Part shown: positions 1 through 41,172 of the stretch, one piece after another | Position numbering within the stretch: the stretch's first letter is position 1 | Layout: every line of letters starts with the position of its first letter | Assembly (NCBI GenBank): GCA_944375885.1 | Contig: CALWBB010000232.1 | Span: forward strand, 1-41,172 | DNA from: an uncultured Merdimonas sp. | GTDB taxonomy: Bacteria; Bacillota; Clostridia; Lachnospirales; Lachnospiraceae | Reading direction: 5' to 3' | DNA length: 41,172 nucleotides | Translations under genes and position numbers: made by a program | Notes under the pieces: model-generated | Databases searched by the model: none | Told to the model about the DNA's origin: nothing | The model's input: the letters and a program-made list of their open reading frames with translations, nothing else

Positions 1-53
1 ACCAGCATCAGCGGGCCGGCAACTTCCTGTATGGTTCTGTATTCCTTTGGCAT
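1..53 (-). CDS. ntpB: V-type ATP synthase subunit B, N-terminal fragment
   Basis: Only the first 17 codons are inside the window, reading MPKEYRTIQEVAGPLML. This matches the usual N-terminus of the non-catalytic B subunit of bacterial and archaeal V/A-type ATPases. The start codon directly abuts the stop codon of ntpA, with no gap, so the two are almost certainly translationally coupled. B and A alternate in the A3B3 head, and A followed by B is the standard order in ntp operons. The rest of the gene lies beyond the window edge. Confidence 0.85.
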   Translation of the reverse strand, partial: MPKEYRTIQEVAGPLML

Positions 54-1820
54 TTAGAAGTCCTCCTTCCCGGCAGTCTCCGCGATCTCGGCGGCAAGCT
101 CCGCCTTCACCGCCTCATACTCTGTCTCAATCTTCTCGTCCGGCGTGTATTTGTAACGGCCAATCCGCTCGCGGACAGCCATTTTCAGCAGATCGTTGAT
201 GGAAGATCCGTTTTTCAGGGCCTCGCTGCACTGGTCGTAGAAGGCCAGCACCAGCCGCATCATCAGGTACTGCTTGCGAAGCGGCGTATAGGTGTCGATC
301 TCGTGGAAGGAATTCTGGTGAAGGAAGTCCTCGCGGATCGACCGGGCCGCCTCCATCTTCAGCCGGTCGGGGGCGGACAGGGCGTCCATACCCACCATCT
401 TCACAATCTCCTCCAGCTGGGCCTCGTCCTGCAGAAGGGACATCAGCCTCTGGCGAAGCTCCATCCAGTCAGGCGCCACGTTTTCGTCAAACCACCGACC
501 CATGTTGTCCACATACAGAGAGTAGCTGGTCAGCCAGTTGATGGCCGGGAAATGGCGCTTGTAGGCCAGGGCGGAATCCAGTCCCCAGTACACCTTCACG
601 ATACGCAGGGTCGCCTGGGACACCGGCTCGGAAATATCGCCTCCGGGCGGGGATACGGCCCCGATGACCGACAGCGCCCCCATGCGTCCGTCCTTTCCCA
701 GGGAAATCACCCGGCCCGCGCGCTCGTAGAACTGTGCCAGGCGGGAGCCCAGGTAAGCCGGATAGCCCTCCTCGCCGGGCATCTCCTCCAGGCGGCCGGA
801 CATCTCCCGCAGCGCCTCGGCCCACCGGGAGGTGGAGTCCGCCATCAGCGCCACCGAATATCCCATGTCGCGGAAATACTCCGCAATCGTAATACCTGTG
901 TAAATCGAAGCCTCACGGGCAGCCACCGGCATGTCCGAGGTGTTGGCTATCAATACGGTGCGCTCCATCAGGGAACGGCCCGTCTTCGGATCCTTCAGCT
1001 CCGGGAACTCGTTCAGCACGTCCGTCATCTCGTTGCCGCGCTCGCCGCAGCCGATGTAGACCACGATATCCGCCTCCGCCCATTTTGCCAGCTGGTGCTG
1101 GATCACGGTCTTGCCGGAGCCAAAGGGCCCAGGCACGGCGGCCACGCCGCCCTTGGCGATGGGGAACAGGGCGTCGATGACCCGCTGTCCTGTGATAAGC
1201 GGCATCTCGGGCGGCAGCTTCTCCGCGTAGGGGCGGCCCTTGCGGACCGGCCAGCGCTGCATCATGGTCAGCTCCTGGTCGCCGTCTTTCGTGGAAAGAA
1301 CCGCGACGGGCTCCTCCACCGTATACTCGCCCCTGGAAATGGACTTGACGGTTCCGGCCATATTCGGCGGAACCATAATCTTCTGCACCACGCTCTCCGT
1401 CTCCTGCACGGTGCCTAGCACGTCGCCGGCTTCCAGCTCGTCGCCCACAGCCACCGAGGGCACAAAGCTCCACTTCTTCTCCCGGTTCAGGGAGGGCACC
1501 TCCACGCCGCGCTTTAAATTATTGCCGGTAAGCCTTCGGATCTCGTCCAGCGGACGCTGGATTCCGTCGAAAATGCTGCCGATAAGGCCCGGTCCCAGCT
1601 CCACGGACAGGGGCACATTGATAGACTCCACCGGCTCGCCCGGCCCCAGGCCCGAGGTCTCCTCGTAGACCTGGATGGACGCCTCGTCCCCGTGCATCTC
1701 TATGATCTCGCCAATCAGACGCTCGGAGCTTACGCGGACCACGTCAAACATGTTCGCGTCCCGCATCCCCGCCGCGATGACCAGCGGTCCTGCTACTTTC
1801 TTAATCGTTCCTGTACTCAT
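54..1820 (-). CDS. ntpA: V-type ATP synthase subunit A (catalytic)
   Basis: This is the catalytic nucleotide-binding subunit of the A3B3 head. It has 588 residues, the usual family length. The Walker A motif GPFGSGKT is at residues 231-238, and GERGNEM and [16 protein letters not shown] follow in the expected order. The N-terminal beta-barrel (about residues 1-75) and the inserted non-homologous domain typical of V-type A subunits (about 110-185) are both present. The start ATG is preceded by GGTGGAG about 10 nt upstream. It follows subunit F across an unusually long, hairpin-rich gap and is fused end to start with ntpB. Nothing in the protein looks broken. Confidence 0.97.
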
Positions 1821-1842
1821 TTAGAGGAATCTCCACCTTTCT

Positions 1843-1951
1843 GCCCCTTTCGGGCGCGCCGCCCGCAAAAGGCTTACTCTTTCGCCCGCGCCGGGCCTTT
1901 GGGCCCGGCGCAGGCGGCTCTTCGGGCCCGGCGGCCGCATTTTCCGGCCGC
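1843..1951 (-). other. GC-rich hairpin cluster between subunit F and subunit A genes
   Basis: The 136-nt gap holds three inverted repeats. GCGGCCG (1931-1937) pairs with CGGCCGC (1945-1951). GCGCCGGGCC (1888-1897) pairs perfectly with GGCCCGGCGC (1902-1911) over a 4-nt loop, and continues after one mismatch for four more pairs. GCCC (1843-1846) pairs with GGGC (1852-1855). None is followed by a T-run, so they do not look like terminators. As the gap sits between central-stalk genes and the head genes needed in three copies, an mRNA processing or stability role is plausible, but this is inference. Confidence 0.6.
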
Positions 1952-1956
1952 CCGCC

Positions 1957-2274
1957 TTACTTTGAAAACAGAATATCCGACCCGACCGCCTGCTCCACCG
2001 ACTTTCGGACGCTCTCCACGCCCCGGCCCGTATTGCCGGACACGCCCGGGATCAGGATAATGGCGGGAAAGACCCGCTCTCTGTATTTTTCTATGACAGC
2101 GGAAAGCTCCGCCGCCAGCTTTTCTGTAATATACACCACCGCATAGCCGCCGCCCGCCAGCTCATGGAGCTTTCTGGCGGCTTCCTCCGGGTCCTCCTCC
2201 GGAAAGGTGTCAAGGCCCAGAGCGGCAAAGCCGTAGATACTGTCGTAGTCTCCCAGCACTGCTATCTTATACAT
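1957..2274 (-). CDS. ntpG: V-type ATP synthase subunit F (central stalk)
   Basis: This 105-residue protein begins MYKIAVLGDYDSIYGFAALG, the typical start of the small Rossmann-like F subunit (NtpG in Enterococcus nomenclature). The fold continues with a VVYITEKLA segment and a PAIILIPG strand. It sits on the central rotor stalk with subunit D. The start codon lies inside the 3' end of the subunit C gene (8-nt overlap), with AGGGTAAGGGAA just upstream, so translation is coupled to C. The last residues reach into the stalk-binding C-terminal helix. Confidence 0.92.
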   Translation of the reverse strand: MYKIAVLGDYDSIYGFAALGLDTFPEEDPEEAARKLHELAGGGYAVVYITEKLAAELSAVIEKYRERVFPAIILIPGVSGNTGRGVESVRKSVEQAVGSDILFSK

Positions 2275-3238
2275 ACATTTCCCTTACCCTTTCCCGGATC
2301 GAAGCCTCCGGCATCCCCGTCCGCTTTCCGGAAAGGATGATGCGCACGGTCTTGATCTCATTTTCACGGGCCAGCGCGTAGGCCACCAGCGGCCCCACGG
2401 AGAACGGATTGTGCTTCTGGGGCTTCATGGCTTCGATCACCTGGTTGTCGCACCAGCGCTCGAACTCGGACATGGACTTGTCCAGGGCGTCCGCGGCTCC
2501 CCCGTAGGAGGCGCTCCTTAGGTACGCCTGAAGCTCCGCCCCGCCGCCTGCCGCCGCCCGGGCCAGGGCTTCGGTATCCAGCGTGCCGCAGGGAGCCAGG
2601 GCCCTCCGGACAAACTCCTCGGATTTCCCCGTCTTCTGGCAGCGGGCCGCGATGCGGATATCCGCCGAGGCCACAGCCGCCTCCGCGTAGTCCCGGAGCA
2701 CCGGGGCCTTTGCCTTCTGCCCTGCCTGCCAGAGCGCGGTAAGAGCCGCCCTGTCTATCATCACATCACAGAGCTGCCCGTCCTTCGTGTGAAGGAGGGT
2801 TTCAAAGGCCTCCCTCGCCACCCCCGCCATGTACTCCGGCAGGGCGTCGAAATCCTTCTCCCGGACAGCCCTTCGGATTTCCTCCGGGGAAGGCTTCGTG
2901 TTCTTATAATAAATGTGATCCACCGCCGCGCCGGTGCAGACCTCCTTGACCGCCGCCTTCAGGTTATGGAAGACATTCGTGTAGTCCAGAAGCTCAAAGA
3001 CAGACATATCCGGCATAAGCTCCCGGATTTCCTCCCAGGTCTTCTCCCGCTCTCTTGTGAGGATCGCGTCCCCGTCCCGGGGGGTGTCCGGACCGCCCCA
3101 GCCCTTTTCCGCCAGAAAGCTCACGCAGGCGTCATAGTCAGGCCGGGCCAGCAGCTGCTCGATCACTGCCGCCGAAAAAAGCTTCAGCTCCTTGCAGCGG
3201 ATCCGCGCGACCGCGTACACGTAATCCATATCAGACAT
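2267..3238 (-). CDS. ntpC: V-type ATP synthase subunit C (rotor collar)
   Basis: The protein has 323 residues and starts MSDMDYVYAVARIRCKEL, the typical beginning of the funnel-shaped C subunit (subunit d in eukaryotes), which links the central stalk to the membrane K ring. It is helical throughout with no membrane segment. The C-terminal part (NPFSVGPLVAYALARENEIK) carries the conserved stretch found near the end of this family. GGAGGT is about 7 nt before the ATG. It lies 23 nt after the E gene and overlaps the F gene by 8 nt. Confidence 0.94.
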   Translation of the reverse strand: MSDMDYVYAVARIRCKELKLFSAAVIEQLLARPDYDACVSFLAEKGWGGPDTPRDGDAILTREREKTWEEIRELMPDMSVFELLDYTNVFHNLKAAVKEVCTGAAVDHIYYKNTKPSPEEIRRAVREKDFDALPEYMAGVAREAFETLLHTKDGQLCDVMIDRAALTALWQAGQKAKAPVLRDYAEAAVASADIRIAARCQKTGKSEEFVRRALAPCGTLDTEALARAAAGGGAELQAYLRSASYGGAADALDKSMSEFERWCDNQVIEAMKPQKHNPFSVGPLVAYALARENEIKTVRIILSGKRTGMPEASIRERVREMYV

Positions 3239-3261
3239 TCCGGTAACCTCCTTTTCGGCTG

Positions 3262-3852
3262 TCAGGAAAACAGCACCTTGCGCGCCGCATCCTGCAGGGC
3301 CTCCTTCCTGCTGTCAAACATAGCCCGGAAGGTGCAGTTTTCTTCGACGCCGCCGTAGGCCAGGATAAAGCCGTTGTCAATGGCCGCGTTATCCCCGAGT
3401 CGTAAGGAACCGCCCCGCTCTGCGGCGATTTTCCCGATCTCCTTTTCAAAGCCGGCGGGAAATCTCTTCCGGTCTCTCTCGGAAAAACGGATTTCTCCCT
3501 CCAGAGGCTGGGCGCATTCCCGCAGCAGACGGCGGATCAGGTCAAAATAGGCGCTGTCCTCCAGGCTGTCCATTTTCTCATAAGCCTTCTTCAGCACTTC
3601 GGCGATGACCTCCTGCTTCGCCTGCAGGAGAAGCATCCGGCGCTTCCTGTCCGCCGAGGACCGGGTCCGCTCCAGATGGCGGGCGGCCTCCTCCTCTGCC
3701 TGGCGCGCGATAAGCTCCGCGCCGCTTTCCGCCTCCGCGTCCGCCTGGGCCAGAAGCTGATCCGCTTCCTCCCTGGCGGCCGCCAGACGGCTGTCCGCCT
3801 CCGCCTTCGCCTCCGCCTGAAGCTGGCTTAACATTATATCAAGACCTGTCAT
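3262..3852 (-). CDS. ntpE: V-type ATP synthase subunit E (peripheral stalk)
   Basis: This 196-residue protein has a long charged, alanine-rich coiled coil over about the first 100 residues (repeats of AEAKAEADSRLAAAREEA type), followed by a globular C-terminal domain with the AIDNGFILAYGGVEEN stretch typical of subunit E. E pairs with the G/H-type subunit to form the peripheral stalks that hold the head still. The start is preceded by GGAG about 11 nt upstream. It lies between the K and C genes, as in other ntp operons. Confidence 0.93.
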   Translation of the reverse strand: MTGLDIMLSQLQAEAKAEADSRLAAAREEADQLLAQADAEAESGAELIARQAEEEAARHLERTRSSADRKRRMLLLQAKQEVIAEVLKKAYEKMDSLEDSAYFDLIRRLLRECAQPLEGEIRFSERDRKRFPAGFEKEIGKIAAERGGSLRLGDNAAIDNGFILAYGGVEENCTFRAMFDSRKEALQDAARKVLFS

Positions 3853-3907
3853 AATTTACAGTTCTCCTTTTCCGTACCTTTGCCATTACGCTTACCGGAA
3901 ATCCCGT

Positions 3908-6456
<2,549 letters not shown>

Positions 6457-6491
6457 ATACATCCCTCCTTTCGTCGTCTCGTCTTATCTGT

Positions 6492-6559
6492 CTGCGGTCT
6501 GGCGTGCGCCCGTCGGGCGCAGCGCCAGACCGCAGGCTCCTGGGGCCGCAGCTTGCGGC
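6492..6559 (-). other. Long hairpin plus short hairpin between peripheral-stalk and subunit I genes
   Basis: CTGCGGTCTGGCG (6492-6504) and its perfect complement (6523-6535) enclose TGCGCCC (6505-6511) and GGGCGCA (6515-6521) around a 3-nt loop. Together they form a 20-bp stem with a single bulged G. A second hairpin pairs GCCGCA (6545-6550) with TGCGGC (6554-6559). There is no T-run after the stem, and the downstream ATPase genes need this transcript, so a complete terminator is unlikely. Partial termination or mRNA stabilisation is possible. Confidence 0.65.
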
Positions 6560-6564
6560 TCTCT

Positions 6565-6873
6565 CTATACCAGCGCCGCCAGCACGGCCTCCACAGCCTT
6601 GTCCTCGCTGCGGGCTGCCAGGGATTTGAGAGCGGCCGCCTCGCGGACCGCCGCATCCTCTTCTTCCGCCAGAAGCCTCTCGCCTTCGGCCTTCGCCTCA
6701 GCCATCCGGGCCGCCGCCCGTTCTCTGGCTGCCTCCAGGGCCTGGGCCTTTCGCGCCTCTGCCTGTGCTTTTGCTTCCTTCAAAAGCTCCGCGCTGTCCT
6801 GCCCCGCCTGGCGCAGCAGCTCGTCCGTCTGGCCTTCTGTCTCCTTCACGGCCGCCACAGCTTCTTCTATCAT
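6565..6873 (-). CDS. ntpF: V-type ATP synthase peripheral-stalk subunit (G/H type)
   Basis: This 102-residue, almost wholly helical protein is very rich in Ala, Glu, Lys and Arg (LRQAGQDSAELLKEAKAQAE). That is the look of the small stalk subunit called G or H, NtpF in Enterococcus, which pairs with subunit E. It is the first gene after the operon promoter, the usual place in Clostridial operons. The ribosome site GGCGGTGAG is only moderately good and close to the ATG. Identification rests on composition, length and position, because this family has little sequence conservation. Confidence 0.82.
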   Translation of the reverse strand: MIEEAVAAVKETEGQTDELLRQAGQDSAELLKEAKAQAEARKAQALEAARERAAARMAEAKAEGERLLAEEEDAAVREAAALKSLAARSEDKAVEAVLAALV

Positions 6874-6942
6874 CGTCTCACCGCCTTATTTACTCTGCCT
6901 GCGGCCCTCCAAAAGAAGGCCGCTCCTCAAGTTATAACTGTA

Positions 6943-6971
6943 TTTATACCCCAACAATGATCTGGCGTCAA
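6943..6971 (-). promoter_or_regulatory. Promoter of the V-ATPase operon
   Basis: Read on the minus strand, TTGACG (6966-6971), a 17-nt spacer and TATAAA (6943-6948) form a good sigma-A-type promoter. An A/T-tract stretch lies directly upstream of the -35 (6972-6992) and could act as an UP element. Transcription would begin near 6936, giving a leader of about 60 nt. That leader contains a short GCGGCC/GGCCGC hairpin (6901-6923). Confidence 0.75.
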
Positions 6972-7081
6972 ATTAATTTTTCATTAAAAATTCCAATGCA
7001 AAACAGTCTCTTCCTATCTAAACAGCATACCCTCACAAAGCCTTTTTCAACCATTTTTCTTTCCCCTTCTGCATGATCTTG

Positions 7082-8305
7082 CTATTCACATCTTTGAATC
7101 GGCCGTGAACGGGAACGCATAATCAGGTACACAATCAGGAACACCAGAGCCATCTGCAGGCTCATCATGGAATAGTCCATGTCTAAAAGCACCAAAAGGG
7201 CGATCCAGGTGCCAGCCATCAGAAAGCTTCTGCCCTTCACCAGGGTATAAATGACGATACCCAGAAAGAGAAGAGTGAAGCAAATCCCCACCGGGATGGA
7301 GAAGCGCAGCATCTGGTTCAGGAAGACATTGTGGGCGTTGTTCACCAGAAGCCCCGTCTCCGTCTCAATCATGGAGGTGCCAAAGCGCATACCCCAGCCT
7401 TCCGGATGCTCCACGATCACCTGCCAGACCGCCTTCCAGATGTGGGTGCGCCCTCCCAGCGACAGAATGTCCCTTTCCTTTAAGAGCTCATACGCAGCAG
7501 CCCCCGCCATCGCAAGAAAGCCCGCGCCCGCGGCAAAATGCCACTTCTTTGGCCGGAAGCTTTTCCAATTTATCTGATCCAGCATGCCGCCCAGGATAAT
7601 CAGAAAGACGCCTGCGATGCCCGTCCAGGAATGGGTCAGCCAAAGACAGAACAACAGCACTGCCATGCTCAGGAGAAAGGTCAGCATATTCTTAAATTTT
7701 TTCCGGTACGCCACAAAAAGCGCCGTGAACGCGGTCAGCATCAGCGCATACTCGCTCTTGTGGCTGTAGATCCAGTAATGCCGCGTCTCATAAAAATTTT
7801 CCGGCAGCTCAAAAAAGATAAAGTGATTGTTGCAGATCAGCAGATTCGTGTAGCCCAGGAAATAGTAAATGATACTGCCTACATTGGAAATCACGATGCA
7901 ACGCAGCAGAAAACGGATATTGTCATGCTTTCCGCCGTCCAGGCTCACCCGGAAGCCCGCAAGTACCGCTATAAGCAGGAACGCCACGGTATTATTGGCC
8001 TGCTCCCAGTACCAGTGCAGATATGTATGGTTAAAATAAAGAGAGCAGACGTTGTACAAAAACAAAAGCCCAAAATACACGATGCCCGCCAGCTTCCAGA
8101 AGGACTGGCGCAGGCTGCCTAAGTTCTGCGCCAGCTGCAGAAGCATATACAGCACAAGCAAAAAATAAGCCCAGGAAAAGCCCGCGTAATAAGCGCTTTG
8201 GTATACGTCTGTATAAGGGCTGTAAAACGCCGGGAACAACAGCATCAGCACAAAGGCCCCCCGCAAAACCCAGGAATCAATCTCATGTTCTTTCAACCAG
8301 TTCAT
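7082..8305 (-). CDS. O-antigen ligase / polymerase family membrane protein
   Basis: This 407-residue protein has about ten hydrophobic segments and the Wzy_C-type pattern: a loop ending HSWTGIAG, then a large loop carrying NNAHNVFLNQML before the last helices. Members either polymerise lipid-linked repeats (Wzy) or transfer finished chains (WaaL-like). The start MNWLKEHEIDSW is chosen because GAGAGGAG lies just upstream; the open frame extends 45 codons further without a comparable site. A separate Wzy-like protein is encoded at 23818-25077 inside the AT-rich part of the locus, so this GC-rich copy outside that part may be the chain-transfer enzyme. That last point is inference. Confidence 0.75.
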   Translation of the reverse strand: MNWLKEHEIDSWVLRGAFVLMLLFPAFYSPYTDVYQSAYYAGFSWAYFLLVLYMLLQLAQNLGSLRQSFWKLAGIVYFGLLFLYNVCSLYFNHTYLHWYWEQANNTVAFLLIAVLAGFRVSLDGGKHDNIRFLLRCIVISNVGSIIYYFLGYTNLLICNNHFIFFELPENFYETRHYWIYSHKSEYALMLTAFTALFVAYRKKFKNMLTFLLSMAVLLFCLWLTHSWTGIAGVFLIILGGMLDQINWKSFRPKKWHFAAGAGFLAMAGAAAYELLKERDILSLGGRTHIWKAVWQVIVEHPEGWGMRFGTSMIETETGLLVNNAHNVFLNQMLRFSIPVGICFTLLFLGIVIYTLVKGRSFLMAGTWIALLVLLDMDYSMMSLQMALVFLIVYLIMRSRSRPIQRCE

Positions 8306-8365
8306 CTTGAAACTCCTCTCTGCAGCATCCAGCCCCGCCGTCCGGCGTGCGCCTTTTATCAGTCT

Positions 8366-8394
8366 ATTATAGCCCAGACAGGGCGGGGATACAA
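8366..8394 (-). promoter_or_regulatory. Promoter for the O-antigen ligase-like gene
   Basis: On the minus strand, a perfect TATAAT (8366-8371) lies 17 nt after a weak -35, TTGTAT (8389-8394). Transcription would start near 8359, about 54 nt before the preferred start codon at 8305. That supports the shorter start, since the longer reading frame would begin upstream of the promoter. Confidence 0.6.
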
Positions 8395-8433
8395 GTAGAC
8401 AGCGCCCGGAAGCCGCGATTCTATCTTTAGTGT

Positions 8434-8462
8434 TTGACAAGCCCTTCCAGATCTTTTATGAT
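8434..8462 (+). promoter_or_regulatory. Promoter for the priming sugar transferase
   Basis: TTGACA (8434-8439), a 17-nt spacer and TATGAT (8457-8462) form a near-consensus sigma-A promoter pointing at the gene at 8556. It is only about 40 bp from the minus-strand promoter, so the two genes share a divergent control region. Confidence 0.75.
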
Positions 8463-8555
8463 ATTTTATGATACGAGAAGGAACAACGCCGGTCCGCCAG
8501 GGACTGCCAGGCCGCCCGCGCGCCGGTTCCAGAGTTCCCGGAAAGGAAGAACGCC

Positions 8556-9983
8556 ATGTCAAACATCAGCCAGAAACAGCGCCTTATCCAAAATTATACC
8601 CTGCTGGCAGTAGAATGCTTCTGCATCATCCTGTCCTTCGCTCTGGCTCTTCTGACCAGGGGCGTGGAACAAAGTTACCACCCTTATTCCGATACCTACA
8701 TCACAACAGTGGCCTGCATCCTTTTCTTCCACCTGCTGTCCTACTATCTGTTTGACTGGAACACGAATATCTTCCGGCGGGGCTACTATGTGGAGCTCGT
8801 AGCCGTGTGCAAATACAATCTTGTGCTCATTTTTTTCTTGAGCTTTTTTCTGTATGTCTCGAAGCTTGCCGAGGATTTTTCCCGCCTGGTCTTCGTCTAC
8901 TTTTTTATTTACAATATCCTGCTGACCTATGTCGGCCACCTGCTGCTGAAACAGTACTTTACCAAAGTGTACCGCACCAGCTCCGGCAGCAATAAAATGT
9001 TTCTTATCGCCACCTCAGACTCCGCCCTCCAGGTTCTGGAAAAGCTGAGCGCTTCCCCGGAATGGAGCTTCGAAGTCAGCGGCATCGTCCTGATGGATCA
9101 GGAGACAGCAGAAGCAGGAGGCAAAATCGGGGGCGTGTCTGTAGCCGCCGGCCGCGCAGATCTCTATGAGCAGTTGAAAACCAGGGTCATCGACGAGGTC
9201 TTCATCCATCTTCCCGACTATGCCAGGGAGCAGATTGAAGAGCTTATCATCCGCTTTGAAAGCATGGGCGTCACCGTCCATGTCAACATCGATTATTTTA
9301 ATAATGTCATCGCCCACAAGACGACAGAATCCTTCGCTGGCTTTACCGTGCTTTCTTATGAAGCCAGCACCTTCGATTACCGCAGGCTTTTTGTCAAGCG
9401 GATCATCGATATCCTCGGTTCCCTTGTGGGGCTGGCTGTCACTGCTGTGCTGACGCCTTTCATCGCCCTGGCCATCAAAGCCGATTCCCCGGGCCCTGTC
9501 TTCTTCGCGCAAAAACGCGTGGGAAAAAACGGGCGCTATTTCCGCCTCTACAAATTCCGCTCTATGTATATAGACGCTGAGGAAAGAAAGGCCGAACTGA
9601 TGGCACAAAATGAAATGGACGGCCCCATGTTCAAGGTAGAGCACGACCCCCGCGTCACCCGGGTGGGGGCATTTCTGCGCAAAACCAGCCTGGACGAGCT
9701 GCCCCAATTCTTCAACATTCTGGTTGGAAATATGAGCCTTGTGGGCACGCGCCCGCCTACGGTGGACGAATTTAAGGAATACGATCTCTACTACCGCCGC
9801 CGCCTGAGCATCAAGCCCGGCCTGACCGGCCTCTGGCAGGTCAGCGGCCGCAGCGATATCACGGACTTCCGCGAGGTGCTGAAACTGGATCTGGAGTACA
9901 TCGACAACTGGAGCCTGGCCTCCGACATCCGGATTCTGCTGATGACGGTGTGGGTGGTGATCATGAAAAAGGGGGCGAGGTGA
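8556..9983 (+). CDS. Polyprenyl glycosylphosphotransferase (WbaP/CpsE type), priming enzyme
   Basis: The 475-residue protein moves a sugar-1-phosphate from a nucleotide sugar onto undecaprenyl phosphate, the first step of capsule or exopolysaccharide repeat assembly. It has four N-terminal membrane helices (about residues 15-130), a CoA_binding_3-like Rossmann domain (about 140-235) and a C-terminal bacterial sugar transferase domain. That domain starts [13 protein letters not shown] and contains [34 protein letters not shown] and [23 protein letters not shown] precedes the ATG. It is transcribed away from the other assembly genes. Confidence 0.94.
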
Positions 9984-9996
9984 CCCCCCTTCTTTT
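9969..9996. terminator. Terminator hairpin between convergent genes
   Basis: AAGGGGG (9969-9975) pairs with the C-rich run ending CTT (9985-9991), with an A-rich flank on one side and TTCTTTT on the other. The hairpin overlaps the stop codon of the priming transferase and lies just after the end of the convergent WecG/TagA gene, so it could stop transcription from both sides. Confidence 0.65.
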
Positions 9997-10747
9997 ATCT
10001 CTCTTCCCTCCTTACCAGCCACAGGTACTTCGTATTCGTCACCAGGTAGCGTTTAAACAGCCGGACTGGATCCTGCAGCAGCCGGTACAGCCACTCCAGG
10101 CTGCATTTCTGCATCCACTTAGGGGCGCGTTTCAGGCGGCCTGCGTGGTAATCGAAGCCGGCGCCCACGCCGATCATCAGCCCGCGCACCCGGCCTTCAT
10201 GGGCCGCCATCCACCGTTCCTGCTTGGGCGCTCCCAAGCCCACCCAGACGAAATCCGCCTGCGCTTCATTGATCCTCTCTATGTCCTGCCTGTCCTCCTG
10301 CGCTGTCAGGGGCCGGAAGGGCGGTGAATACATGCCTGCAATCTGGAGCCCCGGATAGTTCTTTTCCAGTTCCACCCGAAGCGCGCGAAGCGTCTCTTCT
10401 GTGCTTCCATAAAAATAATGGCGCCAGCCGTGTACGGCCGAAATCCGGAAAATCTCTCCCATCAGATCCGGACCGGTCACGCGCTCCGCCTCCGCAAAGC
10501 CGCGCTTTCGGCTGGTAAGTGACAGCGGCTTTCCATCCGGCAGGGCGATGGCTGCGCCGTTCTGAACAGCGCGGTAGCCCTCGTCTTCATAAGCCGTTAC
10601 CGTCGTATGCACATTGGAAACGCAGATATATGATCCAGAAAGTTCCAAAAGATGTGCGCACAAATAAGATACTGTTTTTTCCATATTTGTCACCGCAATA
10701 TTCACACCCAGAATATTGCAGACGGGAAATGGATGTCTCTCAGGCAT
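9995..10747 (-). CDS. WecG/TagA/CpsF family glycosyltransferase (GT26)
   Basis: This 250-residue enzyme belongs to the family that adds N-acetylmannosamine or a similar sugar to a lipid-linked primer. Signature pieces are ALPDGKPL (catalytic aspartate region), YFYGSTEET, WVGLGAPKQERWM and GVGAGFDYHAGRLKRAPKWM, with a basic C-terminus for membrane binding. The start MPERHPF overlaps the stop of the upstream GT4 gene by 8 nt and has AGAGAGGA about 12 nt upstream. An ATG 10 codons earlier is possible but has a poor ribosome site. It probably acts second, after the priming transferase. Confidence 0.9.
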   Translation of the reverse strand: MPERHPFPVCNILGVNIAVTNMEKTVSYLCAHLLELSGSYICVSNVHTTVTAYEDEGYRAVQNGAAIALPDGKPLSLTSRKRGFAEAERVTGPDLMGEIFRISAVHGWRHYFYGSTEETLRALRVELEKNYPGLQIAGMYSPPFRPLTAQEDRQDIERINEAQADFVWVGLGAPKQERWMAAHEGRVRGLMIGVGAGFDYHAGRLKRAPKWMQKCSLEWLYRLLQDPVRLFKRYLVTNTKYLWLVRREER

Positions 10748-11933
10748 GGATACTTTTATTCCTCTCTGCGTGGTCATAAATATTTTTCAGGATCTCATAA
10801 TTTTTTTCCGGCGTATACCGTTCCTCAAATACCGGCCGGGGATCCAGATGAGCAGTTTCTTCCAGCTGTTTCACTGCTTTCCTCAACCCTTCCGGGCTGC
10901 CGGGAGCAAAGCGAAATCCAGTCACGCCCGGAAGAACCATATCCCCGGCATTCCCCAAATCACTTGCCAGCACAGGCGTCCCCACCGCATAGCTTTCCAA
11001 AATTACCATCGGCTGTCCTTCATAACAAAGAGTCGGCATTATCAACGCTTTGGACTCTGCCAGCAGCCGGAGAACCTCGTCATGGGGCAGCTGCCCCATC
11101 AGCTCTACCTGATCCAGCTGGTTGTCCTGCAGATATTTTTTTACAGAAGCTTCCTCTGGTCCGCTTCCACAAACCAAAAGTTTCTTTTCAGGAAATTCCA
11201 TCCAGGCTTCCAAGAGTATCTGAATCCCTTTCAGTCTTTCCAACCTTCCGATATAAATATACCTGTTTTTCCCAGAAATCCACTTTTCACCCGGATCCCA
11301 TACAAAATTTGGTTTTACAAAAACCAATTCCTCCTGAATCCGTTTTTTCCCTCCCTTGTTTAGGGAAAGCAGTTTTCCTTTGTTAAATTCTGTAAGGCAA
11401 ATATAATGCAGCCGCCTGTATGTCCCCAGCATCCGATGGACCTTCAGGACTGCTGCGCTTACTAGGGTCTGCATTTTAGAGCCTCGGTAGCAGCTGTGGC
11501 GGATTGAACAGGAAAGGCCATATTTCAGGCAGTCCTCGCAGATCGCCCCGTCTCTCATGAAAGTAGCCGCCGGGCACAAAAGCCGGAAATTGTGGAGTGT
11601 CTGCACCACAGGGACGCCGCAGGAAAAGGCTGCATAATAGACCGAAGGACTAATCAGGCTCAACGTGTTATGTACATGCACCACGTCTATCTTCTCCTGT
11701 AGAATCCGTTTTTTTACCTCTTTGTATGTCCGTATTGAAAATAAGGCTGTAAAAGGCAGGCACAATTTCCTCCAAAGTCCAAAAGAATCCAGTTCTTTGT
11801 TGGAACGGGTATACAAGATTACTTTATGCCCATGCTCTTCCAGCAAACGCTTTTCATTTTCCACCACGGTATCCTCACCGCCTGGAATCTTATAATAGTT
11901 ATGGACAAGCAGAATTCTTTGCTTCCCGGCCAT
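10740..11933 (-). CDS. Glycosyltransferase family 4
   Basis: The 397-residue protein shows the GT-B layout of GT4 retaining enzymes. The N-terminal Rossmann half opens ILLVHNYYKIPGGEDTVVENE (donor/acceptor loop PGG). The C-terminal half has YIGRLERLKGIQILLEA and the E-x7-E catalytic signature in EGQPMVILE. A Cys-rich insertion near residues 130-150 (CPAATFMRDGAICEDC, then CSIRHSCYRG) is seen in a subset of GT4 proteins of Clostridial polysaccharide loci. GGGAG is upstream of the ATG. It is followed by the WecG-type gene with an overlap. The sugar specificity cannot be read. Confidence 0.9.
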   Translation of the reverse strand: MAGKQRILLVHNYYKIPGGEDTVVENEKRLLEEHGHKVILYTRSNKELDSFGLWRKLCLPFTALFSIRTYKEVKKRILQEKIDVVHVHNTLSLISPSVYYAAFSCGVPVVQTLHNFRLLCPAATFMRDGAICEDCLKYGLSCSIRHSCYRGSKMQTLVSAAVLKVHRMLGTYRRLHYICLTEFNKGKLLSLNKGGKKRIQEELVFVKPNFVWDPGEKWISGKNRYIYIGRLERLKGIQILLEAWMEFPEKKLLVCGSGPEEASVKKYLQDNQLDQVELMGQLPHDEVLRLLAESKALIMPTLCYEGQPMVILESYAVGTPVLASDLGNAGDMVLPGVTGFRFAPGSPEGLRKAVKQLEETAHLDPRPVFEERYTPEKNYEILKNIYDHAERNKSIHA

Positions 11934-11947
11934 TTCTCACATCTCCC

Positions 11948-13516
11948 TTAGCGTACGCCCCGATACACCGTATAGCGGCTGAACTGATCCAGAGGGATCA
12001 TCTCTTTTGCCTTAACCGTATTTTTGATGTATTCGGTAATCTCCTCGTCGAGAGCTGTATTACCCACATATACGATCACTTCATCATCCTCCGCCGTGTA
12101 CTCCAGGGCCGAATCGATATCATCCTGAATAATTCTGGCATAGGATATCACGTAAAAGTCTGAGTTTTCTCTCATGACCTGCATCAGGTCATAGTATTCC
12201 CACCAATAAAACTCTCTGTCAATATAAACGGCTTTTTTATCCGCATACTGCTTCATCAGTTCCGTATGCGGTTTCATCCAATTATAGGAATAGCTGGGAA
12301 CCGTCCCCTGAAGTGTCGGCATACATAAGAATAGGCCAAAAACAGCGCACACTGTCAGAGACGCCTCTCTTCTGAAGGCTAATTTTCCGAACAGCATATA
12401 GAAGAAGCAGATTGCCAGCAACAGGACTACCGGAAACAGAGGCATCATGTAACGATCGGTTATTTCCGGCGCTATCTTTGTCACCAGCAGGAAGTAACCA
12501 GCTGACATGAAGACAACCGGAAGCATTTTCATACTTTCTTTGAGGGGAAGCCTTTTAAAGCGCAGCACAAACAATACAATCAAAACCACAATAACTCCCA
12601 GTACCGGCCACAGATATCCACGGAACATCTGATCGCTGATAATGTCAAACATATTCAAAAGCGACCTGGGATACCCCTCGAACACCCAGAACTTACTCTG
12701 CGCCTGGGTTCCCCGGGAACCATGGAAAATCTGATCCCACATGGGCGGAAACAGGCTCAGGCTCAGCGCAGCCGCCGCCACCACCGTCCCCAGATAAATC
12801 CCCAGTTCCCGGAAGCGCTTTCCAAACAACAGCTTAAACGTATACCAAACACCCAGGAAAAAGGCCGCGATCAGGAAATAGTACTGGGTCATCGCTCCCA
12901 AGACCAGCGTAAGACCCAGGAATACAAATCCCCTGGCAGGAATCTTCTCCCGCTCCCAGTATTTCACATATACCAAAAGATGTAAAAGCAGCGCCAAGGC
13001 AAAAAGCATATACATACGGATAAACAGCATGGTATTTAACCCACCATAGCTAAGGCCGTAAAGCAGGCTTGCCAGCAACGCGCAGCCTTTGCTGTTCACC
13101 AATTCGCATACCAGAAAATACAAGGCCACTGCGCATCCCAGAAACAACGCAATATTCAGCCCTATGCCTGTCCAGTAAGAAAACTCGTAAGGCTGGAAAG
13201 ACGCAATCGTGTGGATCAGGTAATAATACAAAGGCGGATGTACGTCCAGAGCCTGGTTATCATATGGAATATCATAGGAAAACGCGTTTTCCTGGGGCGC
13301 CACATAATCCATAAAAACATCCCCGGTCATCCAGTCATTCAGCGGAAACTCCATCATAATCCCGCCGTCGTAATTCGCGGCTCCATAGGTAAAAAGCTCA
13401 TCGCACATCAGGAAGCTTTTCTGAGAACCAAAGTACAATGATACAGCCAACTGAACCAGGCAGATAACCACCAAAAGAATGCCCACAGTTCTTTTGTTCC
13501 ATGTCAGGTTTTTCAT
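11948..13516 (-). CDS. Membrane glycosyltransferase, GT39/ArnT-like (GT-C fold)
   Basis: This 522-residue protein has about 11 membrane helices. The first extracellular loop carries an acidic motif (CDELFTYG) and a long loop ending DVHPPLYYYLIH, the layout of GT39/GT83-type enzymes that use polyprenyl-phosphate sugars as donor. The last 120 residues form a soluble domain (from about residue 405). Such enzymes add side sugars to glycans or proteins on the outer face of the membrane. The start is preceded by GGAGGAG, located inside the end of the next GT4 gene upstream, and the two genes abut exactly. The acceptor is unknown. Confidence 0.82.
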   Translation of the reverse strand: MKNLTWNKRTVGILLVVICLVQLAVSLYFGSQKSFLMCDELFTYGAANYDGGIMMEFPLNDWMTGDVFMDYVAPQENAFSYDIPYDNQALDVHPPLYYYLIHTIASFQPYEFSYWTGIGLNIALFLGCAVALYFLVCELVNSKGCALLASLLYGLSYGGLNTMLFIRMYMLFALALLLHLLVYVKYWEREKIPARGFVFLGLTLVLGAMTQYYFLIAAFFLGVWYTFKLLFGKRFRELGIYLGTVVAAAALSLSLFPPMWDQIFHGSRGTQAQSKFWVFEGYPRSLLNMFDIISDQMFRGYLWPVLGVIVVLIVLFVLRFKRLPLKESMKMLPVVFMSAGYFLLVTKIAPEITDRYMMPLFPVVLLLAICFFYMLFGKLAFRREASLTVCAVFGLFLCMPTLQGTVPSYSYNWMKPHTELMKQYADKKAVYIDREFYWWEYYDLMQVMRENSDFYVISYARIIQDDIDSALEYTAEDDEVIVYVGNTALDEEITEYIKNTVKAKEMIPLDQFSRYTVYRGVR

Positions 13517-14626
13517 TTATTCTTTCTCCTCCCGGAGCGCCGTTTGTACAGCGCTCATAAATCCGTAACTTACTTCTTCAAAGCGAAATTTCCCAAGCAT
13601 TTTTAATGATGCCTGTCCCATTCCGGAAGCTTTTTCTGGATCCTCAAGAAGCGCTCTTAACTGTCTGTGAAAGCTTTCGGTATCATAAGGATCCACAATA
13701 TAACCATTGACCCCCTCTTCTATCAGATCTCCGCCTCCGTCCGCGTATTGGGAACATACAACAGGCAGCCCGGCACACATGGCTTCCAAAATAACTAAGG
13801 CAAAGCAGTCCTCTCTGGTCGGAAGCACAAAGATCCCACTCTCCGCATACTGCTTTTGCAGTTCGTCCAGCTGCAGATAACCTAGGAACTCTATCTGCTT
13901 TTGTATCCCTAATTCTTCCGCCAGCAGGCGCAAGTTCTCTTCTTCTGCCCCAGAACCAGCAAGCGCCAGCGTAAACGGCGCTTCCATATCTGCAAGCGAG
14001 CGAAGCAGCAGATCCACACCTTTTCTTTCAATCAGGCTTCCCACACACAGGATCCTGTCAGCCTGCCGATTCTGTGGTTCTACTCGATACTTATCCAAAT
14101 CTACCGTAAGAAAACTGATAAAGCATCGGTTTGGATCCGCACCATATACGATCTGCGCCTCCCGTGATTTTGTACTGCTGCCAATATAAGCAGCTGCGTG
14201 TGAAATCACATATCTTCTCAGCCTTTTCTGAAGACTGCTGATGTTTCTTTCAGAATACAGAGTCCCATCTGTCCAGCTCACATACGGAATTTCATGCCGG
14301 CTGCAGTAACGTACCGCCTGCAGAACTGTTGGATTATATTCCGATCCCACCACCACATCCGGCTTCAACTTCTTTAACAGAGTCCTGATCCCCCGGGAAA
14401 TATGGATGTATTTCGTGTCGTAGCGGCGCGGAATTTTCAAAGTCCAGGAATCCAGGAAATGGCTGTTCTTCATTTTCTCCCTGTCAATCTCCCAGGCACG
14501 GTTATCCTCGTTTTCACTGGCGTAGATAATGTGAATTTCATATTTCTTTTCATGCTGTTGAAGATAATAAAAGAAGTCTACGCGGTAAGGGGAGGGGATG
14601 TTGGTAATAATTATAATTTTTTTCAT
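13517..14626 (-). CDS. Glycosyltransferase family 4
   Basis: The 369-residue GT-B enzyme begins MKKIIIITNIPSPYRVDFF, the classic GT4 opening. The nucleotide-sugar half includes ILCVGSLIERKGVDLLLRSL, AGSGAEEENL and the E-x7-E signature EDCFALVILE. The ATG start is chosen over an upstream in-frame TTG; GGGAG lies 11 nt before the ATG. It is the last gene of the AT-richer group read from upstream, and its end touches the GT39-like gene. No damage is seen. The sugar is unknown. Confidence 0.9.
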   Translation of the reverse strand: MKKIIIITNIPSPYRVDFFYYLQQHEKKYEIHIIYASENEDNRAWEIDREKMKNSHFLDSWTLKIPRRYDTKYIHISRGIRTLLKKLKPDVVVGSEYNPTVLQAVRYCSRHEIPYVSWTDGTLYSERNISSLQKRLRRYVISHAAAYIGSSTKSREAQIVYGADPNRCFISFLTVDLDKYRVEPQNRQADRILCVGSLIERKGVDLLLRSLADMEAPFTLALAGSGAEEENLRLLAEELGIQKQIEFLGYLQLDELQKQYAESGIFVLPTREDCFALVILEAMCAGLPVVCSQYADGGGDLIEEGVNGYIVDPYDTESFHRQLRALLEDPEKASGMGQASLKMLGKFRFEEVSYGFMSAVQTALREEKE

Positions 14627-14734
14627 GCTACTTATTGCTCCCAATGTTATATTCCAAACCCATTATGTCTTCTCCACATTCCTTTTCCCAATCTACATAT
14701 ACCTTACAAAAAGGAGGATTTTCTACATTTTTGT

Positions 14735-15607
14735 TTATCTCATACAATAAATGTACAAGCAGTCAATGATCTGTGAATCAACCTCCTCGTCAAACTTTCT
14801 GGCAAATAGCAGCTGAGATTCCACTAATGCCTTAAAATCCTCTATTCGGAAAATATATGGTGTCCCCCTATCCCAGTCAATATATCGCATTGCCGCCGCA
14901 TTATCATCGCTATTTTTCAAGCAGTACACTTTGTCCAGCATGTTTCTTTTCTTAATAATTGTCTGCAAAAACACCTCATCACAGCAAGTTGTATTCCGGA
15001 ATATCTTTTTTATCCATTCCTCTTCATCAATAACCACACTTGCTAGCCTATCTGTTATACTGAACCAATTTGGCCCTTTCATAAAACAAACATCCAGCTT
15101 TGATATTCGATCTATTTTCAGAATCCTCTGCAGTTTCAAAAAGCCACGATTTAGCTTTACATTGAATTTCTTACCCCTCCCTATCTTCTCCTGAAAAATG
15201 TGATAGAGTTTTACACGAGATTCATCTTCCAATTTCTCCCCACAAAAACCAACAAATTCTTTCCCAGCATTTCTCTCAAAAAAATCATAAATATACTTTT
15301 GAGATTTGATAGGTAAGTCTGCCCCTGACAATAAATGATAATATTTATATGGCCCTCGCTTCCTTGCTTCCTGCAGTAAATTCAATTCAGCCCGTATCTG
15401 GGAATAGCCACCCCAGTTTACACGTACTCTATCCACAAAAAACACCTTGCTACAGGTAGTAATATTTAACTCCTCCGCATGATATGCTGTATTCTTCAAA
15501 TCCATATGAATAAAAATATCATTCTGCTCATTATCAAGCATATGAAGCAACGTTTGTAAAACATGGTCATTTTTATGTGCCATTATTAAAAATGCATGTT
15601 TTTCCAT
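14735..15607 (-). CDS. Beta-1,6-N-acetylglucosaminyltransferase-like, GT14 (core-2/I-branching family)
   Basis: This 290-residue protein begins MEKHAFLIMAHKN and carries HLLSGADLPIKS, the SGxDLP signature of the Branch (core-2/I-branching) family, plus an FIHMDLKN strand near the start and GPNWFSIT later. The family includes animal enzymes that make beta-1,6-GlcNAc branches, and bacterial members in capsule loci. The start is decided by a strong GGAGGGGAG 8 nt before the ATG; a GTG inside that ribosome site is rejected. Base composition is clearly AT-richer than the ATPase genes. With the two fucosyltransferases upstream it suggests a branched, fucosylated repeat unit. Confidence 0.82.
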   Translation of the reverse strand: MEKHAFLIMAHKNDHVLQTLLHMLDNEQNDIFIHMDLKNTAYHAEELNITTCSKVFFVDRVRVNWGGYSQIRAELNLLQEARKRGPYKYYHLLSGADLPIKSQKYIYDFFERNAGKEFVGFCGEKLEDESRVKLYHIFQEKIGRGKKFNVKLNRGFLKLQRILKIDRISKLDVCFMKGPNWFSITDRLASVVIDEEEWIKKIFRNTTCCDEVFLQTIIKKRNMLDKVYCLKNSDDNAAAMRYIDWDRGTPYIFRIEDFKALVESQLLFARKFDEEVDSQIIDCLYIYCMR

Positions 15608-15637
15608 AAGTATTCTCCCCTCCACTATCCTGCAATT

Positions 15638-16453
15638 CTATTTTCCGATAATAATTTTAATATAAGGAAGAAGTGTACTCATCCACGCACTGATAACCCC
15701 AAAATGCTTTCTCACAAAATAATACCATTCTTTTCTCGGGAGTCCTTTTGGATTTTCTTTGCGTTTTAATCGTTCCTTTCTGGAAAGTTTCGTATCTCTC
15801 CAAGTACCCTGTACCGGATTATCATTACATAGCCCAACAAAGAAATTGGAAACCAAAATCGAATACCCTTTTTTTCTGGCGGAAAGTCCGTAATCCAAAT
15901 CCCCGAGAGAATGCGTATATACAGGATCTATATTAGGCAACATTAAAAAAGTTCGATAAGGTATTAGAACGCAATTTGCATTAAAAGTGTCACATTCCCG
16001 CAGACTATCTTTCGACATTACAATCTTAAAGTCAGGCCTCCACAAAGAACGCTTTATCATACCCCCATAAGATAAAACCCCCTTATCATCGCATGTGGCT
16101 CCGACCAAAATCTGATGCTCATCTTTATGCAGACTAATCATCTTCTCTATTGCACCTGGATAAAATTTAACATCATCATTAAAAAAAAGACAGTAATCAA
16201 AGTTCATTTGTTTCTCTTTTGCCGCTGAAATACCTCTTCGCATTCCACCGCAGTAATATAGTTTACCATTTCCATTAATAACTTCTACTTCCGGGAACTG
16301 TCGTAAAGCCTCTCCTGTCCCATCTGTACTTGCATCATCAACAGCGAAAAATACAAATTTTAAGTTTGGATTACCTGTTATAAGGCTCCGAAGGCACTCC
16401 ATAGTCTGTTCTTTTCGATTAAAACATGTAAAAATTCCTATTATCCTTTTCAT
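15638..16453 (-). CDS. Glycosyltransferase family 2 (rhamnosyltransferase-like)
   Basis: The 271-residue GT-A enzyme starts MKRIIGIFTCFNRKEQTMEC, then VDDASTDGTGEAL and LFFNDDVKFYPGAI, giving the DxD-like NDD metal site. GDLDYGLSARKKGYSI and the late stretch GLPRKEWYYFVRKHFG resemble rhamnosyltransferase-like GT2 proteins. A short hydrophobic tail may touch the membrane. AAGGAAAAACA precedes the ATG. The gene sits 9 nt downstream of the GT11 gene, so the two are probably one transcript. The donor sugar is a guess only. Confidence 0.87.
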   Translation of the reverse strand: MKRIIGIFTCFNRKEQTMECLRSLITGNPNLKFVFFAVDDASTDGTGEALRQFPEVEVINGNGKLYYCGGMRRGISAAKEKQMNFDYCLFFNDDVKFYPGAIEKMISLHKDEHQILVGATCDDKGVLSYGGMIKRSLWRPDFKIVMSKDSLRECDTFNANCVLIPYRTFLMLPNIDPVYTHSLGDLDYGLSARKKGYSILVSNFFVGLCNDNPVQGTWRDTKLSRKERLKRKENPKGLPRKEWYYFVRKHFGVISAWMSTLLPYIKIIIGK

Positions 16454-16462
16454 TGTTTTTCC

Positions 16463-17305
16463 TTATACTAACAGTTTGATCCAGTTTTCCGGATAAAATT
16501 CTTCTTTCCAATTTCCAAAAACAGGAGCATATATCTTTTTGCATTTATTTTTATTCAGATACGCCGCCCACCAGCTAAAAGTACTATTTGCTAGAATTTG
16601 ATTCCGGCAGGCCGACATTAAGAAAAAATCATTTAATGAACTTTCTGAATCTTCGTCTTCCCAAAAAACAGTATTTTTTAAATCCAGATTCATTTTCTTT
16701 CTAGCAAATTCTAAATCATCTGAGAAAACATAAAATTTAGCTCCTGGAATGTCTTCTCTTGCTTTCACAATTGCTTTTTGATAATATCTTAAAGGCAATT
16801 CACAGCCTATCTGAACATAATCGCCTCTTCGAACATGAATTGCAACACTTTCTTCCTTTTGCACTCGTTCTATCTGCTCTAAAATACGCTCTGACATATG
16901 ATAATTAGGAACAATCATACGTTTTAAATCAGCTTCATATTTTTCGAAATAATGAACTGATTGCCAAAAACCATATAAATATATATTTTCGTTTTTCTTA
17001 AAGCAATTCGGAGAATAAAGCCACGGATCTTTTTCGCTACACATAACTGTTCTAAATCCTATAGCTCTTCTCCTTCTTATTTTATTGCCAAAAGCTCTAC
17101 TTAATAAATCTTCTTTCCTGCCATACGACAGCCGTCTTGAATACTCTGCCTTTGTTTTTAGCAATTCTAGTTTTCTAAAATTTCCACAATCAAGAAGAGT
17201 TGTGTCCAAAACGAGTTCCGTCTTCCTATCTTTAGCTAGGGAATATCCACAAGCATACATAAATAATTGATTTCCAAATCCTTCTCTGATACATGTAATT
17301 ACCAT
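16463..17305 (-). CDS. Alpha-1,2-fucosyltransferase-like, GT11 (first copy)
   Basis: The 280-residue protein opens MVITCIREGFGNQLFMYACG, the GxGNQLF motif of GT11. It carries AIHVRRGDYV, the GDP-fucose binding HxRRxDY motif, and the late motif ANSTFSWWAAYLN. Length and motif spacing match bacterial alpha-1,2-fucosyltransferases of the WbiQ/FutC type. The ribosome site is weak, so translation may depend on upstream genes. A second, only moderately similar GT11 gene is at 19339-20199, so this is not a recent duplication. Linkage is inferred from family; the acceptor is unknown. Confidence 0.9.
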   Translation of the reverse strand: MVITCIREGFGNQLFMYACGYSLAKDRKTELVLDTTLLDCGNFRKLELLKTKAEYSRRLSYGRKEDLLSRAFGNKIRRRRAIGFRTVMCSEKDPWLYSPNCFKKNENIYLYGFWQSVHYFEKYEADLKRMIVPNYHMSERILEQIERVQKEESVAIHVRRGDYVQIGCELPLRYYQKAIVKAREDIPGAKFYVFSDDLEFARKKMNLDLKNTVFWEDEDSESSLNDFFLMSACRNQILANSTFSWWAAYLNKNKCKKIYAPVFGNWKEEFYPENWIKLLV

Positions 17306-17331
17306 TTTTTCAACGCTTTCTATTTATCAAT

Positions 17332-18279
17332 TTACCAATAGCAGCCATCTTCTACTTTTTTAAGCTGACTCGGTCGTTCACTTTCATCAGGATATACCCA
17401 TGCATCCGTATATAGCTTTCGCACATACGCATATTTTTCTTCACTGTCCCATCGTTTTCCCTTTATGCCAAATAAAATTTGCACAGCCCCTCCCAAATGA
17501 ATTGCCTGTTTACCAGCCCTTTTAAGCATCGCCGACAAAGGCAAACCATACGCTCCGCATCCAATAATCGCAATATCAAACTCCAGCTTTATCGCCTCTT
17601 TATACATGTATTGCAAAGCTTCAAACCAATCCTGAAATCTTGGATCTACTTGTCCTGCTATAGTCTGCACAGCTTTCAGCGTTATCAATTGAAATTCCGG
17701 AAGAATATCTGTCCCTGGAAAAAGCTCTTCCCTCCGTTGGTACTGTTTCGTGATGGTTTCAGCAAAGGGATGGATAACCAATACTTTTTTTCCTTTCAAA
17801 GCCGCTGTCCAAGGCTTTTGAGGGTTTTTCCAAGGTTCCAATTCATTTAAAAAAGTAAGCTTTACATCCTTTTTTAACTCCTGTGAAATATAATAGTCTT
17901 CAAACGGCTCCAGTTCTACACCTAAAATATCTATTTCTTTTCCAGCCTTTCGCATAACATTTACAAATTTGTCTCCAAGCTCAACTGTTTCCGGAAAAAA
18001 ACCCGACCAACAGCATAACTGTTTCATAGCTTTTTCATAATTCCATCTCAAGTGAAACTGAAAAGTACGCATGACAAACATTTCTGTGTATCCGAAACGG
18101 GCTGTTAAAAATGGTTCTCCCGATAAAATTTTCCGGATTATATAATTATTAACCTCTTCTTTGTCACATATCTCTTTACCTGCATAACTTTTCATCACAT
18201 GTTGACAATTTTCTTCCCCGTACTTCTTAATCCAATGGGCTCTCATCTTTCCCTTTATAAAATATCTAATTATCAGCAT
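17332..18279 (-). CDS. Putative GT-D-like glycosyltransferase (hypothetical)
   Basis: I do not recognise this 315-residue soluble protein by name. Two stretches recall the DUF1792/GT-D glycosyltransferase fold: LTARFGYTE at residues 59-66 (compare RFGDGE in that family) and DIAIIGCGAYGLPLSAML followed by KQAIHLGGAVQILFG near residues 235-270 (compare a strand, a small-residue turn and QAIDIGH). A middle KKVLVIHPFAETI strand completes a Rossmann-like core. A broken relative lies at 26273-26998. GAGG precedes the ATG. Position among transferases supports a sugar-transfer role, but this is inference. Confidence 0.5.
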   Translation of the reverse strand: MLIIRYFIKGKMRAHWIKKYGEENCQHVMKSYAGKEICDKEEVNNYIIRKILSGEPFLTARFGYTEMFVMRTFQFHLRWNYEKAMKQLCCWSGFFPETVELGDKFVNVMRKAGKEIDILGVELEPFEDYYISQELKKDVKLTFLNELEPWKNPQKPWTAALKGKKVLVIHPFAETITKQYQRREELFPGTDILPEFQLITLKAVQTIAGQVDPRFQDWFEALQYMYKEAIKLEFDIAIIGCGAYGLPLSAMLKRAGKQAIHLGGAVQILFGIKGKRWDSEEKYAYVRKLYTDAWVYPDESERPSQLKKVEDGCYW

Positions 18280-18284
18280 TATTT

Positions 18285-19346
18285 TTAATCCTCAAATTTA
18301 TATTCATAAGATATTTTCTCTTTGCAGTTTCCAAGCCACTTGGAGATTAAGCTCCGAAAATTTTTCACCTTAATTTTTCGCCTATTTTTCTTCCTGTACT
18401 CCCTTGCCCACATTTCAATGTTTTCAGTATCTCTTATCAATTTTTGATCAAGATGTATATTATGCTTTTCTGCAAGCAAAGACATCTTCCCGTATATGCA
18501 AAGCATCTCCTGTAGTTCTGCTCTGTAATTTTTTTCTTGCTTTTGCACTGCTATCTTTCTCAGAATATCATAACATATTTCTGTAAAATGCCGGAAGACA
18601 TATTCCCAGTTATCTGGATCTACGCCCATTCTCTGTGCAAACTGAAGATCTTGATAAGCAACCCGTACAACCTCAAAATTTTTCGGATTGAAAGGTTTCC
18701 TAGTCAATGTCTCCTGATAAGCTCTGCATCCATAAAGGCACTTATTATATTTTACCAAGCGTTCACATCGTGAAAGCATTCGAAGTGAAAATTCCGTATC
18801 CTCACCTATAGATTTTGAGCTAAATCTCACATCCCTGCATCCCTGTAAGTCATACATTCTACCTGCAATACAGTTCCTCAACTTTCTATTTTCGGAAAAA
18901 TAGTCTTTCACCAGATTCTCGTGTCCCTGAAGAACCAATATTTTTTCATCATTTTTTTCAAAAGCATTATGTGACTGATACATACATACCAGACCCACTT
19001 CTGCAATTCCGGCCTGATATTTTTCTAAAAGTTCTACCAGTATTTCCACATATTTTTTTGAAACATAATCATCTGCGTCTACAAAAGTAAGATATTCTCC
19101 AGTTACTATATTCATCCCCGCATTACGCGCTGCACCTGGGCCGGCATTCTTCTGATGAATTACTTTGATGATCATATGCCGTTCTGCATATTCATCACAA
19201 AGAGCAGGGCTTTTATCAGAAGAGCCGTCATCTACCAAAATGATTTCCATATTTTTGTATGTCTGACATAAAAGACTGTTCAGACAAGCCGAAAGGTATT
19301 TTTCACAATTATATACGGGGATAACAATACTCACTTTTTTATCCAT
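18285..19346 (-). CDS. Glycosyltransferase family 2
   Basis: The 353-residue protein has a complete GT-A domain: VSIVIPVYNCEKYLSACL, VDDGSSDKSPALCDEY, NAGPGAARNAGMN and TFVDADDYVS with the DxD motif, then GEDTEFSLRML. The C-terminal 120 residues are basic and helical. I use the ATG one codon after an in-frame TTG; it overlaps the stop of the preceding GT11 gene by 8 nt. CpsI/EpsJ-type enzymes of this sort add single sugars inside the cell to the lipid-linked repeat. The sugar is unknown. Confidence 0.9.
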   Translation of the reverse strand: MDKKVSIVIPVYNCEKYLSACLNSLLCQTYKNMEIILVDDGSSDKSPALCDEYAERHMIIKVIHQKNAGPGAARNAGMNIVTGEYLTFVDADDYVSKKYVEILVELLEKYQAGIAEVGLVCMYQSHNAFEKNDEKILVLQGHENLVKDYFSENRKLRNCIAGRMYDLQGCRDVRFSSKSIGEDTEFSLRMLSRCERLVKYNKCLYGCRAYQETLTRKPFNPKNFEVVRVAYQDLQFAQRMGVDPDNWEYVFRHFTEICYDILRKIAVQKQEKNYRAELQEMLCIYGKMSLLAEKHNIHLDQKLIRDTENIEMWAREYRKKNRRKIKVKNFRSLISKWLGNCKEKISYEYKFED

Positions 19347-20199
19347 CAATTTTCATCCATTCTTTGCACCATATGTCTATTCCACGTTCTGTGTTGACCC
19401 ATTTAGAAGGCGCTACCACTTCTTTCCCTTTATGAGAATTCAGCCACGCTCCCCACCAACTGAAACTGCTGTTTGCTATAATGTTATGTTGGCATTTTGA
19501 CATCAGCATCATATCATAAAATGCTTTCTCATCCTTATTTCCTTCTACGACCACTGCTTTTCTCATTTTTAAATTATCACGGGCCCACTCTGTATCATTT
19601 GAGAAGATAAAAAACACTGCATCCTGATACTTATTCTCAAAATATTGTATAGCTTGTCTATAGTATTCTAAAGTACATATATTTCCATAAATACGCTGAT
19701 TTATATCACTCAGATAATCTCCCCTACGAATGTGAATACTGATAGAATTTTCATTCTCTATCATTTGTAAATATTTTCTATTTATTTTATCCTGAATTTC
19801 CGGAAAGATAAAGGCTCTTCTTATATGCTCATCAATATCATGAAAATACCGCTCAGATTGCCAAAATCCATAAATGTAAGCATCTGTAATGCTATAGACT
19901 TTCTCATTATATTTCAGGCTTTCAAATGCTCGGACCTTTTTTCTATCCGGGAGAAGTTTTCCTTCGATTCTATGAATCCATTTATGTGCATAATTAAAAT
20001 AATACGCAATCTCTTCTTTTGATGCTTCCTGTATCTCCAAATTTGGAAATTTATTCAGCTCATATTTTCTGTTAGAATCCAAATAATAGAATGTGTTTAT
20101 ATCCGCCTTTACCTGTTTATTTAAATATTTAAGCTTCTCATACAAAGCAAATTGAAACATCTGATTTCCCAAACCGCCCATAATTCTTACTATAATCAT
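19339..20199 (-). CDS. Alpha-1,2-fucosyltransferase-like, GT11 (second copy)
   Basis: This 286-residue GT11 protein starts MIIVRIMGGLGNQMFQFALY. It contains ISIHIRRGDYLSD and IIANSSFSWWGAWLN, the expected donor-site and C-terminal motifs. It resembles the WbiQ/FutC group more closely than the first copy does, with the GGLGNQMFQ form of the first motif. Its start overlaps the end of the upstream GT2 gene by 4 nt (ATGA), a sign of translational coupling. Two different GT11 enzymes in one locus suggest that fucose is added at two positions, or that one enzyme acts on a side branch. Confidence 0.92.
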   Translation of the reverse strand: MIIVRIMGGLGNQMFQFALYEKLKYLNKQVKADINTFYYLDSNRKYELNKFPNLEIQEASKEEIAYYFNYAHKWIHRIEGKLLPDRKKVRAFESLKYNEKVYSITDAYIYGFWQSERYFHDIDEHIRRAFIFPEIQDKINRKYLQMIENENSISIHIRRGDYLSDINQRIYGNICTLEYYRQAIQYFENKYQDAVFFIFSNDTEWARDNLKMRKAVVVEGNKDEKAFYDMMLMSKCQHNIIANSSFSWWGAWLNSHKGKEVVAPSKWVNTERGIDIWCKEWMKIDG

Positions 20200-21203
20200 A
20201 CTAGTGCATCACCTTTTAGGAATATTCGTTTTATTCTTTTTAAGCAATATTCCCCCCATAAAAAAAAATACTTTTGTGTAATAATCCACCGCTCTCTTCT
20301 AAATCCTGGGCTTTCCATTTCTTTCTTAAGGTAGGGATTTTGCTTGTAATCTGGGAAATTTTGTCTTGTAAAATGTTCCAGTTTTTGTACTTTACTGTAT
20401 TCAAATTTAACATTTAAAATCCTTCGTATTCCCGAGCACAATACATTGCCAACTGTCAAACATTCTAATTCATAATAAAAATCTTGGAATTTATTTTGTT
20501 TCTTAAAATAATCTAAAATCTTTTCAACTGCCGTACAAATTTCCAACATTCGTTCAGTATCTGATGTATGCATTGTACTGGATGCTCTCTGTACATAATA
20601 ATACGGAGCTTCCTTTACAACACCAATACGCTTTGCCCACAGCGCTAGGCATGGAATTGTAGCCAAATCCTCATAAATTATACGCGCCGGAAATCTCACG
20701 TTTGTCCCTTGGAATAAAGATGCCCGAAATATTTTATTCCAAGGAGCTGGCGCCTCAAAAATATATTCTTTGGGTGAAATCCAGGTATGTTTTTCCACTT
20801 TATGCAGGGACTCTAGATGCTGTGTCCCATTTATTTCCTCTGTAATAAAATTAAAAATTAAGATATCATCATCATATTTGTCAAGATACTTTTCCGCCAC
20901 TTCCAGCATCCATTCTGCGATATAGTCATCGCTATCCACCATTAGCAGATATTTTCCTCGAGCCATGGCAATTCCTGTGTTCCTTGCTTCTCCCTGGCCA
21001 CCATTTTTTTGATGAAACACTCTGATTTTTTCTGGATATTTTTCAGCATAGGCGTCGGCAATTTCCCCACTCCTATCTCGAGAGCCATCGTCAATTAAAA
21101 TAATTTCATAATCCTTATACGTCTGAGCTAAAATGGAGTCCAAACATTTACACAAATAGTTCTCCACATTATAAATGGGTATTATGAAACTAAATTTCAT
21201 CAT
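20196..21203 (-). CDS. Glycosyltransferase family 2
   Basis: The 335-residue enzyme has a GT-A domain: FSFIIPIYNVENYLCKCLDS, IDDGSRDRSGEIAD, NGGQGEARNTGIAM and LMVDSDDYIAEWM (DSDD metal site). ARIIYEDLATIP lies further on. It overlaps its neighbours by 4 nt on both sides (ATGA junctions with the flippase gene upstream and the GT11 gene downstream), so the three form a coupled translation unit. Two ATGs stand next to each other at the start and either could be used. The product resembles EpsJ/CpsI-type transferases; the sugar cannot be inferred. Confidence 0.9.
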   Translation of the reverse strand: MMKFSFIIPIYNVENYLCKCLDSILAQTYKDYEIILIDDGSRDRSGEIADAYAEKYPEKIRVFHQKNGGQGEARNTGIAMARGKYLLMVDSDDYIAEWMLEVAEKYLDKYDDDILIFNFITEEINGTQHLESLHKVEKHTWISPKEYIFEAPAPWNKIFRASLFQGTNVRFPARIIYEDLATIPCLALWAKRIGVVKEAPYYYVQRASSTMHTSDTERMLEICTAVEKILDYFKKQNKFQDFYYELECLTVGNVLCSGIRRILNVKFEYSKVQKLEHFTRQNFPDYKQNPYLKKEMESPGFRRERWIITQKYFFLWGEYCLKRIKRIFLKGDALV

Positions 21204-22750
21204 TCAATCCTCAACTTTTTTAAAATCAGCTTTCTTCCAAAATCCACAAAATACAAGAACTTTTTATTTCTACACATCAATATTACTATTACAGTATTAA
21301 TTCCCAGACCACAAATTAAAAATCGCAAAATCAAATACCCAAAATTTATAGGCATTCTAGTAAACCATCTATCCAGAGGAATTGTCAGAAGAATCAAAAG
21401 ACCCATCCACAAAATATAGCTGACAAAGTAGCCTGATATCTTCTGATTAAAAAGCTTTCTATACAACAAATAAGGTTCTCTCCACCATACAGTAAGAGCA
21501 GAACTTATGATAGTTCCCAAAAAGACTCCTCCTACCCCTATTCTTCCTGCCAAGACAATGGAAATAACCAGATTCAACGCAGCTTCTATTAATGGCCTTG
21601 CTCTGTCATACCGAAACATTCCTGACGCGTTACTAAAGGCACCATTGACTGCACGAGACGAAAACAGGAAAAAATTTATACACAAAATAAGCACAATATC
21701 TCTGGAAAAAATCAGGTCTTTTCCCCATACCACTTGTATAAAAGGGTTCAAAAGAAGATACAGAGAACTTGTACAAAAAACCGAAAGCCACATATTTGCA
21801 AACCTCAACCTTTGAAATAGCTGATATCTTTCCTCTGCTGCAACAGACAAAGCATGGTTGCCAATTGATGCGGTAAAACTCCCCAAAAAATTACTCAAAG
21901 TATTCTGTATAATCTGAATAATCATAGAATAATTTGAATAAATTCCCACTGCGACAGTCCCTACATACATAGACATAATAATGTTATCTGTACTATTAAC
22001 CACTGTAGTTCCTATCCGATGGCACATCATAGCTCCTGTATCTTTATAGATCTGCAGAATTTCTTTTTTATTGAGCCTGCTTTTATTTTGAAAAACTTCT
22101 TGATAGCTGTGTCCCACATAACTGTAAGTCCAAATATTCATCAATAAATTAACTGCTAATCCTGCACCCAATACCAATGTATAATTTCTAGTCAAATACA
22201 GGACTACTATAGAAACACCATAACGCACACATGTAAAAATCATCTGCACAGATGTATTAATATATCCCTTTTGATCTGCTTCCAGCAATGCCTGCCTATA
22301 CGCAAATGTATAACTGGTAGCACTTTGAAGAATATACAGAGCATAGATGACATAGATATTAATATCTGCAGGAATTTCACTGGTGTCGTTAATGATATGT
22401 GGTAAAAATGGAGCCAACAAAATGCCAATTGTCAGAATCAGTACTGACATAAGCCGATAGAACATTTTATAGAAATGCATCAAAGCAGCTGTACGATTTA
22501 CATCGTCCTCTTTTATGGGCTTATACATCCGAAACGTAATGACGCTTCCTATTCCCAGTTCTGCCAGAGAAAAAATCTGGATTACATTAGAAAAAAGCCC
22601 ATTAATTCCCAGATATTCTACCGACAGCCAATAGATAAAAACTGTACGATAAATAAATGCTGCTAAATTTGATACAATTTGATTCAAGACTCCCATGCTG
22701 GACATCAACACAGCATTCTTTTTTCGTGATTTTTTATTGAACTCTGTCAT
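21200..22750 (-). CDS. wzx: Wzx-like polysaccharide flippase
   Basis: This 516-residue membrane protein has 12-14 predicted helices and belongs to the MOP superfamily of polysaccharide export proteins. It starts with the basic segment KKSRKKNAVLMSSMGVLNQIVSN and has IYRTVFIYWLSVEYLGINGLFSNVI, a typical first-helix-pair sequence of Wzx proteins in Firmicute capsule loci. It would turn the undecaprenyl-linked repeat over to the outer face for polymerisation by the Wzy protein encoded two genes upstream. AAAGAGG is before the ATG. The family is clear; substrate specificity is not. Confidence 0.88.
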   Translation of the reverse strand: MTEFNKKSRKKNAVLMSSMGVLNQIVSNLAAFIYRTVFIYWLSVEYLGINGLFSNVIQIFSLAELGIGSVITFRMYKPIKEDDVNRTAALMHFYKMFYRLMSVLILTIGILLAPFLPHIINDTSEIPADINIYVIYALYILQSATSYTFAYRQALLEADQKGYINTSVQMIFTCVRYGVSIVVLYLTRNYTLVLGAGLAVNLLMNIWTYSYVGHSYQEVFQNKSRLNKKEILQIYKDTGAMMCHRIGTTVVNSTDNIIMSMYVGTVAVGIYSNYSMIIQIIQNTLSNFLGSFTASIGNHALSVAAEERYQLFQRLRFANMWLSVFCTSSLYLLLNPFIQVVWGKDLIFSRDIVLILCINFFLFSSRAVNGAFSNASGMFRYDRARPLIEAALNLVISIVLAGRIGVGGVFLGTIISSALTVWWREPYLLYRKLFNQKISGYFVSYILWMGLLILLTIPLDRWFTRMPINFGYLILRFLICGLGINTVIVILMCRNKKFLYFVDFGRKLILKKLRIE

Positions 22751-22771
22751 AACAGCCTCTTTCTACCTATC

Positions 22772-23821
22772 TTATTTATTTATCACTTTCTTTACTATAC
22801 GCTTGAGTTTCTGTATAATTGTGCCTCCCCATATTCCAAATCTGACATAATCTTGATACTGATAATCTTGGCACATCTTCCACAAATTCTTCTCTTTCCT
22901 GAGCCTTCCATATATGATTTCTTTTTCTTTTTTCTCTTTTAATTTTCTCCAAGCATTTAAAATTCCACAGTATTCTGTCAGCATCTGCTGTACCAGCCTC
23001 TCTCTGGAAGATTGGGAAAATTCCTGCAACGCCTGTCTATCTTTCAGAAAATAAACAGACCATCGGCTATATACATCCATTCTACCCATGGCTTTCTCAA
23101 TCGTTATTGTTTTGGAAACAGAATATACATTTTCCTGAAAATAATAGTAGCCACAGTACATACAACAGCTAATCATCTCCGAACAAATCAATGCTCTATA
23201 AGATAAGTCCGTGTCTTCGCTCCAAATTAACTTTTCATCAAACCATAGCTGATATTTGTCCACAAAATCTCTTTTTAGCACCATCAGCCAAGTGGAACCT
23301 GGCATATGGTTTCCCTGTGCAGTTACCAAATCAAGGAATTCTCTTTTTGACAATAATTTTTCCTGCACATATTCCACCGGAAATTCAAAGACACGATTTT
23401 CTCTGACCGAATGATCGCTGACTAAAAAATGTCTGCTTATATAACATATATCCGCTTCTTTTTCATTCTTCAATATACAGCAATATAGCTGTTCCAAAAA
23501 TTCATCTGCAATATAATCATCCGCATCCACAAAAACAACATATTTTCCTACAGCATTCCGCATCCCATAATTTCTGGCAGCAGCAGCACCTTCATGTTGT
23601 TTTCGGCAATATCGAAATCTTTCATCCAGTCCGCATATTTCCTGGCAAAGCTCCTCTGAACCGTCCTGAGATGCGTCATCTACAAGAATGCTTTCGAAAG
23701 CTTTAAAGGTTTGTTTTTGTATGCTCTCTACGCAGCGCCATAGATATCTTTCAGCATTATATACAGGAACAATAATGCTGAAAAAAAGCTCTTTTTTATT
23801 TTGAACTTCATTCATCCTCAT
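22772..23821 (-). CDS. Glycosyltransferase family 2
   Basis: The 349-residue GT-A enzyme has FFSIIVPVYNAERYLWRCV, VDDASQDGSEELCQ, HEGAAAARNYGMRNA and VFVDADDYIAD (metal site), followed by WSEDTDLSYRAL. It starts at an ATGA overlap with the end of the Wzy-like gene; a second ATG two codons later is also possible. Its last 60 residues are very basic. It is one of four GT2 genes in the AT-rich block; pairwise identity outside the core motifs appears low, so they are different transferases and not recent copies. Confidence 0.9.
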   Translation of the reverse strand: MRMNEVQNKKELFFSIIVPVYNAERYLWRCVESIQKQTFKAFESILVDDASQDGSEELCQEICGLDERFRYCRKQHEGAAAARNYGMRNAVGKYVVFVDADDYIADEFLEQLYCCILKNEKEADICYISRHFLVSDHSVRENRVFEFPVEYVQEKLLSKREFLDLVTAQGNHMPGSTWLMVLKRDFVDKYQLWFDEKLIWSEDTDLSYRALICSEMISCCMYCGYYYFQENVYSVSKTITIEKAMGRMDVYSRWSVYFLKDRQALQEFSQSSRERLVQQMLTEYCGILNAWRKLKEKKEKEIIYGRLRKEKNLWKMCQDYQYQDYVRFGIWGGTIIQKLKRIVKKVINK

Positions 23822-25077
23822 GCTACCTTCCCTCTGCTCTTTTTATTTGTCTTCTTCCTGTATGTTGACGCACTGCCTCTGGTATTCTTCATCAGCTGAT
23901 GCAGCATAGCTGACAATATAACATAAAAAAGTATATATTCGCTTTTCCCTTGGCCGCCTATTTCCATTGACAGGTATGAAATAACAGCACACATCAACGG
24001 AAGTACAAGATACTTCACCCTCGTTTCTATATGCGGGCTTATAGCACATTTAACCATAGAAACAACAACCATAATATTAAAGATCACCCAGAGTATAAAT
24101 GTCGCAATTCCCGTGTCATTCGCAGCCTGAAGCCAGTAATTATGGACACAGTTAAACCCTAGCGGATACATGGTTCCGCCCCCTTTCCAGTGAGACGGAA
24201 GCATACGGATAGCTTCCCAGAGCATTTGGAAACGGACATTTCCCAAAATGCCGCCATCCCTTGTCATAAGACTCACAAAAAAGCGAGTATCTCTGATTCC
24301 TCCTATATTTACTGCAATACCTATACCACCTACCGCGCATATGGCAAAAAAAGCAAGCAATATCCTCTTGATTCTTTGCTTATACTGCCAATTCAGATAA
24401 ATATAGAGTACCAAGGTCACTGCCGCGACTACAAAGGTCACCATCAGCACCATTCTATTGTCTACAACAATATGTATATAATTTTCCAAGATTATCGCCA
24501 AACAGATAGCTCCTCCCTGTACCCACTGTTTTTGCAGCAAAAGGAAAAATCCATACCCTAAAAGTCCTACTATGAATACTCCCCAATAGCTATACTCAGT
24601 AGCGTAGCGCCCCCCATGAGTCCAAAACTCACTCCAGCCGCGTGCCCCTCCAAATCCTTCTTTTAGGTACATATAATGATTTAACAAGCTATATACAAAA
24701 GTGCCAAAGCACACAGAGAGGAACAGCAATTCCATTCTTCTTTGATTCTGTCTAAAGCAAACCTGTCTGCTTACCAAATACATAAGGACAGGCGGCCAAA
24801 CCATATCAGAAAAGCTCCACCAATTCCAGTATTCTTCCTGTGAATAATAATATCCAAAAATCAGTCCCTGTAAAATGACAGCACCACATAATACCAGAAA
24901 TTTCTCATCCACAACCAGTTTGTGGTTTATCCCAGCGCTAACTACCAGCATCAAAACCGACCAGAAAATAATATTTTTCTCTGTATAGCCCTGAAAATGC
25001 AGGGAAATTAAGAATAGCATCAGGAGAGCTGCGCCATAATAAACTGTACTTATTTTTTGTTTCACTGACTGTTTCAT
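23818..25077 (-). CDS. wzy: Wzy-like O-antigen/capsule polymerase
   Basis: This 419-residue protein has about ten membrane helices and a large outside loop around GGARGWSEFWTHGGRYATEYSYWG, a second loop with SLMTRDGGILGNVRFQMLWE, and NCVHNYWLQAANDTG before the last helices. The HNYWL stretch corresponds to the HNxxL element of O-antigen ligase/polymerase families. It is the natural polymerase of the Wzx/Wzy system encoded here. The basic tail ends KKTNKKSRGKVA. AGAGG is upstream of the ATG. Remains of a related gene lie at 27000-27404. Confidence 0.8.
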   Translation of the reverse strand: MKQSVKQKISTVYYGAALLMLFLISLHFQGYTEKNIIFWSVLMLVVSAGINHKLVVDEKFLVLCGAVILQGLIFGYYYSQEEYWNWWSFSDMVWPPVLMYLVSRQVCFRQNQRRMELLFLSVCFGTFVYSLLNHYMYLKEGFGGARGWSEFWTHGGRYATEYSYWGVFIVGLLGYGFFLLLQKQWVQGGAICLAIILENYIHIVVDNRMVLMVTFVVAAVTLVLYIYLNWQYKQRIKRILLAFFAICAVGGIGIAVNIGGIRDTRFFVSLMTRDGGILGNVRFQMLWEAIRMLPSHWKGGGTMYPLGFNCVHNYWLQAANDTGIATFILWVIFNIMVVVSMVKCAISPHIETRVKYLVLPLMCAVISYLSMEIGGQGKSEYILFYVILSAMLHQLMKNTRGSASTYRKKTNKKSRGKVA

Positions 25078-25115
25078 AGATCATTTTTCCTCTTCATTTT
25101 CGCAGTTACAGCCAA

Positions 25116-26147
25116 TTATGGACAGATTATACTCTTAATTTTCCCTGTTACCGTATTAAGCATTGGCTTTACTACCGGAGTTAATATGTAATTTGCACCT
25201 AATACCAAAACTGTTGTGTATATATAAGCTGCAAGCGGATTAAAAAGAGTAATTGTCAAGCCCAGCATATCAAAAAAACAAATTACAAGTGTTTTTATAA
25301 TATATTCATTTCCGCACAAATATAAGCTATTCCGGCCAACAAATGCCACTCTGTCAGCCTTTCTGAAAACATAGGCCATTACAACAACGAATACTATTAT
25401 CAGATAAGCTCTGTAAACTGGCACAACCGACATTACCCCTTCATTACTGCTTTGAATATTTATGATGTCAATTCCAAAAAATAGAAACGCAGAATAAATA
25501 AATGTTCCAATTCCTATCACCCAAATAAAAAACTGTTTCCATCTTTTATCTAACTGAAATATTTTTTCGATATAAGGAAAAAACACAAATCCTGCTATAT
25601 AATAATGGATATAATAAAATGCGCTGTCTAAATTGTAATACCAGGAATGGGGGACACCCGTTGGGTTCGGCATAATGATAAATTCTGCTATAAAATAACT
25701 TCCGAATGCAATCAAAAGCATTAACCCTTTGTATTTTGCTTTTTGTATAATGGCCCCAAAACATTTTATGGAAAATAGACATGTCAAAAACCATAATGTG
25801 CTGGCAAAATATGTGTTCCTTATCAGCCCCTTTGCAATCGTCACTAATAATAGCTTTATATTTTCCAGTGTACTATTATACTCTATTACATATATTATCA
25901 ATGACAAAAAGGCAAAGAAAAAAGCTGGAATCAGTAATGAATAAACGTTTTTTAATATTTTTCTTCCAATTCTCGATTCTTTATTAAAATTTTCTGTGCA
26001 GCCGCTCAAGAAGAAAAAAAGCGGAAGGTGAAAACGATAGACAAACTGAAACGATAATCCTGCACTTTCATTTGAATGTCCTAAATAAATTGCAAATATA
26101 CCAATCGCTCTGGCCACATCCAGCCAGGCATTTCGTTTTTTCTCCAT
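25116..26147 (-). CDS. Acyltransferase family 3 membrane protein
   Basis: This 343-residue protein has about ten membrane helices and the acyltransferase-3 signatures: WLDVARAIGIFAIYLGHSN with the catalytic-type histidine in the first helix, and FHLPLFFFLSGC. Such proteins add acetyl or other acyl groups to exported glycans. The start MEKKRNAWLD is preceded by GGGAGG 8 nt away; a GTG seven codons earlier lies upstream of that site and is rejected. It is the first intact gene of the AT-rich block read from upstream. The acyl group is most often acetyl in this family, but that is not visible here. Confidence 0.88.
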   Translation of the reverse strand: MEKKRNAWLDVARAIGIFAIYLGHSNESAGLSFQFVYRFHLPLFFFLSGCTENFNKESRIGRKILKNVYSLLIPAFFFAFLSLIIYVIEYNSTLENIKLLLVTIAKGLIRNTYFASTLWFLTCLFSIKCFGAIIQKAKYKGLMLLIAFGSYFIAEFIIMPNPTGVPHSWYYNLDSAFYYIHYYIAGFVFFPYIEKIFQLDKRWKQFFIWVIGIGTFIYSAFLFFGIDIINIQSSNEGVMSVVPVYRAYLIIVFVVVMAYVFRKADRVAFVGRNSLYLCGNEYIIKTLVICFFDMLGLTITLFNPLAAYIYTTVLVLGANYILTPVVKPMLNTVTGKIKSIICP

Positions 26148-26227
26148 TAATCTTTTCCTCCCTGACACTAAATATATCGTAAGCGTTTATAGTATACAAC
26201 GGCTATCTCTTTAAACCATGTTCTACT

Positions 26228-26256
26228 ATTATTGAAATAAAATGCTCCAACTTCAA
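26228..26256 (-). promoter_or_regulatory. Possible promoter of the AT-rich polysaccharide block
   Basis: On the minus strand TTGAAG (26251-26256), a 17-nt spacer and AATAAT (26228-26233) could form a sigma-A promoter. It lies between the broken GT-D-like gene and the acyltransferase gene. Transcription would start about 75 nt before the acyltransferase start. The match is moderate and the region is AT-rich, so a chance hit is possible. Confidence 0.35.
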
Positions 26257-26272
26257 CAAAACCGGAAGATTA

Positions 26273-26998
26273 TCAATAACAGCCGCCTTCCACCACAATG
26301 GCTTTTTGAGACTTTTCCGATTCAGATGGATATACCCACGATTCATTAAAAAATTTCTGAGCATACCCGAATACCGGATTTTCTCCCCATCTCTTTCCTT
26401 TTATTCCAAACAGTAGCCGTGTCGCTCCACCCCAATGAATCGCCTGCTTTCCCGCCTGCTTTAATTTCACTGCCAACGGGAATCCATATGCTCCGCAGCC
26501 AATTATAGCCACATCAAATTCTATTTTTAACGCCTCCTGACACATCCAATCCAGCGCTTAAAACCAATTCTCAAATCTGGCATCCGTTTCTCCGGCAATT
26601 GTCTGTACTGCTTTAAGCACCTTCAAATCAAGTTCAGGAAGAATCTCTGTCCCGCGTCTACCGTCTCAGGGAAAAACTGACCATAATCTCATTTGTTCCA
26701 AGCTCTGTCTATATGTGCTTTTTATCTCAAAATCAAATGTCTTTAAAGCACTTAGTTCTGCAGCACCAAATCTGCCTGCCATAAACGGTTTTCCGCAATC
26801 AATTCTTTCAAATATTGGGTTACTGATGTCCGTTGCCGACTTCACCCTTTTCCCTGCGTATTCATGATTTTTATACAGAAAACTCCGTATATTTTCGGGC
26901 CCTGCATCTTTCTTCCTTATGCTGCGTTGAACTCGTGCAAAGCTGATCAGGCCAAAAGTCTTTCCAAAAAGAATCTGTATGCTCCTGCGTCCAAACAT
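26273..26998 (-). pseudogene. Broken second copy of the GT-D-like gene
   Basis: The two halves align with the intact protein at 17332-18279. The first half has FMAGRFGAAELSALKTFDFE and runs to LRLWSVFP-type residues (compare LTARFGYTE and CCWSGFFPETV). The second half has ILPELDLKVLKAVQTIAG and then FDVAIIGCGAYGFPLAVKL and KQAIHWGGATRLLFGIKG. Between them about 95 residues are missing, with a TGA at the junction (26663-26665), and a second stop codon follows ENWF near 26560. With an internal deletion and two stops the gene cannot make the full protein. It lies directly beside a broken wzy-like gene. Confidence 0.85.
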
Positions 26999-26999
26999 A

Positions 27000-27404
27000 A
27001 AAATTCAGCAGCGCATGAATAAACATCCCTGCTTCTACCGTTATTATTACAACTTCTGCTCTGCAGTCATATGAAAATCCGTCTGCCATCCCTTTGAGCA
27101 GTTGTCTGCCTAACAAAAAACAAAATCGGAATCACTGCCAGACTCAACGTCAAAGTAGGGCTGAAACCAGGAAAATAATATTTATAGATTACTGCATGAC
27201 AAACCATACCTACAGCCAGCAAAATCTCCCTGATATTCAATTTAATCAGATATTTTTTCTCCAGCAGTAAACCCCTGCTAACCCAATCCACACAATCGCT
27301 ATTTTATTTAGGAATCCTCCAATATCTATAGCATAGCAAAATAAAATCACTGCATTTGCACACCAGAATAATTGTTCAAAATTTACTTTCTTTATGTCGT
27401 TCAT
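27000..27404 (-). pseudogene. Remnant of a second Wzy-like polymerase gene
   Basis: From an ATG at 27404 the frame reads MNDIKKVNFEQLFWCANAV and then AIDIGGFLNKIAIVW, and stops after YCWRKNI. The neighbouring frame continues YLIKLNIREILLAVGM and FPGFSPTLTLSLAVIPILFF; a third piece has VEAGMFIHALLNFYVWTQEH. These align in order with the intact polymerase at 23818-25077 (compare FVYSLLNHYMYLKEG). At least two frameshifts are needed, and the gene breaks off after about 130 residues, where the broken GT-D-like gene begins. A deletion probably joined the two remnants. Confidence 0.75.
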
Positions 27405-27486
27405 TTGTCTATAATAACCCTCTCTACTATGCCCTGCTTTTCAACCATCATAGCATAAAATAAGGGACACTTCAACAAAATAAAAA

Positions 27487-27500
27487 CTTGAGTTTCCGCA
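27487..27500 (+). repeat. IS left terminal inverted repeat
   Basis: CTTGAGTTTCCGCA is the exact reverse complement of the 14 bases at 29045-29058. It marks the left end of the IS. Confidence 0.88.
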
Positions 27501-27568
27501 GTTCTATCCCCAGAACTCCCGACCAGGATAATTGATTATACACAGCTTTTTTAAGGTGCCAAAAATAT

Positions 27569-27646
27569 AAGGAATCCTGTTCCTTTTTGATGTAAAATTT
27601 AATCACCACAAAAAATCGTACTAAACAAAAAGGGGGAGGATTCCCT
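27569..27646 (+). promoter_or_regulatory. Hairpin masking the transposase Shine-Dalgarno sequence
   Basis: The 21 bases at 27569-27589 pair with 27626-27646 at 17 positions, plus two G-U pairs. The right arm contains GGGGGAGGA (27632-27640), the only strong ribosome site before the transposase. Transcripts entering from outside would fold this hairpin and hide the site, whereas a promoter inside the loop or after the left arm would not. IS231 and IS10 are known to guard their transposase in comparable ways. That this IS does so is inference. Confidence 0.6.
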
Positions 27647-27676
27647 CTGGTTAATTGTACATCAAATACGTATCAA

Positions 27677-28900
27677 ATGAAACGGGAAATTTTATCTTTT
27701 TCCAATAAAATTTCCAGAAAGCTTCTCAAACCGGAAAGGAAGTTTATGGCCGACATGAATTACGGCATCCTCGCCTCCGGCAGCTGCCTGCTCACCGATA
27801 TCGTTGACCAGTTACATGAACCTTCCAAAAAGATCAACATCGTTGACCGCCTTTTCAGGCATCTCTCAAAAGGGATCCCGAAAGATGCTTTGAAAGCTTA
27901 TCTGGCACAAGTGAAAAAATGGTGCCCGGATCAGCCTATCATCCATGTCGATGACAGCGATGTTGTGAAGCCTGACGGTTACAAATTTGGAGCCCTCGGA
28001 TGGGTGCGCGATGGCTCTGAAAGCACCGCAGCAAAGAATGTATATAAAAAGGGATGTCATGTAACAGAAGTAACTGTGCTTACAGTCAGTAATCATCCAG
28101 TCAGTATCTTTTCACAGATCTATTCTTCAAAAGAGAAAGACTTTATTTCCATCAATGATGTCACATTCTCTGCTATGGAACGGGCCGCTGCCTTATTCAG
28201 AAAAGCAACCTTTGTCATGGATCGGGGCTATGATGACAACAAGATGTTTTTGAAGCTGGATTCCATGGAACAGGATTATATCATCCGTCGGACCGCCAAA
28301 CGTAAGCTTCTATACCACAATAAATGGGTATCTGCCACAGAACTGCGTAACCGCAGGAAAGGCAAAGTAAAACTGCCTCTGTTTTACAAAGGCAAAATGC
28401 ATAATGCTTATCTTTCCCATATAAAAGCACAGATCACTGCTTCGCGGAAGGATATTTATCTTGTCCTTGTCTATGGGATTACAGAACATCCTATGATGCT
28501 TGCAACAAACAGGGATATCAAATCCAAAGACGATCTGATAAAGACTGCAAAGCTTTACTTTTCCAGATGGAAAATCGAAGAATATTTCCGCTGCAAAAAG
28601 CAGGTGTTTCAGTTTGAAAACTTCCGGGTACGGAAGCTTGCAGCAATCAATGCGTTAAATTTCTGCCTTACCTTATGTATGGCGTTTCTGGCACATATGT
28701 CAATGAAGTCAGAAACAAACGCTCTAAAGGCTGCTATCATACAGAAAGCAGATCCTGTAAAGGAAAAAGTATATTTCAGCTATTACCAGCTGGCAAAAGG
28801 CATCTGTGGCATACTCTCATATGCAAAAGAAGGCGTCAGGCTGTGGTTTCGGACAAAACGTCCGGCATACCGTCAACTTTGCCTTAAGCTGACCGTTTAA
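27677..28900 (+). CDS. IS4 family transposase
   Basis: The 407-residue DDE transposase has HVDDSDVVKP (first Asp), ATFVMDRGYDDN (second Asp) and YFSRWKIEEYFRCKK, which is exactly the Y-(2)-R-(3)-E-(6)-K signature of IS4-type enzymes with the catalytic Glu. It cuts the element ends for transposition. The ATG at 27677 lacks a near ribosome site. GGGGGAGGA lies 37 nt upstream, and 6 nt after it is an in-frame CTG at 27647 that would add ten residues (VNCTSNTYQ after the first). Translation may begin there at a low rate. No stop or frameshift is seen. Confidence 0.93.
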   Translation: MKREILSFSNKISRKLLKPERKFMADMNYGILASGSCLLTDIVDQLHEPSKKINIVDRLFRHLSKGIPKDALKAYLAQVKKWCPDQPIIHVDDSDVVKPDGYKFGALGWVRDGSESTAAKNVYKKGCHVTEVTVLTVSNHPVSIFSQIYSSKEKDFISINDVTFSAMERAAALFRKATFVMDRGYDDNKMFLKLDSMEQDYIIRRTAKRKLLYHNKWVSATELRNRRKGKVKLPLFYKGKMHNAYLSHIKAQITASRKDIYLVLVYGITEHPMMLATNRDIKSKDDLIKTAKLYFSRWKIEEYFRCKKQVFQFENFRVRKLAAINALNFCLTLCMAFLAHMSMKSETNALKAAIIQKADPVKEKVYFSYYQLAKGICGILSYAKEGVRLWFRTKRPAYRQLCLKLTV

Positions 28901-28913
28901 ATAGATAAAAGAA

Positions 28914-29040
28914 TATGTCTCCCAAAGCCCGGTTCCGGCGGGGCTTGTTAAAGTGCCTCTACTTTCGGTACTGCCATTCGGAATCTCTCAAAAATTCGGC
29001 AGATTGGTACTTTGGGAGGACATACCTATTTTTTTATTGT
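28914..29040 (+). ncRNA. Structured 3' region of the IS transcript (possible multi-way junction)
   Basis: TATGTCTCCCAAAG (28914-28927) pairs with 29010-29024 with one bulged G, forming a 14-bp closing stem. Inside are AAGCCC (28925-28930) with GGGCTT (28941-28946), and GTACTGCC (28968-28975) with GGCA (28998-29001) and GTAC (29007-29010), extended by GAAT/ATTC. A T-rich run follows (29029-29035). The simplest view is an elaborate terminator, but three nested stems in about 110 nt are more than a terminator needs. No named RNA family was recognised. Confidence 0.45.
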
Positions 29041-29044
29041 AGTT

Positions 29045-29058
29045 TGCGGAAACTCAAG
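29045..29058 (-). repeat. IS right terminal inverted repeat
   Basis: TGCGGAAACTCAAG is the exact reverse complement of the left end at 27487-27500 and marks the right end of the IS. Confidence 0.88.
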
Positions 29059-29259
29059 ATAAAACGCCTAAAGGGGCCGCTTGCAGGACTCCTCACCACA
29101 TGTCGTATTTGGACTGAAGAAATAATGATATCTACGGAAAACCGCTGCCGATCGCCATCTACAGCAGACTAAAGTTAGTTTCCTCTTCTCTGTGATTGGT
29201 ATCTGGAAAATAACCTCTGGTGCAGATCTAGAAGCTGCCGGCCCGGCACACTCATACAA
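29059..29259. other. Non-coding stretch after the IS
   Basis: No convincing gene, promoter or repeat was found here. Short open frames exist but lack ribosome sites and recognisable sequence. It separates the IS from the terminator of the small gene at 29332. Confidence 0.5.
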
Positions 29260-29326
29260 AAAACACCTCTGTGTCTGCAGTGCAAGATACAAGAGTATAG
29301 TTGCACTGCAGACACAGAGGTGTTTT
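29260..29326 (-). terminator. Rho-independent terminator with a perfect 26-bp stem
   Basis: The 26 bases at 29260-29285 are perfectly complementary to 29301-29326 around a 15-nt loop. Read on the minus strand, the stem is followed by TTTTTT and begins 5 nt after the stop of the 60-aa gene at 29332. A run of T also follows on the plus strand, so it may work both ways. The stem is far longer than an ordinary terminator needs. Confidence 0.85.
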
Positions 29327-29331
29327 CATCC

Positions 29332-29514
29332 TCATGCGTCCCAATCAATCTTAACATTCTCCAGATAGGAGAGTTTCCTCATCCGCTGTCCATTAAAATT
29401 TTTTGTCGCATCCTTTTGCAGAGAGCAAAATGCGTTGTCTCCACCTTCGTCACTGCTGCGGCCTCTTGAACGCGCATTCAGCTTTTCGACCACAGCCTGC
29501 CTGAAATCACCCAT
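29332..29514 (-). CDS. Small protein of 60 residues, unknown function
   Basis: The protein begins MGDFRQAVVEKLNARSRGRS and ends LENVKIDWDA. It is soluble and charged, has one cysteine and no membrane helix, and I do not recognise it. It is supported as a gene by AAGGAG 8 nt before the ATG, its own promoter (29569-29598) and the terminator 5 nt after the stop. A 9-codon frame starting at 29542 (MRANGKEIK) ends in TAATG, overlapping this start, and might couple translation. It lies downstream of the HECGH gene on the same strand and could be a partner, but that is inference. Confidence 0.65.
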   Translation of the reverse strand: MGDFRQAVVEKLNARSRGRSSDEGGDNAFCSLQKDATKNFNGQRMRKLSYLENVKIDWDA

Positions 29515-29568
29515 TATTTAATCTCCTTACCATTAGCTCTCATGGGAACGTGTAATTCCTCCATCTAT

Positions 29569-29598
29569 ACTATATTATGCCCGCGCCTGCCTAGTCAA
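29569..29598 (-). promoter_or_regulatory. Promoter of the 60-aa gene
   Basis: On the minus strand TTGACT (29593-29598), an 18-nt spacer and TATAGT (29569-29574) form a good sigma-A-like promoter. Transcription would begin about 45-50 nt before the start codon. With the terminator at 29260-29326 this gives a compact single-gene transcript of about 300 nt. Confidence 0.65.
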
Positions 29599-29625
29599 GA
29601 CGATTTTAAAGGAATTTCAAGAAAT

Positions 29626-32076
29626 TTACTGTAAGGAGACTTCTTTTTCCTGCTCTACTCGCTGTTCCCATGCATTCTTGACCGCATTTTTATAGTCATC
29701 AACCACCTTTCCTAAATCTTTAAAAAAGCTTTTGTATGTACGTTTCTCTTCATTGAGGTCGTAGACCTTGAAGTAGGAATAGAGCTTCCTCAAATGCGCA
29801 AGCTTATCTTTCACCTTACTGCGCTGAATGTAAGCCTGCAGTCTGTCATATACCTTTTCCAAATACTGTTTTCCCAGGTTGCATGTACTCCATAGCGTAA
29901 GAGCATCACTGGCGCCGTTTCCTTCTGCCTGTACTTTATCTCCCTGAGCATTGTCCGAAGCCAAATACTCATATCGCTCTACATACTGATCCACCCTTAT
30001 TTTCACTAGCCATAGAAAATCACTTTGAACAAAATCTGTTTCCTGCAGATCCTCCCACGTCTTCTTCCATTCAGGATCCTTTTCCCGCAAAACCAGGTGC
30101 AAAACTGCAATACGGTAAATCAGGAGGTTGTTAATAATATCCGTGTCCGGAATATTGCCTTCCGAAAGCTGGTATGCCTCCAGGTACGATATTGGATCAA
30201 GTTCCAGAAGTAAAATACTCCCACAGTCAGCTACTATCTCCTTAAATCTGGTTCGAATATCTTCTAATAAGTCTTCCAAACCATCGGTCTGAATTGCGAA
30301 CCTGAGCAGATTTTTCTTTGCCAGCCGCATTTGCATTCCCAGAATCTGACGTATACCTTCTATATCCGGCTCATCATTTAGGTATGTTATCAAGCTTTCG
30401 CTTACTGTGTCGATCGCATTCGCAAATTCTCCCGTAGAATCTGCAACTACAAAATTATCAACCGCCGAACGTACATCTCTCACAAGATCCATAAAATGAT
30501 ATTTATGTTTCCGCTTTGCGTTCTTTGCTTTAACCTGTCTGTGGATTCTTTCTACAGTCAATTTATATACGCGCTGCTTGCGTTCGATCCAATCTTCCTC
30601 TAATAGTTTCTTTTTTCTTCCTTTATATTTTTCTGCATTTTCATAAAATACTGCTTCCGGAAACATCTCCTCTACTATCACCTGGGAAACGATTTGGACA
30701 TACATCTTTTCGCGTTCCCCGCGTTCGCGGGTTCCCTGCCCTATATAATGCCCGCATTCATGGGCAAGCAGAGCGAAAAGCGCGCGCGGGCTGTACATCT
30801 GATGTCTGGACACCTGGATCCGTAAAAGTCTGCTCTCGGGCTCCAGGCCCAAATCATAAATACTGGTTTTAGGCCGGGAATATGCCAGCGGTGTAAGAAA
30901 GAATTGATATTCATATTCTTTATCATTTAATATAGCTTTAATCTCATACATGACTGCCAGATACATCATACACAATTTTATCGGCACATCGTATGCTAAC
31001 CCATTTCTTCCATCTTGATTCAATATGTTGACACAGCTGATCCCAAGATGATGGATCAGAATTTCCATGCTGTCTATAAACCTACTGGCTGCCTCTTCGA
31101 TTTTTTGGCTTTTTTCATATTTTTCCTGAATATAAGCCTGTTTTGCATTTTTCTGCGCAAGTTCGTCCAACAGGCTCTGCTCGTCCTGAGCCTGCTTTAG
31201 CTGTTCTATAAACAAGCGAAACGCAGGAAAGTAAATATAAAATAGGTCTTTAAATTTTTCTTTCTGCTCATATTGCTCCAGCAAATTCAAAATCTGGCAC
31301 ATCGACTGATAATATGACAGCCATCGCTTATCCCTTTTCTCTCTGCTGTATCGCATTTGAGATAAAATCCAAGACCGTGTCCTCTCACACCAGTTTCTTT
31401 CAGGAGAATCCATGTTCTTTTTCAATAAGACAGGTTCAGGCATAAACTTGATGTCTGCAATTTCCAGCTTCTCGTCGTTTTCTTCTTTTTTATCTTTTTT
31501 ATCTTTTTTATCTTTTTCTTCTTTTCTATCTTTTATAACCCGGCATTTTCCTTTTAAAGCATACAGGCTATAGTAAATACTCTTTCCGTCGCTGCTTTGG
31601 ATATTCCGCAAAGCATCATAGAAATATGTTATATTCCTTTCGTTTTCACTTGAAAAGAACAATATCCGATCCGCGTTATCCAACGTATAAAACCATTTGG
31701 CGTTTTGGGGTAATTTCCCTAATTCCTTCTCTACATCTTCATCGGATATCTCCGTCCTGGTTTTCACTAGGGCAATCAAAGCATATCTGCCATCCTGCCC
31801 GGCCCAGTATTTTTCTAATTCCTCCCCACTTTTTTCATCACTCAACAAGCTTATATACTGCTCTGTAAAGCAGCCTTTCAGCTTCTCACTTGCCGCTGTC
31901 ATAGAAAACCATAAATCAGTAAAGTTTGTATTTCCCTTTGTGTTAGTCACATGATACTGCATCTGATTCCTGACCATTTCTATGACAATTTTCTGCTTCC
32001 ATCCTTCTACACACGGCAACGGCTGGTATAAGGTCATAAGGCTTATACATCTTACCATCGTTTCTTCCACTTTCAT
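29626..32076 (-). CDS. Large HExxH (zincin-like) protein, unknown family
   Basis: I do not recognise this 816-residue soluble protein. The clearest feature is LFALLAHECGHYIGQG, a zinc-metallopeptidase motif with HECGH at residues 439-443 set in a hydrophobic helix. A possible third zinc ligand lies in the acidic helix EFANAIDTVSESL further on. A lysine/aspartate-rich repeat (KDKKDKKDKK) near residues 180-205 separates an N-terminal domain from a long helical middle region. The ATG is chosen over a TTG four codons earlier because GGAG is 7 nt before it. The stop of the membrane-protein gene lies 21 nt upstream, so they form one operon. Confidence 0.8.
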   Translation of the reverse strand: MKVEETMVRCISLMTLYQPLPCVEGWKQKIVIEMVRNQMQYHVTNTKGNTNFTDLWFSMTAASEKLKGCFTEQYISLLSDEKSGEELEKYWAGQDGRYALIALVKTRTEISDEDVEKELGKLPQNAKWFYTLDNADRILFFSSENERNITYFYDALRNIQSSDGKSIYYSLYALKGKCRVIKDRKEEKDKKDKKDKKEENDEKLEIADIKFMPEPVLLKKNMDSPERNWCERTRSWILSQMRYSREKRDKRWLSYYQSMCQILNLLEQYEQKEKFKDLFYIYFPAFRLFIEQLKQAQDEQSLLDELAQKNAKQAYIQEKYEKSQKIEEAASRFIDSMEILIHHLGISCVNILNQDGRNGLAYDVPIKLCMMYLAVMYEIKAILNDKEYEYQFFLTPLAYSRPKTSIYDLGLEPESRLLRIQVSRHQMYSPRALFALLAHECGHYIGQGTRERGEREKMYVQIVSQVIVEEMFPEAVFYENAEKYKGRKKKLLEEDWIERKQRVYKLTVERIHRQVKAKNAKRKHKYHFMDLVRDVRSAVDNFVVADSTGEFANAIDTVSESLITYLNDEPDIEGIRQILGMQMRLAKKNLLRFAIQTDGLEDLLEDIRTRFKEIVADCGSILLLELDPISYLEAYQLSEGNIPDTDIINNLLIYRIAVLHLVLREKDPEWKKTWEDLQETDFVQSDFLWLVKIRVDQYVERYEYLASDNAQGDKVQAEGNGASDALTLWSTCNLGKQYLEKVYDRLQAYIQRSKVKDKLAHLRKLYSYFKVYDLNEEKRTYKSFFKDLGKVVDDYKNAVKNAWEQRVEQEKEVSLQ

Positions 32077-32097
32077 TTGTATCTCCAATCTGTCACT

Positions 32098-33303
32098 TTA
32101 CAACATCAGATCATTTCCTGCGGCGATCCGCTCTATCCTTTCGGAAAAAGACAGAAATTGGCTTATCCCCAAATTATTTCCCTTATTCCAATAAATGGTC
32201 CAGCTAATCCATAGTCTCCAAGCCAGATCCGGATCCCAAAACGTGCATTCTTCCTTTAATAGTTCGTGATGCAGGCGAGGAAGGTTTTTGCACTCACCAG
32301 CTTCTTCGTCCCAGTAGACATTTTTAAAAGCTTCATACAAATAAAAATATAATACTGTACGCGTTTTATATCCATAGAGCCGTTCCCAGACACTCACAAA
32401 GATCCAGTTGTATTCCAACAGCGGTATCAATATCTGTATCGCAGCCCCTGTCTTTTTTCTGTTACAGTCGTTTCCTTCCAACTTTGCCGAAAGTCTCTCC
32501 CAAACTTTTCCCATAATGGCTGCCGTCTGCTTCTGTTCATACGCAGAATCATGTCCTGATTTTTCTGTTATTTTTTCGGCCCAGAAAAGCAGCAGTAAAT
32601 ACTCATATGAAACACTTTTTGTCTGGGGATTTTTCTCAACACCCTCAAATATCTCAGTTATTACATCCAGAAGGCTTTCTACCTCCTCTGCATCTTCGTA
32701 GTTCAAGTTTCGTATCATATCTGTGACTGGAAGATTTTCAATCTCCCGAATCATATCTTTTCCTTTATCTTCCTGCCTTTTTGCAATTAGCTTTTTGCTA
32801 GCTTCTTTCAGTATTTTTATGACATAACCCCGCCTTGTAATTGCTAAAAAGGAAGTCGGTATTCCAATAAAGAAAAGATATGTGCAGCAAATTCCCCACA
32901 CCGTTATTATATAATTTCCACTAACTTCTGTTACATACACTATGGGACAAAGCAATATATAAAATATAATCGCTGCGGCATACTCTGCTTTTTCTATCCC
33001 AGAAATCCGTATTAACCGCTTTAACGTAACGCCATACCAAGAGGTATTATAAAACTCTAGCGTAAACAGTATCAACGACAAAGCTAGTCCCCATACGAGC
33101 CCAAACGCATCTATAAGATGGCTACCCTCATGTGTAAGAAATTGCCCGGATATCTGATGGTGCATTTTCAAAGCTGCACAAACCTGTCCCTGTCCGTCTA
33201 ACAAACCCAGAGGATACACTATAACTGCCAAAAGCATTATAACCATACAACTAACTAATAGACCGCCCGTTATTATTGCAATTGGCTTGACACGAGAATT
33301 CAT
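32098..33303 (-). CDS. Four-helix membrane protein with an HEGSH motif, unknown family
   Basis: This 401-residue protein has membrane helices at about residues 8-34, 66-85, 109-127 and 131-154, then a soluble, mainly helical domain to the end. Between the first two helices lies FLTHEGSHLIDAFG, an HExxH motif (residues 58-62) in a setting that fits the zincin pattern. The soluble part contains acidic clusters (YEDAEEVESLLDVITEIFEG) and many Trp and Tyr in its last 80 residues. I do not recognise the family. It is the first gene of a two-gene operon with the 816-aa HECGH protein. The ribosome site is weak (AAGGA, 13 nt away). Confidence 0.78.
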   Translation of the reverse strand: MNSRVKPIAIITGGLLVSCMVIMLLAVIVYPLGLLDGQGQVCAALKMHHQISGQFLTHEGSHLIDAFGLVWGLALSLILFTLEFYNTSWYGVTLKRLIRISGIEKAEYAAAIIFYILLCPIVYVTEVSGNYIITVWGICCTYLFFIGIPTSFLAITRRGYVIKILKEASKKLIAKRQEDKGKDMIREIENLPVTDMIRNLNYEDAEEVESLLDVITEIFEGVEKNPQTKSVSYEYLLLLFWAEKITEKSGHDSAYEQKQTAAIMGKVWERLSAKLEGNDCNRKKTGAAIQILIPLLEYNWIFVSVWERLYGYKTRTVLYFYLYEAFKNVYWDEEAGECKNLPRLHHELLKEECTFWDPDLAWRLWISWTIYWNKGNNLGISQFLSFSERIERIAAGNDLML

Positions 33304-33384
33304 CTTTGCATTCAGTTCCTTTGCTTATTTCAGTTTTGCATCAAACATACATTTATCGCAAAGCAAGCATCACTCTTATACATA

Positions 33385-33412
33385 TCTTTACACAAATGGG
33401 AGTATATGTCAA
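33385..33412 (-). promoter_or_regulatory. Promoter of the membrane protein/HECGH operon
   Basis: On the minus strand a perfect TTGACA (33407-33412) is followed after 16 nt by TAAAGA (33385-33390), giving a leader of about 75 nt. The -10 is weak, so an activator may be needed. The rest of the 33304-33711 gap holds the GTCG boxes and the start region of the plus-strand regulator, and no further gene. Confidence 0.5.
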
Positions 33413-33628
33413 GCAATCGCCGGCACTTTCCTCTTTTATAAAGCAGCCATTCCACCTCCGCACAAGTTTCTGGACAGCTTTTATTCCCTGCACAGCTAAA
33501 CCATCTCAAAACCTACAGCTCTCCCCCGCCTCAGAATCTGGAAAATAATGTCTCCCCGCCGCCAATTTCGAGAAATTCCATATTTTAATTGCAAAAATTT
33601 CCGGTTTGCTATATTTTTTAACATCTCT

Positions 33629-33655
33629 TTGTCGTATTATGTCGTGAAACGTCGA
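33629..33655 (+). promoter_or_regulatory. Three GTCG boxes at 10-bp spacing, likely operator
   Basis: GTCG occurs at 33631, 33641 and 33651, exactly one helical turn apart, as TTTGTCG, TATGTCG and ACGTCGA. Each resembles the core of the Spo0A box (TGTCGAA). About 18 nt after the last box is TATGAT (33674-33679), a possible -10 without a recognisable -35. That is the arrangement of activator-dependent promoters. The downstream gene encodes a Spo0A-C-like protein, so self-regulation is the natural guess. Confidence 0.55.
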
Positions 33656-33711
33656 GTATGGAAAGAAATGCCATATGATAATAACAAAATGAAAAGGAGT
33701 TTTTCGCTATA

Positions 33712-34116
33712 ATGACAAGGGAAGAAGCACTCATTCGAAGCATTATTGGCCCCTCAGGCGGCGACGTATGCCCGCTTGCTCACGCTGTCCGGATTATGAT
33801 ACGCCTGCTGTTCTCTGAACACATGTCTCAGGACGACGTGCAGATGCGCACCCACATCTATCCGGAAGTCGCGCGCCTGACAGGCAAGACGGAATCCGCC
33901 GTCTCCCGGCAGATCGAGCGCGTGGAAAATCTCTGCTGGGAGCACCTTGACGCGGTCGGACAGCGGACGTATATCGGGAAACAGTTACGGGATATCCGCG
34001 CGCCCAGAGACATCATGATTTACCTCGCGTACTATTCTCATTTCAACATACCGTACTATGAAGTTTTGAAAAATCACCCGGAAATCTTGTTTGCGGGGGA
34101 CGTTATCCAAAAATAG
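33712..34116 (+). CDS. Stand-alone Spo0A C-terminal-domain-like DNA-binding protein
   Basis: The 134-residue protein resembles the DNA-binding domain of Spo0A without the receiver domain. The stretch RTHIYPEVARLTGKTESAVSRQIERVENLCWEHLD (residues 46-80; here named by position) parallels the YPxIAxxxxTTxxxVERAIRxAIxxxW pattern of Spo0A, including the recognition helix after TGKT. The remaining 50 residues are extra. AAGGAG is 12 nt before the ATG, slightly far. Three GTCG boxes lie upstream. Small proteins of this kind occur in Clostridial genomes and mobile elements. It probably controls itself or the adjacent operon; the target is unproven. Confidence 0.65.
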   Translation: MTREEALIRSIIGPSGGDVCPLAHAVRIMIRLLFSEHMSQDDVQMRTHIYPEVARLTGKTESAVSRQIERVENLCWEHLDAVGQRTYIGKQLRDIRAPRDIMIYLAYYSHFNIPYYEVLKNHPEILFAGDVIQK

Positions 34117-34180
34117 CTTTAGGAAGCTCTTAGAAACGCTCCCGAAAACCCTTATTACTGTCAAGGACCCGCGCAGCGCA

Positions 34181-34220
34181 GGCTGCCGTGGTTCCGGCTT
34201 TTTCCGGGCCGCGGCAGCTT
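34181..34220. terminator. Hairpin between convergent regulator and recombinase genes
   Basis: The 17 bases at 34181-34197 pair with 34204-34220 with two or three G-U pairs around a 6-nt loop. The hairpin lies between the convergent ends of the Spo0A-like gene and the recombinase gene. T-runs are short on both sides, so it may be a weak two-way terminator or a different structured element. Confidence 0.45.
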
Positions 34221-34244
34221 GTTGTCCCTAAAACGTCAGACGTT

Positions 34245-35225
34245 TCATTGATTTCCAGCGATCAGTTCGATCTGCCTGCGTTTATCTTCCAGGGAAGGAT
34301 GTACATAATAATTCAAAGTCATCTGGACATTGGAGTGCCCTAAAATTTCACTCAGGGATTTGACATCGACGCCTGCCGTCACGCACCGTGTAGCGAAGGT
34401 GTGGCGCAAAGCATGGAAATGGATATCGGGAAGCCTGTTCTTTTTCAGGAAATATTTGAAATGATTTTGGTAGGTTCTGGGCTCTATGAATTCTCTGCCG
34501 CCCGTAAGAAAATAGAGATTTGAATCAGATTTTGGAAGCTGGCCTTTCAGTATTTCCAGCAGGAAGCCGGGAAGGGGGATTTCCCTGCTTCCTGCCAGGC
34601 TTTTCGGCGGGCTGCATATGATCTTTGTCCTTGGCCCGCCTGTTTCCACATTCTGAATCCGCTGCAATGTGGAAGAAATCCGGATACACCCCGTCTCCAG
34701 ACAGATGTTTTCCCATTTCAAAGCGCAGATTTCGCCAAGGCGCATACCCGTATAAAGGCAGAGCAAAATCCCCGTGCAGAGCGGATCCACGCTGTTTGAA
34801 AGAAGGAAGGACTCCAGCCGGATCCGGGAAGCGGTGTCAAGAATCATAATCTGCCTGCTCTTTTTGTGCAGGTTTACAGGTCTGGAAAGCCGGCCGGATA
34901 TCTGATATGTGTCTTCTGCCAGGCGGATGACCGCTTTGATAATCACATAGATATCATTCACCGTTTTGGGCGCCAAGCCTCCATTTTTATCGACCCGCCC
35001 CTGTTCCAGCAGCATTTTCAGATATACGTTTATCCCCGCCGCATCCAGTCTCTGGAGTTCTTCTTTGCCCAGATAAGGAAGAATATGCCTGTTAAGCGTG
35101 TGGACATACCGGGCATAGGTCGAAGGCTTGACAAAGAGGCGCCTGGCTGCCAGCCAGTCCTTGGCAGCCTGTTCAAAGGTGACAGTAATTCCCTGCTGTT
35201 TCATCATTTGTTTGTTCTGCTCCAT
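34245..35225 (-). CDS. Tyrosine recombinase / integrase
   Basis: The 326-residue protein has an N-terminal SAM-like core-binding domain (about residues 12-110) and a C-terminal catalytic domain with all expected residues: R162 in YTGMRLGEI, K208 in PPKSLAGSREIPL, H271 and R274 in FHALRHTFA, H297 in ILGHSNV and Y307 in LNYYVHP. It breaks and joins DNA for integration and excision of a mobile segment. The start is set by AAAAGGAG 8 nt before the ATG, although the frame is open 30 codons further. TATAAT at 35262-35267 may be its -10. No tRNA or clear attachment repeat was found. Confidence 0.93.
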   Translation of the reverse strand: MEQNKQMMKQQGITVTFEQAAKDWLAARRLFVKPSTYARYVHTLNRHILPYLGKEELQRLDAAGINVYLKMLLEQGRVDKNGGLAPKTVNDIYVIIKAVIRLAEDTYQISGRLSRPVNLHKKSRQIMILDTASRIRLESFLLSNSVDPLCTGILLCLYTGMRLGEICALKWENICLETGCIRISSTLQRIQNVETGGPRTKIICSPPKSLAGSREIPLPGFLLEILKGQLPKSDSNLYFLTGGREFIEPRTYQNHFKYFLKKNRLPDIHFHALRHTFATRCVTAGVDVKSLSEILGHSNVQMTLNYYVHPSLEDKRRQIELIAGNQ

Positions 35226-35374
35226 TTTTCTTCTCCTTTTCGTAAAAATATTGCAGATATAATTATAAGCTGACAAAACAGGGAATTCTCTGAAAATACG
35301 CTGTGCCGCTTGCAAGGGAAAAGCCCGCGAATCCTATCTTAGAACGCAGCTCCCTTTTTCCATCTTTCTATCTT

Positions 35375-36655
35375 TTACTCTTTTCCCGCTGCTTCCTTTC
35401 CTGCCATTTCCTTTACCGCCATCTCCTTTACCGCCTGATACACCTCCCGGTACCCCAGGCCGCTTTTTCCCGCCAGTTCTTTCACACTCTCATATTCCGG
35501 GTAAACGGCCTCCTCTCCGCCCGGCAGGATGCAAGCCTTTACCTTCGCCACACCCCAGGGGGTCTCCAGCTCTGCCGGGCGGCGCTCCAGCTCGTCCCGC
35601 TCCACGCGGCAGCGGCGCACGCCGATGGTAGTCGTCTCCCGGAACAGAATTTCATCCAGTTCCCGGATATTTTTCTCGTCACAAAGTACGGAAAGCTTGT
35701 AGGCCGGGCGGTTTTTCTTCATATAAATAGGAGTGAAAAACACATCCCTTGCCCCTGCTTCCAGGAGACGTTCCATGGCATATCCCAGAACCTCGCCGCT
35801 GCAGTCGTCGATATTGCTCTCCAAAAGCCACAGTTCCCCCTCCGGCTCTTCTTCGATCAGCATCGCCCGCAGGATATTGGCTTTTGGAAACTCTTTTTTT
35901 CCTGCTCCAAGTCCAATCTTTTTCACGCGGAAACGAGACGGATGCCGGCCTTCCGACAGGGCCGCAATCGCCGCTCCAGTCGGCGTCACCATCTCGCCCT
36001 GCTGCTCCGTCTGGCGCAGAATAAGGCCATGCGCCGCCGCGATGGCCAGCACTGCAGGCACCGGTACTGGCAGCACTCCGTGCTGGCAGTGTACATGCCC
36101 GCTGCCCTCCCACAGGTCAGAAACCACTACCTCTTCCACGCCCAGCTCCTCCAGGCAGGCGGCAGTTCCCACAATGTCCACGATCGAGTCCACGGCTCCC
36201 ACCTCATGGAAATGCACCTCCTTTGGCGCGCAGCCATGGGCCTTTCCTTCCGCCTCCGCGACAGAGCGGAACATCTGCAGGGACAGCTCCAGTACCCGGG
36301 GCTTTAAATCTGCCGCCCGCAGGATCTCTTCGATATCCTTCCAGGTACGGTGTACATGGCTGTGGACATGCTCATGCTCCCCGTGCTCATGTCCCCCGTG
36401 GCTGTGGCTGTGCTCGTGCCCGCCGTGCTCAGGATCCCCGTGTCCATGCTCCTCCAGGATCACATCAAAATCGCAGACATCCAGCCCGTTTTTCCGAAGC
36501 CTCTGTACCTTTATCTCATAGCCGCCTACCGGAAGCTTCGCCAGCGTCCGGCGTAAGTTTTCCTCCGTCGCGCCCAGGTCGAGAAGGGCCGCCACTGTCA
36601 TATCGCCGCTGATGCCGGAACGGCATTCCAGGTATAATGTCGTCTTTTTTTCCAT
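35375..36655 (-). CDS. larC: Nickel pincer cofactor biosynthesis protein LarC
   Basis: LarC inserts nickel into the pyridinium-dithiolate precursor to make the nickel-pincer cofactor of lactate racemase and related enzymes. The 426-residue protein starts LYLECRSGISGDMTVAALLDLG, then VHFHEVGAVDSIVDIVG, MVTPTGAAIAA and ESNIDDCSGEVLGYAMERLL. A histidine-rich stretch (about residues 70-103, HEHSHSHGGHEHGEHEH type) is a likely nickel store. The two halves are in one frame here, unlike Lactiplantibacillus plantarum, where larC needs a frameshift. The last 20 residues repeat VKEMA and GKE units. LarB is encoded 1.7 kb upstream on the same strand. Confidence 0.95.
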   Translation of the reverse strand: MEKKTTLYLECRSGISGDMTVAALLDLGATEENLRRTLAKLPVGGYEIKVQRLRKNGLDVCDFDVILEEHGHGDPEHGGHEHSHSHGGHEHGEHEHVHSHVHRTWKDIEEILRAADLKPRVLELSLQMFRSVAEAEGKAHGCAPKEVHFHEVGAVDSIVDIVGTAACLEELGVEEVVVSDLWEGSGHVHCQHGVLPVPVPAVLAIAAAHGLILRQTEQQGEMVTPTGAAIAALSEGRHPSRFRVKKIGLGAGKKEFPKANILRAMLIEEEPEGELWLLESNIDDCSGEVLGYAMERLLEAGARDVFFTPIYMKKNRPAYKLSVLCDEKNIRELDEILFRETTTIGVRRCRVERDELERRPAELETPWGVAKVKACILPGGEEAVYPEYESVKELAGKSGLGYREVYQAVKEMAVKEMAGKEAAGKE

Positions 36656-36707
36656 ACTTTTTTAATCCTCCTGCTGTCATGAAAAGTTTGTCTTATCCTG
36701 CTTTCCA

Positions 36708-37367
36708 TCATACCTGAAATTCGGATGATTGCAAGTCATTTTCCATGCAAAGCTGCATAAACAGCTTCATATTTTTCATCAGGTACTTGCTCCTATGATA
36801 AACGATGTTCAGTTCCCGCTTCAACGGGTGGGCGAACGGCACCCGGATGACCGTACCTTCCTTTAAATCTTTCTCGATCAAAAGGCAGGGCAGCACAGCC
36901 ACTCCCAGGCCCGCTGTCACGCTGCTCACGATGGCCTGGATGCTGGCGCTTTCTAGAGATGGCTTCACAGCCAGCTGTCGGATGGCGAAGCAGGCATCCA
37001 GAATATCGCGTCCGGCGCTCCCCTTTTCCCTCACCAGGAACGGGTATTGAGCCAGTTCCTTAAGCGTGGCTTTTTCTCTTCCTGCAAACTCATGGGAGGG
37101 GGCTACCACCATGCAAAGTTCGTCCTGCATAAAAGGCACTGCGCAAAGTTCTGGATGCTCCGGATGGTTTTCTATCATCCCAAAATCTATCGTATTGGAA
37201 AGGATACTCTCCTCCACCTTGACGGAGCAGCTCACAAATGCCTTAATTGTAAGGCCTGGCGGCAATTCTTGGCAATGGAGTACCAGGGAAGGAAGGGTAT
37301 GCGTCCCGATGGTGATGCTGCTGTATTGAAACACAGCTGTAAATATCTTCATATTCCTGAATGTCAT
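36708..37367 (-). pseudogene. LysR family regulator lacking its DNA-binding domain
   Basis: The 219-residue frame begins MTFRNMKIFTAVFQYSS, the start of a LysR helix-turn-helix, then passes directly to SSITIGTHTLPSL, the beginning of the effector-binding domain. About 80 residues, including nearly the whole DNA-binding domain and linker helix, are missing in frame. The rest of the effector domain is intact (DFGMIENHPEHPELCAVPF, FLVREKGSAGRDILDACF, VTAGLGVAVLPCLL). The SSIT stretch would fit both sides of the junction, so a short-repeat deletion is likely. It cannot bind DNA as a normal LysR. It lies divergent to a broken chromate-transporter gene. Confidence 0.8.
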
Positions 37368-37530
37368 TTACTCCTCCAATTCATAATAAATTTATTATTT
37401 ATCTCATATAACAATACTATTTTGCTTATGATTTAAGTACCCTCAATTGACAAGGGCACACACACCTCCAGCGGCCTAATTCCGGCAGGCTCTGCGTCAT
37501 CGTCAATCAGCGTACATCCAAAAAAATGTA

Positions 37531-37842
37531 TTGGCAAAATTATTTATATCCACCTTGTATCTGAGCGCTTTTGCTTTCGGCGGCGGATACGTGATTGTAA
37601 CCTTACTGAAAAAAAATTCGTGGATGAATACCGTTGGATCGAGGAAAACGAGATGCTGGATCTGGTCGCCATCGCTCAGTCTGCTCCAGGGGCCATCGCA
37701 GTAAACGAGGCTATCGTGGTGGGTTACAAGCTGGCAGGAATCGCAGGGGTACTCACTGCCATCATCGCTACCATCGGCTACATTCTGGGGTACAGAAGGC
37801 ACCATGAATGCGGCTGTATCATTTATCAAGGGGTAACAGATT
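37531..37842 (+). pseudogene. Chromate transporter (ChrA family) remnant
   Basis: From a TTG at 37531 the sequence reads AKLFISTLYLSAFAFGGGYV, the first-helix GGGY motif of the chromate transporter family. It then crosses a run of eight A (37609-37616) where the frame must shift by one base, and goes on with DEYRWIEENEMLDLVAIAQS, SAPGAIAVNEAIVVGYKLAG. The protein ends after about 90 residues, about half of one ChrA domain, fused to unrelated sequence. The frameshift and truncation make it non-functional. The pairing with a divergent LysR gene is common for chr transporters. Confidence 0.8.
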
Positions 37843-38247
37843 ATGAAAATTACAGTAAAATATCATCTGAACAGATATGAACTTTTTAAGGAGCCGGAAA
37901 ATCGGTTTCTCGGCCAGACTAAGAAATGTCTGAAAGGAGGGTGCCGCCTTGATATCCTGGATTCTGGCGGAAATCTGACCGCCTCCGTCCGGCACAGCGA
38001 AGAAAAGCTCCTGGTCACAGACAGCCAGGACAAGACTTTTTCCTGCCCTATAAAGTACGGGGAAAGCGCGGATAATGGGAGAATCCAGGAGTCACTCATC
38101 CGGCCGCCGATGCCGGAACAGATTTGCTTTTCTACCCGCCAGGGGAAAGTCTGCATCCTGTCTGACGTCCTTCCCGAAGCATGCTACAGCGTCATCTTTG
38201 CCCTGGCTTTCCTGATGCTGCACGACGACGATATCGACATTATCTAA
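37843..38247 (+). CDS. Hypothetical protein, 134 residues
   Basis: I do not recognise this protein. It begins MKITVKYHLNRYELFKEPEN and ends ALAFLMLHDDDIDII. The pattern of short strands (CRLDILDSGGNLTASVRH, KTFSCPIKYG) followed by one hydrophobic helix near the end (YSVIFALAFLML) is that of a small beta-rich domain closed by a helix, loosely like tubby/LURP-one proteins. AAGGGGT lies 8 nt before the ATG. It starts inside the tail of the chromate-transporter remnant, so its original promoter may be lost. Nothing links it to lar metabolism. Confidence 0.6.
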   Translation: MKITVKYHLNRYELFKEPENRFLGQTKKCLKGGCRLDILDSGGNLTASVRHSEEKLLVTDSQDKTFSCPIKYGESADNGRIQESLIRPPMPEQICFSTRQGKVCILSDVLPEACYSVIFALAFLMLHDDDIDII

Positions 38248-38320
38248 TTTTTTTCCTTCGTTATGGGGCTGCGCACTGGATAAAGCAGAAGTCCGGATAA
38301 GACGCGGCCCCCTTTTTCAT

Positions 38321-39073
38321 TCAGGCCCGTTTCCCGCAGGCCAGCCTGTTGATCTGGGTCGCCACATAGGCCGCCCCGTAGCCGTTGTCAATATTCACGG
38401 TCGTGATGCCGTTGGCGCAGGAATTCAGCATGGTGAGAAGAGCCGAAAGGCCGCCGAAGCTTGCGCCGTAGCCCACGGAGGTGGGAACCGCGATGACCGG
38501 CACATCCACCAGGCCAGCCACCACTCCGGCCAGGGCGCCTTCCATGCCAGCCACCGCGATCACGCAGTTTGCCCCCCGGAAGGCGTCCAGGTTTGACAAA
38601 AGCCTGTGGATACCGGCCACGCCCACATCAAAGAGACGGGTTACGTTCGTCCCAAAAAACTCTGCCACCTGGGCGGCTTCCTCCGCCACCGGCAGATCTG
38701 CCGTGCCTCCGGTGCAGACCACAATACGGCCGATATGTTCCTTCTCCCTCTTTTCCACCTTCAGGATCCGGGACAATGCGTCCCATACCGCCCCCGGCAC
38801 AGCCTCCCTTACAGCCTCGTACTGCTCACGGCTCGCGCGGGTACCCAGCACGTCGATTCCTTCCGCCGCCAGCGTCTGGAAGATGCGGACCAGATGCTCC
38901 GTGGCTTTCCCCTGGCAGTATACCACCTCCTCAAATCCCTGGCGCACTTTACGATGATGGTCAAGTTTCGCAAAGCCAAGATCTTCGTAGGGAAGGTGTT
39001 TCAGCTGTTCTTCTGCCTGTTCTATGGTAATCTCATTATTTTTTACTCTGGTTAAAAGTTCTGCTACATCCAT
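38321..39073 (-). CDS. larB: Nickel pincer cofactor biosynthesis protein LarB
   Basis: LarB carboxylates and hydrolyses nicotinic acid adenine dinucleotide to start the nickel-pincer cofactor. The 250-residue protein has a short N-terminal helical part (DVAELLTRVKNNEITIEQAE) and a PurE-like Rossmann domain with VVCTGGTADLPVAEEA, LFDVGVAGIHRLL, VIAVAGMEGALAGVVAGL, VIAVPTSVGYGASFGG and NIDNGYGAAYVATQI, the glycine-rich set typical of LarB. GGAGG is 11 nt before the ATG. It has its own promoter. LarE and LarA are not in the window. Confidence 0.95.
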   Translation of the reverse strand: MDVAELLTRVKNNEITIEQAEEQLKHLPYEDLGFAKLDHHRKVRQGFEEVVYCQGKATEHLVRIFQTLAAEGIDVLGTRASREQYEAVREAVPGAVWDALSRILKVEKREKEHIGRIVVCTGGTADLPVAEEAAQVAEFFGTNVTRLFDVGVAGIHRLLSNLDAFRGANCVIAVAGMEGALAGVVAGLVDVPVIAVPTSVGYGASFGGLSALLTMLNSCANGITTVNIDNGYGAAYVATQINRLACGKRA

Positions 39074-39147
39074 GCTGTCTTCTGCCTCCTTATATGCCTT
39101 CTATGTTCCTGCGTAATGCTGCCCTGGCTGCATCCGTAGTCTTTTTC

Positions 39148-39176
39148 ATCATATCACAGTCCGGGCGGCTGCACAA
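39148..39176 (-). promoter_or_regulatory. Promoter of larB
   Basis: On the minus strand TTGTGC (39171-39176), a 17-nt spacer and TATGAT (39148-39153) form a fair sigma-A promoter giving a leader of about 70 nt. The -35 and the spacer lie within the first copy of a 28-bp tandem repeat. Confidence 0.6.
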
Positions 39177-39209
39177 GAATGTCACAATCCGGACGACTAC
39201 ACAAGAATT
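39154..39209. repeat. 28-bp tandem repeat in the larB/deoC divergent region
   Basis: Units at 39154-39181 and 39182-39209 match at 23 of 28 positions. Four of the five differences are G in the first and A in the second. The repeat covers the larB -35 and spacer, so a second promoter-like copy (TTGTGT, 17 nt, CATTCT) sits directly upstream. It may be an operator repeat or a duplicated promoter. Confidence 0.75.
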
Positions 39210-39264
39210 GCGGCAGATATGAAGGATCTGTTATACTAGTCATATTATAAGAAATTACCCTTAC

Positions 39265-39294
39265 TTGACAAGAGTACGGTTCGCGCTGTATTCT
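39265..39294 (+). promoter_or_regulatory. Promoter of deoC
   Basis: TTGACA (39265-39270), an 18-nt spacer and TATTCT (39289-39294) point to deoC, giving a leader of about 27 nt. A second candidate is TTGCGG (39208-39213), 18 nt, TATACT (39232-39237) just upstream. The closer one has the better -35, and the other has the better -10. Confidence 0.55.
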
Positions 39295-39327
39295 GAGCAA
39301 AAATTTTGGTTACGGAGGATTATACGT

Positions 39328-39996
39328 ATGTCAAAGCCATCACTTACCCGCGAAGAGCTCGCCTCTTACATTGACCACACACTTTTGAAGCCAGAGGCTT
39401 CCCGCGCACAGATCGAGGCGCTTTGCGACGAGGCGAAGCAGTATCATTTTGCCTCTGTCTGTGTAAATTCCTGCTGGATTCCCCTGGCCGCAAAGCGCCT
39501 GGAAGGCTCCGGCGTACCGCCCTGCTGCGTCGTCGGCTTTCCCCTTGGCGCCGCCCTGTCTTCTGCCAAAGCCGCTGAAGCCCGGGCTGCCGTCTCTGCC
39601 GGCGCAAAAGAACTCGATATGGTCATCAATGTGGGGGCTGTAAAAAGCGGTGACTGGGATTTTGTCCGGGACGATATCGCTGCTGTGAACGCAGCCAAAG
39701 GGGATGCAAAGCTGAAAGTCATTATCGAAGCCTGCCTGCTGGAAGACGAAGAAAAAATCCGCGTCTGCCAGATCGCCAAAGAGGCGGGCGCAGATTTCGT
39801 GAAGACCTCCACCGGGTTTTCCTCCGGAGGCGCCACTGTCCATGACGTGGAGCTGATGCGCAAAACTGTGGGAAGCAGCATGGGCGTAAAAGCCGCCGGA
39901 GGGATCCGGACGCTCGCGGACGCGCTCGCCATGATCGAAGCGGGAGCGGAGCGGATCGGCGCCAGCGCAGGCGTACAGATCGTGTCGGCGCTGTAG
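39328..39996 (+). CDS. deoC: Deoxyribose-phosphate aldolase
   Basis: DeoC splits 2-deoxyribose 5-phosphate into glyceraldehyde 3-phosphate and acetaldehyde in deoxynucleoside breakdown. The 222-residue TIM barrel has [37 protein letters not shown], the Schiff-base lysine K159 in [15 protein letters not shown] and K188 in [10 protein letters not shown]. The start [11 protein letters not shown] is set by CGGAGGA 8 nt upstream; the open frame is longer but begins inside the promoter. Length is normal for bacterial DeoC. A terminator follows. It is transcribed away from larB and towards fucI. Confidence 0.96.
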
Positions 39997-40013
39997 GGCG
40001 CCCGATGCAGGGA

Positions 40014-40074
40014 GGGCGCTTCCAGGATAATTTCCTGGAGGCGCCCCCTTGTACGCGGCTTTTCAGCCGCTTTT
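40014..40074 (+). terminator. Terminator region after deoC (two hairpins)
   Basis: GGGCGC-T-TCCAGGA (40014-40027) pairs with TCCTGGA-G-GCGCCC (40033-40046). A second, compact hairpin GCGGCT (40055-40060) with AGCCGC (40065-40070) is followed by TTTT, the form of a rho-independent terminator for the plus strand. Convergent fucI transcripts may also stop here. Confidence 0.7.
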
Positions 40075-40101
40075 GTCTCAACACTCTTCCTCTTTTAATT
40101 C

Positions 40102-41172
40102 TTATCTGATGTTGCGGTACATCGGGCCGTAGGCTGCGCATGCGCGGTAGTCCTGTCCCTCTTTATCCATTCCGAAGGCATTCCATGCAGCCGGGCGGAA
40201 GATCTTCTCTTCCGGAACGTTGTGCATGCATACTGGAATTCTCAGCATGGAGCAAAGGGTAATCAGGTCTGCGCCGATATGGCCGTAGCTGATAGCGCCA
40301 TGGTTCGCGCCCCAGTTGTTCATCACATCGTAAGCGCTCTTGAACGCGCCTTCTCCGGTGCAGCGCGGTGTGAACCAGGTGCAGGGCCAGGTCGGGTTCG
40401 TGCGCTCCATCAGGGTATCGGATACCTCATCCGGAAGATGTACGGTCCAGCCCTCCGCGATCTGCATCACAGGCCCAAGGCCTTTGACAAGATTCAGACG
40501 GATCATGGTGACAGGCATCTCAGCCCTTGTGGTAAAGTGGGAGGAAAATCCGCCGCCGCGGAAATTGTCGAAACCGGCCTCGCACCATACGGTCGCGTCA
40601 GTCATCTTCTTGATATCCTCATCCGTTACATCCCACCACTGCTTCATGACATGGCTGCCGTCCTCGTCGGTGCACTCGCCGCAGGCGTCCAGGCAAGCCG
40701 CGCCAGAGTTCAAAAGATGGATGATACCGCCGTTCTCTTTGGCGTGTCCCTCCAGATCGTAGCCCGTCACGCGCTTGGTGGATTCCGGTGACCAGAAGGT
40801 ACGTACATCCGCGAAAATCTGGGCGCGGTTCGTCAGAAGCTTCATGAACAGCATGCCAAGGCCGTTCAGCACGTCGTTCTCTGTAGCTAAGACAATCGGC
40901 TCCTTCTTTCCTTCAAAGTCGAAGGAGGAATTGAGCACCGCTTCCGGGTAGTCGCAGTTCGGCCAATGGTCGGTCCACTGGCGCTGTCCCTGGAAGCCGC
41001 CGGCGATGGCATTGTGTCCAAGCATCTCCTCGTCGAACTGAGGCGGCAGGTTCTTATTGCCCTTCATCAGATCTTTGATGATGCAGTACATCTTAGTCGT
41101 GAACTCCCACTGCTTATCCTTCTGCTCGCGGTTGAATTTCACGAAATCCGGGTTGTCATCGCGGCCTTCTTT
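40102..41172 (-). CDS. fucI: L-fucose isomerase, C-terminal part
   Basis: FucI turns L-fucose into L-fuculose using Mn2+. About 357 C-terminal residues are visible of about 590 expected; the N-terminus lies beyond the window edge, and the frame stays open to the last base. Metal and active-site residues are seen in [14 protein letters not shown] (Glu), [13 protein letters not shown] (Asp) and [16 protein letters not shown] (His). The final stretch [20 protein letters not shown] is typical of the family. Possession of fucose catabolism fits a gut organism. The link with the fucosyltransferases 20 kb away is only thematic, since FucI is catabolic and GDP-fucose synthesis genes are not in the window. 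Confidence 0.95.

Follow-up and report, generated by a model that had tools for sequence, protein, structure and literature searches.

Two adjacent genes in the DNA of an uncultured Merdimonas sp., within a stretch of 41,172 nucleotides that is called the window here, encode proteins that each carry an HExxH motif and that give no above-cut-off match in Pfam or NCBIfam. We asked what these proteins are and what role such a pair could play. PADLOC (E up to 5) and PHROGs (E up to 1) contain no match to either protein, and for the larger one, P0001, neither Pfam nor the PDB sequences give a match at E up to 1. As proposed in the preliminary description, the two adjacent ORFs form a co-directional module, in which the gene of the membrane partner P0002 lies upstream and that of P0001 downstream, across a gap of 21 nt. 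A GGAG sequence is present 6 nt ahead of the P0001 ATG, and the alternative start of this gene is a TTG at 32088. The coordinates of the HECGH and HEGSH motifs, computed from the reading frames, agree with those first given, and the insertion sequence, the Spo0A-C-like regulator and the tyrosine recombinase reported to flank the pair are all real (Table 1).

Table 1. Position of the two genes, their motifs and the neighbouring genes in the window.
Feature	Position	Strand	Basis or remark
P0002, membrane partner, 401 aa	32098..33303	-	ORF call; four hydrophobic segments; homologues in G035 and Eubacterium sp. An11
P0001, large soluble HExxH protein, 816 aa	29626..32076	-	ORF call; 15 relatives
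HECGH, P0001 residues 439-443	30748..30762	-	H439 and H443, first two presumed zinc ligands; E440, presumed catalytic Glu
EIVAD, P0001 residues 613-617	30226..30240	-	E613, presumed third zinc ligand; D617
Predicted ferredoxin-like module, P0001 residues 98-182	31531..31785	-	may be a sensor; modelled with moderate to low confidence
HEGSH, P0002 residues 58-62	33118..33132	-	loop preceding second hydrophobic segment; probably chance motif
IS4-like transposase	27677-28900		
Spo0A_C-like gene	33712-34116	+	divergent from pair; score 25.6 bits (cut-off 25)
Tyrosine recombinase	34245-35315		

The relatives of P0001 were collected from other genomes. Among 200 family genomes searched first, five were positive counting the window genome, i.e. 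four relatives. The five-protein profile A1 matched 15 of 397 family genomes, window genome included, and in a class-level draw it matched 3 of 291 (again with the window genome), which added G446 and, at 7e-4, G472. The family set used here comprises 16 proteins, the one of the window and 15 relatives, with G472 left outside. By BLASTP, 11 of the 15 relatives match P0001 directly at E < 1e-3, and in the alignment of the 16 sequences the relatives are 14-34% identical to P0001. In this alignment, the search profiles being biased toward sequences that retain the HExxH motif, the residues H439, E440, H443, R455, E613, D617 and R655 are invariant (16/16), and E613 is the sole invariant glutamate C-terminal to HExxH. 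As the HECGH of P0001 is conserved in every aligned member, it is more than a chance motif. E613 and D617 belong to an E-x-x-x-D motif, often ESYADL-like, which is followed by a mostly hydrophobic stretch.

Gluzincin metallopeptidases, such as M48 and ImmA/IrrE, contain an HExxH motif and a downstream glutamate. At the sequence level, both elements are kept in all 16 proteins, and P0001 appears to belong to a new zincin family, probably of the gluzincin type, for which there is no library model. P0001 resembles the gluzincins in the HExxH placed in a helix (in a low-confidence model) and in the invariant downstream E-x-x-x-D. Unlike them, it has no Pfam match, it presents large N- and C-terminal parts, and its two motifs stand roughly 156-281 residues apart across the family. 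The suggestion that the large protein represents an unrecognised HExxH family is borne out.

Judged by sequence, the weakest member of the family is the HExxH protein of G296 (L043), the one with an FRG partner, an outlier with no BLASTP link to any other member. Profiles from which it was excluded still detect it, at 1.2e-7, 2.7e-11 and 3.2e-10, and its invariant residues are kept. Two other candidates were discarded: G795, which is an IS91-type transposase and scores E 0.05 or worse with fuller profiles, and G1013, to which the profile gives no support. In G836, a small protein with HELSH and EIYADL (profile E from 3.2e-5 to 6e-9) may be a compact relative and is not counted.

Two AlphaFold models of P0001, obtained with two-sequence alignments only, have mean pLDDT values of 41.3 and 45.7 and are too poor for judging the geometry of the zinc site. 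Residues 98-182 present, in model mf27565fc562e, the order strand-helix-strand-strand-helix-strand of a ferredoxin-like fold, with a pLDDT of 48-80 over this block. Foldseek searches with the poor model gave no match at E 0.001 or better. Profile A3 matched the RNase L structure 4o1o over the ExxxD helix at 1.7e-5; this match was taken as chance, because it was single and was not repeated with profile A5.

Of the two zincin-type HExxH motifs first proposed for the pair, the one in P0001 stands and the one in P0002 lacks support. The hydropathy profile of P0002 exhibits segments at residues 10-28, 63-81, 109-127 and 132-150, followed by about 250 mainly polar residues. Its only detectable homologue is found in G035 and, as a near-copy, in Eubacterium sp. 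An11 (24-26% identity to P0002), adjoining the HExxH gene in both; at the HEGSH site it has KSLED, with K, S and D replacing H, E and H. Since HEGSH is missing from this homologue, it is probably a chance motif. An HExxH appears in 0.85% of 20,000 shuffles of P0002; of the 133 ORFs of 300-520 aa taken from the loci under study, partner genes and P0002 among them, 7 have one. P0002 was therefore rejected as a second zincin or membrane metalloprotease, the motif not being conserved. A two-protein membrane profile reported 4 of 397 family genomes, of which the window genome and G035 are credible; the P0002-type matches in G228 and G195 are weak and fall inside unrelated genes. Both credible genomes have the P0002-type gene adjoining an HExxH gene, so that the co-occurrence proposed for the pair is conserved in 2/2 genomes, two cases only.

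We then considered the gene that accompanies the HExxH gene in each locus. A same-strand neighbour is found at -59 to 364 nt in 16/16 loci, and it is separated by 54 nt or less, or overlaps, in 13 of them, the spacing in G097 and G264 being taken from the first of the two ORFs into which the gene falls. The partners are diadenylate-cyclase-like DACNH-DAC proteins in eight loci, multi-pass membrane proteins in five, SIR2 proteins in two and an FRG protein in one. In the first class, the Pfam DAC domain is above cut-off in G028, G227, G270 and G334 and below it in G337 and G370, the partner in G111 matches DACNH alone (below cut-off), and that in G392 was called DAC from BLASTP to other DAC partners and from shared motifs. 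The motifs D-G and G-[AS]-R-[HFY]-N-S are kept in all 14 aligned DACs; at the position of the latter, active diadenylate cyclases carry R-H-R. In G227, the DAC operon extends into an overlapping SLATT_5 2TM protein. The membrane partners (window, G035, G097, G225 and G264) have three to four hydrophobic segments each by hydropathy, and this class is defined by hydropathy alone, because those of G097, G225 and G264 have no detectable homology to P0002; among the five, P0002 and the G035 protein are the only related ones. The SIR2_2 partners belong to G149 and G446 and the FRG partner to G296. PADLOC matches one of the two SIR2 partners (ThsA, 5.5e-15), the FRG partner (PDC-S15, 2.8e-25) and the SLATT protein of G227 (RTasSLATT, 1.6e-14); none was obtained for the second SIR2 partner, for the two DAC proteins tested or for the five HExxH proteins tested (window, G028, G111, G227 and G446).

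A tree of 15 HExxH proteins, without L043, needs three switches of partner type, the minimum for three types being two. G225, whose partner is a membrane protein, falls together with two members that have DAC partners (support 88/92), and partner type is otherwise clustered, in a tree with several long branches and weak deep forks whose well-supported branches are compatible with a single origin per partner type. The data suggest an exchange of partners during the evolution of the HExxH family, for which the unrelatedness of the partners is a stronger argument than the tree.

The module is accessory and its occurrence patchy. With P0001 as single-protein query, the 15 other genomes of the genus contain no relative at E 0.001. 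A 29-kb stretch of the window, polysaccharide cluster included, is represented by about 2.7 kb in G980, and in G975 about 2.4 kb devoid of ORFs of at least 150 aa separate the polysaccharide cluster from the recombinase and larC that follow it. A gene matching the window recombinase is found near 1 of the 15 relatives (G296) and a match to the Spo0A_C-like gene near none of them; both genes are outside the conserved unit. The closest relative of the pair, in G035, has a TrbL-like conjugation gene upstream (27.7 bits, cut-off 27) and, downstream, an AbiLi-like ATPase (4.1e-66) and a PDC-M48B-like protein. Such defence- or conjugation-type neighbours were not found at the other loci among the few genes scanned there, and the Pfam scan of 14 window genes gave no defence gene, with only a below-cut-off RnlA_toxin match at 0.013. 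Phage and plasmid collections contain no relative with P0001 or P0003 as query, nor do the plasmids with P0002, and the viral-contig collections contain no counterpart with the queries used. A genome-contig search found nothing with P0001 alone and one locus with profile A4.

The observations to be explained are the family with its invariant residues, the operon layout, the differing partner types and the accessory occurrence. By its sequence, the larger gene appears to encode a member of an undescribed zinc-protease-like family, present in gut-type bacteria beside one of several interchangeable partner genes, whose types are familiar from bacterial immunity. We consider that the pair has close to an even chance of being one version of a modular conflict operon, probably directed against phages or mobile elements. 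This reading is preferred over housekeeping signalling because a constant HExxH protein stands beside four kinds of neighbour, several of them of conflict type, in a patchy distribution, with a conjugation gene close by at one locus. The role in membrane-linked defence suggested earlier is likewise the most likely reading, the evidence for it being the gene neighbourhood only.

In such an operon, the constant part would be a cytosolic P0001-type protein, in which a ferredoxin-like region at the N-terminus, probably responsible for sensing, precedes a zincin centre and a helical C-terminus. The exchangeable part would be the neighbouring gene, acting as output. In the predicted order of steps, P0001 would detect an invader-related signal and its zinc centre would become active; active P0001 would switch on P0002, most simply by cutting its cytosolic domain; the membrane would then be compromised and the cell would cease supporting the invader. 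It is somewhat less probable, and advanced here tentatively, that the operons constitute an unrecognised class of immune system, in which one zincin sensor-protease is repeatedly coupled to unrelated outputs with protease triggering and nucleotide signalling exchangeable within a single gene slot. With the same reserve, the outputs of this class may be the DACNH-DAC cyclase with or without SLATT, SIR2, FRG and multi-pass membrane proteins. A simple scheme in which a protease activates an effector does not easily accommodate the DAC type.

It is mainly for this last reason that another, rather unlikely, explanation is kept, in which the part of effector falls to the HExxH protein, as a suicide or anti-phage protease, while its neighbour senses, makes the signal or serves as an anchor: a nucleotide made by the DAC would activate the HExxH protein, and a membrane protein would tether it. 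The commonest partner, the DAC (8/16), is indeed of nucleotide-cyclase type, and ligand binding by the ferredoxin-like N-terminal region is conceivable. Nevertheless, the SIR2, FRG and SLATT-type neighbours resemble effectors and not sensors, and no DACNH-DAC match was found elsewhere in the window genome, a weak point as the assembly is 85% complete and the search had no positive control.

A housekeeping-like regulated proteolysis, with the pair sensing envelope stress and processing a regulator, is improbable. A membrane protein adjoining a protease-like protein and a Spo0A_C-like gene divergent from the pair would be in line with it, but the occurrence is patchy, in 15/397 family genomes and in 0/15 of the rest of the genus, the partner types differ, and the Spo0A_C-like gene is not conserved. 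More improbable is a toxin-immunity or toxin-antitoxin pair, with the neighbour neutralising the HExxH protein or the reverse: the two genes are closely spaced or overlapping and together in 16/16 loci, yet an inhibitory role is unlikely for partners of at least four unrelated kinds, of which three are of enzyme or effector type. The least probable explanation, a pseudo-peptidase or metal-dependent scaffold, agrees with the lack of a known substrate and with models too poor to show the site, but the catalytic Glu440, which scaffolds would be expected to lose, is invariant in 16/16.

If the conflict-operon reading is correct, a peptidase family without a library model is added to bacterial immunity, and the operons provide a natural experiment, with the same core protein accompanied by output genes of four kinds; a comparison of these types would reveal what the core senses and how the signal is passed on. 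The DACNH-DAC proteins would likewise be placed in a biological context.

The proposed operon can be compared with described systems. Bacterial gasdermin and protease pairs consist of a protease gene beside a membrane-active partner and cause membrane damage triggered by cleavage. The window pair is similar in that the protease-type gene of P0001 adjoins a presumed membrane-active partner, with cleavage-triggered membrane damage proposed here too; it differs in the lack of a gasdermin, caspase or trypsin match, P0002 being a multi-pass membrane protein in which no gasdermin domain was found (no above-cut-off match in Pfam, NCBIfam or PADLOC). Panoptes is described as a two-gene operon of mCpol and a 2TM effector that often adjoins CBASS (PMC12657218). 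The window pair is also a two-gene operon with a presumed membrane effector, but it gives no match to an mCpol- or 2TM-type domain and its conserved part is the HExxH protein. No description of an HExxH protein combined with exchangeable partners was found in the literature searched, including the portions available of PMC12657218, PMC7159879 and PMC8195603.

The eight relatives with a DACNH-DAC partner recall CBASS and DAC conflict operons. The window differs from these: it contains no recognised DAC, and no CD-NTase was recognised, the two window proteins having no PADLOC match and the Pfam-scanned neighbours containing none. The Pfam DACNH domain gave four matches in 250 family genomes, of which three are HExxH partners (G028, G111 and G227); the fourth, in G245, is out of frame within another ORF and was rejected. 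Pfam describes DACNH, the N-terminal part of these proteins, only as a 'Probable sensor domain', and profile A14, built on the DAC proteins, matched no PDB chain. The DACNx domains reportedly come from a J. Bacteriol. paper of 2020, in which an association with HExxH may already be mentioned. Outside the bacterial family studied, relatives of the G028 DAC partner occur on six plasmids; searched with the HExxH profile, these six stretches give no match. A nucleotidyltransferase and a patatin-like phospholipase adjoin the DAC relative in 2/6 (Gluconobacter and Citrobacter), and on a Priestia plasmid a nucleotidyltransferase lies some 680 nt from it. At the Gluconobacter locus, the one that was checked, PADLOC confirms a CBASS cyclase and a phospholipase effector.

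The motif of diadenylate cyclases is R-H-R. In our alignment of 14 diadenylate-cyclase-like (DAC) proteins, all 14 present R-[HFY]-N at this position and, considering this replacement, their product or activity may differ from that of diadenylate cyclases. The nucleotidyltransferase and patatin genes found beside the relatives of the DAC partner on Gluconobacter and Citrobacter plasmids are of the CBASS type.

In the 379-aa protein, the EIYADL stretch follows the IAHELSH motif by about 20 residues, and this protein is perhaps a compact relative of the zincin core of the HExxH family. The HExxH gene of genome G264 is present as two overlapping ORFs in that assembly.

The tyrosine recombinase adjoins larC in genome G975 as well, and no match to it was found in the stretches of genomes G980, G223 and G969; therefore, it seems to be tied to the variable polysaccharide locus and not to the HExxH module. 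The two short ORFs exhibited only weak Pfam matches, the better one being GT-D-like (0.0028, below the cut-off), and are possibly gene remnants.

Coordinates of the features in the window and in other loci
Feature	Coordinates	Strand	Remark
Two short ORFs (90 and 110 aa)	window 26273-26998		left of the IS4-like transposase
Tyrosine recombinase	window 34245-35315		
HExxH gene	L041:6874-9373		G264
379-aa protein	L056:7897-9036	minus	G836
DAC-partner relative, nucleotidyltransferase, patatin	L059:3461-7131		Gluconobacter plasmid
DAC-partner relative, nucleotidyltransferase, patatin	L063:3373-7047		Citrobacter plasmid
AbiLi-like ATPase, metallo-beta-lactamase-fold protein	L007:12986-15508		downstream of the P0001-P0002 pair's closest relative
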